From: a virus
IMG/VR virus record: IMGVR_UViG_3300027760_000040
Coordinates: 1-42,629 of that record
Length of the DNA: 42,629 bases
Strand: one strand, 5' to 3'
Position numbers and translations under genes: made by a program. Under the pieces are notes generated by a model. The model was not told the DNA's origin, did no database searches, and saw nothing but the letters and a program-made list of their open reading frames with translations. Shown in pieces: positions 1 through 42,629 of this stretch (position 1 is the first letter of the stretch; each line of letters opens with the position of its first letter).

Positions 1-1208
1 GTAGTAAACGTACCAGCCGCGGGAGTAATTGCGCCTATGGTGGTTCCGTTAATTGCCCCGCCAGAGATGGCCACAAAGCTTGCGCTCTGAGTAGACATGG
101 TTCCTAAACCCGTAATGTCGGTGTTAGGAATAGTTGCGGAGGCGGTTAGAGCAGAAGTTCCTGTTCCTTTAACGTAACCAGTTAACGTAGCAGCGCCTGT
201 ACCACCAGAAGCCACAGCAATTGGGGCAGACAATCCGCTGATGGTTCCGCCTGTAATGGCTACAGCATTGGCATTCTGTGTGGACATTGTGCCCAAACCA
301 GTAATGTCTGTGTTTGGAATGGTTGCAACACCAGTAAATGCAGATGTTCCATTACCTTTTAGGTAACCGCTTAAAGTGTTAGCGCCAGTTCCGCCGTTAG
401 CAACCACTAACGTACCACCAAGTGATATAGCGCCGTTTGTAGGAAGTGCTGGGGTTAGGCCAGTAGTTCCGCCATCAAATGTGGTGACGCCATTGCCTTG
501 AGCAAAAGCAAGCCAAGTTCCTGCTGTATAACCCTCAAACACTCCGTTTGTGGTGTTGTATCTGATCTGTCCAGTAACGCCAACAGGCTGTTGTGCAATC
601 GTTCCTTTAGGGATGGTCATGCCACCCGTGCCAGGTATTGTAGGATTGCTCACAATAGAAATTACAGGACTATTGGAGCCATCGCCATTTGCCACATCTA
701 TCTGATTAGCAGTCCCAAAGATTTGACGGCCAGCAATAGTAGTTCCACCAACAATTGCCAACATTCCTGTACCAGAAGCAGCAGCTATTGCCGCGGCAAT
801 ACCCGTTAGCTGAAAAGTGGGGTTACCTGAGACTCCATCGCCATTTGTGACGCTTAAGCCCAAACCAGAGGTAGAAAGTGTCCTTGAGGCTACCGTAGTG
901 CCAGAAGTCTTGGCAATTATGCCTGTAGAGGCTGATTCTAGGCTTCCAGAGGCACCGCTTAGGCTAAGACGTAGGTAAGACTGTGCGCCACCATCTGTGA
1001 TCGCTAAACCCGTATTAGTGGACAAATAACGACTATTAGGAAGGCTTGGCTCTTGATTCTTGGTCAAGAAGGTTTGAGTCTGGCTAGGTGAAGCAGCAAT
1101 AGCGCCCGTAGTGGTTTGTACGGTTACGCCATTTTGTACAACGGGCACAAGCTCCGTGCCTGTAATAGCACCCGCTGCTGGCAGTTGAGAGATTTGTACG
1201 TTTGCCAT
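1..1208 (-). CDS. Tail fibre protein, N-terminal part (truncated by left edge)
   Basis: The gene starts at an ATG at 1208, three bases after the stop of the zinc-ribbon gene, and stays open for 402 codons to the window edge. The product begins MANVQISQLPAAG and is rich in Gly, Thr, Ser and Ala, with repeated GGTG, GLGTMSTQ and TIPNTDITG strings typical of trimeric phage tail fibres. Such proteins bind the host surface outside the cell. The last visible residues (AAGTFTT) usually lead into a further beta-rich fibre domain. The partial fibre ORF at the right edge (41523-42629) is the obvious candidate for the missing part, but it is out of frame if the ends are simply joined. Fibre identity rests on composition and repeats, not on a catalytic motif. 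Confidence 0.75.
   Translation of the reverse strand, partial: MANVQISQLPAAGAITGTELVPVVQNGVTVQTTTGAIAASPSQTQTFLTKNQEPSLPNSRYLSTNTGLAITDGGAQSYLRLSLSGASGSLESASTGIIAKTSGTTVASRTLSTSGLGLSVTNGDGVSGNPTFQLTGIAAAIAAASGTGMLAIVGGTTIAGRQIFGTANQIDVANGDGSNSPVISIVSNPTIPGTGGMTIPKGTIAQQPVGVTGQIRYNTTNGVFEGYTAGTWLAFAQGNGVTTFDGGTTGLTPALPTNGAISLGGTLVVANGGTGANTLSGYLKGNGTSAFTGVATIPNTDITGLGTMSTQNANAVAITGGTISGLSAPIAVASGGTGAATLTGYVKGTGTSALTASATIPNTDITGLGTMSTQSASFVAISGGAINGTTIGAITPAAGTFT
31..408 (-). repeat. Two tandem 63-codon repeats within the tail fibre gene
   Basis: Two degenerate copies, offset by 189 bases (roughly 220-408 and 31-219), each encode an A-GGTGA-TL-GY-KG-GTSA string followed by A-TIPNTDITGLGTMSTQ and AISGG/AITGG. 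The DNA copies differ at many third positions, so the duplication is old or the copies evolve under protein-level selection. Repeats of this kind usually form the shaft of a trimeric fibre and recombine to change its length. Confidence 0.7.
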
Positions 1209-1210
1209 GA

Positions 1211-1552
1211 TTACGGACTCACATTCAGGTTATCAAGGTTCCCGTTATTTTCGGGCGTCTGTGTATTTTGCTCAGGTGATATTACAAAATCGCCATATCC
1301 ACCAGTTGTCAAAGAATTGTCTTGTACAGCCACGCTTTCATCAGGTCGTGGAAATCTTAGGTTAATTCTTTCCGTTTTTCTAGCGGGCAAACGGTAGGGA
1401 TCAAAGTTATCTTTACAGCCCTCATCACAGACACGCAGACCAGGGAAGTTTGGGTCTGATTGTAATGACACAAATGCTCTTTTCATGCGGCATCTATCGC
1501 AAATTGCTATTGCAACCGACGTAAGACCAGAAGTGTCAAGAAATGTAGGCAT
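1211..1552 (-). CDS. Small zinc-ribbon virion-module protein, unknown function
   Basis: The product has 113 residues. C18xxC21 and C42xxxC46 form a likely four-cysteine zinc ribbon, followed by a conserved-looking stretch around NFDPYRLPARKTE and an acidic, Asn-rich tail. The ATG at 1552 overlaps the stop of the adaptor gene (TAATG), so translation is probably coupled. Its position between the head-tail adaptor and the fibre gene suggests a small connector, fibre-attachment or assembly protein. That role is inferred from position only. I recall similar short proteins in environmental phages but know of no assigned function. Confidence 0.7.
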   Translation of the reverse strand: MPTFLDTSGLTSVAIAICDRCRMKRAFVSLQSDPNFPGLRVCDEGCKDNFDPYRLPARKTERINLRFPRPDESVAVQDNSLTTGGYGDFVISPEQNTQTPENNGNLDNLNVSP

Positions 1553-2625
1553 TACCGTGTGTAAACAGATATGTTGGGCGCAAAGTAGATGGGCGACTTA
1601 TCGCGCTCTTCTTGTTGCACCTCAAACAGGTACTTATCAGCCATTTTTTCAAGATATTGGATGCGCCCAGCATCAACTTGGGGCAATTCCATGCTCATTC
1701 TGTGCGCCAACATCATCTGAACAGCTTCATACCACCTTTGAGGGATCTCTAGCTCACCAGAAAGCGCTCCAACGTCCATAATTTGGCGCTGATACCAGAC
1801 TGTCATCTGAATAAATGGGTCACTAGGCGTTGGCCATAGGTAAACAGTAGGCTGTGGGATAGTTCTATCAAACCAAAACTGAAACGGCTGGTTGGCTGTG
1901 AAGTTTTTATTGGGCAAATTGGTGTAATCATCACGATTTAGGCGTGACATTTGGATTTCACGGCTGTTATTGCCCACAAACCATTCGCGCAGAGCCAATG
2001 TTGTGTTGTTGTAAGCGCGGATTCGGTAGTACATGACCGATTGGCCTGGGTCAATGTCAGTCCACACCCATTGATTGTCAGTAACAACTATGCTTCCGAG
2101 GTTGTTTAGGGTGTTCCATGTAACGCCATCAACGGAATACTCTAGCGTAATCGACCAAGTAGCCGATCCACCCCCAGCAACATAGGGTAAAAAGCCAATA
2201 GACCCAGCATAAATGGGATTATTGGTGCCGTAATTAACAGATATGTTGCCATTGGCGCTTGTTTGTTGACAAACTGTATCAATGTCGGAGTCGTAAACAT
2301 TTGCAATTACTCCACCAGCAGAGGTTGTGTATGACCCAGAAGGTCGGTTCATGGAGCGATACAGCACGTTCAGAACGTCTATGCAACCCACGGGCATGGT
2401 GTAGATGTATTGGTCAGCCTTTAGACCAAACACTTTTTTATTGATTGCCCAATAGTTGATGCCTTGATTGGCAAGATGCGACAGCAAGAAATATAAAGAT
2501 TGGCGAGCAGATACGATTTGCTCCGAGGTAAGCTCTTCGGCCAATTTTCCGCATCGACGCGCACCATGATCAATCAGATCTTGGACGCTGATAACGGTCT
2601 CTCCAACTGTGCCTGAATAAGCCAT
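1552..2625 (-). CDS. Head-tail adaptor / tail tubular protein with inserted beta-sandwich domain
   Basis: The product has 357 residues. The helical N-terminus (about 1-60) and the C-terminus (about 290-340, with IPQRWYEAVQMMLAHRM and a long helix) look like the adaptor proteins that dock under the portal of podoviruses (P22 gp4 / T7 gp11 style). Between about residues 97 and 220 sits a beta-rich, Gly/Ser/Thr-rich segment containing WSITLEYSVDGVTWNTL, which resembles a discoidin or carbohydrate-binding sandwich. The segment interrupts the adaptor-like part and is probably exposed on the tail. The gene follows the DUF6321-like gene by 8 bases and overlaps the next start by one base. The adaptor call is by fold-like pattern and order, so it is moderate; the insert is clear as a composition change. 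Confidence 0.6.
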   Translation of the reverse strand: MAYSGTVGETVISVQDLIDHGARRCGKLAEELTSEQIVSARQSLYFLLSHLANQGINYWAINKKVFGLKADQYIYTMPVGCIDVLNVLYRSMNRPSGSYTTSAGGVIANVYDSDIDTVCQQTSANGNISVNYGTNNPIYAGSIGFLPYVAGGGSATWSITLEYSVDGVTWNTLNNLGSIVVTDNQWVWTDIDPGQSVMYYRIRAYNNTTLALREWFVGNNSREIQMSRLNRDDYTNLPNKNFTANQPFQFWFDRTIPQPTVYLWPTPSDPFIQMTVWYQRQIMDVGALSGELEIPQRWYEAVQMMLAHRMSMELPQVDAGRIQYLEKMADKYLFEVQQEERDKSPIYFAPNISVYTR

Positions 2626-2633
2626 TCGTTACC

Positions 2634-3017
2634 TCACCATCCTGGGCAGTTCCAACGCTTCAAGGATGCTTTTGCCCTTGGAGCGTCACCTTTTGAATGC
2701 TCTACAACACCGCTCATGCGCGAGCAGAACGAGTCCTTTCGAGCGCCGCCTTGTGGTTGCGGAGCTTTCAAATGACTTCCTGTCTCACGATTGTACTTAG
2801 CCCTACCCTTGGCGGTCAATCCAGCGCCCTTTTCCACAGACAGCTTTTCTCCACGGCCAACCGCTAGGCTTGGGCCACCCTCTTTAAACTTCTTACCTTT
2901 ATCGGCAGCGGCAAAGTCTTTTCCTACTTTTTGAGGAATACCAACCTTCTTTGCAAAGCTAGGGTTATGCGCTACGGCTTCCATGAGCCTGTGTTGAGAT
3001 GCTGATTTGCTAGGCAT
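2634..3017 (-). CDS. DUF6321-like basic protein of the virion module
   Basis: The product has 127 residues from ATG 3017 (MPSKSASQHRLMEAV). An in-frame TTG at 3026 overlaps the upstream stop but has no better support. The N-terminal part (SASQHRLMEAVAHNPSFAKK) resembles a short motif I have seen in many environmental phage proteins. The C-terminal half has the string LTAKGRAKYN, then LKAPQPQGGA, then SFCSRM, and ends in WNCPGW, which resembles the DUF6321 family. The protein is strongly basic and probably binds DNA or packs inside the virion, but no function is established. Family assignment is from memory. Confidence 0.65.
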   Translation of the reverse strand: MPSKSASQHRLMEAVAHNPSFAKKVGIPQKVGKDFAAADKGKKFKEGGPSLAVGRGEKLSVEKGAGLTAKGRAKYNRETGSHLKAPQPQGGARKDSFCSRMSGVVEHSKGDAPRAKASLKRWNCPGW

Positions 3018-3022
3018 GGCTG

Positions 3023-3796
3023 TCAATCCGAATTTTTAATAAGAACAATTTCAAAGAAACCCGCCGCTTCATTGTTTGCCGCCCCGCCAATTGCTTCGCC
3101 TTGAATGCGAGTTTTTTCAGCAATTGAGAGAGGGTAGGGAAATGGTTGAGTTGAAATACTGTTATTGGTAACAATCAATGGGCCAGTGATGGCAATTCCA
3201 TTTGTTCCCACAAAACGAGTTCTTGCAGTAATTAAGCTGGTTCCAGTATCTTGTGCCAAACCAATTCGCGCAATTGCCAAGTAGCCAGTGTAGCCAGCGG
3301 GTACTGTGTATTGGCTTGATGTTGCATTGTTGTAGCCTACAGCAATTAAGTTATAGATCGTTGCTGGTACGCCAGCAGTTACAACGCCAGAACCAATGTA
3401 AATCGTTCCTGCATTGGCCAATCCAGTTCCAGCACTTGCAACCAACATACTGTTGATACGCAAAAATGATTTGGTAGTCGTTACGGCGGTCTGACCATTC
3501 ATGGTCACGGTCTCAGTAATAACATCGTAATTGGCGTCTAAGCCCGTGAGTAGCACGGTTCTTGCACCAGTTCCCGCCGCTGTATCGCTGGCGCTAGATG
3601 AACTTACAGTCATCTGTAAAGCGGCAGCAGGAAATGATAAATCTCCAATAGGAGTAATCATCTCCCACGCAGTATCAACATCGGAGTTATAACCAGATAC
3701 CGTAACAATTGAGTGGCCCTGAATTTGACCGCGGGATACTTGCAATTCAAACGGCTCGTATGCGCCTTGACGCGACGCAGAAGAATAGATTCCCAT
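3023..3796 (-). CDS. Putative virion structural protein (beta-rich)
   Basis: The product has 257 residues and is rich in Ser, Thr, Gly, Ala and Val, with no Cys and with alternating hydrophobic patterns typical of beta-sandwich virion proteins. It begins MGIYSSASRQGAYEPFELQVSRG and ends in a charged strand (FFEIVLIKNSD). A good Shine-Dalgarno sequence (AGGAGAT, spacing 5) precedes ATG 3796. It lies downstream of the capsid and decoration genes and follows a hairpin with a U-run, so it may be made at a different level from the capsid. I cannot name the family. Head fibre, decoration or neck protein are all possible. Confidence 0.6.
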   Translation of the reverse strand: MGIYSSASRQGAYEPFELQVSRGQIQGHSIVTVSGYNSDVDTAWEMITPIGDLSFPAAALQMTVSSSSASDTAAGTGARTVLLTGLDANYDVITETVTMNGQTAVTTTKSFLRINSMLVASAGTGLANAGTIYIGSGVVTAGVPATIYNLIAVGYNNATSSQYTVPAGYTGYLAIARIGLAQDTGTSLITARTRFVGTNGIAITGPLIVTNNSISTQPFPYPLSIAEKTRIQGEAIGGAANNEAAGFFEIVLIKNSD

Positions 3797-3808
3797 GTTT
3801 ATCTCCTG

Positions 3809-3835
3809 AAAAAAGTAGGGGCCGAAGCCCCCACT
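3809..3835 (-). terminator. Rho-independent terminator with UUCG loop
   Basis: On the minus strand the RNA forms a 9-bp stem, AGTGGGGGC / GCCCCTACT with one G-U pair, closed by a UUCG tetraloop and followed by six U residues. It lies directly after the stop of the 316-residue Lys/Gly-rich gene and just before the ribosome-binding site of the 257-residue gene. It probably terminates part of the late transcript and so lowers expression of genes after the capsid block. Confidence 0.75.
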
Positions 3836-3836
3836 C

Positions 3837-4787
3837 TTAGCACTCTACAGAACCGCCACGCTTCTTAGCGGGGGAAACCGTCACAGACTTCTCGGTTTTA
3901 GTTACGCTGCCAGGCTTTTTCTCTGGGCTGGTAAAGAATCCCTTTACGCCTTCATAAACGCGCTTGGGGAATCCGAGAATTGCGTCACGAGTAGCTTCGT
4001 TCTCTGCTTTCTCAGCAGCCTTCTCAGCCTCCATGCGCTTGGTTTCACGAGCGATGATGGGATCAACCGCACCGCCCGTGTCATACTTTTTTACTGAACC
4101 ACCTTTTTTATAGGTTCCAGAAAGTTGGTTAATGCTAACGGGACGTGCTGGACGCTTATTTCCCTGCGGCATTTCTACAGCCGCTCCATCGTCCTGAACT
4201 GCTCCGCCCCTAGCAAACTTTTTTGTGGCACCACCTTTTTTGTAGCCACCAGCATTGGATTTAGCAACGCCACCAGTAGCATAGCCACCGCCATTGCCTT
4301 CTTTCACTTCGCCAGTTTTAGCTGGAGAGTTATCAGGCTTGGATGTGTGTATCTTGGTGTCACGGTAAGCTCCACCTTGCTTCTCGGTGTTGATGATGCC
4401 GCCTTCTTTGTAGCCGCCTTGAGCGTTAGCAACGCCGCCAGTCTTCAAGCCCTTGTGAGCTTTGCTAGCAGGTTTGCCTTCGTGAGATTTTAACTCTTTC
4501 TCAATTTTACCCATCTTGGCCATCTCGGCTTTGTGGGTGGCTTTGGACTCCATTTCACCGCCTTTTTTCATAGCTGGAGGAACAGCCATGGCTTTACGGC
4601 GAGCTGCCAATGAGGGCTTGGCAGGACGAGCAGCGGGCATCATGCCGCCGCGTGCGGGCATAGCGGAAGGCAATACGGCTGGCATTGCACCACCCATAGC
4701 TTTTTTAACTTCCCCGCCCTTTTTGAGCTTCAATTCAATTGAAGGCTCGGTGGTCATCATTTTGACCATTGGTTTGAACTCGGCCAT
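3837..4787 (-). CDS. Lys/Gly repeat virion-associated protein (KKGG repeats)
   Basis: The product has 316 residues, is very basic and is of low complexity. Short units such as LKKGGEVKK, MKKGGEMES, YKKGGATKK, YKKGGSVKK, FARGGAV and YDTGGAV recur through the chain, mixed with Ala/Met/Pro-rich spacers and one helix (about 245-275, EAEKAAEKAENEATRD). It ends KKRGGSVEC. The same GG-K-Y-GG style appears in the 468-residue protein at 37300-38706 and at the C-terminus of the 1108-residue protein. An unstructured, DNA-binding or capsid-interior role fits the charge, but nothing in the sequence proves it. ATG 4787 has a good Shine-Dalgarno (AAGGAG). Confidence 0.6.
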   Translation of the reverse strand: MAEFKPMVKMMTTEPSIELKLKKGGEVKKAMGGAMPAVLPSAMPARGGMMPAARPAKPSLAARRKAMAVPPAMKKGGEMESKATHKAEMAKMGKIEKELKSHEGKPASKAHKGLKTGGVANAQGGYKEGGIINTEKQGGAYRDTKIHTSKPDNSPAKTGEVKEGNGGGYATGGVAKSNAGGYKKGGATKKFARGGAVQDDGAAVEMPQGNKRPARPVSINQLSGTYKKGGSVKKYDTGGAVDPIIARETKRMEAEKAAEKAENEATRDAILGFPKRVYEGVKGFFTSPEKKPGSVTKTEKSVTVSPAKKRGGSVEC

Positions 4788-4797
4788 GATTTACTCC

Positions 4798-5238
4798 TTA
4801 AACTTTCTGGGCGTAAACCACGGTCAGGCGGAATACGCCTTGAGTAGCTACGGTGCCATTAGGATCAGCAGTAAATACCACGCTTTGGTTTGCGCCAATG
4901 TCTGACATTGCGGTCAGTTGAGCAGCAGTAAATGTCAAAGTAGTACGACCAGCAGCGCTAGCGTCAGTTGCAGACAAATACTGTGTACCAGCAGCAGCGG
5001 TTCCAATAGTTACTGGAACTTGTGTAGCAGTACCAAAGGAAGGAGCGGTCACCATATCAACCAAGAAGTTAATAATTTGTGAGTTCGCAGGTAATGTGAT
5101 TGTGGAGCTAACGGCAGTGCCAGCAGCTACAGTAGTCACAGTAGTGGTTTGTGTGAGTACGACAAATCCACCATCAGTGGTGTCTGTCAATGTACCCGAC
5201 CCCGCACGCAGGGTTGAACCAAAATAGGTTTGTGCCAT
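4798..5238 (-). CDS. Putative head decoration / minor structural protein
   Basis: The product has 146 residues and is rich in Thr, Ala and Val, with strong beta periodicity and no charged clusters. It reads like a compact beta-sandwich (FVVLTQTTTVTTVAAGTAV, then STITLPANSQIINF). It lies between the major capsid gene and the Lys/Gly repeat gene, with a good Shine-Dalgarno (CAGGAGA). Position and composition suggest a capsid decoration or head-fibre protein. No family is recognised with certainty. Confidence 0.6.
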   Translation of the reverse strand: MAQTYFGSTLRAGSGTLTDTTDGGFVVLTQTTTVTTVAAGTAVSSTITLPANSQIINFLVDMVTAPSFGTATQVPVTIGTAAAGTQYLSATDASAAGRTTLTFTAAQLTAMSDIGANQSVVFTADPNGTVATQGVFRLTVVYAQKV

Positions 5239-5257
5239 TCTTTTCTCCTGTTGAAGA

Positions 5258-5276
5258 GGGGAGGACTAGCCTCCCC
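5258..5276 (-). other. Intergenic hairpin downstream of the major capsid gene
   Basis: A perfect 7-bp stem GGGGAGG / CCTCCCC with a 5-base loop fills the gap after the capsid gene on the minus strand. It lacks a U-run, so it is more likely an mRNA-stabilising or processing hairpin, or a weak pause, than an intrinsic terminator. Confidence 0.5.
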
Positions 5277-5284
5277 CACTTTCT

Positions 5285-6199
5285 TTAAACGCCGGGAGTA
5301 CCGTACATTGCACGCCAGTCGGTGAAACCAACTTGGTAACGCTCGGTAGCCTTGTAACGCATAGAATCGGTCTCAAAGTCGCCTTCCATGGTTTTCTCAA
5401 GCTTACGACGCATCAAGAGCTTCATGCCTTCTGGGGCATCAGTCTGAACCCACCATGCGGTTGGGTTGGTCAAACGTGACAGAACAGCAGCGCCCTCGTC
5501 CAGCAAACCGATAGATTTGATCGGGTTGATGTCGTTGTTGGCGTTACCAGCACGCAGAACAGACTTCAGCAAAACCTCAGCTTGGAACACGTTGCCAGGA
5601 GCAACCACCAATTGACGTGGCACCAGACGGATCTTCTTGCCATTGTTGTCCACAGCCTGACGGATCTGGATCAACATTTGCTCAAGAGAGGTCTGTGACA
5701 AGTTGGCAGCAGTAGCCAACAGGTTGCTTGCAGTGCCGTTCACGATGGGGTGTGAAGCGCTGTTCAGTTGCACGCCGTCGCCGCCTGGGTAGGCCGAGTT
5801 AAACGCACGGTTCAACACGTTAGCAGACAGAGTTTCTTTGGTCTCAATCAAAGACTGAGCCAAGTGACGAGCGTAAACTTGACCGATGCGGATGTGGTCA
5901 CCGTCCTCAACCAAAACTTTGGTCAAAGCAAATGCCAAGCCAAAGACTTGGTAGACATAGCGCTGGAGGAACAACACGCCACCTTGTTGGTACGACACTG
6001 GGGTGCCGTCTGGCAACTGAGGTGCTGCACCGAAACCGTACAGGACGGGTTCTTCGTGGTAGTTACGTGGGATGCCTTCCTGCTCGCGGAACACACGGCT
6101 CCACTCATCAGTGCGCTGATCATAAACGCCGTCGAAGCATTCGTTCAGGATAGGTTCAACAATCGAACGAAAGTCCGTACTTCTCATTGGAGCTGCCAT
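5285..6199 (-). CDS. Major capsid protein (HK97-fold, inferred)
   Basis: The product has 304 residues, a normal size for a compact HK97-fold capsid protein. The order scaffold, small gene, decoration gene, then this gene matches phage head modules. Internal text such as KETLSANVLNRAFNSAYPGGDG, split by aromatic and Gly residues, followed by QLVVAPGNVFQAEVLLKSVL and then DAPEGMKLLMRRKLEKTMEG, resembles the E-loop, P-domain and closing strands of Mu-gpT-like and related capsid proteins. ATG 6199 follows a strong Shine-Dalgarno (AAGGAGG). I see no protease gene next to it, so scaffold removal may be non-proteolytic, as in P22. The capsid role is well supported by context; the exact subfamily is uncertain. 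Confidence 0.8.
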   Translation of the reverse strand: MAAPMRSTDFRSIVEPILNECFDGVYDQRTDEWSRVFREQEGIPRNYHEEPVLYGFGAAPQLPDGTPVSYQQGGVLFLQRYVYQVFGLAFALTKVLVEDGDHIRIGQVYARHLAQSLIETKETLSANVLNRAFNSAYPGGDGVQLNSASHPIVNGTASNLLATAANLSQTSLEQMLIQIRQAVDNNGKKIRLVPRQLVVAPGNVFQAEVLLKSVLRAGNANNDINPIKSIGLLDEGAAVLSRLTNPTAWWVQTDAPEGMKLLMRRKLEKTMEGDFETDSMRYKATERYQVGFTDWRAMYGTPGV

Positions 6200-6210
6200 G
6201 ATTCGCCTCC

Positions 6211-6783
6211 TTAAACAGCGTTAGTAGTTGCTTGGAACTGCGATTCATTGATCGTAGCACGCACAACAGTATATGAATCGCCCCAAGCGTTATCTACGAG
6301 GGGGGCCAAGTCCACAATACGCATCTGTGCGCTGTTACCAGCACCAACTAGAGTTGTGGAAAGTGTGCACTGAGACAAACCAGTGACATTGCTGCCAGCA
6401 GTGGTGTTGCTCAAGTCGGCTTGATCGCCAACAGAAGTTTGTGCCAAAGAACCGTCAGCTTGAATTTCATACACGATGTTAGGATCATTGTAGAAATAAG
6501 CAATGCATGAACCAGTTTGGTATGCAGTGCTAGCGGGCCAGTAGTTGGACACGCGACGACGACCAGTAGTGTCAGTCCACTCAACACCAGCAAAGGCACC
6601 GAGGAACGAGTCACCAGCAGCGGCGATTTGGATTACGCCAGTAGTAGCCAACTTTACGGGTTGACCTTTCAGGATGTCGCTGGAATAACCAGAGACGATA
6701 CCGCCAGCAAGCGCTTGGGCGCGATCCAGACCAGATGGATGGAACGCAGGGCGCATACCGAACGGAGCGTTTGTAGAAGACAT
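6211..6783 (-). CDS. Putative capsid decoration / stabilising protein
   Basis: The product has 190 residues and starts MSSTNAPFGMRPAFHPSG, a beginning I associate with small phage head proteins encoded just before the major capsid gene. The rest is Thr/Ser/Ala-rich and beta-patterned, with an internal SFLGAFAGVEWTDTTGRRR stretch. It lies 11 bases upstream of the capsid gene with a clear Shine-Dalgarno (AAGGAGT). A role as an external decoration or head-stabilising protein is likely from position, not proven. Confidence 0.65.
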   Translation of the reverse strand: MSSTNAPFGMRPAFHPSGLDRAQALAGGIVSGYSSDILKGQPVKLATTGVIQIAAAGDSFLGAFAGVEWTDTTGRRRVSNYWPASTAYQTGSCIAYFYNDPNIVYEIQADGSLAQTSVGDQADLSNTTAGSNVTGLSQCTLSTTLVGAGNSAQMRIVDLAPLVDNAWGDSYTVVRATINESQFQATTNAV

Positions 6784-6818
6784 AGTCTTACTCCTTTAAG
6801 TTCGATGTGTATTGGCTA

Positions 6819-7352
6819 TTAAAAGATTGGAGCCTCTACACGTTGATCAATGTTGTCCAAGCCTTCGCCTTCAATTCGACCCAACGCTTTACCGTTGCTA
6901 TCGCGTCCAACTTGCTGCTCCGCTTGAAGTCGAATCTTGTTCGCTTCCTCAAGTGGTGCATCGTGGTGAAAGTGCGCCATAATATCCTGATAGATATCCA
7001 TCGGGATTTTGTGGAGCAACATCTCGTTGCACGCAATAAAACCAGTGTGTTCGCCAGCTTTTACGCGATAGTTCTCAAAGTTTGGAAATTCCTCGGCTTT
7101 AACGGGAACATAACCTATGCGAATACGCTTATCAATACTGTCATAACTATTGGTTGTCGATAACCAGCAAAGATGCCATCCTTTTAACTCTGGCGTCTTG
7201 GGCAATGCGCTTTGTGTCCATTCATCACTCCACATCTTGCGACGTTCCTGAGACGACATGAACTTCTCTTCGGGGGCAGCGCGGTCTAGATCTTGCGAAG
7301 ATCGGTTCTCACGACCACCAGCGGAGAGAGATTTCTTTAAACGAGATTCCAT
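6819..7352 (-). CDS. Conserved virion-module protein of unknown function
   Basis: The product has 177 residues, with a charged N-terminus (LKKSLSAGGRENRSSQDLDR), a Trp-rich centre (WSDEWTQSALPKTPELKGWH), an alpha/beta section and a C-terminal helix (PLEEANKIRLQAEQQVG). It lies 2 bases after the scaffold gene. That position is often held by small scaffold partners or capsid-assembly factors. I recognise no catalytic motif and cannot name the family. Confidence 0.55.
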   Translation of the reverse strand: MESRLKKSLSAGGRENRSSQDLDRAAPEEKFMSSQERRKMWSDEWTQSALPKTPELKGWHLCWLSTTNSYDSIDKRIRIGYVPVKAEEFPNFENYRVKAGEHTGFIACNEMLLHKIPMDIYQDIMAHFHHDAPLEEANKIRLQAEQQVGRDSNGKALGRIEGEGLDNIDQRVEAPIF

Positions 7353-7354
7353 TT

Positions 7355-8326
7355 TTAACTCCTATAACCTTGAGATTGTTTAGATTCAGTTGCGTAACGC
7401 TTAATCATTCGTGCTCGCTTGTTAGGATCATCCCAGAAGCCAGCATCTTTCATGGCCCTCACTTGCTCGGGGGATAGAGTAAATGAGTTTTTACTGCCAC
7501 TAGAGGCGATGTTTTCGCGTCCTGAACCCGTCACAATACTTCTCGGTTTGCGAGAAGACCTCTCGTCATGATTAACATTATATCTATGCGGTAACCGTTT
7601 TAGCAAGCGGTTATCTAACTCCTCCCAATATTCGGATGAATTGGGGTTCCAACCTTCTTTAACTAATTTCTGATCTATAACTTTTGCTATTTCAGAATCT
7701 TCGTCTTCACCCTTTGGGTCATACCAAGGGTTTCTATCCATCCAACGTGATGCTTGACGCTGCATCTCTGCATTATCTTGTTGGATAGGACGGTCTTGAG
7801 TAGATTGATTTGCTTGGGTTCTGAGGTTTTTTAACGCCTCAACTTGGCTGCGAGTTTCGTACCACATCTCTTGGGCCTTGGCCATGGCTTCGCCATCACC
7901 AGAACTAGCCGCCTCAGAGATTTTCATGCGGGCATATTGCAGTCTTAACTCTTGATCCTCGATTGTTTTATCAATTCGGGCAAGCTCAGAACTGTGGGTT
8001 TTTCGCTCCACTACCGCAAGTCGTTCTTGTAACTCTTGGTTTTGGCGCTGAAGGTTTTGTAACCGAATGTCTTTTTCTACATTCGATTGTTTAATATATT
8101 CCTTCTTGGCTCGGCGGCGTGCACGGCGTGCGGCACGGATGGCTTCGGTATCATCAGGCTGGTCAGCATCATCATCTACTGCACCACCTTCTGCGGCCTC
8201 TACCTCTTCCCGCGGCTCTTGTTCCTCTGTTTGAGGATTATCAATACCATCAGGCAGGTCTACAGTTGCAGAGCCGTCAGCGCCCTCAGATACTTTAATG
8301 TCTAGATTCTCGTCTTTATCACTCAT
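7355..8326 (-). CDS. Scaffolding protein (coiled-coil)
   Basis: The product has 323 residues. The N-terminus (1-60) is very acidic, followed by a basic helix (AIRAARRARRRAKKEYIKQ), then a long coiled-coil (about 85-180) rich in Gln, Glu, Leu and Arg. The C-terminal third is basic (YNVNHDERSSRKPRS and later MKDAGFWDDPNKRARMIKR). An acidic start, a coiled coil and a basic C-terminal capsid-binding tail are the hallmarks of phage scaffolds such as those of P22 and T7. It lies between the GroES-like gene and the capsid block, as expected. Function is inferred from architecture and order. Confidence 0.75.
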   Translation of the reverse strand: MSDKDENLDIKVSEGADGSATVDLPDGIDNPQTEEQEPREEVEAAEGGAVDDDADQPDDTEAIRAARRARRRAKKEYIKQSNVEKDIRLQNLQRQNQELQERLAVVERKTHSSELARIDKTIEDQELRLQYARMKISEAASSGDGEAMAKAQEMWYETRSQVEALKNLRTQANQSTQDRPIQQDNAEMQRQASRWMDRNPWYDPKGEDEDSEIAKVIDQKLVKEGWNPNSSEYWEELDNRLLKRLPHRYNVNHDERSSRKPRSIVTGSGRENIASSGSKNSFTLSPEQVRAMKDAGFWDDPNKRARMIKRYATESKQSQGYRS

Positions 8327-8334
8327 GTTTCACC

Positions 8335-8754
8335 TCACAAAAATGCTTTCATTGAAAGCGGGTCACCAGTTAGCTTGGCAATAACTTCATGATCATTCAA
8401 AATCATAAACAAAGACGGCTCTTCATTTTCTTTTTCGCCGGGCACTTGAACCTCCCAACGATCTCCACCCCATTTAGGGACACGGATGTAATCACCCACT
8501 TGGCACCAAGTTCCTTCTGGCCATCCTTGCATTGTGTCACGATGTTTGAAAGCCAATGGGCCAAGAGCAATCACTTTTGCAACCATGTTCTGCCACTTCT
8601 CTGTCTCTTGTGTTTCGTGAGGCAAAAAAATACCAGATTTTGTTTTTTTAACAGCGCGGCGCAATTGCACCAAAATACGCCCACCAAGCGGCAACGCGCC
8701 TGGCTCTACTGCGGGGAAAGCCCACGCCAACTCATTCTCTCGTTCACTCATCAT
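8335..8754 (-). CDS. GroES-like co-chaperonin (Cpn10 family)
   Basis: The product has 139 residues. The core from about residue 18 (ALPLGGRILVQLRRAVKKT, then SGIFLP) through VAKVIALGPLAF, the GDYIRVPKWGG turn and the final EVIAKL matches the GroES pattern of P-G-R-LV, SGI-LP, G-V-A-G, GD-V and the last strand. A GroES ring caps GroEL during folding. Phage versions (T4 gp31 is the classic case) help the host GroEL fold the capsid protein. The mobile loop would be around residues 36-52. Placement next to scaffold and capsid supports a capsid-folding role. The start is ATG 8754 or the next codon; the start overlaps the stop of the upstream gene. Confidence 0.75.
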   Translation of the reverse strand: MMSERENELAWAFPAVEPGALPLGGRILVQLRRAVKKTKSGIFLPHETQETEKWQNMVAKVIALGPLAFKHRDTMQGWPEGTWCQVGDYIRVPKWGGDRWEVQVPGEKENEEPSLFMILNDHEVIAKLTGDPLSMKAFL

Positions 8755-8926
8755 CGTCTTCCTTTAACAATTTATTTAAAATGTCTAAGGCTTGTTTTAA
8801 GCCACTATGTTCACCTACAAGGCGTTGATACGTTTCCCAGTTAACAGCGTTTCCTGCTGCAAGAGATGCGGCTATTTCAGCCTGACGTAACTTGATCTCG
8901 CCTATAAGATCCGAAATTGTGTTCAT
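8744..8926 (-). CDS. Small helical protein, unknown function
   Basis: The product has 60 residues and is almost entirely helical (ISDLIGEIKLRQAEIAASL, then HSGLKQALDILNKLLKEDDDE), with an acidic end. It overlaps the start of the GroES-like gene by 11 bases and follows the preceding 51-residue gene with no gap (TAAATG). It may be a helper of head assembly, inferred only from its place in the module. Confidence 0.65.
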   Translation of the reverse strand: MNTISDLIGEIKLRQAEIAASLAAGNAVNWETYQRLVGEHSGLKQALDILNKLLKEDDDE

Positions 8927-9082
8927 TTACTTTTTCTTAGCTTGTGACAGACCTCCTTGTGGTTTTGAGCCGTTTGATTGGCCTTTGGGTTGCATACTGG
9001 TGCCATCAAGTTTCTCGCCCGCTGCAATACGCTTGTGTTGTGGCACGTTAATGCTCTTTTGTTCTTGATCACTGGTAGCCAT
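8927..9082 (-). CDS. Small basic Gln/Lys-rich protein, unknown function
   Basis: The product has 51 residues and starts inside the last codons of the portal gene (14-base overlap) with a good GGAGG Shine-Dalgarno. The sequence (MATSDQEQKSINVPQHKRIA, then Lys/Gly/Gln-rich, ending AKKK) looks disordered and basic. It is easy to miss because it is short, but overlap, ribosome-binding site and tight packing on both sides support it. Its role is unknown. Confidence 0.6.
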   Translation of the reverse strand: MATSDQEQKSINVPQHKRIAAGEKLDGTSMQPKGQSNGSKPQGGLSQAKKK

Positions 9083-11570
9083 ATGGGCCTCCTTGTTTGC
9101 TAGTTAAAGTAAGTGCAGTTTTTGTCTGCTCGTTTTGCAACTTGACGGCATCTCTGGTCAAGCGTGCAGATTCGATACGCTCTTTGGTTTCGTTGTCGCC
9201 CTGAGCAATAGCCATCTTGAGTTGCAATTCTTCTTGGGCAAGCGCCATGTCGTCTTGATGCTTTTGCATGTTGAGCTGGACATCTGCTTGATCCCTTTGT
9301 GCGCGGCGCTGGGTTTCCGCCATGCTAGTATCCATAAGGACTTGAGCCTCTGGAGTCATTGGGGCCTTGGGTTGGAACTGTTGCAGTTGCTGCATCATCT
9401 GTTGGATGATCGGCATGATCTGCTGGAAGGTCTGTACGCTGTCTTGGTTGACGTGCTGGCCAGCTAAAGCAAACAGCTTGTCAATCTTGGGGGTAACGTC
9501 TTCCACGTCGTAGTCTGTAACAGGCTTGCCAAGGGACTTGTGTACATACCCATTCATGCGGTTGAGATACCACAGGGTCAAATGCTGCTTGATGTGCTCC
9601 ATCACATGGGGGATAAATGCGGGAGCAATCATTGGGTTTGCGCCAAGGATTGGGTCTTTGGCGAAGTCCAAGTGGCTCTGAATGTGGGCTAGGTGGTCTT
9701 GCTCCATATAAGCAAAAGCAGACTGTCCAATAGCCATAGCCACGTTCTCGTTGGCAGAATCCCGCTTCTCAGGATCAGGAACGTCCTTCATCAACTCATT
9801 GACGCCTGGCACCTTGATCTGCTTCAAGAAGCGCTCAATCACAGACTTGCGGTTAAACAGGTCGGGGTGCTTCTCCATAACCTGCATGACGGCCTGTATT
9901 TGGGCCATACGCTGCGTTTCAGAGAAGATGTGGGGGTCAGACACAGGAACTACGTCTGTGTTGCGCTTGAAGTCTTCACGGGTGATTTCTAGGTCTTCAA
10001 CCACGTCACCCTTTTGCATGTCGTCCAAGTACCAGCGGTTCAGCCTAGCAAGAACCTTGAGCACGCGGCTTTGGCTTGCGTGGAGTCGGGCATGGATGGC
10101 AGCAAACACGGCAGCACCCTGCTCAATCAGGGCTTGGGTAGTCCCAACGGGGGCTTGTGCAGTTACGTCAGCAATCTTCTCTTCCGCGGTAGTAATAACT
10201 CCCTTGGCGGCTTTCTCTAAAAAGCCCATCAGGGAGAACAATACAGGGCTGGGCGCGTTAAAGGGTAGCGGCATGGCAATCTTGCGAACGTCATCCACGC
10301 CAGGCGCACCCTCGATCTCCACCACTTGGGTGACCTCAACTTGTTGGCTCTGCCCGCTGATTTTGCCGCCTTTGAGCTTCAGCATGGTTGGGGCGTTGTT
10401 GATATGGGCTGAGTCTAATAAAGCTCTCAGAGAGCCTGTAAGGGCTGCTGCCAAGCCTCCAATGAGGTGGGGCAATCCAACAGCATACGCTCCACGCCAT
10501 GGAATGAATTTGAATTCAATCAGCCAATCCAGCTTGGACATGGTGTCATCACCATCTTCCCAGTTGCGGTACAGACCAATAACTTTGCTCTCAATGTCGT
10601 CAATCATCAAGATATAGGGCGCAGACTCTCCCTTGGTGTAGGAGTCGTCTTCCAGCTCAAGCCATGTATACACATGGTATATACGCCTTACGCCGTCTTC
10701 ATTCTCGTCAAACTTCTTACCCTCAATCTTGTCGGTAGCTTTCTCGGAGCGGGTTTGTTCTGGCTCCATAGTGGCACGGATGTAACTTGTGTCACGATAC
10801 AGACCTGAGCTGATGCGGCGCTTAAATTCCCAATCCGTGATGTCCATCACCTCGGTGACGCGCTGGGCTGTGTAGAAGTTTGCCGCGGAGAATGGGAGTA
10901 AGATGTTGTCGATAGGAACAAACTCAGCGCAGGGACGCTTCTTGTTCTCGTCATACCAGATCTTCATGAATTGAGATCCGCCCAATGGGAGTTGGGTGAG
11001 CAGTTGCTCTTGCTCATCACGGAACTCTTCAATCTGCTCGGTAAGTTGCCAGTTCATGAAGTCACGCTTACGCTCGGCAACCTCAGTCTTCTCCTTGTCC
11101 ACGTCACCCAGAATCTTGGTGCGGGTTGGGCCATCTGGTGGGAACAGCTCTTTAATAGCGCGAGCAGCAAAGTCCACACAGGCTTCAGCCATTACGGGGT
11201 GGACTACCTTAGAAGCGCCTATGAAGTTAGCACCGCCTGGCGCATCATTGCCCATACCTGTGCGGCGGATGCCTTCTTCATACTGCTTGTCGCGCTGTGA
11301 GCGGGCTTCTTTATCTTTATCAATCAAGCCAAGATAGCGCAGGGAAATCTTGTCCAGCTCCCAAGGGTCTATGTCTTCAGCAAGGTTTGAGTAGAAGTCT
11401 TCGTCTTCGTCAGGGCCTTTAAAGTTATCCATAGTGACCACAGCAGAGCCATCAGGTAGTTCTTCTATGCTGGATTCTTCTAGGTCTAGCTCCACCTCCA
11501 TGCCTTGATCTTCAGGTGCAGGTGGTTCATTTCGACCAAACTCTGGGTCGATGGGGAATTCTGTTGCCAT
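9069..11570 (-). CDS. Portal protein (P22-like large portal)
   Basis: The product has 833 residues, in the range of large podovirus portals (P22 gp1 has 725). The N-terminus is acidic. The body carries portal-like sections: DFAARAIKELFP, the clip and stem region around QLPLGGSQFMKIWY, and KFIPWRGAYAVGLPHL. The last 150 residues form a long Gln-rich helix (IMPIIQQMMQQLQQFQ and on) like the barrel domain that P22-type portals project into the head. It forms the dodecameric channel through which DNA is packaged and ejected. Position between the terminase and scaffold genes fits. It ends inside the next gene and starts 3 bases after the polyvalent protein gene. Confidence 0.85.
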   Translation of the reverse strand: MATEFPIDPEFGRNEPPAPEDQGMEVELDLEESSIEELPDGSAVVTMDNFKGPDEDEDFYSNLAEDIDPWELDKISLRYLGLIDKDKEARSQRDKQYEEGIRRTGMGNDAPGGANFIGASKVVHPVMAEACVDFAARAIKELFPPDGPTRTKILGDVDKEKTEVAERKRDFMNWQLTEQIEEFRDEQEQLLTQLPLGGSQFMKIWYDENKKRPCAEFVPIDNILLPFSAANFYTAQRVTEVMDITDWEFKRRISSGLYRDTSYIRATMEPEQTRSEKATDKIEGKKFDENEDGVRRIYHVYTWLELEDDSYTKGESAPYILMIDDIESKVIGLYRNWEDGDDTMSKLDWLIEFKFIPWRGAYAVGLPHLIGGLAAALTGSLRALLDSAHINNAPTMLKLKGGKISGQSQQVEVTQVVEIEGAPGVDDVRKIAMPLPFNAPSPVLFSLMGFLEKAAKGVITTAEEKIADVTAQAPVGTTQALIEQGAAVFAAIHARLHASQSRVLKVLARLNRWYLDDMQKGDVVEDLEITREDFKRNTDVVPVSDPHIFSETQRMAQIQAVMQVMEKHPDLFNRKSVIERFLKQIKVPGVNELMKDVPDPEKRDSANENVAMAIGQSAFAYMEQDHLAHIQSHLDFAKDPILGANPMIAPAFIPHVMEHIKQHLTLWYLNRMNGYVHKSLGKPVTDYDVEDVTPKIDKLFALAGQHVNQDSVQTFQQIMPIIQQMMQQLQQFQPKAPMTPEAQVLMDTSMAETQRRAQRDQADVQLNMQKHQDDMALAQEELQLKMAIAQGDNETKERIESARLTRDAVKLQNEQTKTALTLTSKQGGPYGYQ

Positions 11571-11573
11571 TAT

Positions 11574-14500
11574 TTACTTCCTTCTAAACTTCGCGTCGTT
11601 CACGGCCATATACATTACGTCTAAGCTAACATCGCCACCCTTTTTAAATGGTGCGCCTTCAATAATTCGCCCACCATCACTCATATCAGGGTCTGTGTTA
11701 AATACAGCTCCGCCAGCAGCTTTCTTTTCTTCTGCTAATAAATCAGGAGCAGCAAGACCTGCGGCAGCAGCAGTTGCGGCTGTCTTGCGTAAAGGATCAA
11801 ACGCAGCAAAACGTGAGCGAATCTGGTCAGGCTCAAACACTACGCCAACGTCAATCAGTCTAGATGGGCCACCACCTGGGTCATATGTGTTCTTTAGAAT
11901 TAGGGCGTCATTGCCCGACATTAGAGCTTGGTCAACTAAGTCGGAATAGCTTTGATCACGATATGGCTTGCCTTCAAAGTCATATACCATGGGGTTCTCG
12001 TACCGCAAAGCCACAGGCATCACGTTGCCACCCTCTTGAGTCTTTTCAATCAAAGCACGTTCGTTCCTAACCGATTGAAATTTGTTAATCTTGTCCAAAA
12101 TCTTTTCTGAGGATTTTTCTCCAACGATATTAACTAACTCTTTTTTCAAGCCCTCTAACTGTGGATTACTGTAGGAGTTGTACCAGCCATAAGGCATAAG
12201 CTCTTTAAATTTTTTGTCATATGCCTCGTAATCTGCTTGAGACATATTTTTGAAACGCTCAGAGTTTTCAGGGCCATACCAAGCATTCTTGATGCCCTCA
12301 AGCATTTCGTCTCTAGCATCACCGTACTTTGCAACTAAACTTTGAGCGTATTGCATTCGTGTAATTTCAGAGTCCTCAGCGATTTGCATTTGTTTATCGT
12401 ACTCATTCCAATCGCCGCGCATTTCTGCGGCCTTGGCTTTTCGCATCGCATCCTTGTATTCCCTTGACCCACCAATTAAAGCGTACCCAGAAGCCGTCTC
12501 AGGGCCATGGCCTTCCATGGACACGGTGTTGAGCTTGGCAATTTCTTCTTCAGAAATGCCCATCTTCCGCAACAAATCTTCAGCGGCTGGATCAGTTGAT
12601 TTCTTGAGCATAGACTCAGGAGGGTTCAATGGATCTCTCGCAAAAAAGAAGCCCTTCTTAGCACTCTGCGCTCCAGTAGTCTCGCCAAGCAAGTCAGTGC
12701 GAAAATTGTTGATGTCGCCAGTTGTGCCGTGATACCAACTGTCATCGTAGCCTTGCTGAAGCATTCTAGTGCGAGGGTCTGCCGACTGACCAACCGCCCC
12801 CGCCCTTTGTTGGGCTAGGCGCAGCGCTTCTTCTTGTGGATACTTAAAGGTTTGCTTTTGAGGAGCATTCTGCAACCCTTGGGTTCCTTCTGGGTAGTTA
12901 ATAGCTTTCCATTGCTCAAACGATAGAGGCTTCTGCTTCTGTGTCTGCCCCTTTACTGCTTCGTTGTATTGGGGCATTAGGGCTTGCTTGGCAGCACTCT
13001 TGGCGGCTGCTTCAGCCCTTAGTACAGCTTGCTTCTCTAGCTCTCTTGTAGCTACGGCAGACTTAACTGCTTTGCCAGCCATTCCACCTATACCAAACTT
13101 CTGATCCTCTACTTCCATCATCATGGCGTCAAGGTTGTCGGAGACGAGTCCACCCGAACGGTATTCATGAGGCTTATTAAGCTCATTAATATAAGTGGTG
13201 TAATCATCCAAAAATTGTTGATCAATGGGTTGAGACACGGCCTCATTACGCTTCTCAATTGCGCCAATTGCAGCGTTGCGTAAAGATTCCTTGGTATAGG
13301 GTATTTTGTTTTCTCGCTGCATCAATTCTTGTTTGATGGGATTCATAGTGCGGTAAAACAAGGCCTCAACATCAACCAAGTCATTTAGGCGTCCAAGGTG
13401 TTCTCCGCTGAAGTCAGTGTCATATGGGAACTTCCAAGGCGATGGAGAGAGTTTCATGCCAGTGGGGGTGTTGCGGATGACCGATGAACCAATCACTCCT
13501 TTGCCAACTCCACGCAATGGCTCATAGGTGGTGGCATTCATCAAGTCCTCAGCATTAAACCCAAGCTTCTCTTGAGAACTTTTTTGCCAAATAAGCCTAT
13601 CAGCAATCGCCTTACGCAGTTCGCCCGAAGGAACATTCATGCCTTCGCCAGTATATATTTGATCTAAGCCCTCTGGATTTGTAAAACCCTTGAATTCAGC
13701 AAAAGGCTTTTGACCTTTGTATTTGGCAATCGGCGGGGTAAAGTTCCGCACCATATCGCTCAACTCATCAGCTTGTTTTTGAGTCAACTCACCAGTTATT
13801 AGCTTGTTGTTGATCATGTCAAAGACAAACTCGCTGTACGGCAAGGCGTAATCTTCGCCACGAAAGCCCATAGTAATTGGGAAATGCAACACCTCACCAG
13901 TGCCGCCACGACCAAGACTTTCTTGTGTGGCAACATCTGAACGAGTTTTAACTCGTTTGGCTATTTCTGAACCTGAAGCGCCAGCAATACCTTTTTTTAC
14001 ATGACCTGTATCAAAGGAATACGGGACGCCGCCATGAGTCTTGCGGAATATTTGGTTGGGCAGATCAACGCCAGAAACTTGAGTGGTTTTAACATTTCGG
14101 CTTTGATTATCCCAAGGGAGCACCAAGGCGTTTGCGCCCTGAAACTTACTAATGTCAAATGGTTCATTAGGATTCAATCCAGTAGCTTGTTCATTGACAA
14201 AGCGCGTGCCCACTAATGGATCTGGATTCTTTTCTGTGGTCTTGCGATAGCCAACAGATGGCTGGGTCTGCGCCGCTAGTTCTTTGCGTCTGCCCTCTGC
14301 CTCAAGAGCCGCCTGACGATTTGCCCTTGCTTGAGCGCCTAAACGCTTGGCAATATCCGGCTCTTCATCAATAAGATTTGAAACAATAATCCCTGGCTTA
14401 TTAGAAGCAGGATTAACAACTGGCATGGCCAGACCCTGCTTAAACATATAGTCTTCAAGGGCTTGGCCAACCACAGGCTTTGCAGCTTTAACTGCTTGCT

Positions 14501-14900
14501 TGGTAGCTTGTTTGGCGGCTGGCCCCATCACGTTCTGTAAGGCGACGGCTTCAGGCAGAACAGGAGGCAGCTTGTATTTGGTTTCTAGTTGCTCTAAGAA
14601 GTTACCCACGTTACCAACGTAGTCCATGCCCTTCTCAGTAGTAGGGATGTACATGCGCTGGTTGATGTATTCTTGGGCGGCGTCTTCGCCTTTAATGGCT
14701 CTAGTAGGCAGCGATCCGACAGTAGCCAATATGCCAGAGCCAAAGGTTCTAGCCGCCTCTAAAGCAGCATACGCTTTGTCTAGCGGCGATAGCTTGGCAT
14801 CCCTAGCAGACTTCTCACGAAGTTGCTCATCTATAAGTCTCTGGCCCTGCAAAAGGTTTGCGCGGGTCGGCACATCAAATGGGATGCCTTTATCGGCCAT
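11574..14900 (-). CDS. Large polyvalent protein with ADP-ribosyltransferase-like domain
   Basis: The product has 1108 residues from ATG 14900, which has GAGGT six bases upstream; a longer reading to 14948 lacks a ribosome-binding site. Residues 1-200 are helical and basic. Around 250-330 there is a section with THGGVPYSFDTGHVKKG that resembles segments of other phage polyvalent proteins. From about 718 a second unit begins with WYHGTTGDINNF, continues with KKGFFFARDP, later VMPVALRYENPMVYD, and ends near 1020 with VVFEPDQIRS. That order matches the ART-PolyVal type of ADP-ribosyltransferase (H, aromatic, Q/E triad). The C-terminus has KKAAGGAVF and FKKGGDVSL, like other virion proteins here. 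It is probably carried in the head and injected, then modifies host proteins. The fold call is good; targets are unknown. Confidence 0.65.
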   Translation of the reverse strand: MADKGIPFDVPTRANLLQGQRLIDEQLREKSARDAKLSPLDKAYAALEAARTFGSGILATVGSLPTRAIKGEDAAQEYINQRMYIPTTEKGMDYVGNVGNFLEQLETKYKLPPVLPEAVALQNVMGPAAKQATKQAVKAAKPVVGQALEDYMFKQGLAMPVVNPASNKPGIIVSNLIDEEPDIAKRLGAQARANRQAALEAEGRRKELAAQTQPSVGYRKTTEKNPDPLVGTRFVNEQATGLNPNEPFDISKFQGANALVLPWDNQSRNVKTTQVSGVDLPNQIFRKTHGGVPYSFDTGHVKKGIAGASGSEIAKRVKTRSDVATQESLGRGGTGEVLHFPITMGFRGEDYALPYSEFVFDMINNKLITGELTQKQADELSDMVRNFTPPIAKYKGQKPFAEFKGFTNPEGLDQIYTGEGMNVPSGELRKAIADRLIWQKSSQEKLGFNAEDLMNATTYEPLRGVGKGVIGSSVIRNTPTGMKLSPSPWKFPYDTDFSGEHLGRLNDLVDVEALFYRTMNPIKQELMQRENKIPYTKESLRNAAIGAIEKRNEAVSQPIDQQFLDDYTTYINELNKPHEYRSGGLVSDNLDAMMMEVEDQKFGIGGMAGKAVKSAVATRELEKQAVLRAEAAAKSAAKQALMPQYNEAVKGQTQKQKPLSFEQWKAINYPEGTQGLQNAPQKQTFKYPQEEALRLAQQRAGAVGQSADPRTRMLQQGYDDSWYHGTTGDINNFRTDLLGETTGAQSAKKGFFFARDPLNPPESMLKKSTDPAAEDLLRKMGISEEEIAKLNTVSMEGHGPETASGYALIGGSREYKDAMRKAKAAEMRGDWNEYDKQMQIAEDSEITRMQYAQSLVAKYGDARDEMLEGIKNAWYGPENSERFKNMSQADYEAYDKKFKELMPYGWYNSYSNPQLEGLKKELVNIVGEKSSEKILDKINKFQSVRNERALIEKTQEGGNVMPVALRYENPMVYDFEGKPYRDQSYSDLVDQALMSGNDALILKNTYDPGGGPSRLIDVGVVFEPDQIRSRFAAFDPLRKTAATAAAAGLAAPDLLAEEKKAAGGAVFNTDPDMSDGGRIIEGAPFKKGGDVSLDVMYMAVNDAKFRRK

Positions 14901-14908
14901 GGTTAACC

Positions 14909-15088
14909 TCAGTGTGTTTGTAGTTCGCCAGCTCGGCGCTTCACACAAGCATCCAAGTCATCTTGAATCAGCTTGATGATCTCTTCCGTCACTCGCAACA
15001 CATACACGTTCTGGTCGTTACCAATTGGCTCTTTGTAGAAACGAAGGATAAATTCGTCAGCAACATTTAGTTCAATAAAGTTTTTCAT
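14909..15088 (-). CDS. Small protein (59 residues) upstream of the polyvalent gene
   Basis: The product starts MKNFIELNVADEFILRFYKE and ends in a helix (VTEEIIKLIQDDLDACVKRR). Its stop (TGA) lies in the ribosome-binding region of the next gene, 8 bases before ATG 14900. AAAGG about 10 bases upstream serves as Shine-Dalgarno. Normal codon use and tight packing support it as a real gene. No family is recognised. Confidence 0.65.
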   Translation of the reverse strand: MKNFIELNVADEFILRFYKEPIGNDQNVYVLRVTEEIIKLIQDDLDACVKRRAGELQTH

Positions 15089-15094
15089 TGGGTT

Positions 15095-15229
15095 TTAACC
15101 TTTCAGGGCTACATCATACTCTTTAAGCAAAGGTTTGGCTAGGGTGGATATTGATCCTGCCCGCTCCGAATGTACGATATGTTGCTCGTATATTCCAAGT
15201 GCCCATGAGGGATTGATTCGCTTATACAT
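15095..15229 (-). CDS. Mini-protein (44 residues)
   Basis: The product starts MYKRINPSWALGIYEQH and ends TLAKPLLKEYDVALKG. The ATG at 15229 has TAGG 4 bases upstream and the stop lies 6 bases before the start of the 59-residue gene. Balanced amino-acid use and gene packing argue for coding. No homologue is recognised. Confidence 0.5.
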   Translation of the reverse strand: MYKRINPSWALGIYEQHIVHSERAGSISTLAKPLLKEYDVALKG

Positions 15230-15276
15230 ATGGCCTAGTTTCTTCCACCTGAGTTACCGTATGCTTTACCAGTCGG

Positions 15277-15441
15277 TCAATCAACGCTGGTCGCCTTTTG
15301 CTCGCGGGTGTAACGAGTGCGGTGTTTATTGGGTTCAGTCCATGCAGACCATTTAGCTGACGCGCCCTGACGGCTGTCTCGGTAACAAAAAAGCCACTTA
15401 CTACTGCCCCGTAGTGGTTCCCCAGTAGCGGGGCGAGGCAT
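15277..15441 (-). CDS. Mini-protein (54 residues), start inside a terminator-like hairpin
   Basis: The product begins MPRPATGEPLRGSSKWLF and continues with a Trp- and Arg-rich stretch (KWSAWTEPNKHRTRYTREQ). The composition looks like a real protein. However, its ATG at 15441 lies within a strong hairpin followed by a U-run, so full-length translation requires read-through of that hairpin. A weak AAGATGAAG lies upstream in place of a Shine-Dalgarno. Alternatively the coding signal is an old remnant and the segment acts only as RNA. Confidence 0.4.
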   Translation of the reverse strand: MPRPATGEPLRGSSKWLFCYRDSRQGASAKWSAWTEPNKHRTRYTREQKATSVD

Positions 15442-15454
15442 GAGTAAATGGCTT
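15386..15454 (-). terminator. Terminator / attenuator hairpin in a leader RNA
   Basis: Minus-strand RNA forms a 12-bp outer stem (AAGCCATTTACT with AGTAAGTGGCTT, one G-U pair) that encloses a GC-rich inner hairpin (GCCCCG ... CGGGGC), and six U residues follow (15392-15387). It lies only about 25-90 bases after the predicted start of the promoter at 15485-15514. Transcripts from that promoter would therefore mostly end here as a roughly 90-nt RNA unless read-through occurs. It would also end transcripts coming from the terminase genes. Confidence 0.6.
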
Positions 15455-15484
15455 CATCTTGTTGACCACTACGACAACAACGCC

Positions 15485-15514
15485 ATTGTACATCGGCAAA
15501 CAACAGGGTGTCAA
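15485..15514 (-). promoter_or_regulatory. Sigma70-type promoter upstream of the portal/head operon
   Basis: On the minus strand a perfect -35 (TTGACA, 15514-15509), an 18-base spacer and a -10 of TACAAT (15490-15485) are present, with transcription expected to start near 15478. It is the best consensus promoter in the window and points toward the mini-genes, polyvalent protein, portal and capsid genes. Confidence 0.7.
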
Positions 15515-15700
15515 TTAACCTATTAGGTTATCAATGTCCAACTGGTTATCTATCCATGTTGACAGGCTCTCGCATAGTCTCTCAATAGCTTCCTGACCGT
15601 TGAGAGGATCGTTGAGCAGCTCTCTCAATGCTCTGTGGTCAGCCACTATCTCAAACCTGCCATCACATAAGTGAGTGGTCACTATCTCATCATACTGCAT
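15515..15700 (-). CDS. Small acidic protein overlapping the terminase end
   Basis: The product has 61 residues starting MQYDEIVTTHLCDGRFEIVA and ending in a helix (AIERLCESLSTWIDNQLDID). Its ATG at 15700 overlaps the last codons of the terminase large subunit by 11 bases, with AAAGAGAA as Shine-Dalgarno. The promoter for the next unit lies in its last codons and just after its stop, so it ends the terminase operon. Function is unknown. Confidence 0.6.
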   Translation of the reverse strand: MQYDEIVTTHLCDGRFEIVADHRALRELLNDPLNGQEAIERLCESLSTWIDNQLDIDNLIG

Positions 15701-17114
15701 AGGGGTTCTCTTTCCGTTTAGCCATTCCGCTGTCATAGTAATCGTCTTCGTCATAAGCCTCTGGGGCTGGGCCATCAATGTCGATCCATCCAGCATCACG
15801 CAGGAAGCGCAGGGCTTGGGAGGTCGAGTCCACAAAGTCATCATGGGTTGTATCAGGAAACGCACAGAGCTGGCTCAGTAGGGGTTCTACCCAGTCCTTC
15901 ACGTACCGTGGGCGCTGGCTGCTCTCAGGCATCCAGACTCTGCCTCTAGCGAACAGCGAGGATATGACGTTCAAGCGCTGCATCTTGTCAGCACGGCCTG
16001 GGTTATACGCCCTTACAGGCAGGTGCGCTCTCTGCAAGTCTTGGATCAGGCTGATACCTGCTGACTTGTCCTCGATCAAGATCAAGTCTACCCGCTTCTT
16101 GTCTCGTCCCTCTCCATACACCACCTCGTACTCATCCAAGACCTTTGGGCGCAGATCAGGGTACTGTAGCCTGTCCTGCCAGCAGTCGATCAATAAAACG
16201 CTCATAGGGCCGTCTAGAGGCTTGAATACGCCCCATGTGGATGCCGCAGTAGGGTCGTTCACCGTCTTCTCGCTGGTAGCCACGTCGTAGCTCTGCAAGA
16301 TGTACTCAAACTTGGGGAACTCCCTAGAGGTTGGCCATAGCTTAATCATGTCCCGCTTGATGATGCCCGACTCTTCGGGGTCGATGATCTCGGCATAGAT
16401 CTCCTGCCGACCCAGCTTAGTGCCCTCGTACTGGAGGATCTGCTTCTGAAAGCTTGGGGCAAGGTTAGATAGGTTGGTATATGTTGAGGCCGTAGTAACG
16501 CAGACATCATCTCCATCTCTGCCCACAAGGTCTACGATCAGGTCTTTAGGTCGAGGGGTGGTTGTACACAGTATGCGTGTCTTCTTGCCTAAACGCACAG
16601 AGAATTGGATCTGATCCCAAGCGTCTTGCAGGTAATCCCAAGCGGCAAGCTCATCACACCAAGCCCCGTGCCATTGTCCACCGCGGAAGCGCTCAGGCTC
16701 GGATGCGGGGATGCCTTTAATGAGGGAGCCGTTCACCAATCGTATCTCGTGGTAGCTCTTGTTGTAGTCAGACATCAGCTCTTTAGGAATGACGTTGAGC
16801 AGTCCTGAGTCGCCCTCAAAGCATGTACCCCTTACGTCTGAGCTTGTGGGGGCGGCTACTAACCAGCGGGTGTTGGGCTGCTTCCATGCCCACCAACCAA
16901 TCTGCTCCGCGGCCATACGAGTCTTGCCCGATCCGCGACCCGCAAGACATAAGAAAATCGACCACCAATCCCCATGCGGAAGGATCTGATGCTGGTGAGC
17001 CTGAGTCAACCACCTCATCCTCCATACGCTTGCTATTTGCTCTTCAGGGCTTAGTGTTGCAAACGCACTTTGGAACTTGGGGTCTTTCAGCGTCTCAATC
17101 AGTTGTTCCTGCAT
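15690..17114 (-). CDS. terL: Terminase large subunit (packaging ATPase-nuclease)
   Basis: The product has 474 residues. Walker A is AGRGSGKT (58-65) and Walker B is AWCDELA with D154 E155. TTTPRP (about 184-189) matches the coupling motif. The RNase H-like nuclease domain starts near 270, with SYDVATS (D277), LILIEDKSAG (E348, D349) and HDDFVDS (D425, D426, D429) as metal ligands. It cuts concatemeric DNA and drives it through the portal into the prohead. It overlaps the small subunit by 20 bases. All key residues are present. This is one of the surest calls in the window. Confidence 0.95.
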   Translation of the reverse strand: MQEQLIETLKDPKFQSAFATLSPEEQIASVWRMRWLTQAHQHQILPHGDWWSIFLCLAGRGSGKTRMAAEQIGWWAWKQPNTRWLVAAPTSSDVRGTCFEGDSGLLNVIPKELMSDYNKSYHEIRLVNGSLIKGIPASEPERFRGGQWHGAWCDELAAWDYLQDAWDQIQFSVRLGKKTRILCTTTPRPKDLIVDLVGRDGDDVCVTTASTYTNLSNLAPSFQKQILQYEGTKLGRQEIYAEIIDPEESGIIKRDMIKLWPTSREFPKFEYILQSYDVATSEKTVNDPTAASTWGVFKPLDGPMSVLLIDCWQDRLQYPDLRPKVLDEYEVVYGEGRDKKRVDLILIEDKSAGISLIQDLQRAHLPVRAYNPGRADKMQRLNVISSLFARGRVWMPESSQRPRYVKDWVEPLLSQLCAFPDTTHDDFVDSTSQALRFLRDAGWIDIDGPAPEAYDEDDYYDSGMAKRKENPYAV

Positions 17115-17550
17115 TCTGTCGAGTGAGTTCGATGTTGTCTATCAGCGCGGAGATGAGTCCTTGAGCCTCTACCTTCACCTCTACGGGGTTCTCCTTATCC
17201 CCACTGAGCTTGACGTTCTCTCTCCAGCTATCAGGGAAGCGTGCAGCCATTGATCTGCCATACAGAGATGCGTTGATATTACCGCTATCCTTAGTCCCCA
17301 CGAGGTAGGTTTGGCCCTGATCTTCCCACCACATTTGTGAGTGAGTGTTCGCTAACTCTAAGGCGTGAAGAAACTCCTCGTGCTCAGTCCTCCAAGTGCA
17401 TAGAGTGCGATAAGAAACACCTAAGCTTCCCGCTATGTAGTGGAAGCTCTTACCCTGCTTACCTAGCTCTATTGCTATGTCGCAGAATGATGGGTCGTAC
17501 TTTGTGGGTCTGCCACCTAAGTTAGTGGTTACTTCTTTTGTCTTGGCCAT
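17095..17550 (-). CDS. terS: Terminase small subunit
   Basis: The product has 151 residues. GRPTKYDPSFCDIAIELGKQ begins a helix-turn-helix region, with SLGVSYRTLCTWRTEHEEF as the recognition part (about 43-62), followed by a helical oligomerisation section and a C-terminal tail. This matches small terminase subunits that recognise the packaging site and feed DNA to the large subunit. It overlaps the large subunit gene by 20 bases. The packaging site itself often lies in or near this gene, but I could not locate it. Confidence 0.85.
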   Translation of the reverse strand: MAKTKEVTTNLGGRPTKYDPSFCDIAIELGKQGKSFHYIAGSLGVSYRTLCTWRTEHEEFLHALELANTHSQMWWEDQGQTYLVGTKDSGNINASLYGRSMAARFPDSWRENVKLSGDKENPVEVKVEAQGLISALIDNIELTRQNAGTTD

Positions 17551-17579
17551 ATGCTCTCAATGACTCCTTTGCGCCGATT

Positions 17580-17765
17580 TTAACCCATGTTGCGCTTGGT
17601 GTGTAGTCTTTTCTCGCCTCTGTTGGACAACTTCCACTTTGTGTTGGCCCAGCTACCCTTACTCCTTGATTCCTGTAGAGCCTTGCTGGATCTCTGCGAG
17701 GTAGTGGCAGATTTCTTGAGTTCTGGGGTGATTTGGCTTGGGCCTTTCCAATCGAATGCGCTCAT
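17580..17765 (-). CDS. Small basic protein upstream of terminase
   Basis: The product has 61 residues, is Ser/Lys/Arg-rich and has little hydrophobic core (MSAFDWKGPSQITPELKKS, then a basic tail). GAGAAAG upstream of ATG 17765 is a fair Shine-Dalgarno. It lies 29 bases before the terminase small subunit and diverges from the Ntn hydrolase gene. It could be a DNA-binding helper of packaging. That is a guess from charge and position, and the gene itself is only moderately certain. Confidence 0.5.
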   Translation of the reverse strand: MSAFDWKGPSQITPELKKSATTSQRSSKALQESRSKGSWANTKWKLSNRGEKRLHTKRNMG

Positions 17766-17808
17766 TGTAACTTTCTCGTCTTAAAATGTGGTTAACTTTG
17801 GGGACACT

Positions 17809-18240
17809 ATGACAACAATCATTGCCGATTTAAAGCTAGGTCTGATGGTGGCTGATTCCTCCATTACTGATGGCGACAGAATTTGGTTTGGTCAGAAGGT
17901 CTACCGTCATAAGGGTTTTCTCCTTGGGTTTGCGGGTGATGTGGATGAGTCTATTCAATTCTTGTCTTGGTGGAAGATTGGCAAGAAAGGGAAAACACCT
18001 AAGTTCTCTAACTCTGAGGCGCTTGTGATGGGCGCTGGCACGTTGGTATACTACGCCAAGTCCTTGATTCCTATGCCCATTTCCCGCGGCATTGAGGCTA
18101 TCGGCACCGGAGGCAAAGCTGCTATCTGTACTTATGAGGCCCTTGGTTGGGTCAATCCTGTTAAAGCTGTGAGGCTTGTGTGTAAGCATGATGCTGGCTC
18201 TCGCGCACCTGTTCGTACCTATAAACTGAAAGGTTCCTGA
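17809..18240 (+). CDS. HslV/proteasome-like Ntn hydrolase
   Basis: The product has 143 residues from ATG 17809, which has GGGGA five bases upstream; an ATG at 17788 lacks such a site and would bury the catalytic residue. It begins MTTIIADLKLGLMVADSS and continues with GQKVYRHKGFLLGFAGDVDE and EAIGTGGKAAICTYEAL. Compared with HslV, removal of Met exposes Thr1 as nucleophile, Asp15 matches HslV Asp17 and Lys29 matches Lys33. The GFAGD and AIGTGG strings match the HslV GFAGG and AIGSGG turns. HslV is about 175 residues, so this is a trimmed version. No HslU-type ATPase partner is visible here. It may be a stand-alone or host-coupled peptidase. The next gene overlaps its stop (TGATG). Confidence 0.75.
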   Translation: MTTIIADLKLGLMVADSSITDGDRIWFGQKVYRHKGFLLGFAGDVDESIQFLSWWKIGKKGKTPKFSNSEALVMGAGTLVYYAKSLIPMPISRGIEAIGTGGKAAICTYEALGWVNPVKAVRLVCKHDAGSRAPVRTYKLKGS

Positions 18241-19397
18241 TGTATTCATCGCTATACGAATTCTGTACTGTGCGTCAATTGGAATACTTGGAAGCAATAG
18301 AAAAATATGGAAGCGCAAGAGCCGCAGCTAAACATTTAGGTCTCAATAAAAGTACAGTAGCCGATGCCCTTAAAGCTGTTAAAAAGAAAGCATCTTACAG
18401 AGGACACTCCCCCGATCATGACATGATCCATGTTGTCCCCGAAGGCTACACGGTTAAGGGTGTTTCTACTTATTACGATCAAGATGGTAAACCTAAAGGT
18501 CAATGGGTAAAGTCTACAGTAGACGCGGAGAAGAGAGAAGAATTAACCAAGTTGGTTATTGAGCAGCTTTCACAAGAAATTAAAGGACTATCGCCCATAC
18601 TCAAAGCGCCTAAGTATTCGCGTGATGATACTTTAACTGTTATCCCAATTGGCGATCCACACTTTGGGATGTACGCTTGGGCTGAAGAGGCTGGTGAGGA
18701 TTTCAATTCTGAGCTGGCTCGTGACTTGACTCTTGGTGCCGTTGATAGGCTCATGAGCTGTACACCTGAAACAAAGACATGCGTGATTATACCACTTGGA
18801 GATGTGTTTCACGCTAACGACCAATCAAATATGACCCCAGCCCACAAGCACCAGCTCGATGTGGATAGCCGCTTTGTGAAGGTGTTGGGCATAGGTATAG
18901 AAGCCTACAGACACTCTATCTTAAGAGCTTTGGAGAAGCATGAAGAGGTCATTGTCAGGTTTGTGGCGGGTAACCACGATCCACAGGCTATTTGGGCGCT
19001 GGCCTTCACCATCCAAGCCTACTTCTCTAACAATCCTCGGGTGACTGTAGATCTGTCTCCCTCAAAGTTCTGGTTTCATCGCTTCGGAAGCGTCTTAATC
19101 GGGGCTACACACGGCGATACGTGCAAGCATGACCAGTTGCTAGGGGTGATGGCTTGTGACCGCGCTGAAGACTGGGGACAGACCAAGCACAGGTATTGGT
19201 ATACAGGACACGTTCACCATCAGTCGGTGAGAGAGTACCCTGGCGTTGTTTGTGAAAGCTTCAGAACCCTAGCAGCTAAGGATGCGTATGCTGCGGGGCA
19301 TGGTTACCGTGCTGGGAGAGACATGGTGGCTATTATCCACCACCGTGACCACGGTGAGGTCGAGCGTCACAGATGTGACCTCGGAATGCTCAAATAA
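18240..19397 (+). CDS. Metallophosphoesterase with N-terminal helix-turn-helix
   Basis: The product has 385 residues. Residues 8-50 (RQLEYLEAIEKYGSARAAAK, then HLGLNKSTVADALK) form a LysR-like winged helix. From 130 on is a calcineurin-type phosphoesterase: GDPHFG (D139, H141), PLGDVFHANDQ (D188), GNHD (244-247), ATHGD (H291) and GHVHH (323-327). These ligate two metal ions and hydrolyse phosphoester bonds, possibly in nucleic acid. Fusion of a DNA-binding HTH to the enzyme suggests a DNA-directed role. The start overlaps the stop of the Ntn hydrolase. The gene converges with and overlaps the minus-strand gene at 19390 by 8 bases. Confidence 0.85.
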   Translation: MYSSLYEFCTVRQLEYLEAIEKYGSARAAAKHLGLNKSTVADALKAVKKKASYRGHSPDHDMIHVVPEGYTVKGVSTYYDQDGKPKGQWVKSTVDAEKREELTKLVIEQLSQEIKGLSPILKAPKYSRDDTLTVIPIGDPHFGMYAWAEEAGEDFNSELARDLTLGAVDRLMSCTPETKTCVIIPLGDVFHANDQSNMTPAHKHQLDVDSRFVKVLGIGIEAYRHSILRALEKHEEVIVRFVAGNHDPQAIWALAFTIQAYFSNNPRVTVDLSPSKFWFHRFGSVLIGATHGDTCKHDQLLGVMACDRAEDWGQTKHRYWYTGHVHHQSVREYPGVVCESFRTLAAKDAYAAGHGYRAGRDMVAIIHHRDHGEVERHRCDLGMLK

Positions 19398-19611
19398 GAG
19401 CTAGATGCCGCTCGGCAATCTCTAGATCAATTGCTTGGCCAGTCAGGCTGTAGTTGATCAAATGGTTGGCAGCAATCAAAGCGGCTTGTTTGTCCAAGAC
19501 TTTACGCTCGCTGCTTTGCAGCAGGGGCATAAACTCTGCGTCCTTTACGGGGAAGCCAAGAGCAACGAAGCCAGGCGAATAATCGTCCATGCAGGGGGCC
19601 ATTCCAGTCAT
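19390..19611 (-). CDS. Small early protein (73 residues), last gene of the early operon
   Basis: The product has a disordered start (MTGMAPCMDDYSPGFVALGF) and a helical second half (LDKQAALIAANHLINYSL, DLEIAERHLALI). A strong AAGGAG lies 7 bases before ATG 19611. It ends 8 bases inside the convergent metallophosphoesterase gene, with no clear terminator between them. Function is unknown. Confidence 0.7.
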   Translation of the reverse strand: MTGMAPCMDDYSPGFVALGFPVKDAEFMPLLQSSERKVLDKQAALIAANHLINYSLTGQAIDLEIAERHLALI

Positions 19612-19614
19612 AAC

Positions 19615-19773
19615 TCACTCCTTTAAGTAAATTTCAGAACGTAACACTTCAACTTCATCTAACAAACGATTGATCACATCACATGCATCTAGTAGAAGGT
19701 CGTTTACGCCCTTCTCTTCCCATGCAACAAAGTCGTATTTGTTTCTCAAATATTGAATCTGCTCATCAGTCAT
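19615..19773 (-). CDS. Small acidic helical protein (52 residues)
   Basis: The product starts MTDEQIQYLRNKYDFVAWEE and ends in an amphipathic helix (DACDVINRLLDEVEVLRSEI). GAGGT precedes ATG 19773, the start overlaps the stop of the membrane peptide gene (ATGA), and its own stop lies in the ribosome-binding site of the next gene. Function is unknown. Confidence 0.65.
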   Translation of the reverse strand: MTDEQIQYLRNKYDFVAWEEKGVNDLLLDACDVINRLLDEVEVLRSEIYLKE

Positions 19774-19895
19774 GATTTAACCTCACAAAGTTTTGAAATC
19801 ACGTTCATCACGTCTTTGTGGGCCATGTACTCACCAATCAAATATCCAATAACGAATATTGCAATGGCGGCAATCATGACATCTGACCTGTTCAT
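19770..19895 (-). CDS. Single-span membrane peptide (41 residues)
   Basis: The product starts MNRSDVMIAAIAIFVIGYLI and then GEYMAHKDVMNV. One hydrophobic helix (about 6-22) is followed by a short charged tail, so it probably sits in the host inner membrane. The start overlaps the upstream stop (ATGA) and its stop overlaps the next start (ATGA). Size and topology would fit a small holin or a superinfection-exclusion peptide, but nothing specific shows either. Confidence 0.65.
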   Translation of the reverse strand: MNRSDVMIAAIAIFVIGYLIGEYMAHKDVMNVISKLCEVKS

Positions 19896-20092
19896 TCTTC
19901 TATCCTTGATAGAGCGGCCTCCAGCACCTCTTTGATGTAGTTGAGTCCATCGTCCATCCGTTCACTGTCTAATCGACGCTGGGTCGAATTTAGCTCGTGG
20001 TAGGCCTCTCGGATAGCACTCCACGCCTCGTGAGCATAGTGGGCCTCTCGGAACTCAAACTGGTCGTCATACGTCACTACTATCTGTTTCAT
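19892..20092 (-). CDS. Small early protein (66 residues)
   Basis: The product starts MKQIVVTYDDQFEFREAHYA and is mostly helical and charged after residue 20. GGAGTGACGT precedes ATG 20092. It overlaps the preceding gene by 26 bases and the next start by 4. The family is unknown. Confidence 0.7.
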   Translation of the reverse strand: MKQIVVTYDDQFEFREAHYAHEAWSAIREAYHELNSTQRRLDSERMDDGLNYIKEVLEAALSRIEE

Positions 20093-20294
20093 ACGTCACT
20101 CCTGGTGTATACAACTTACCTTCGGCTATTGCATTCTTCAGCATATTCACAAACGCATAATTTAAAAGATGGTTGATGGCTTTGGAGTCGATGTTCTTTA
20201 ACAAGATATCGGCACTACCATCTTCATTCTCTTTTATAACTTCAAGTTCAATTTTAACATAGTCAGCAAGACTTGTGCTAGTTTTTTCGTTCAT
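20067..20294 (-). CDS. Small acidic early protein (75 residues)
   Basis: The product from ATG 20294 starts MNEKTSTSLADYVKIELEVI. The ATGA overlap with the upstream membrane peptide gene favours this start over one 15 bases earlier. A central helix (SKAINHLLNYAFVNMLKNAI) is flanked by acidic strands. Function is unknown. Confidence 0.7.
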   Translation of the reverse strand: MNEKTSTSLADYVKIELEVIKENEDGSADILLKNIDSKAINHLLNYAFVNMLKNAIAEGKLYTPGVTYETDSSDV

Positions 20295-20434
20295 GATGTC
20301 ATTTTCCATAGTCCAATGTTGCTAAATGCATAACCAGCATATGCGATGGCCATGCCCATATTACCCTTGTAGCCCTGATCAATCGCCACAATCGTGTAAA
20401 TCAAACCCGTGGTTGCAATCAGCCAGCCGCTCAT
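20291..20434 (-). CDS. Membrane peptide (47 residues)
   Basis: The product starts MSGWLIATTGLIYTIVAI and has a second weakly hydrophobic stretch (MGMAIAYAGYAFSNIGLW), so one or two membrane passes are possible. Both ends show ATGA overlaps with neighbours. The pattern resembles small phage inner-membrane proteins of unknown role. Confidence 0.65.
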   Translation of the reverse strand: MSGWLIATTGLIYTIVAIDQGYKGNMGMAIAYAGYAFSNIGLWKMTS

Positions 20435-20574
20435 AATGGAACCTCTTGGCAATAACCCAGCATAAACAAAACCACCACAAAGAGGCTGAACATACCTATG
20501 TGAGCAAACACTAACCTAAAGTAATGTGCTACCTCATAGACTCTAGGCTGGTGTTGTTTTAACCATTGGAACAT
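20431..20574 (-). CDS. Membrane peptide (47 residues)
   Basis: The product has a polar start (MFQWLKQHQPRVYEVAHYFR) and one strong membrane helix (VFAHIGMFSLFVVVLFMLGY). AAAGGA precedes ATG 20574, which lies inside the end of the upstream 67-residue gene. The stop overlaps the next start (ATGA). It is a probable inner-membrane peptide of unknown role. Confidence 0.65.
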   Translation of the reverse strand: MFQWLKQHQPRVYEVAHYFRLVFAHIGMFSLFVVVLFMLGYCQEVPL

Positions 20575-20762
20575 GACTTGTCCTTTAGCTCTTCTTCTTC
20601 CGTGAGCCATTGACGCACATAAAATTGATCACCCAAGTCTTCAATCTCAGCTTGAGGATAGCCATTAGCAACCAGCCATTCCCGCATATCACCATCTTTG
20701 GTGTCGTATTTCTTAGGAAATCCATACCTCCACCCAGCAGGTGGGTCAACCCATATCTTCAT
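20559..20762 (-). CDS. Small conserved-looking phage protein (67 residues)
   Basis: The product starts MKIWVDPPAGWRYGFPKKYD and ends acidic. The Trp/Pro/Gly-rich beginning is one I associate with a recurring small phage protein of unknown function. AAGGAGAACGT precedes the ATG, which overlaps the upstream stop (ATGA). Confidence 0.75.
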   Translation of the reverse strand: MKIWVDPPAGWRYGFPKKYDTKDGDMREWLVANGYPQAEIEDLGDQFYVRQWLTEEEELKDKSCSNG

Positions 20763-20980
20763 ACGTTCTCCTTAAATTTCCTTTGATGGCACATGTCTTC
20801 AAAGATATTCCACAGCTTCTCGTGTCTTAAAGCATTGAGAGTGATAAACCCCAGCAAGGCGTTAGCCAAATCATCTTGAGACAGTTCTGGCCCGTTGCAT
20901 ACACGGTCAAAGAGCAGGTTTAAATCACCCTCCATGTCCGCCCGAAGGATCGCTTGTTCTAGGTCAAATCTATCGCTCAT
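20759..20980 (-). CDS. Small helical acidic protein (73 residues)
   Basis: The product starts MSDRFDLEQAILRADMEGDL and is predicted to be all helical (LANALLGFITLNALRHEKLW). ATGA overlaps occur at both ends, so it belongs to the translationally coupled early string. Function is unknown. Confidence 0.7.
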   Translation of the reverse strand: MSDRFDLEQAILRADMEGDLNLLFDRVCNGPELSQDDLANALLGFITLNALRHEKLWNIFEDMCHQRKFKENV

Positions 20981-21252
20981 ACATTTTTGTCCTTTGGTAA
21001 GTCAAGTATGTCTTGCAACAGGTGTATGCCGCCATCTGGTCGAACAATAGCCGCAACCACACCTATACGCCCATCTTTTTCCCAATGCGCTTTAAACGAA
21101 TGCTTGGGTGGTTCTTGCTCTGGCTGTGACAAGATTTCTTTGATAGCGGTGATAACTACTTGAGACTCATCACGCCAATCTTGGCAGTTTGCAAAATCCC
21201 TGTAAAAAATCAATTCTTTTTGGGCTAATTTAAGTGCTTCGTCTTTAGTCAT
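20977..21252 (-). CDS. Small early protein (91 residues)
   Basis: The product from ATG 21252 starts MTKDEALKLAQKELIFYRDF. This start has AAGGGG six bases upstream and an ATGA overlap with the previous gene; a longer reading to 21294 lacks both. The N-terminal helix is followed by a beta-type C-terminal half (IGVVAAIVRPDGGIHLL). Function is unknown. Confidence 0.65.
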   Translation of the reverse strand: MTKDEALKLAQKELIFYRDFANCQDWRDESQVVITAIKEILSQPEQEPPKHSFKAHWEKDGRIGVVAAIVRPDGGIHLLQDILDLPKDKNV

Positions 21253-21587
21253 GCCTGTCCCCTTGCTCGGATTTCGCTTGCAATATTTTTGCACGCTGTG
21301 TAATGCGCTATTTTTTCAATATCTGAGGCTTCTGTTAATAATCTGTTTTCAGCGATTTTTGCACACGCCTCACGCTCTGCTTTTACTGCTTTGAGTATTT
21401 CTGCATTCATCAACGCCATAGACTCATCTTGCTCTTCTGCTTGCTTAATGGCATTTCTAGCAAGTTCAGCAATATAGCCCGTCATATCAAGGTTGCTGCT
21501 TTTTGCATTTGTAATTTTATGATTCTCAAATGCACTTATATATGCATACACCGTATACATCGCTTGTCTCATCGCTTCACTATTCAT
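21249..21587 (-). CDS. Early helical protein with AEREACAKI motif
   Basis: The product has 112 residues and is helical, with KAEREACAKIAENR and a final IASEIRARGQA. Both strings are common in small accessory proteins of many phages (Ead/Ea22-like context in lambdoid phages). The next gene has a similar EREACAKLCDEL, so the two may be distant paralogues. ATGA overlaps occur at both ends. Confidence 0.7.
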   Translation of the reverse strand: MNSEAMRQAMYTVYAYISAFENHKITNAKSSNLDMTGYIAELARNAIKQAEEQDESMALMNAEILKAVKAEREACAKIAENRLLTEASDIEKIAHYTACKNIASEIRARGQA

Positions 21588-21835
21588 GTTTTTTCCCTTT
21601 CACGAATTAATACAGAGCACCGATATGCTCCATTTGCATATTCAATTGTGTTTTCATCGCTCACAAGTTCATCACACAACTTTGCACAGGCCTCTCGCTC
21701 TTTCGCGGCTACCAGTTTGGCAAAGCGCTCAAGGTCAGTAATGTGCACATCAGCATTACCATATGTGGGTGAAAACCACATCTCTCCGTCTGCCATCAAG
21801 TCAGACTGTTTAGCTAGTTCGATAATTTCAAGCAT
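21584..21835 (-). CDS. Early protein with EREACAKLCDEL motif
   Basis: The product has 83 residues from ATG 21835 (MLEIIELAKQSDLMADGEMW), with GGAG eight bases upstream. A longer reading to 21904 adds residues that overlap the upstream membrane peptide gene and is not supported. The EREACAKLCDEL helix and the final LIREREKT mirror the previous protein. Function is unknown. Confidence 0.65.
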   Translation of the reverse strand: MLEIIELAKQSDLMADGEMWFSPTYGNADVHITDLERFAKLVAAKEREACAKLCDELVSDENTIEYANGAYRCSVLIREREKT

Positions 21836-21855
21836 GTTTGTTCTCCATTTGCGAA

Positions 21856-22017
21856 TCACTTTTGTATATAGAAACCAGCGAACAAGATAAACGCTAAGAA
21901 ACAAGCCACGGCGAACAGACCCTTGACGATCTGCAAGTTCTGATGCCGCCGCCAGTTCTTCTCAAAGACCAGTTCGGATTCTTTGATCTTCTGTTTTAAG
22001 TCTGATTGAATAGTCAT
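21856..22017 (-). CDS. Single-span membrane protein (53 residues)
   Basis: The product has a charged N-terminal helix (MTIQSDLKQKIKESELVFEK) and one membrane helix (VKGLFAVACFLAFILFAGFY) ending YIQK. The start overlaps the upstream stop (ATGA). The topology (cytoplasmic charged helix, then one span) would suit an inner-membrane anchor. Its role is unknown. Confidence 0.65.
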   Translation of the reverse strand: MTIQSDLKQKIKESELVFEKNWRRHQNLQIVKGLFAVACFLAFILFAGFYIQK

Positions 22018-22208
22018 ACCATTTCTCCATAGTAAGAAAGAATCTGTTTATACGCACCCTTCAATGCGCCGATATGTTGCTTCTCAATCTCAGGCTCGTG
22101 CGAGAAGACGGGGATAGTCTCTGTCTCTAGCAGCTCAAGGTCATGCCTCAAACGGTCAATGAAGATGTCGTCTATAGTGTCGTTGTCAATTTCAATAGTT
22201 AGTTTCAT
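22014..22208 (-). CDS. Small acidic protein (64 residues)
   Basis: The product from ATG 22208 starts MKLTIEIDNDTIDDIFIDRL and continues helical. The start lies 1 base after the stop of the 178-residue gene; a longer reading into that gene is not needed. The MKLTIEIDND-type beginning occurs in several small phage proteins. Function is unknown. Confidence 0.65.
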   Translation of the reverse strand: MKLTIEIDNDTIDDIFIDRLRHDLELLETETIPVFSHEPEIEKQHIGALKGAYKQILSYYGEMV

Positions 22209-22209
22209 G

Positions 22210-22746
22210 TTAGTCCCATAGTGATTGAAAGTACTTACCAAACAGTCGGAAGCCGTTCTGCGCCCTGACTCCATCAGCTTCCCATATATCAATGTCGTCA
22301 AGATCTGTGTCCTTGAGCTTGTACTCAAAAGCCCAAATCATTTCATTCATCACCCAGTCCCACCGTTTAAAGTGGTTGGCATCGATATCCCACACGCACT
22401 CTTTGGGCGGAGCAGACGTAGACTTAAGCCGCTCGGGGACATCCTCATCATCCACAATAGGAGCGCCATGCTTTACCCTATCTAGCTGCTTGAGCATAGG
22501 CAGGATGATGTGAGCTAGGGTGGTATCCATACCCCATACGTCCCACTTGTCTATCTTGACGTAAGTAATATTTGGGTAAATTCGATCCAAGAAATTCCGC
22601 ACGCCCTCACACAATGGACGCAGTCTGTCGGCCCACTTCTCTATCTTTGGCTCATCGTAGTCAATCTCCCGCCAGAAGAAAACCTTCTCTAGGATCGTAT
22701 ACGGTGAGACCCAATGATCCCTGTACTTGCTGATGTAGACTTTCAT
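22210..22746 (-). CDS. Widespread phage protein of unknown function (178 residues)
   Basis: The product starts MKVYISKYRDHWVSPYTILE and contains FFWREIDYDEPKIEKWADRL, TTLAHIILPMLKQL, DDEDVPERLKSTSAPPKE and NHFKRWDWVMNEMIWAFE. I recall very similar proteins in many phages (cyanophages, T7-like and T4-like), always without a known function. The His/Asp/Trp-rich strings look like a metal or nucleotide site, but no fold is known to me. It is the longest gene in this early block and probably expressed early. Confidence 0.8.
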   Translation of the reverse strand: MKVYISKYRDHWVSPYTILEKVFFWREIDYDEPKIEKWADRLRPLCEGVRNFLDRIYPNITYVKIDKWDVWGMDTTLAHIILPMLKQLDRVKHGAPIVDDEDVPERLKSTSAPPKECVWDIDANHFKRWDWVMNEMIWAFEYKLKDTDLDDIDIWEADGVRAQNGFRLFGKYFQSLWD

Positions 22747-22752
22747 ACTTGC

Positions 22753-22863
22753 CTAAAAGGTAAATGGCGCTAACCTGCCTAGCAGATAAATAGTGCCGAT
22801 AGTGATGAGTGGGCCTAACACCGCCAATATCATGATCAAGTAGCACATCAAAAGTATCTTCAT
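22753..22863 (-). CDS. Hydrophobic membrane peptide (36 residues)
   Basis: The product starts MKILLMCYLIMILAVLGPLI and is almost wholly hydrophobic. It overlaps the upstream stop (ATGA) and ends 6 bases before the 178-residue gene. It could be a signal-anchor peptide or an inner-membrane peptide. It is too short for family assignment. Confidence 0.55.
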   Translation of the reverse strand: MKILLMCYLIMILAVLGPLITIGTIYLLGRLAPFTF

Positions 22864-23048
22864 TTGTCCCACACCTCGTTTTCTTCAAACTCAAACCACT
22901 CATAGATCTCGTGCATGATGGCGTCCCGCAGAACAAACTTAATCTGATCGTCTGTCGGCTCATCAGTATGCTTGTAAGCGCGAGCCAAGCCGTAGGTAAT
23001 GCCGTTCTCAATGCACATCTCAATCACCGCTTGCTCTTTAGGTTTCAT
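22860..23048 (-). CDS. Small early protein (62 residues)
   Basis: The product starts MKPKEQAVIEMCIENGITYG and ends acidic (YEWFEFEENEVWDK). ATG 23048 has a perfect GGAGG five to six bases upstream; an in-frame TTG at 23060 is less likely as start. It is a helical protein of unknown function that overlaps the next start by ATGA and the upstream gene by 11 bases. Confidence 0.7.
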   Translation of the reverse strand: MKPKEQAVIEMCIENGITYGLARAYKHTDEPTDDQIKFVLRDAIMHEIYEWFEFEENEVWDK

Positions 23049-23208
23049 CTTTCCCTCCAATACGTTCTTTCTCCAGCCGCTGCACCTCTAGAATGGCGTC
23101 ACGCTGTTTGGCCATGCTGTTTAGGAAGCATTCTTTGTGGACGTACCGACCCAAGAAGGCCGACTCTTCATTGCGCTCTACAGGTTTGTTGCATAAGAAG
23201 CAGTTCAT
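23038..23208 (-). CDS. Small zinc-finger-like protein (56 residues)
   Basis: The product starts MNCFLCNKPVERNEESAFLG, then RYVHKECFLN, giving a C3xxC6 ... H24xxC27 metal site, followed by a charged helix. A TAGGAGTTAAAT ribosome-binding site precedes ATG 23208 and lies inside a palindrome that resembles the early operator. Its role is unknown; DNA or RNA binding is possible. Confidence 0.65.
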   Translation of the reverse strand: MNCFLCNKPVERNEESAFLGRYVHKECFLNSMAKQRDAILEVQRLEKERIGGKDET

Positions 23209-23209
23209 A

Positions 23210-23226
23210 TTTAACTCCTAGTTAAG
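23210..23226. promoter_or_regulatory. Operator-like palindrome TTTAACT-N3-AGTTAAG (site C)
   Basis: The arms match the perfect palindrome at 25033-25049 in 13 of 14 positions. It overlaps the ribosome-binding site of the zinc-finger-like gene. Promoter-like hexamers with the same 16-base spacing exist (TTCTAA, TAAATA), but the -10 runs into the start codon. Binding here could act on translation or on a downstream start. Confidence 0.4.
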
Positions 23227-23240
23227 CAATTAGAACATCT

Positions 23241-23441
23241 TTATTTGACTTCTTCAACCGTAATGACGTAATTTTTTCCCTGCATGTCCATCACCTCAAT
23301 GGTCTTCTTAGAGCTGACCATACGCCCTTCAGCGTCTACGTCAAACTTGATGGAACCAACCAGCTTGATAAGACCCTCTTGGTCATGCTCCAGCAGGGCT
23401 TTTTTAGTTAGGTGGCTGATGTAGTCACAATAGGCAAACAT
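23241..23441 (-). CDS. Small early protein (66 residues)
   Basis: The product starts MFAYCDYISHLTKKALLEHD; the second half has two charged beta strands (TIEVMDMQGKNYVITVEEVK). GGAGAAAGC precedes ATG 23441. The gene overlaps the previous one by 34 bases. Function is unknown. Confidence 0.65.
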   Translation of the reverse strand: MFAYCDYISHLTKKALLEHDQEGLIKLVGSIKFDVDAEGRMVSSKKTIEVMDMQGKNYVITVEEVK

Positions 23442-23602
23442 GCTTTCTCCTTCTTGAAATGGGCGTATTGGATTGGGTTGTGCAGGTACAAGGCTACCTC
23501 TGAAATGTCCTCAAACTGCACGTCAGCAGTATCGTTGATAATTTGGAGGGCCAGCTCCAGACCAGCATCAAGCCCTCTTCTGTATTCGGTTCTATTGTCC
23601 AT
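23408..23602 (-). CDS. Small acidic early protein (64 residues)
   Basis: The product starts MDNRTEYRRGLDAGLELALQ and ends KKEKACLPIVTTSAT. AGGAAAACATC precedes ATG 23602. A UUCG hairpin lies in the upstream gap. The last 11 codons overlap the next gene. No family is recognised. Confidence 0.6.
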   Translation of the reverse strand: MDNRTEYRRGLDAGLELALQIINDTADVQFEDISEVALYLHNPIQYAHFKKEKACLPIVTTSAT

Positions 23603-23619
23603 GATGTTTTCCTAAAGAT

Positions 23620-23633
23620 GGGGCCGAAGCCCC
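23620..23633 (-). other. UUCG hairpin GGGGCUUCGGCCCC, copy 2
   Basis: A perfect 5-bp stem with a UUCG tetraloop lies in the gap between two small early genes. No U-run follows. The same 14 bases recur at 3818-3831 (within a terminator) and 23931-23944. It is probably an mRNA-stabilising or processing hairpin. Confidence 0.55.
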
Positions 23634-23640
23634 TGTTGGT

Positions 23641-23895
23641 TTATTCGGCGGTTGCTGTGGCTTTATCAAGGGCTGCTCTAGCTGGAATGAGCAATTTGGG
23701 AGGTAGTGTTTTGTTATCAACAATTGATTGCAAAGCATCGTACAAGTCACGCGCTGCGGAAAGCATCTGTGCATTGTCAAAATCATACTGCCCGATACCT
23801 GGCAAACTTGCAATAACATGTTTGCCTTCTTTTATGTACAAACCTAATGATTCCTCGCCATCAAATTCTTCTTCATAAGTCCAAGTGGTTGTCAT
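23641..23895 (-). CDS. Small early protein (84 residues)
   Basis: The product starts MTTTWTYEEEFDGEESLGLY. A beta-type N-terminal half (GKHVIASLPGIGQYD) is followed by helices (NAQMLSAARDLYDALQSIVD), ending DKATATAE. AAGGAG lies 8 bases before ATG 23895. It resembles small accessory phage proteins with an ARDLYDALQ helix but has no known function. Confidence 0.65.
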   Translation of the reverse strand: MTTTWTYEEEFDGEESLGLYIKEGKHVIASLPGIGQYDFDNAQMLSAARDLYDALQSIVDNKTLPPKLLIPARAALDKATATAE

Positions 23896-23930
23896 CTGCT
23901 TACTCCTTAAAAGACCCTTGCGGGATTAGT

Positions 23931-23944
23931 GGGGCCGAAGCCCC
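23931..23944 (-). other. UUCG hairpin GGGGCUUCGGCCCC, copy 3
   Basis: A stem-loop identical to copy 2 lies just after the stop of the 111-residue gene on the minus strand. It lacks a U-run, so RNA stabilisation or processing is more likely than termination. Confidence 0.55.
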
Positions 23945-23950
23945 GTGGGT

Positions 23951-24286
23951 TTATTTCTGTGGGGTTACGCGAATGTCTGCGCGATCAGCATTGCGGAATG
24001 CGTCGAGCTGCTCGTTAGTAATTTTGTAAGCAGCGCATAGCTTTTTGTAGTCAACAGTGCCCTTAACAGGGATCAATTGAATAACTACCTCGTACATCTC
24101 GCCTTTGAAAGGGATGCTTTTACCGCTTGCATCTTTGGGGGATTCGCCATATTTGTCGGCGAGTGCATCTTTCATTGCCTTGACTTGCAAAGCCAATGCT
24201 TTAGCTTGTTGGTCGAGCACATAAAGCGCGTCAATGTCATTTGCCAAGCTAAGGGCAAGGGATTCGGCGGAAGTAATTGCGTTCAT
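23951..24286 (-). CDS. Early helical protein (111 residues), first gene after promoter A
   Basis: The product is a long helix up to about residue 50 (LSLANDIDALYVLDQQAKAL, ALQVKAMKDALADKYG), then a small beta/alpha section (EMYEVVIQLIPVKGTVDYKK). The layout, a coiled coil with a compact basic C-terminus, resembles host-nuclease inhibitor or Gam-like proteins in outline only. It is the first gene below promoter A and so probably strongly expressed early. Function is unknown. Confidence 0.7.
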   Translation of the reverse strand: MNAITSAESLALSLANDIDALYVLDQQAKALALQVKAMKDALADKYGESPKDASGKSIPFKGEMYEVVIQLIPVKGTVDYKKLCAAYKITNEQLDAFRNADRADIRVTPQK

Positions 24287-24306
24287 ATCTGTCTTTCTAT
24301 CGTTAC

Positions 24307-24355
24307 CTGCAACATCGCAGTGGTTGTATCTTAACTTAAAATTAAAGGATTACAA
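24307..24355 (-). promoter_or_regulatory. Early promoter A with operator and downstream palindrome
   Basis: Minus strand: -35 TTGTAA (24355-24350), 16-base spacer, -10 TAAGAT (24333-24328). Between and over the hexamers lies an operator-like palindrome (24330-24346), and just downstream is CTGCGATGTTGCAG (24320-24307), a perfect 4-bp inverted repeat. The whole block aligns with promoter B at 25009-25058, including a shared GCAGGTAACGATA. It drives the 111-residue gene and those after it. Confidence 0.65.
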
Positions 24356-24364
24356 GACTTTTTT

Positions 24365-24520
24365 CTAAGTATTTTCCCTAGGTTCTACTATTTCCCAACG
24401 GCTTCCCTCCCAAGTCTCAGGGTCACGGTCATAGCAAGCTGCTTCATAAGCCTCTTGCTTGGTGAGGTGGTACTTGATCTCTAAGAACTCTTGCCTGTCC
24501 ACTAATTCGTTGTAGTTCAT
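24365..24520 (-). CDS. Small acidic protein (51 residues)
   Basis: The product from ATG 24520 starts MNYNELVDRQEFLEIKYHLT and contains the helix KQEAYEAACYDRDPETW. AAGGAG lies 7 bases upstream. A longer reading to 24604 overlaps the preceding gene and has no ribosome-binding site. Function is unknown. Confidence 0.65.
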   Translation of the reverse strand: MNYNELVDRQEFLEIKYHLTKQEAYEAACYDRDPETWEGSRWEIVEPRENT

Positions 24521-24521
24521 C

Positions 24522-24767
24522 TCAAATCTCCTTGCTAATCCATAATTTTGATCCAACTTTCTCGGCCCAGAATTGGTCGGGGTGTAGTGCCCAATCATTG
24601 CCAACTTCGTCAGTTGGCTTTGTTACGTTCATACAAAAGTAGTCACCTCCCGCAGTAAAAATCTGTTTTTTTGTGCGGGTTGATTGATACTGGTACTCGC
24701 TTTTAAATTGTTGGTTTGACTCATACTCCAATCCAAGAGTTGCTGCAACTGCTTCTAGGCGGGTCAT
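24522..24767 (-). CDS. Small protein (81 residues)
   Basis: The product starts MTRLEAVAATLGLEYESNQQ. A middle section (KKQIFTAGGDYFCMN) and a Trp-rich end (WALHPDQFWAEKVGSKLW) follow. AAGGAGGTTTGAG is an excellent ribosome-binding site. It lies 1 base from both neighbours. No family is recognised. Confidence 0.7.
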   Translation of the reverse strand: MTRLEAVAATLGLEYESNQQFKSEYQYQSTRTKKQIFTAGGDYFCMNVTKPTDEVGNDWALHPDQFWAEKVGSKLWISKEI

Positions 24768-24768
24768 C

Positions 24769-24987
24769 TCAAACCTCCTTGGTGATCAGGTACTCGTGGG
24801 CGTAGTCCAAAGACTCCACGGCAGCAATGATGTGGTCTTGGTGCTTCATAGGGCTACGCATCAGCTTGGCTGTCAGAGCCGCAATGATTGCAGCAGCAGC
24901 CTCTTCTGTGATCTGTGTGGCATCCAAGCCGTTGATGGCGCGTAGGGCGTTAGCCGCTACCATAAAACCGTGCTCCATTGAGTCCAT
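24769..24987 (-). CDS. Small helical protein (72 residues), first gene after promoter B
   Basis: The product starts MDSMEHGFMVAANALRAING and is Ala-rich and helical (EEAAAAIIAALTAKLMRS). AAGGAAGC precedes ATG 24987. It is the first gene below promoter B. Function is unknown. Confidence 0.7.
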   Translation of the reverse strand: MDSMEHGFMVAANALRAINGLDATQITEEAAAAIIAALTAKLMRSPMKHQDHIIAAVESLDYAHEYLITKEV

Positions 24988-25008
24988 TTTGCTTCCTTGT
25001 ATCGTTAC

Positions 25009-25058
25009 CTGCGACGTTGCAGTGATAGGAAGTTTAACTCAAAGTTAAAGCAATGCAA
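25009..25058 (-). promoter_or_regulatory. Early promoter B with perfect palindromic operator
   Basis: Minus strand: -35 TTGCAT (25058-25053), 16-base spacer, -10 TAAACT (25036-25031). The palindrome TTTAACT-CAA-AGTTAAA (25033-25049) has perfect 7-base arms and covers the spacer and -10, an ideal place for repression. A second inverted repeat CTGCAACGTCGCAG (25022-25009) follows near the transcription start. Confidence 0.7.
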
Positions 25059-25089
25059 GGACTTTTTGTAGATTTTGCAAAAATATTTT

Positions 25090-25371
25090 CTAGGTGTTTA
25101 CCCTAGCTAGTGTCCAGTCAAGCAGTTCCTGCTGGGTGATGCCGTAGTGCTTCTCAAATCCCTTAGTCCCTAGGCCGTGGATGCCTGTGTTTCCCCTGTG
25201 GTGCTCTACGCAGAAGGGCATGACGGTGAGATAGTCTCCCTTGCCCCAGCCCCCAGTTCTAAGGTGGTGCAGCTCAACAGGCCCAGGCTCATGTGGCCCG
25301 TGGATGTGATGGCATAGACAGCACCCCAGCTCCGCCACAGCATTCATGTGCTGCTTCTCTGCCTTGGTCAC
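25090..25371 (-). CDS. Ref-like HNH nuclease (RecA-dependent nuclease family)
   Basis: The product has 93 residues from a GTG at 25371, which overlaps the upstream stop (GTGA) with AGGAC as Shine-Dalgarno. A longer reading to 25455 overlaps the upstream gene. GCCLCHH (C17xxC20), PVELHHLRTGGWGKGDY (H35, H36) and MPFCVEHHRGNTGIHGLG (C54, H57, H58) give the zinc site and HNH-type active site of the phage P1 Ref family, which cuts DNA at RecA-formed D-loops. The length fits the catalytic core without the P1 N-terminal extension. It is the last gene of a nine-gene coupled string for replication and recombination. Confidence 0.8.
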   Translation of the reverse strand: MTKAEKQHMNAVAELGCCLCHHIHGPHEPGPVELHHLRTGGWGKGDYLTVMPFCVEHHRGNTGIHGLGTKGFEKHYGITQQELLDWTLARVNT

Positions 25372-25697
25372 ATCAGCGTCCTGTCCTGTGCTCGATTGGA
25401 TGCTTCTAGTGAGCGCCACACCTCTATTCTTGCTTGTGCAGCAATCAGCATCCACCGCTCTTGCTCACATGCCCTTGTAGCCTCTTGTAGGTGCTCTAAG
25501 TGCGTTTTGTAGCGTGGGTGGGCATACGCCTCCCTCTCTTGGGATACGGCGCTTGTAAAGCCATTGTGCTCGGCTTCTTGCATAAGCTCTGCTTTGACAG
25601 TCTTACGCATCTCTTCCATGTAGACAAGATCGGCTTTAGCCTGAGCGTAGATCTTGCTATGGGTGATTAGGTAGTCAACGGCGTCTTGAATGTTCAT
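25368..25697 (-). CDS. Helical protein of the recombination block (109 residues)
   Basis: The product is all helical, with a repeated charged pattern (MRKTVKAELMQEAEHNG, HPRYKTHLEHLQEATRACEQ, ARIEVWRSLEASNRAQDR). I recall similar phage proteins next to recombination genes. Its role is unknown but it may support the nuclease. It overlaps both neighbours (ATGA, GTGA). Confidence 0.7.
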   Translation of the reverse strand: MNIQDAVDYLITHSKIYAQAKADLVYMEEMRKTVKAELMQEAEHNGFTSAVSQEREAYAHPRYKTHLEHLQEATRACEQERWMLIAAQARIEVWRSLEASNRAQDRTLM

Positions 25698-26071
25698 GTT
25701 CTGTAGAAGTAATCGTCACCAACTCGGCTGGGCCACTTGAGGTAGTCATTAGCGCCTGGTCGGTGCACTTGGGTTTTAAGCTCTGCTCCGTCATAGGTGC
25801 CTGTTCCTCTAGCCGTGCTGACGGACTTGAGGGGGATCTTGATAGGGCCGAGGTACTCTAGTCTCTCTTCACCTAGATCGGTGAGCTGGAACAGGTTGTC
25901 TTTAATCTCAGCCATGCCATCAGAGATTAGAGGCTCCACCACAAACTCTCGGAATCGAGCTGTCGAGCTGTTGCTGATAGCTTTACGCAGCTCATTAAGA
26001 TCGTGCGGGTGTCGAGCCAGCCTGACCATCGCATGATGGATCGTAGACCCGCGGTTGTACTTTGACTTCAT
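25694..26071 (-). CDS. Winged-helix-like protein (125 residues)
   Basis: Residues 10-75 (STIHHAMVRLARHPHDLNEL, VEPLISDGMAEIKDNLFQLT, DLGEERLEYLG) follow the helix-helix-wing pattern of a MarR/GntR-like winged helix in which small residues mark the turn. The C-terminus is basic and unstructured. A DNA-binding role in replication or regulation is possible. The fold call is from pattern alone. ATGA overlaps occur at both ends. Confidence 0.6.
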   Translation of the reverse strand: MKSKYNRGSTIHHAMVRLARHPHDLNELRKAISNSSTARFREFVVEPLISDGMAEIKDNLFQLTDLGEERLEYLGPIKIPLKSVSTARGTGTYDGAELKTQVHRPGANDYLKWPSRVGDDYFYRT

Positions 26072-26496
26072 TCAAGTTCCTCTCTAACCAATATGTCCAC
26101 CCCAGTGATTGAAGAGTAGATTTTTTTCACAGAAATAAATATGACCTGCACATCATCTTTGTAGACAATCCCGTTCATGGCGTCAAGATGGCTCTTGGCT
26201 ATGTTGTCTATGTCAGGCTTCTTTGTAGGCTTTTCCTTGCCCGATAGACAGTCCTTAGTCCGTTGTTTGGAGTAAGACTTGGGCACAGAGAACCGAACGT
26301 AAAGAAACACGCTCAGAGGCGTTTCTAGAGGCTCTGACTCCCCCATAGCTCTAGTCGCAGCGTCTTTGATTTGCTGCTCATAGGACTTTGTTTTGGCGTC
26401 GGTGTAGGTCTGCACAAAGTTTTTGGTACGGCGGAATCTAGGTCTGCCCTTACCCTTTGGCTCGCCCTCTACCGTGAAGCATACTTGCATTGTCAT
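26068..26496 (-). CDS. rusA: RusA-family Holliday junction resolvase
   Basis: The product has 142 residues. KPDIDNIAKSHLDAMNGIVY followed by KDDVQV (residues 93-118) is the RusA signature; D95, D97, D105 and D114/D115 are the acidic and nearby residues that bind magnesium and cut the junction. GKGRPRF (16-21) is the usual N-terminal basic motif. RusA enzymes resolve four-way junctions made in recombination-dependent replication. The length equals that of the family (about 120-140). The start overlaps the upstream stop (ATGA). Confidence 0.9.
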   Translation of the reverse strand: MTMQVCFTVEGEPKGKGRPRFRRTKNFVQTYTDAKTKSYEQQIKDAATRAMGESEPLETPLSVFLYVRFSVPKSYSKQRTKDCLSGKEKPTKKPDIDNIAKSHLDAMNGIVYKDDVQVIFISVKKIYSSITGVDILVREELE

Positions 26497-26750
26497 TTGA
26501 ATTTATTCATTCTGTTGCGGAGGTCTTGGATTGCCTTCTCCCCGCGGGTTTTACGAATCTTATCGGACATATCGTCCCACCACTCTCTAGCACCCCCAAA
26601 GCCTCTTTCATCTTTCTTTTTCTTGAAGCGCTGTATCCACTCTCTAGCTTCGCAATCTCTCATATGCTCAATAGTTTCGGAGCTGATTGTGACATTTGAT
26701 GGTGCGAGTCTTTCTGTAGGTACAGCTTTTTCCCTTTTTTGCGGCTTCAT
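26493..26750 (-). CDS. Basic helical protein (85 residues)
   Basis: The product has a basic start, then HMRDCEAREWIQRFKKKKDE and a final GEKAIQDLRNRMNKFK. The CEAR-helix and RG-K-A-LR strings are seen in small phage proteins next to methyltransferase and resolvase genes. I recall a DUF7696-like pattern but cannot confirm it. It may bind DNA. ATGA overlaps occur at both ends. Confidence 0.65.
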   Translation of the reverse strand: MKPQKREKAVPTERLAPSNVTISSETIEHMRDCEAREWIQRFKKKKDERGFGGAREWWDDMSDKIRKTRGEKAIQDLRNRMNKFK

Positions 26751-27490
26751 TGGTTACTCAAGATTTCCCAAGCTCTTGCTGCCACTCTTGGAACTTGTGC
26801 GTTTCCAATGGCTTTAATTCTGTCCACTTGTCCGGGAAGTCCATTAAAAGCTCTACATAATCCGGGTCGAAGTAATGTTCGCAATCCTTGCTCGTTCTTA
26901 TCCACTCCGTTGTAAAGCTCGCCCTGTAATCTCGGCTTCCCCAAAATCTTTTTGTTGCCGCGCCTCTCCACATGCTTGTAACGGGAGTTGGTAGCCAGCA
27001 CCCAAATTCGTTCTCTCCGATGGGGCAATCCAATGGAATCTGCTCCCAGCACTCCCCATTTCGCATCAAACCCCATTGCGGCCAAGTCTCCGAGAACTCG
27101 TCCAAGTCCCCTAGAAGTGAGCATTGGTGAGTTTTCCACAAATGCATATCGTGGCTGTACCTCGCAAATGATCCTTGCCATTTCTCCCCACATTCCGCTT
27201 CGCTCTCCGTCAATTCCTGCGCCTTTTCCTGCTGCGCTGATGTCCTGGCACGGAAATCCTCCAGATACAACGTCAACAATTCCTCTCCAAGGTTTTCCGT
27301 CAAAAGTTTGAACGTCATCCCAAATGGGGAAAGGCGGGAGAAGTCCGTCATTTTGTCTTGCGGCAAGTACGCTTGCTGGATAGGGTTCCCACTCGACTGC
27401 ACAGACGATTCTCCATCCAAGCAGATGTCCCCCAAGTATTCCTCCACCAGCGCCCGCGAAAAGAGCCAACTCATTTAAATTCTCCTTCAT
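26747..27490 (-). CDS. C5 cytosine-specific DNA methyltransferase
   Basis: The product has 247 residues, short for this family (about 300 or more), mainly because the target-recognition part is small (about 170-210). Motif I is ELALFAGAGGG (7-17), motif IV SGGFPCQDIS with the catalytic Cys81, motif VI VENS (118-121; usually ENV), motif VIII LPHRRERIW (155-163), motifs IX/X GLPGQVDRIKAIGNAQVP (217-234). It transfers methyl groups to cytosine C5 in DNA, probably to protect phage DNA from restriction. The ATG overlaps the helicase stop (ATGA) and has no Shine-Dalgarno of its own, so translation depends on coupling. Another gene lies wholly inside it in the +1 frame. Confidence 0.9.
   Translation of the reverse strand: MKENLNELALFAGAGGGILGGHLLGWRIVCAVEWEPYPASVLAARQNDGLLPPFPIWDDVQTFDGKPWRGIVDVVSGGFPCQDISAAGKGAGIDGERSGMWGEMARIICEVQPRYAFVENSPMLTSRGLGRVLGDLAAMGFDAKWGVLGADSIGLPHRRERIWVLATNSRYKHVERRGNKKILGKPRLQGELYNGVDKNEQGLRTLLRPGLCRAFNGLPGQVDRIKAIGNAQVPRVAARAWEILSNQ
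26758..27474 (-). CDS. Overprinted gene nested within the methyltransferase gene (+1 frame)
   Basis: The product has 238 residues, starts MSWLFSRALVEEYLGDICLD and ends FQEWQQELGKS. It lies entirely within the methyltransferase gene, shifted by +1. Its ATG at 27474 has a perfect AAGGAG seven bases upstream, formed by codons 2-3 of the methyltransferase. The predicted protein has an ordinary composition, with GEELLTLYLEDFRARTSAQQ, FSETWPQWGLMRNGECWE, WLPTPVTSMW and VELLMDFPDKWTELKPLE. I recall free-standing or overlapping phage proteins of this type (ending EWLMG-P-GWT) beside Dcm-type genes, so it may be a conserved dual-coded family. I cannot verify this here. Function is unknown; a partner or regulator of the methyltransferase is a fair guess. 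If translation is absent, this is a chance open frame. Confidence 0.6.
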   Translation of the reverse strand: MSWLFSRALVEEYLGDICLDGESSVQSSGNPIQQAYLPQDKMTDFSRLSPFGMTFKLLTENLGEELLTLYLEDFRARTSAQQEKAQELTESEAECGEKWQGSFARYSHDMHLWKTHQCSLLGDLDEFSETWPQWGLMRNGECWEQIPLDCPIGENEFGCWLPTPVTSMWRGAATKRFWGSRDYRASFTTEWIRTSKDCEHYFDPDYVELLMDFPDKWTELKPLETHKFQEWQQELGKS

Positions 27491-28467
27491 GATGCTAAAT
27501 GTGGATAGTTAATAAAAAACTGCGCCTCTGAACCGTACTCAGCAATAAATTGCCCAGCATCTCTATGTCTCCATAGGCTTACAATAGGTTCTCCGTCTGC
27601 TACTCCCTCGTAGTTCCTTTGCTTTCTGCACAGCAAGTAGCAGTCAGGCTCAGTCTGTCGGGTGCTCATAATGCCTTTGGCTCGGTAATCATCTTCCTTA
27701 GCTTTATTCCGCCAAACCATAAATAAATTGTCCACTTGGTCGGTGATGGAGCCACTACCCTTGGTGTCGTGCTTGTCGGGCAAGTCGGTCTCTTTGGCGG
27801 GTTTTTTAAGATGATGCACAAGGTGAATGTGGATATTGCAGTCTTTAGCCAATGCACAAAGTTGGTCAACAAATGCTTTCTGTCCGTTGTAATCATCTTC
27901 ATTCTTGACACATTTCATAAGAGAGTCAATAAATACATGAGTTATTTTAAGCTCTTGTGCACAATATTTAACCATACCCAGTACGGTTTCTGGGCGTGCG
28001 GTTCCTGTTTGGTCGTACAACCACATCTTCTGCTTAGTCCAATGCCCAAAATCATCATAAAGCTCTTCCAAGGCGGTTATGCCTTCGTCAGTCTGATATT
28101 CAGGCGCATTGGGGTTTGTCCCTGAGAACATCCGGATCAGCCTCTGAATGGTCACTAAAGGCTTCATCTCAAACGATGCTATGCAGACACGTTCGCCTTG
28201 CCCCAAAAGGGATAGAGCAATCTGGCTCGTCACGTCAGTCTTGCCGTGGCCATTCTGACCAGCCCAAACCGTCACCTCAGACGGGCGAAAGTAAAAGTTC
28301 TCATTGGTCTTTGGCCAAGGCAGGAAAGTTTTGGGTTCGGATAACTTCTGTCTCAGTCTAGCCTTAGCATCATCCACAAAATCTGCCGCAGGTTTGACCT
28401 TTGTTTGAGCTTCTGTATCTTCTAGGTATGCTTCAAAGTCAATGCTGTCATCTAAAAATTCAGGCAC
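27487..28467 (-). CDS. DnaB/RecA-like replicative helicase
   Basis: The product has 326 residues from a GTG at 28467 (GGAGAG seven bases upstream). After a 50-residue leader the core has Walker A AGQNGHGKT (G70-T77), IASFEMKP, Walker B THVFIDSLM (D181), IHLVHHLKK (motif H3-like) and a glycine-rich GSGSITDQVDNLFMVWR (motif H4-like). This is the DnaB/gp4-type hexameric helicase core without the DnaB N-terminal domain. It unwinds the fork. Its stop overlaps the methyltransferase start. Confidence 0.85.
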   Translation of the reverse strand: MPEFLDDSIDFEAYLEDTEAQTKVKPAADFVDDAKARLRQKLSEPKTFLPWPKTNENFYFRPSEVTVWAGQNGHGKTDVTSQIALSLLGQGERVCIASFEMKPLVTIQRLIRMFSGTNPNAPEYQTDEGITALEELYDDFGHWTKQKMWLYDQTGTARPETVLGMVKYCAQELKITHVFIDSLMKCVKNEDDYNGQKAFVDQLCALAKDCNIHIHLVHHLKKPAKETDLPDKHDTKGSGSITDQVDNLFMVWRNKAKEDDYRAKGIMSTRQTEPDCYLLCRKQRNYEGVADGEPIVSLWRHRDAGQFIAEYGSEAQFFINYPHLAS

Positions 28468-28774
28468 TATATCTCTCCATCCATCCAGTTTGTTTCCAAG
28501 AAGGTTTAGTTGGGTCTACAACAGAAGCAACCACTAACTTGGGCTTGTTATCCACAGCCTTTTGGTACAAGGCCCTAACTCGTTTTTCATCCGTGCCAGT
28601 AATGCTGACATTCAGCCCAATCAAAAACCTCAAGTCAAGGTTTGTAATGGAGTCATTGTGTACACAAACGTCAAACCATTCTTTGGGAAGCTCGCACGGA
28701 AAGTCATTTAGGAATACAATCTCAGGGATCATGCGCTGCTTACGTAGGGCTATGATTTTGTCGTGACCTCTCAT
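28460..28774 (-). CDS. Small protein between replication genes (104 residues)
   Basis: The product starts MRGHDKIIALRKQRMIPEIV and has beta/alpha character (FDVCVHNDSITNLDLRFLIG, NVSITGTDEKRVRALYQKAV). It overlaps the upstream stop (ATGA) and the helicase start by 8 bases. It resembles no family I can name. Its place between the DUF1376 protein and the helicase suggests a replication accessory role. Confidence 0.65.
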   Translation of the reverse strand: MRGHDKIIALRKQRMIPEIVFLNDFPCELPKEWFDVCVHNDSITNLDLRFLIGLNVSITGTDEKRVRALYQKAVDNKPKLVVASVVDPTKPSWKQTGWMERYSA

Positions 28775-29436
28775 ATGGCCCCCGCAATGATGCCAGAAGA
28801 GGTTTTGGGGTAGCGGTCAGTAGTCTGCTTTTCAGCAGCAAATTGGTTGGCTTTACGCATCCAATTGCGCCACGTACCAACCCAGTCACTCTTGGCCGCA
28901 GTAAATTCGTAATCGCGGAACACCTTTGTTTGCTCGGCATGATCAACCAATGGGCATTCGGTCTTCACCCAAGTCTTCATGTCGTCAGTAACCTCAAAGT
29001 CTTTGGGGCACTTCTTGGCTGGCTTCTTTGCGGAAGATGGTTCTTGGTTTATGGTTCTTGGTTCTTGGTTAGGTGGCGGTTCGTTCACGACTCGTGTACG
29101 CTTCGTGCCTTTTTCTTTACGCTTCGCTTCACGTTCGTTGGCGATTCGTTTGTTAGTGTCGGCCTTAGCGTGGTACTGGTGTAGATCTTCAAGTATCCAA
29201 TCTTGGACATATCTACCCTCATCATCAAGCGTGAAGAACCTGCCAAGAACAAACTTAACCGCCTCAACCTCAGCCTCAGTAGAAGCCCAAGTCCATTCAA
29301 TTGCTTGCTCTAACGTGGGGAAAACTTCACGGTCATAGCACGAGTCGATAAGAAGCGTGTACGCTCCGTGCTGGAGCATGGTCAGTCGACCTGCTTTCTT
29401 AGCATAGTCGCCAAGATTCCTTTTGTAGTAATGCAT
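28771..29436 (-). CDS. DUF1376-like replication initiation protein
   Basis: The product has 221 residues. The N-terminus (MHYYKRNLGDYAKKAGRLTM, LQHGAYTLLIDSCYD, then FPTLEQAI) is the DUF1376 pattern found in phage replication proteins of the lambda O / helicase-loader type. A basic, Pro/Gln-rich linker (about 105-140) with a short EPPPNQEP / NQEPSS repeat follows, then a C-terminal domain with VGTWRNWMRKANQFAA, as in DnaT-like or primosome loaders. It probably binds the origin and brings in the helicase encoded next to it. The 102-base leader upstream (29437-29538) has a short UCCCGAAGA-type hairpin. Confidence 0.8.
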   Translation of the reverse strand: MHYYKRNLGDYAKKAGRLTMLQHGAYTLLIDSCYDREVFPTLEQAIEWTWASTEAEVEAVKFVLGRFFTLDDEGRYVQDWILEDLHQYHAKADTNKRIANEREAKRKEKGTKRTRVVNEPPPNQEPRTINQEPSSAKKPAKKCPKDFEVTDDMKTWVKTECPLVDHAEQTKVFRDYEFTAAKSDWVGTWRNWMRKANQFAAEKQTTDRYPKTSSGIIAGAI

Positions 29437-29532
29437 AAAAACCTTACGTTATAGGTTGTCGTTACAGAAGAAACCTCGGCAGGACGGTAACGAATCGTCT
29501 CTTCGGGAGCTACCCTAGCCGCGTTTCAAAAC

Positions 29533-29562
29533 ATCATATCACGAAAATAAATCAGGCCGCAA
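29533..29562 (-). promoter_or_regulatory. Possible promoter for the replication operon
   Basis: Minus strand: -10 TATGAT (29538-29533) with TTGCGG 18 bases upstream (29562-29557) inside the end of the repressor gene. The -10 is good (5 of 6), the -35 poor (3 of 6). It may supply extra transcription of the replication genes. Confidence 0.35.
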
Positions 29563-29739
29563 GTCAGCCTTCTTGACCAGCCCTTGGGTAGCCTCTTCTA
29601 TTGCCAAAGCTAGCTTAGGGGACGCCTTACGCTTGCCGTTGATCAATAGGCTGAACCATGTCAGGGATATGCCCAAGTAGGTTGCCATCTCACTCTTTGC
29701 GCCTCGTGGCTCTTCTTTAAAGTAGTCTGTCAGTGTCAT
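29539..29739 (-). CDS. Cro/YdaS-like small repressor
   Basis: The product has 66 residues from ATG 29739 (AGGG seven bases upstream): MTLTDYFKEEPRGAKSEMAT then YLGISLTWFSLLINGKRKAS and PKLALAIEEATQGLVKKADL. The helix-turn-helix lies at about 14-45, and the final LRPDLFS matches the end typical of YdaS-like Cro proteins. It is the only clear transcription regulator of the early region. It lies beside three operator-like sites at 29769-29827 and so probably controls its own promoter, the divergent plus-strand operon and the early promoters A and B. Confidence 0.8.
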   Translation of the reverse strand: MTLTDYFKEEPRGAKSEMATYLGISLTWFSLLINGKRKASPKLALAIEEATQGLVKKADLRPDLFS

Positions 29740-29876
29740 AGTTGTCCCTTTCAGATCGGCAGTATGACACAAACTTTTAGTTAAAACAACCCCAAGTTTT
29801 ACTCAAGTATTTTAACAGTTGATTAAATTGTGGTGTAATGCATGCACGCCGATACGGCGGTTTTAGGAGTGACGTG
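29740..29876. promoter_or_regulatory. Divergent control region with three operator-like sites
   Basis: Three imperfect palindromes related to TTTAACT-N3-AGTTAAA lie at 29769-29785, 29797-29813 and 29811-29827. A plus-strand promoter (-35 TTAACA 29812-29817, 16 bases, -10 TGTAAT 29834-29839) overlaps the third site. Minus-strand options are TTGTTT-N17-CATACT or TTGAGT-N17-TAACTA. The layout resembles a lambdoid OR region with a single small repressor. The longest non-coding gap of the window, it is also AT-rich and could hold an origin, but no direct iterons are seen. Confidence 0.55.
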
Positions 29877-30110
29877 ATGGAAAAAGACGTGCGTAAGGTA
29901 ATCCCTTACACAACCCCCAAGGGCATCCAAATTGGATCGCGCTACACCCCCCCGCAGCACCGCATAACGCCTGAAGAGGAGACTGTTCAGTTGGCTATGT
30001 TAGGTGTTAGAAGACCCATGAACCCCTTAGCGCAAGTCGTCTTACAGATGGTAGGCATCTGTTTTGGTGCGTTCTTGCTTATCCAACTCATTAAATGGTT
30101 AGGAATTTAA
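29877..30110 (+). CDS. Membrane-anchored small protein (77 residues)
   Basis: The product from ATG 29877 (AGGAG eight bases upstream) starts MEKDVRKVIPYTTPKGIQIG, with a polar domain and one C-terminal membrane helix (VVLQMVGICFGAFLLIQLIK). It is a tail-anchored inner-membrane protein, first in the plus-strand early operon. An upstream ATG at 29838 has no ribosome-binding site. Function is unknown. Confidence 0.65.
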   Translation: MEKDVRKVIPYTTPKGIQIGSRYTPPQHRITPEEETVQLAMLGVRRPMNPLAQVVLQMVGICFGAFLLIQLIKWLGI

Positions 30111-30251
30111 ATGGACATCAAACCAATGACTGACGAAAAGATTGCCGAACTTGCCCAAGAGCTGGCTCATGGCGAAAAGTTTGCTGATGACGAGATTGAG
30201 GGCTTGATTCACTTCATACGCCTTTATGAAGACGCGCAGGGGATCGTATGA
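30111..30251 (+). CDS. Small acidic helical protein (46 residues)
   Basis: The product starts MDIKPMTDEKIAELAQELAH and continues helical to EDAQGIV. It directly follows the upstream stop and overlaps the next start (ATGA). Short but well packed. No family recognised. Confidence 0.6.
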   Translation: MDIKPMTDEKIAELAQELAHGEKFADDEIEGLIHFIRLYEDAQGIV

Positions 30252-30412
30252 ACCAAGAATACTACGAATGGCTAGAAGACCCTGTAGCCCAGCATGAGTA
30301 CCGCAAGTTTTTACTAAATGATGAGATGAAAAGGAGCCAATTACCCGACCCATTTACAACCGATCCACAGGATTTCTTAACAGCTTTAAACAGGACTACA
30401 TATGATCATTGA
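30248..30412 (+). CDS. Small acidic protein (54 residues)
   Basis: The product starts MNQEYYEWLEDPVAQHEYRK and ends DFLTALNRTTYDH. It overlaps the upstream stop (ATGA) and the SSB-like gene start by 11 bases, so it is translated in the same operon. Function is unknown. Confidence 0.6.
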   Translation: MNQEYYEWLEDPVAQHEYRKFLLNDEMKRSQLPDPFTTDPQDFLTALNRTTYDH

Positions 30413-31049
30413 AAACAAACCTAAATCTTCTTTTTCCCCAGTTCCCTCTGGACTTCACTTAGCACGCTGTTACCGCATCATTGACTTAGGTACGCAAAAA
30501 AGCGAATTTGAGGGAAACGTCAAGTTTCTCCGTAAGCTCAAAGTTTGCTGGGAAGTCTTTGGCGAAGACGACAACGGAAACCCCCTTTGCACAGCCTCTG
30601 GTGAGCCTTTAGTCATTACCAAGGACTACACCATGTCTTGGGCTGATAAAGCCACCCTACGCATTGATTTGCAGTCTTGGAGGGGCAAACCCTTTACTGT
30701 AGAAGAACAGCGCCGATTTGACCTTAAAACCGTGCTGGACAAGTGGTGCATGTTGAATGTTGCCCACAAAGCCAAAAAGACAGGTGATGGCGTATATGCC
30801 AACATTGTGGCCATTACCCCTGTTCCAAATGCGGTTAAGTCTGCGGGGCTTCCTGATGGCCATAACGCAGCCCAAATGTTCCAGATCAGCGATCCTGACA
30901 TGGCGATGTTTGACACATTCTCAGACTTTTTGAAGAAACAAATCAGCGAGTCTCCAGAGTGGAAAGCACAAAACAAGAAGTCAGGCAGCGGGTTTGATGA
31001 TATGCCTAACGATCTTGACGACGAAGATTTGTCGGATCTGCCATTTTGA
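30402..31049 (+). CDS. SSB-like single-stranded DNA-binding protein
   Basis: The product has 215 residues. The N-terminal two-thirds has the strand pattern of an OB fold (GLHLARCYRIIDLGTQKS, KLKVCWEVFGED, WCMLNVAHKAKKTGDG, NIVAITPVP), and the tail ends DDEDLSDLPF, an acidic hydrophobic tip like the host SSB tail that recruits replication and repair proteins. This fits the environmental-phage SSB-type proteins that sit beside an exonuclease. It would coat single strands during recombination and replication. Confidence 0.75.
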   Translation: MIIENKPKSSFSPVPSGLHLARCYRIIDLGTQKSEFEGNVKFLRKLKVCWEVFGEDDNGNPLCTASGEPLVITKDYTMSWADKATLRIDLQSWRGKPFTVEEQRRFDLKTVLDKWCMLNVAHKAKKTGDGVYANIVAITPVPNAVKSAGLPDGHNAAQMFQISDPDMAMFDTFSDFLKKQISESPEWKAQNKKSGSGFDDMPNDLDDEDLSDLPF

Positions 31050-31108
31050 GGTGAAATAATACCAATGTTACGTATACAATAGAGTCTTGTTTAACCAAGG
31101 AGAAATCC

Positions 31109-31585
31109 ATGACACAGCAAGATTTTATTGACAGATTTGAATACCGAGATGGCAAATTGTTTTACAAAAATAGGGAAGGACACATGGCCCAAGGTTCTGA
31201 GGTTGGAACAGTAGACAAAGATGGATATTTGAAAACTTTGATTAAACGCAAACCATATCGTTTACATAGAATTATTTTCATGATGCATCACGGCTATCTT
31301 CCAAAACTTCTTGATCACATTGATGGCAATCCAGCCAACAATAAAATTGAAAACTTAAGACCTGTGACAATTTCTCAAAACAATTTAAATCGAGGGAAGC
31401 ACAAAAGCAACACGTCTGGATACAAAGGCGTTACATGGGTAGCAACACAAAATCGCTATTCATCAAGGATTGCAATAGACAAAAAGCGTTTTTTTCTAGG
31501 TTATTTTGATGACCCAAAGGAAGCGCATAAGGCATATTGCGAAGCCGCTCAAAAATATGAACCTCAATATGTGAGAACACAATGA
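31109..31585 (+). CDS. HNH-AP2 homing endonuclease
   Basis: The product has 158 residues. KPYRLHRIIFMMHHGYLPKL followed by LDHIDGNPANNKIENLRPVT (49-87) is the HNH core, with D69-H70, N77/N78 and the N82-L-R turn. SGYKGVTWVATQNRYSSRIA (103-122) and GYFDDPKEAHKAYCEAA form the AP2 DNA-binding domain. Such enzymes cut a target sequence and spread into it. The gene lies between the SSB-like and exonuclease genes, AT-richer than both, with AAGGAG before its ATG and an ATGA overlap with the exonuclease start. Confidence 0.9.
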   Translation: MTQQDFIDRFEYRDGKLFYKNREGHMAQGSEVGTVDKDGYLKTLIKRKPYRLHRIIFMMHHGYLPKLLDHIDGNPANNKIENLRPVTISQNNLNRGKHKSNTSGYKGVTWVATQNRYSSRIAIDKKRFFLGYFDDPKEAHKAYCEAAQKYEPQYVRTQ

Positions 31586-32349
31586 CCACTATGATTGTAA
31601 GAGCTTCAGAACAAAATCATTGGTATGCAATGGATGGGAGTCCAATGTATACCGTGAAATCGAAAGATGGAAGCGATAGAGCTACAACGCTGCGTGACGC
31701 TCGCAAGCTCAACTTGCTACCTTCGGTGACCACCATCATCAAATGTGCGGCTAGCCCAGGCCTAGAGGCTTGGAAGCTCAATCAGATGTTGCTGGCGGCT
31801 TTGACCTTGCCCAAGATTGATGGAGAGCCTGAAGAAAGCTTTGTTCAAAGGATTGTCAAAGATTCCAAAGAACACGCCAAACAGGCTGCGGAGCGTGGTA
31901 GCGAGATCCATGCGGCTATCGAGACCTTCTATGAGGGCATCATGCTGGCCAACATGGCTGAGTACCAAGTGGGCGTAGCGCAGAGCATAGAAGAGACCTT
32001 TGGCCGCTTAGACTTTAAGTCTGAGAAGTCTTTTGCCAGCAAGTACGGCTTTGGGGGTAAGGTAGATCTGCACGCAGAAAACGTGGTGATTGACCTTAAG
32101 ACCAAAGAGTTTACAGACCCCAAAGACGTTAAGGGGTTTGATGAGCACCGGATGCAATTGGCGGCATATCGTGTTGGGTTAGGAATGCCCAATGCACGTT
32201 GCGCCAACGTGTTTGCATCGGTAACGGAGCCTGGCCTTTGCGTGGTCTATGAGTGGTCTCAAGAAGAACTCAGTCAAGGTTGGCAAATGTTCAAAGGCTT
32301 GTTGGACTATTGGTACGCTAAAAATCAACTTGGAAAGGAAATATTATGA
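31582..32349 (+). CDS. PD-(D/E)XK exonuclease (RecB/Cas4-like)
   Basis: The product has 255 residues. RGSEIHAAIETFYEG (H110), YGFGGKVDLHAE (D162), NVVIDLKTKEFT (D171-x-K173) and MQLAAYRVGL (QxxxY, 192-196) are motifs I to IV of PD-(D/E)XK nucleases of the RecB/Cas4 type. In phages such enzymes resect DNA ends for recombination, working with an SSB or annealing protein, here the neighbour. No iron-sulphur cysteines are visible. The start overlaps the HNH stop (ATGA). Confidence 0.85.
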   Translation: MTTMIVRASEQNHWYAMDGSPMYTVKSKDGSDRATTLRDARKLNLLPSVTTIIKCAASPGLEAWKLNQMLLAALTLPKIDGEPEESFVQRIVKDSKEHAKQAAERGSEIHAAIETFYEGIMLANMAEYQVGVAQSIEETFGRLDFKSEKSFASKYGFGGKVDLHAENVVIDLKTKEFTDPKDVKGFDEHRMQLAAYRVGLGMPNARCANVFASVTEPGLCVVYEWSQEELSQGWQMFKGLLDYWYAKNQLGKEIL

Positions 32350-32615
32350 AATTCAAACTTGAAGTGTCTGCGGAAGACTTTAAAAAAATTATCTTTGCTC
32401 TGCAAGAGCTTCCCTACAGGGAGTGCAGCGATCTGATGGAAGATATTGTTGCCCAAGGATTGGCTCAAAAAGAAGAATACGAAACCTTTCAAAAGGACGT
32501 AGACATCTTTATAGAGAACTGGGGCAAGACAGAAGAGGAAGAGCTAGAGTTTGACTTCATTGAAGAAATCAAGAAGCCTTCTAAATCCTCTAAGAACAAA
32601 AGGAGCAGCCGATGA
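32346..32615 (+). CDS. Small acidic protein (89 residues)
   Basis: The product starts MKFKLEVSAEDFKKIIFALQ and is acidic except for a basic tail (KKPSKSSKNKRSSR). ATGA overlaps occur at both ends. Coil-forming and possibly DNA-end associated through its tail. Function is unknown. Confidence 0.65.
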   Translation: MKFKLEVSAEDFKKIIFALQELPYRECSDLMEDIVAQGLAQKEEYETFQKDVDIFIENWGKTEEEELEFDFIEEIKKPSKSSKNKRSSR

Positions 32616-32848
32616 AAAACCCTTGGTTGACAGAAGATGACATCAAGCAGATATTTTTTCAGACTAACAATGAGAACCCAAAGGGCTTCTACTCAGGCGA
32701 TTTGGACATCATGGAGTTTGCTGACAAGGTCATCTTGGTGGCTTCACACCGTATTGCACAGACTGAACGAGCTATGTGTGTTCGCTTTGTTAACACCTTA
32801 AACACAAACGTGGGCAGGGCGTTGGAAGAGTACAGGGGTAATCTGTAG
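32612..32848 (+). CDS. Last gene of the plus-strand operon (78 residues)
   Basis: The product starts MKNPWLTEDDIKQIFFQTNN and ends in a helix (MCVRFVNTLNTNVGRALEEY). The start overlaps the upstream stop (ATGA). It ends just before a terminator. The helix-rich end resembles other small phage accessory proteins. Function is unknown. Confidence 0.65.
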   Translation: MKNPWLTEDDIKQIFFQTNNENPKGFYSGDLDIMEFADKVILVASHRIAQTERAMCVRFVNTLNTNVGRALEEYRGNL

Positions 32849-32850
32849 GT

Positions 32851-32876
32851 AAAAAAAGCCCCCAGAGATGGGGGCT
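32851..32876 (-). terminator. Rho-independent terminator of the late operon
   Basis: Minus-strand RNA forms a perfect 7-bp stem AGCCCCC / GGGGGCT with a 6-base loop (32857-32876) followed by at least six U residues (32856-32851). It ends the minus-strand ejection-protein transcript. On the plus strand the hairpin has no U-run, but it could still slow the converging transcript. Confidence 0.8.
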
Positions 32877-32921
32877 AATTCCTTGAAGTGGCAACTGCAA
32901 GGTTTGTGGGGTAATTGTAAC

Positions 32922-34688
32922 CTATTGCTGATTCAAGATGTTTTCTTCTTCTGGTTTTGCAGACAAAACTCCGGCACCACGAGCGGCGGCTTGAGATGCC
33001 AAAGGAGCAGCTTGCTTCATAAACTGTGGACGATCAGTTGCCATTTTAGTTAACAAGCCCATAGCTGGTTTGTTGTAAAGCATACCGCTCAATGCAAGCG
33101 GAACAAGCGGAACGGCGGCGGCCCCAGCTAAACCTCCGGTAACGCCAGCCGCTCCAGAAGCGCCACCAAGCAAGCTTGCAGCCAACAATCTATCTGCCGT
33201 ACCGCTATTGGGTGCGGCTGGCCCTAAAACCCTCATAGAGGCATCAGAAATCTTTTGCAACTCAGGTTTGCCTTTTGCCTGTCCCCTAAACTGAGTTGGG
33301 CTGAATACGCCCTCTTCTGCACCAACCATTTCGGATGATTTCTTTACAGGCAGCAAGTTTTTAAAAGCTTGATGGGTATCGGTCAAAAGCTTACCTATTT
33401 GCGGGTTTTGTTTTGTAAGCTCTTTTCTAAGAATGTCTTGAACCTTAGAGTAAGCTTGAGCAACTTCATTTTGGCCCATAGCATAATTTCTGCTGGATTG
33501 CTCGCCAAGATACCTCTCCAGCGTTCTAAATTGACCACCGCTTAAAACCGTATTGTTTTCAAGATGCTGGATAACATTCTCCACAATGTCTTTCTCAAAA
33601 GATCTGCTTTGTGATGGAACCATATCATTGGTGGTTTTTAGAATGTTATCCCACAAAGTCTCTACGGTTCCTTTTGAGTTTGCAGTTGAAGATCTGTTAA
33701 CAAATTTAGCTTTTTGCAAAATTTCATCATATCTGTTGCTAATTTCGTTTTCCAAGAATTCAACCATTGGACGGCCAGCAGGGATATCCTTGGGAACTGT
33801 TTCGCCTAAAGGCTTTAGCACTCTGTTAGCTAGTGCTCGATTAAAGTCTTCTGCGCTTGTTTTGATGCCTTGGGCAACCATTTGACCAGCAACGGGTACG
33901 CTAGTAAGCTTTGCCTCTAGTCCTTGGGCCAACCTGCCTAAAACAGGAATTTCGCTTGCCAATTGGCCTGGGGTGAAATACTTCATGCCCATGTCTTTGA
34001 GCATTTGCATTTTTTCTGACACTTGTGGACTCATAACTACTTGAGTGGCTTTTCCCAAAGCTGCGCCAGCTCCAGCGCCAAACCCGACTTGACCAGCTTT
34101 CTCCTCAAGAAACTTAGCGTAGTCTTCTTGATCAGATGTGGGTGTTAATGCGGCACCAGCAGCCCCTTGGCCAGCCATTCTTGCAGTAACAGATTTGCCC
34201 ATCTTGGGAATAGCACTAATGCCTTTTTCTGCGACTTTACCAAGCTTCAAAGAAAGTGGGCTAGCTATCTCTCCCACAAACTCACCAACAGAGGATGGAG
34301 TTCCACCAATCTCTTTAAGAGTTTTGGATAGCTTTTCTACTTCTCTTGCTGGTTTGTTTATTCCTAAAAACTGTGCAGCGCCAGCAATAGGCTTTAAAGT
34401 ACCCAAGGCAGCAGACGCGATGGGAGCACCAAAAGCAGCCATCTCTGGGCTGTAAATGCCGCCCATAGGATCAACATAGGTTTCGCCTGAAGCTATGCGC
34501 TTGGCAAGATCATTCTTAGAAACTTCTACTTTTTTGGGTTCCACCCTAGCTTCAGGCTCTGCGGCTTTTGGGGCCATGTATTGAGTGCGGGCAACCTCTA
34601 AAAGCTGCGCCTCAGAAGCACCCTCTGGCCCCTGAATTCTCAATATATTTCCATCAGGGGCTTGTATTCTGTAGATTACATCAGCCAT
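32922..34688 (-). CDS. Internal virion / ejection protein (588 residues)
   Basis: The N-terminus (VIYRIQAPDGNILRIQGPEG then ASEAQLLEVARTQY) is a short beta/helix motif I associate with phage DNA-ejection proteins. The rest is helical with Ala/Gly-rich hydrophobic stretches (GAAGAALTPTSDQ, GFGAGAGAALGKATQVV, GGASGAAGVTGGLAGAAAVP) that could insert in a membrane. This fits a P22 gp16/gp20 or T7 gp15/gp16 role: leaving the head with the DNA and forming a channel through the cell envelope. Last gene of the late operon. No transglycosylase motif was seen. Confidence 0.6.
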   Translation of the reverse strand: MADVIYRIQAPDGNILRIQGPEGASEAQLLEVARTQYMAPKAAEPEARVEPKKVEVSKNDLAKRIASGETYVDPMGGIYSPEMAAFGAPIASAALGTLKPIAGAAQFLGINKPAREVEKLSKTLKEIGGTPSSVGEFVGEIASPLSLKLGKVAEKGISAIPKMGKSVTARMAGQGAAGAALTPTSDQEDYAKFLEEKAGQVGFGAGAGAALGKATQVVMSPQVSEKMQMLKDMGMKYFTPGQLASEIPVLGRLAQGLEAKLTSVPVAGQMVAQGIKTSAEDFNRALANRVLKPLGETVPKDIPAGRPMVEFLENEISNRYDEILQKAKFVNRSSTANSKGTVETLWDNILKTTNDMVPSQSRSFEKDIVENVIQHLENNTVLSGGQFRTLERYLGEQSSRNYAMGQNEVAQAYSKVQDILRKELTKQNPQIGKLLTDTHQAFKNLLPVKKSSEMVGAEEGVFSPTQFRGQAKGKPELQKISDASMRVLGPAAPNSGTADRLLAASLLGGASGAAGVTGGLAGAAAVPLVPLALSGMLYNKPAMGLLTKMATDRPQFMKQAAPLASQAAARGAGVLSAKPEEENILNQQ

Positions 34689-36151
34689 TATGGTTTCTCC
34701 ACGCCAAGAATTTTGAATCCGCTAGTTGATGGTTGAGAAGATTGTTGTGGAGCTTGTTTAGGCAATTCTTTAGGAGCGCTTGAAATTTTTGGCAAAGTTT
34801 TATTGGATTCCCAATGAGTTTGGTATTCTTCAGCCCGATCAGACAATCTTTTAAATCCACTTTCAATTTCTGCAACCAGCGTTCTTCTTTGTGCGTTGGT
34901 GAGGGTTGGATCAGTTAATCTACCAATAGACTTTTCAAGATTTTGGGCATCAAGATTGGAGGCTTGGCCTGGCAATCTAGGAATCATAGGAATCAATGAT
35001 TTGCTGAGTGCTTCTAAATTTCTAAGAGCGGTATTATCATCTGTTCCAAACAGTCTTCCAACAGAAGATGCGTACAAGCCAGACATGACACCACTTGGTG
35101 CTTTCTCTATTTGATTTTTAATTTGACCAACTTGAGCCAAAGCAGAACTTGCTTTTACACCCTCATTGATAATTGGAACAATTACTTTTTGATAATCAAT
35201 TTTTTGTTGGTCTGTAAGTTTTGACTCTTGTTCTTTTTTCTCTTTTTCCATTTTTTCTTTTTGCATGAGTTGATTAAAACTCATTTGATCTTGGCGCAAA
35301 CCCAACATGATGCCTTGCATTGCTTGATTAAACTGCATTGCTTGTTGACGATCCATGTGACTTGTCATCATGGTCAACATTTGTTGGGCAAGCGTGTTGG
35401 CTTTATCTTCATCTATCAAACCTTTTGAATATTTTTTCGCAAGATTTTGAGCTTGAAGTTTAATTGCCGGATCTGTTGACATGAGGGAAATGGCATCAAA
35501 TGGAGTAGCGTCTGTTGTCTCGCCACCCAACATTCCCGCTTTACGCAATTTGGGAACCATCTCAGCATACTTAGCAACGGCTTCAACAGGATTGTCAGAA
35601 ATTTTTGCCAAATCAAATACAGCACTCGGATTAAATTCGTATGTTGTTTTTTTAACGCCATCTGTTTCAATTGTTTTTGGCGTGAACATTTGTTCGCCAA
35701 TTAGACGCATTTTATTTTGTTTTTCACTAGCAATAATTTGCTGTATGTACTGTGGATCTCCAGTCACACGAGCTAACTCTTTTGCTTTTTCTGTGTCAAG
35801 TACAAAACCTTGTGGCGTTTCTTTATAGAGTTGGCCCAACAAATCTTGCTTGCGTTTTTTTTCCTGTATGCCCATGTTCTCTTTGGCTAACTGGAAGCGC
35901 ATCATGGCATTATCCTGCTCGCGTCTAGCTTCTTGCTCTTGCACTCCGCGAACAGCTTTGGCTGCTTGTCCAATACTCTCACCAAAAGACCCAGTAGCGG
36001 TAGGCGTCAACATGCCTTCAGCAATTGCCAAAAGGTTGGGGTTGTAGCTTCTATTCTGACGAGAATCAAGCGTAGACATAAGCCTCTGAAAGGCCATGTC
36101 GTAGCCATCATCTTCAGGCTTTTGCATATCTAGTGATGGGTTTATTGCCAT
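34688..36151 (-). CDS. Internal virion / ejection protein (487 residues)
   Basis: Mostly helical and Gln-rich, with strong coiled-coil sections (EQEARREQDNAMMRFQLAKE, MQKEKMEKEKKEQESKLTDQ) and a C-terminal Pro/Ser tail. It lies between two other ejection-type proteins and is coupled to the next gene (TAATG). Inner-core or ejection proteins of podoviruses have this look (T7 gp15, P22 gp20). No enzymatic motif is visible. Confidence 0.6.
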   Translation of the reverse strand: MAINPSLDMQKPEDDGYDMAFQRLMSTLDSRQNRSYNPNLLAIAEGMLTPTATGSFGESIGQAAKAVRGVQEQEARREQDNAMMRFQLAKENMGIQEKKRKQDLLGQLYKETPQGFVLDTEKAKELARVTGDPQYIQQIIASEKQNKMRLIGEQMFTPKTIETDGVKKTTYEFNPSAVFDLAKISDNPVEAVAKYAEMVPKLRKAGMLGGETTDATPFDAISLMSTDPAIKLQAQNLAKKYSKGLIDEDKANTLAQQMLTMMTSHMDRQQAMQFNQAMQGIMLGLRQDQMSFNQLMQKEKMEKEKKEQESKLTDQQKIDYQKVIVPIINEGVKASSALAQVGQIKNQIEKAPSGVMSGLYASSVGRLFGTDDNTALRNLEALSKSLIPMIPRLPGQASNLDAQNLEKSIGRLTDPTLTNAQRRTLVAEIESGFKRLSDRAEEYQTHWESNKTLPKISSAPKELPKQAPQQSSQPSTSGFKILGVEKP

Positions 36152-36179
36152 AATGTTTATTTCCTAATATTAATTATTT

Positions 36180-37298
36180 TTATTCTAATGGTATATCTAT
36201 TGGAGCTTCACTATATCCTGGGTTTTGTGTCATTGGCTGACCATCTGACCCATATAAATTTCCATCTTGTCCTTGAAATACCCCTGGACTAATTTCTGTA
36301 GTTCCATATAAAGGACTTGTTGGATCTTGAGTATTAACAGGTGTAGATGAGGCAGAATTTGATGAACCAAAATTCTTGCTAAAAATATCCCAGTATTTTT
36401 GCAAAGCATTGGGCGTGGTTTTGGTTTCGTATGTTTTAGTAGCTGGGTTCCAAACTTGAGTTGTTGTTTCGCCTAAGCCGCTTGCAACCAACGAACCCAA
36501 ACCAGTAACTTGAGACAATGGAGATAGCCCATAAGCGCCTGGCAATGGGCCTTTGTAAGTCTCAGTAGTAGATGATGGGATGTTATAGCCCTTCATCAGA
36601 TTGGCCACGTTAGTAGCTTGTGTCAGGGGAGCATTGATCTTGGCTTGCTCAAAAGCTTGTTGTTCTGCGCCGCCCTTAGTCATAGCACCAGCACCAGCCA
36701 GTCCTAATGTTTGTTGTTGTCCAGCAAGATTGCCTTGGATTTGTGCGGCTTGGTTCTGCAATTGACCTTCATTGATGGCGGCTTGCAGGGCTTGGGCATA
36801 GCCTTGTTGCAAGGCTCCAGTTTGAGCGCCAAGCAGATTAGATTGCATGTCGGCAGTAGACTGGCCCAAAGCGTTTGCATAGCGTTGGCTACCCAATCCG
36901 CCACTACCCACAAAACCAGCCTTCAGTTGAGGCATCAGATTACGCTGGATATTCTGCTGTTGCAGACGCTCCATCTCATTCACCACGCCTGTGGTGTAAG
37001 GATTCATTAAGGATTGAATCTTTTCAGGGGTTAGCCCTTGAGCAACGCCCGAAACGGTCTGTTGAGCGGCAGTAAGGCCTGGCTGATACGCTGTGGCGGC
37101 ACCAGGGATTGCGGCATAGCCCTGCTGCTGCAAAGCCGTCATGGGGGCTACAAGTTCGCTAGTAGGACGATTAAGCGCAGTAGTACCTGCACCAGCCAAA
37201 CCACTCAGATAGTCGGTGTAATATTGGGGGGCGGTAGTGCTAGTTGTTCTTGTGGTGTTAACGTCTGGGGCAACTGTGCCTTGAAAAATGTCAGCCAT
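36180..37298 (-). CDS. Internal virion / ejection protein (372 residues, Gln/Ala-rich)
   Basis: Gln, Ala and Gly-rich and almost wholly helical in the first 240 residues (LTAAQQTVSGVAQGL, ALQQGYAQALQAAINEGQ, QNQAAQIQGNLAGQQQ), with a Ser/Thr/Pro tail. The composition resembles P22 gp7/gp20-like DNA-transfer proteins. AT-rich DNA separates it from the next gene. A role in genome ejection is inferred from position and composition. Confidence 0.6.
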   Translation of the reverse strand: MADIFQGTVAPDVNTTRTTSTTAPQYYTDYLSGLAGAGTTALNRPTSELVAPMTALQQQGYAAIPGAATAYQPGLTAAQQTVSGVAQGLTPEKIQSLMNPYTTGVVNEMERLQQQNIQRNLMPQLKAGFVGSGGLGSQRYANALGQSTADMQSNLLGAQTGALQQGYAQALQAAINEGQLQNQAAQIQGNLAGQQQTLGLAGAGAMTKGGAEQQAFEQAKINAPLTQATNVANLMKGYNIPSSTTETYKGPLPGAYGLSPLSQVTGLGSLVASGLGETTTQVWNPATKTYETKTTPNALQKYWDIFSKNFGSSNSASSTPVNTQDPTSPLYGTTEISPGVFQGQDGNLYGSDGQPMTQNPGYSEAPIDIPLE

Positions 37299-37299
37299 A

Positions 37300-38706
37300 T
37301 TAGCTCCTTGACTTTTTGCTCAAATAATCTAGTGGTGATTTTAACGCAGGGGGCGGTAAATCTTTAGGGCCTTTTGATCTTGCTCGATCACGAATGGAAT
37401 GCATCATGTCGTATAGTTTTTGTGATCCAGCTTTAGTAGAGCCGTTACCCAAAGCGGAAACCACGTCTGCCGGGAACACAAACTCACCGTCTGCGAGCAT
37501 TGCAGGAATATCATCACTCTGTCCATCACCAGGCCCTGCAACATGCGCCCCATGCCTGAAGTCGCCGCGCATCTTGCCGCCGTGGTTCATCAACGGTACG
37601 GATAGCCCACCCTCTGCGTACTTTTGGACTGACCCACCTTTAGCCATTAAAGGTGTAACAAGACCACCCTCTTTAGCGGCTATACCCAATATATCATCAA
37701 TAGATTGGTTTTGTCCATAACTGTAATAATCTGGCATAACATTACCTTGAGAAACTTGTACTGTGCTCTGTGTGGGCATTGGTTGTGGTTTAGTATCCGC
37801 AGCAATCATTTTTTCAAACGAAGATAAAGGATTTACAAAACCCTGTTTGCTTGCTGTTGAAGTTAAGTATTGAGCGGATAGCGGAGACAAAGCAGATCCA
37901 CCAGATGTTGTCTGCTGAGGTTGTTGTATTACTTGTGTAGGTTGTGAAGCGGTTTGCCCAAGACCTCCCGCATATTGAACGGCAGTTGATAGAGGCATTC
38001 CTTTTTTCACCAAATCATTGGCTATCTGCTTTCTAATGCTGTCAAGCTTTTTATAAATTTCATCCGTTTGATCTGTGCTTATTGGAGGTTGCGCTCCTTC
38101 TGCATCAATTCCTGTAGGTGTATTTGCTGGTGGTAAATTTTCAGGAGGCGTCCACTCTTCTTGCACAGGTGGCGCAGGAGTTGACTCAACTGGAGCAGTT
38201 ATTGGCTCTGCTGGTGGCGGGGCTTCAATGGGCGCATTAGTTGGCGCAGAAGGCGCAGAAGATGCAGAAGATGCAGTCTCAATTGGAGCCTCAATAGTTT
38301 CGGCAGCAACGGGGGCGGCAACGGCTGGTAATGCCTCTGCACCAATAGCAGCAGATCCCGCAACACCACCCAATTCTGCCTCAGCGGCAACTTGACTAGC
38401 CAAAGCCAGTTGTTCAGCCTCAGACAGACCAATAGCAGCCTCAGCGGCAGCAGCCTCAGATCCCATTGCAGCAATAAGTTCTGGAGCAACAAATGCAGCG
38501 GCCACAAGTGCAGCCGTTTGCAAAGGATTTTTTACAGCAGTATCAATAATATTGGATGCAACATCTATAGTTGTTCCAAGGGGGTTTCCTAAAAACTCAT
38601 TTACAAAACCACCACCACCCCCGCCTTGAGGCTTGATGCGTCTATCCCCATAGTGCTTAAACGCTTCTAGTGGTAAATCGGGGAAATCAAAACGATGGAA
38701 TCTCAT
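37300..38706 (-). CDS. Virion-associated protein with GPGDG-type C-terminal motif
   Basis: The product has 468 residues. An N-terminal helix is followed by Ala/Glu-rich and Pro-rich segments (about 60-200). Near 355 comes LMAKGGSVQKYAEGGLSVPL, then HVAGPGDGQSDDIPAMLADG and EFVFPADVVSALGNGSTKAG. The latter is a motif I recall at the C-terminus of many phage tail or virion proteins, where it may be a small protease or lytic-type fold, but its function is not known. ATGA overlap with the GNAT-like gene. Confidence 0.65.
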   Translation of the reverse strand: MRFHRFDFPDLPLEAFKHYGDRRIKPQGGGGGGFVNEFLGNPLGTTIDVASNIIDTAVKNPLQTAALVAAAFVAPELIAAMGSEAAAAEAAIGLSEAEQLALASQVAAEAELGGVAGSAAIGAEALPAVAAPVAAETIEAPIETASSASSAPSAPTNAPIEAPPPAEPITAPVESTPAPPVQEEWTPPENLPPANTPTGIDAEGAQPPISTDQTDEIYKKLDSIRKQIANDLVKKGMPLSTAVQYAGGLGQTASQPTQVIQQPQQTTSGGSALSPLSAQYLTSTASKQGFVNPLSSFEKMIAADTKPQPMPTQSTVQVSQGNVMPDYYSYGQNQSIDDILGIAAKEGGLVTPLMAKGGSVQKYAEGGLSVPLMNHGGKMRGDFRHGAHVAGPGDGQSDDIPAMLADGEFVFPADVVSALGNGSTKAGSQKLYDMMHSIRDRARSKGPKDLPPPALKSPLDYLSKKSRS

Positions 38707-39065
38707 ACTTCTGCCATCCAGTTATAACCCTCAAGATCGGGTTGTTGTATGTCTGCTCCAGCTCTTTGGATTAGCTGCAATATCTCTTGGTTGTCGGCAT
38801 TGCCATAAACGCGCTGGATACCAGCTTTCTTTAGCCCATTCCAAAATACTTTGATGTACCGTGAAATTGCAATAGGAGAATCTTCTGTAAAGAAATGAAG
38901 CTCACCAATATCTTCAGATAACAAACGTACAAACAATACAGAATTCCCTGCATTAAAAATTTTGCCTTGATTGTTCTGTATCAGTTGAGCAATAGCACCC
39001 AATACCCTTTGTGGGTCTATACCTCTTTGGTTGGCGTCTGCCGTAATAATTTCTGATGGTGTCAT
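38703..39065 (-). CDS. GNAT-like virion-module protein (120 residues)
   Basis: NSVLFVRLLSEDIGELHFFT and then YIKVFWNGLKKAGIQRVYGN ADNQEILQLIQRAGA follow the strand-helix order of the C-terminal half of GNAT acetyltransferases. T7 gp13 and related proteins have a similar acetyltransferase-like look and aid assembly of the internal core. The usual Q/R-x-x-G-x-G/A loop is not clear, so catalysis is doubtful. Overlaps the next gene (ATGA). Confidence 0.5.
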   Translation of the reverse strand: MTPSEIITADANQRGIDPQRVLGAIAQLIQNNQGKIFNAGNSVLFVRLLSEDIGELHFFTEDSPIAISRYIKVFWNGLKKAGIQRVYGNADNQEILQLIQRAGADIQQPDLEGYNWMAEV

Positions 39066-39074
39066 ATCAATACC

Positions 39075-39353
39075 TCACGTTGCTGGGTTGACGGCGTTTA
39101 CTAGAGCTTCTGCCCACACTTGCCAATCATCATAGTTGTCTGTTGATGGGATAGCTTCATTTGTAAATACATCAATTGCCTTGATGCCATTGCCCCAAAC
39201 CTTCCAATCCGTTTGGGCGCTAGGAATCTCTAGCTGCTGCGGAGCATACAACTCACACATCAGACTAGCCCAAGAATCAAAAGAATGAAACCTTGGGTCA
39301 TAAACAAGTGCTGGGCCTCTAATATCCACGGACATCTCCCGCCAAATCTGCAT
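39075..39353 (-). CDS. Small virion-module protein (92 or 86 residues)
   Basis: The product reads MQIWREMSVDIRGPALVYDP or starts at the inner Met (39335, MSVDIRG). Both overlap the end of the tail protein gene. GGCGGGAG precedes the inner ATG too closely and AGGA precedes the outer one. Trp and Asp-rich with FHSFDSWASLMCELYAPQQL. I recall short proteins like it in environmental phages next to the gp10-like gene. Function is unknown. Confidence 0.6.
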   Translation of the reverse strand: MQIWREMSVDIRGPALVYDPRFHSFDSWASLMCELYAPQQLEIPSAQTDWKVWGNGIKAIDVFTNEAIPSTDNYDDWQVWAEALVNAVNPAT

Positions 39354-41523
39354 TTAAGAGCACACGTCCTAATTGATAATCACCACCAGCTTCATTAGAC
39401 ACAAACTTCAATCTAAGCTCCCGCCGCTGTTCTTTCATGTCAATTTTATTGGTGTTTGCATCAAACACATAAGGGACAGACTGAGCATCATCTGATTGTG
39501 CATAGGGGCGACCTGTGACGTAAAGAGTCATATTGCCCTCTAAAACAAAATCAGGCTCTACCCTCTCTAGCCTTAACCATCTGTTTGCTCCAGTCATGGC
39601 GGGTTCTGAGGGGCCTCCAGAGACCCATCCTAGATCATTGGTCTCAAAGTAGCTTTCAATGGCATTGACGTTCTGCCCGTTGATGGCATCTGTTCCAATC
39701 TCATGCTGGAGGATTTCAATTCTGTTTGGCGGGGTAGAAAATGTCAGAGAGGCAGTAGCCGTTGCGGTAGCCGCGGCAGACATTTGAATTCCTTGTGCAT
39801 ACAAAGTTGCAACAGGAACAGAGAACCCAGCACCAGTTCCACCCAACTCGGTATTGGACGCGCTCAGAACATCTCCCACCTGGTAACCAGCTCCCCTAGA
39901 AGTTACGGTAACGGCTGTTACAGCGCCTAGAGCAACGGTTACGGTAGCCTTTGCGCCGCTTCCGCTGCCGCCAGTAAGGGTGACGTTGGTGTAGGTGCCA
40001 ATAACGTAACCTGCGCCTCCAGTAATCGTTCCTAGCGTCTTGATGCTGCTGGTCTTTATGGCTGTAACGTAGGTGTTTGTAGGAATTCCCGACCCAGAAA
40101 TGATCAGCCCCAAAACAACTTGGGTGTTGTACGTGTCTAGATACAAGAATTGGCTTCCGCTTACCGTGTTAAATGAAGAAGTAAAAACGGTAGCCGCTGG
40201 GGACGTGTCCCAATTGGCTTGTACGGGATAGTGAAACACTTGCGAAAAGTAACCAGCCGAGCGGCGAGCACCTAAAGCTTGGCCAGCATCGTACCAAATG
40301 TTTTCACGGGTGTTGTAAACAATAGCGTCAGTACACTCAGTAGCATCACCTCTAGGGTAGAACCACCAAACCTCACCAAAACGAGGTACTTTGCTTACCC
40401 AAACTTTTTGCCTTTGAGCGTAGTTTAAATTGTCAAAAAAGTAGTTCTGATTCATGCTGTTAGGAATTTCCTTAACAACACCGTTGTACATCAAGAAACG
40501 GTCTACTCCGCACCAGTAATACACTCCATCGTATTCAATTGCAGATTGGCTAGACAGAATAGAAGACTGCGAGCTGATGATGTCATAGCGCCAGTATTGT
40601 GGGGGTGTTCCAGCTCCACCGATATAGGACACGCGAATCAGGCTATCAAGGCTCCAAAACAGCCCAGAAGGCGCGTTTGAACCACCCCTGACGGGTAACC
40701 CTTGGACAATCTTTCCTGTGGCTACGTTGGTTGCATTAGCGTCTGCGGAGACCCAATCTTGAGCGTTGCCAGCGGCGCAGTTCTGAATCAGACCATTGTT
40801 GCCATAGACAAAGACGTATGGATGAAGTGTCACTACGCCACCAGACACAGTAATATTATTGCTGAAAGTTGCAACAATGACTCCGGCGGGGATTACGCTA
40901 GACAGAGTTATGTTGGTTGTAGAGACCGAGACCACCGTGGTGTTTGGTGGGATGCTGGTTCCTGTTATGGTTTGTCCAGCACCGATCAAAGGATTTAAAG
41001 CTGGAATAGTTACTACAGCAGTACCAGTAGAGGTAATTGTGGCGGTAAACGTGCCAATCTGTGACATGGTCGTGCCGTTAATGTCACCAATTAGGACGGG
41101 CGTATTAAAGTCGTTGTCAACTGATGCGAGGTTATGCCCTGGGTGTGCCAGCAATGACTGCACTCCAGCTCCCGCAACATCGTAGAAACCATCAAACTGC
41201 CAAAGGTTTAGGTTGGAAGCAGTAAAGTTTGACAGCGTAAAGTTGTTAATGCCAGCCCCAATGCCGTTATCATCAATAGTGAGCACTTGCAAACCATTGT
41301 TATAACCACTGAAGATGTAGTTGAATGCATTCTGAGCATTAACCCAAATGCCCCTTGATGGGCCTGTTAGTTGATCAGAGATGACACGATACCCGCCCAT
41401 CTTTCTAGGGCGTCCACGCTGAAACCTTACCCAGCGACCATCATTGTAAAATTGCTTATCAAAGATGGTTCCGTCCCGTTGGACGCCAGGTTTGGTATCA
41501 AGAGCAAATACCTTTTGCGTCAT
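39319..41523 (-). CDS. Tail protein, P22 gp10-like (stabilisation) / tubular protein B type
   Basis: The product has 734 residues. It begins MTQKVFALDTKPGVQRDGTI and continues FDKQFYNDGRWVRFQRGRPR, then a repeated beta-propeller-like pattern of Tyr, Trp and Gly turns (IEYDGVYYWCGVDRFLMYNG). This order of N-terminal KPGV-RDGT, propeller and C-terminal strand section fits the P22 gp10 / T7 gp12 nozzle group, which closes the tail and holds the fibres. Between about 470 and 590 lies a Gly/Thr-rich region (AGYVIGTYTNVTLTGGSGSG) that looks like an inserted domain. The start overlaps the fibre stop (TAATG) with GGAG seven bases upstream. Confidence 0.65.
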   Translation of the reverse strand: MTQKVFALDTKPGVQRDGTIFDKQFYNDGRWVRFQRGRPRKMGGYRVISDQLTGPSRGIWVNAQNAFNYIFSGYNNGLQVLTIDDNGIGAGINNFTLSNFTASNLNLWQFDGFYDVAGAGVQSLLAHPGHNLASVDNDFNTPVLIGDINGTTMSQIGTFTATITSTGTAVVTIPALNPLIGAGQTITGTSIPPNTTVVSVSTTNITLSSVIPAGVIVATFSNNITVSGGVVTLHPYVFVYGNNGLIQNCAAGNAQDWVSADANATNVATGKIVQGLPVRGGSNAPSGLFWSLDSLIRVSYIGGAGTPPQYWRYDIISSQSSILSSQSAIEYDGVYYWCGVDRFLMYNGVVKEIPNSMNQNYFFDNLNYAQRQKVWVSKVPRFGEVWWFYPRGDATECTDAIVYNTRENIWYDAGQALGARRSAGYFSQVFHYPVQANWDTSPAATVFTSSFNTVSGSQFLYLDTYNTQVVLGLIISGSGIPTNTYVTAIKTSSIKTLGTITGGAGYVIGTYTNVTLTGGSGSGAKATVTVALGAVTAVTVTSRGAGYQVGDVLSASNTELGGTGAGFSVPVATLYAQGIQMSAAATATATASLTFSTPPNRIEILQHEIGTDAINGQNVNAIESYFETNDLGWVSGGPSEPAMTGANRWLRLERVEPDFVLEGNMTLYVTGRPYAQSDDAQSVPYVFDANTNKIDMKEQRRELRLKFVSNEAGGDYQLGRVLLNADLAGDVRGY

Positions 41524-42629
41524 TAGAACACTCCGCCCGAAATGCCGCCTGTAAAGGTTCCTGTACCGTTTATGGTTAATCCAGAAGACGACAGCGTGAA
41601 TAAATTAACACCAAGGATGGCCATCGCTAGTTCAGCGGTTGCGGAACGATAGATGCCTGTGGAAGACTCCGAGGCAAAGTTTAAAGATGGCGCACCCACA
41701 GAGCCAGAAACCAATGACACGGTGGTGGCTCCAGCGGCAATCGTAGACGCGTTTAAGAGGTTTACAGAGTCACATAGCAATATTACCTGCTGACCCGCGG
41801 GAACGGTTGCTGTGCCGCCTCCAGCTCCCGTGGTGAAGGTAATGGTGTACCCAGCACCAGTTCCGTTGGTTTGGTTGGTAACGTAGTAAACCTGAACGGT
41901 TTGGGGGACTGTAACGGTTACGTTTCCGCTTAAGGTTCCTGTGTACTTCTGTACGACGTTTGCAGCCTCAGCGGAGGTTAGAGTGTAGCTACCAGATGTA
42001 ACAGCCTTGGTAAGCTGCGTAAAATTGAACTGAGTGCTGCGTCCAAGACCGACGGTGTAGAAAGCCACACCAGAGCAGCAAATAAAGCAGGAATCAGAAG
42101 GCTGTAAAGAGATAGAAGCAGCACCATTGATCAGGTTTCCTCCAGAGGGGGCCACGGTCAAAGTGCCAGTCCCGCCATTACGCAGCATCATAAACCAATC
42201 GTTACCTAACGTAACGGCCGATGTAAGGGTCAGCGTTCCTGCGCCGTTGTCCCACACGTAGTAAGAGGCTCTGTCGGAAGCAATTGCGGTATAGGCAGAA
42301 GAGAATGTGGTGACGTTGTGAGCTGCATTTAGGGTGTTGCTGATAGCCTTTAAGCCGTATCCAGCCAATGCGCCAGCATCTACGTTAGAAGATCCCACGC
42401 CAAATGCAATGTTGCCCCATGTTCCTGCTATGGTGGCGTTTGTAGTGATGTAGATGTAACGTGAAGCACTAGGAGCTACGCTTGCAATAGAGTTGCCAGC
42501 AGCATCTTTAACGGTGAAGGTATTAGCGCCAATGTTTCGGATCAGGGCGTCTTGACCCACAGAGGCTTGATTGGCGGGGGGCATAGACAAAGACAAGCCA
42601 GCAGTAGTGGCTGTAACGTCCATAATCCG
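41523..42629 (-). CDS. Tail fibre protein, C-terminal part (truncated by right edge)
   Basis: Open for 368 codons from the window edge to its stop at 41523. A Met lies at the third codon (MDVTATTAGLSLSMPPANQA), but without a visible ribosome-binding site, and the frame stays open upstream. Beta-rich and Gly/Thr/Ser-rich; contains DWFMMLRNGGTGTLTVAPSG and LTSAEAANVVQKYTG, and ends NLFTLSSSGLTINGTGTFTG. The pattern is that of fibre distal domains with a C-terminal GIYRS region found at ends of fibre proteins. Probably the missing part of, or gene after, the fibre at 1-1208. Confidence 0.65.
   Translation of the reverse strand, partial: RIMDVTATTAGLSLSMPPANQASVGQDALIRNIGANTFTVKDAAGNSIASVAPSASRYIYITTNATIAGTWGNIAFGVGSSNVDAGALAGYGLKAISNTLNAAHNVTTFSSAYTAIASDRASYYVWDNGAGTLTLTSAVTLGNDWFMMLRNGGTGTLTVAPSGGNLINGAASISLQPSDSCFICCSGVAFYTVGLGRSTQFNFTQLTKAVTSGSYTLTSAEAANVVQKYTGTLSGNVTVTVPQTVQVYYVTNQTNGTGAGYTITFTTGAGGGTATVPAGQQVILLCDSVNLLNASTIAAGATTVSLVSGSVGAPSLNFASESSTGIYRSATAELAMAILGVNLFTLSSSGLTINGTGTFTGGISGGVF

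Follow-up and report, generated by a model that had tools for sequence, protein, structure and literature searches.

Locus organization and start sites

The window analysed here, a virus record from IMG/VR (IMGVR_UViG_3300027760_000040, 42,629 nucleotides), carries on its minus strand a C5-cytosine DNA methyltransferase (MTase) gene of 247 aa in frame 0 (26747..27490; "alpha-like"), with motifs I-VIII in residues 1-172. A second ORF of 238 aa ("beta-like"; 26758..27474, minus strand) lies wholly within this gene in the +1 frame, as a first-pass annotation of the sequence had described, and covers ~96% of it, with ~740 bases of the window read in two frames. Upstream, a DnaB-like helicase gene (27487..28467, minus strand; phrog_239 / phrog_19) is translationally coupled to the MTase gene through an ATGA overlap, and a RusA-like resolvase gene lies downstream. 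Farther along the same strand, a match to the int-alpA RNA family (RF02996; 29459-29525), just over the gathering score, is located upstream of a primosomal-protein-like gene.

The start region (27472..27490, minus strand) is compact: the MTase ATG (27490-27488) overlaps the helicase stop codon (TGA, 27489-27487) and has no Shine-Dalgarno sequence of its own, and the nested ATG (27474-27472) follows 16 nt later, immediately preceded by a TAA in its own frame. Between the two ATGs, within MTase codons 2-3, sits a perfect AAGGAG (27482..27487, minus strand) with a 7-nt spacer to the nested ATG. The first-pass annotation had reported both the Shine-Dalgarno arrangement and the coupling to the helicase stop, and had taken the DNA between the start codons to be tuned for the nested gene. 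The arrangement itself is confirmed in the window, and four other loci (L012, L026, L044 and L058) share it, with one refinement for the relatives: at 147 of 180 non-redundant loci, an MTase-frame ATG, GTG or TTG lies exactly 4 nt ahead of the nested ATG (NTGAATG), a layout from which one ribosome site, or one terminating ribosome, could start both chains. A minority of 23 loci, including the window, have TTA at that position, with 13-22 nt usually separating the MTase start from the nested ATG downstream. At 165 of the 180 loci an in-frame stop stands immediately before the nested ATG, and in 64 an upstream ORF of 60 codons or more terminates at this stop.

Conservation of the open +1 frame

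For the window MTase alone, synonymous codon shuffles gave P = 0.0013 for a +1 ORF of this length. Homologous nested ORFs are present in related loci, with 539 viral stretches matched when the nested protein was the sole query. To avoid the bias of such a query, an independent set of loci was gathered by searching with the MTase protein alone, which yielded 79 usable loci (MTase identity 54-85%; L144 was left out only because its aligned start fell on a stop, and has both frames intact). The +1 frame was open across 93-100% of the MTase in all 79, with no interior +1 stop where 419 were expected from synonymous shuffles of the MTase codons, and the +2 frame of these loci held 11-26 stops. Nearly all of ~170 further loci (viral, prophage, plasmid and phage) have an open +1 frame too. 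The nested ORF was found in +1 over the MTase in 80 bacterial and archaeal genome loci, at nested identities down to 27%, and no standalone nested gene was seen among those 80.

At four loci (L175, L194, L200 and L205) a stop interrupts the MTase frame and the nested frame is open, which could reflect decay, sequencing error or a true split; the stop in L194 sits right after motif VIII.

Selection on the two frames

Conservation of the MTase necessarily carries over to some extent into the overlapping frame, and we measured this by-product with synonymous shuffles of MTases scored against the nested-protein profile; our claims of conservation rest on that null. Shuffled MTases of the closer relatives reached ~100 bits or more, and real sequences about twice as much. 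With MTase conservation by itself thus supplying about half of the score, unadjusted tblastn or HMM similarity overstates the case and was not accepted as proof of a nested gene. Against this null, the nested-profile score stood at z = 4.8-13 in every genome locus scored, and at z = 18 in the window. Residue by residue, the strongest excess conservation in the nested frame fell in residues 1-10 and 201-238: the consensus was matched in 84% of distant loci (32% expected) for residues 1-10, 66% (26% expected) for residues 201-210 and 81% (33% expected) for residues 211-220, and the initial methionine was 100% conserved (48% expected). Outside the C-terminal region, selection also acts on the central block and the N-terminus.

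In 22 close relatives whose variable regions could be aligned, we then classed changes by their effect on the MTase and on the nested protein. Over the whole overlap, NN/NS, which reports selection on the nested protein, was 0.46 (0.44-0.49), i.e., purifying, and 0.47 with transitions only. SN changes were much rarer than SS changes, in the transitions-only comparison included, and MTase third positions are constrained in the overlap. Neighbouring genes were unsuited as a codon-rate control, with too few comparable homologues within the loci. By these sequence-based measures, the nested 238-codon ORF is a real, widely conserved gene under purifying selection, and the conserved dual-coded two-gene unit anticipated from the window alone is strongly supported. 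None of the three outcomes that the first-pass annotation had named as contradicting it (no nested homologues, frequent +1 stops, unconstrained third positions) was observed.

The balance of constraint changes along the gene. MTase NN/SN against nested NN/NS was 0.20 vs. 1.10 for nested residues 1-65, 0.21 vs. 0.71 for residues 66-110 and 0.27 vs. 0.40 for residues 111-165, then 0.60 vs. 0.29 (both below 1) for the variable region (nested residues 166-200; 26875..26979, minus strand) and 0.41 vs. 0.29 for the C-terminal motif IX region. Residues 1-65 give no NN/NS signal in close pairs (1.10), whereas the distant-locus test is positive for residues 1-10. In a reciprocal test, with nested codons shuffled synonymously, the MTase frame appeared selected in residues 1-168 (approximately) and at motif X, and not in residues 171-200. 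As estimated from these ratios and shuffles, the MTase frame is the more constrained of the two up to motif VIII, and the nested frame beyond it.

Content of the two predicted chains

The frame-0 protein matches the Pfam DNA_methylase family (PF00145, E = 9.9e-31) over residues 9-181, and its HMM match to M.HhaI reaches only M.HhaI residues 15-183. GFPC, EN and R-x-R are invariant in this frame. Motif X (DRIKAIGNAQVP) lies near the C-terminus, still in frame 0 of the window, and its DRxKAIGNxQVP is conserved beyond the nested-driven expectation, so that the large chain has motifs I-VIII and X. Between these parts, residues 171-200 are poorly conserved, and 171-222 largely unconserved and of low confidence. 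AlphaFold2 (AF2) models give a pLDDT of ~90 or more for most of residues 1-170, ~40 for 175-222, which are thus predicted to be unfolded, and mid-80s at the motif X helix. The closest structure found by Foldseek is M.HhaI, over ~180 residues, and AF2 and Foldseek together revealed the large domain only, with no recognisable folded small domain in the MTase frame.

The nested protein comprises, in order, a conserved start (MSWLFSQALV), a central W-P-x-W-G-x-M-R-N-G block, a PTP segment, the variable region and a motif IX-like C-terminus (residues 201-238, DPDYVELLMDFPDKWTELKPLE..KFQEW; 26758..26874, minus strand), this last part being supported by residue-wise conservation, NN/NS and HHalign. 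Within it, NPxWVEWLMGWPxGWT matches MTase motif IX (HHalign probability 95.2%, E = 2.6e-8, over a match of only ~25 residues), the targets being motif IX of single-frame actinophage MTases, which have IX and X in frame, together with the split mycobacteriophage proteins gp79 and gp86 described below. Judged from this profile comparison, the nested C-terminus is homologous to motif IX. The nested protein has no significant Pfam or NCBIfam family, HNH included, and sequence comparison with the PDB gave nothing below E = 0.06. Modelled by itself with 100 homologues, the nested chain came out poorly in AF2 (pLDDT 55, pTM 0.22), so no fold supports the identity of the protein, and the model was dropped as a structure-search query.

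Of 67 nested proteins, 66 match phrog_1008 (best E = 5.8e-44), which is their main PHROG and bears the label "DNA methyltransferase". This label appears to derive from the overlapping gene, the members tested being the +1-frame product and not the catalytic MTase. Together with the "g62 internal gene" of Paenibacillus phage Lily, phrog_1008 shows that the similar proteins over dcm genes of other phages, which the first-pass annotation had mentioned, do exist.

Related layouts in other phages

Two pairs of mycobacteriophage "DNA methylase" genes, gp80/gp79 of LochMonster (L253) and gp87/gp86 of Jordennis (L257), each represent one C5-MTase split across overlapping frames: gp79 and gp86 start inside gp80 and gp87, in the same +1 frame as the nested gene, and carry the variable region, motif IX and motif X. 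Gordonia phages combine a single-frame MTase, with motif IX in the MTase frame, and a +1 ORF that is still conserved in part. Among actinophages, the single-frame MTases of L252, L254, L255 and L256 retain a portion of the nested ORF in +1. Third-position GC in the overlap of actinophage MTases falls below that of the remaining gene, with the clearest differences in Leonard (0.68 vs. 0.86) and in the split LochMonster and Jordennis genes.

Four HhaI-like MTases from phages of Gram-positive hosts, Lactococcus 4268 (L264), C. difficile phiC2 (L266), Lactobacillus SA-C12 (L267) and Streptococcus P0091 (L259), were initially treated as negative controls and had to be rejected as such, their +1 ORFs (141-161 codons) exceeding the null (0/300 shuffles as long); the Buttiauxella and Caulobacter phage MTases chosen for the same purpose did behave as negatives. 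We treat the four as an extension of the set. Motif IX is in frame in three of them, and orf14 of 4268 ends before motif IX. Their +1 ORFs end in a SLSDILEENVDEKYFLS-like sequence that resembles the in-frame segment after motif VIII of other C5-MTases. BLASTP found no alignment between one of these +1 segments and an in-frame MTase. The copy of this ORF in P0091 (gp40) is annotated as a DNA methyltransferase. Since a +1 ORF is kept despite an in-frame motif IX in Gordonia and Gram-positive phages, supplying motif IX may not be all that the nested protein does, and the Gram-positive examples suggest that the phenomenon may extend beyond the motif IX explanation.

A candidate two-polypeptide methyltransferase

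Because the nested protein carries a variable region and a motif IX that are absent from the MTase frame, it is best read as belonging to the same enzyme, as a second subunit and most likely as the half that recognises DNA, which the frame-0 MTase would otherwise be missing. The first-pass annotation had supposed an unknown partner, which is probably wrong on the same grounds. We therefore favor, with a probability of roughly three in four, a locus whose overlapping frames encode a C5-cytosine DNA MTase made of two polypeptides, as in M.EcoHK31I, its heterodimer and activity being predicted from sequence comparison. Frame 0 would provide the catalytic chain, with motifs I-VIII (AdoMet binding, the PCQ nucleophile, ENV) and motif X, and the +1 frame a second chain with motif IX and the variable, presumably target-recognising region, the exact recognition domain being placed tentatively. 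One mRNA would serve both chains, from starts separated by 4 nt in most relatives and by 16 nt in the window, provided that the nested protein is made; the two would then assemble into one active MTase that may mark, and so perhaps protect, the phage's own DNA. Motif IX does lie on the small chain with no recognisable counterpart in the large chain, the arrangement that characterizes the M.EcoHK31I type.

A real and selected nested gene could also encode an independent partner (e.g., a regulator, inhibitor, repair factor or counter-defence protein), its likeness to motif IX being a relic or a coincidence. Such a protein would fit with the absence of a Pfam or NCBIfam family and of a PDB match below E = 0.06, with the selection on the central block and N-terminus outside the motif IX region, and with the persistence of part of the +1 ORF where the phage MTase has motif IX in frame. 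We nonetheless consider it unlikely, as the motif IX match is specific and located where the MTase frame has none, the split MTases put their C-terminal half in this very +1 frame, and none of the 80 genome loci had the nested gene without an MTase. Alternatively, ribosomal frameshifting might fuse the frames, the catalytic part being read in frame 0, the variable region and motif IX in +1, and motif X in frame 0 again, and the pieces so joined do reproduce the order of the single-frame actinophage MTases. However, two shifts would be required, and the strongly selected nested start and residues 1-10 (M1 at 100% vs. 48% expected), the in-frame stop directly before the nested ATG (165/180 loci) and the Shine-Dalgarno sequence in the window indicate separate initiation, which makes a fusion very improbable. 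Finally, the view that codon constraint and composition of the MTase generate the nested ORF as a side effect, from which no protein is made, deserves next to no credence, for although MTase conservation accounts for about half of the nested-profile score in shuffles, this reading is refuted, barring an undetected artefact common to the loci, by the stop counts (0 vs. 419), scores far above the shuffled nulls, the rarity of SN relative to SS changes (transitions only too) and the conserved start context.

Comparison with known systems

Lee, Kam and Shaw are said to have reported in 1995 that the small chain of M.EcoHK31I is encoded within the large-chain gene, in another frame. If this layout is right, the dual-coded MTase proposed here shares it, with the nested gene in +1 in all loci scored, and differs in the extent of the overlap (~96% of the MTase gene) and in the near-identical start site (4 nt apart in most relatives). 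The MTases considered here are from phages and prophages, and a non-systematic look at annotations noted no restriction enzyme among the annotated neighbours.

M.EcoHK31I (YGGCCR) is a two-polypeptide C5-MTase whose large chain bears motifs I-VIII and X and whose small chain bears motif IX alone, with the predicted recognition domain assigned to the large subunit (PMC3404938). At the level of motif layout, the locus in the window shares this split (I-VIII + X / IX). Constraint on its variable region looks stronger in the nested frame, a tentative placement of recognition that differs from the large-subunit assignment. M.AquI (CYCGRG) is an alpha/beta C5-MTase split between motifs VIII and IX, with IX and X on the small chain (PMC3404938). 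Both systems are thus split C5-MTases, with motif X on the small chain in M.AquI and kept in the catalytic chain here; the mycobacteriophage pairs gp80/gp79 and gp87/gp86 are nearer to the M.AquI layout.

Out-of-frame ORFs in phage DNA methylase genes can also be mobile, as in the hidden HNH insertion of the ShiLan type, which uses the third frame and is confined to an inserted segment (PMC11855218). The nested ORF described here spans the MTase core itself in the +1 frame, and an HNH homing insertion was rejected, with no significant Pfam, NCBIfam or PDB match and no inserted segment. A further parallel is LILY_63 of Paenibacillus phage Lily, the "g62 internal gene", likewise a +1 ORF within an MTase gene and ending in NPNYCELIMGFPIKWTDLDH; it is shorter (163 aa), begins deeper in the MTase gene, and was annotated without a proposed function.

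Distribution, annotation and significance

Overall, ~250 loci were fetched, and more exist in collections. They range from Pseudomonadota prophages, Verrucomicrobia and Planctomycetes to Nostoc and Bacteroides plasmids, an archaeal metagenome-assembled genome and actinophages. The kind of system is already known, as M.EcoHK31I and M.AquI are two-polypeptide C5-MTases; its new features are the nearly complete overlap, starts in tandem and a broad distribution, and no published description of a dual-coded phage MTase family was found in the literature searched. At two loci, L002 (XAI65183) and L007 (NVP1236O_59), the nested frame is annotated as a gene and the overlapping MTase is missed, and E. 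coli RefSeq records show the opposite.

It is tempting to speculate, though we hold this only tentatively, that +1 dual coding is an old and general feature of phage C5-MTases, a large share of which would be obligate heterodimers with the recognition half overprinted on the catalytic half, and with recognition domains swapping or changing length while both frames stay open. On the two-polypeptide reading, many MTases of phages and prophages that annotations present as whole single enzymes would each make up one half of a two-part enzyme, the second half being labelled in databases as a methyltransferase or a hypothetical protein, or not labelled at all, and a recoded synthetic construct of the annotated gene would destroy the second chain and give a false negative. 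This long and widely conserved dual-coded region is also a good system for studying the co-evolution of two proteins on one DNA, and for asking how recognition domains get exchanged when each base serves two frames.
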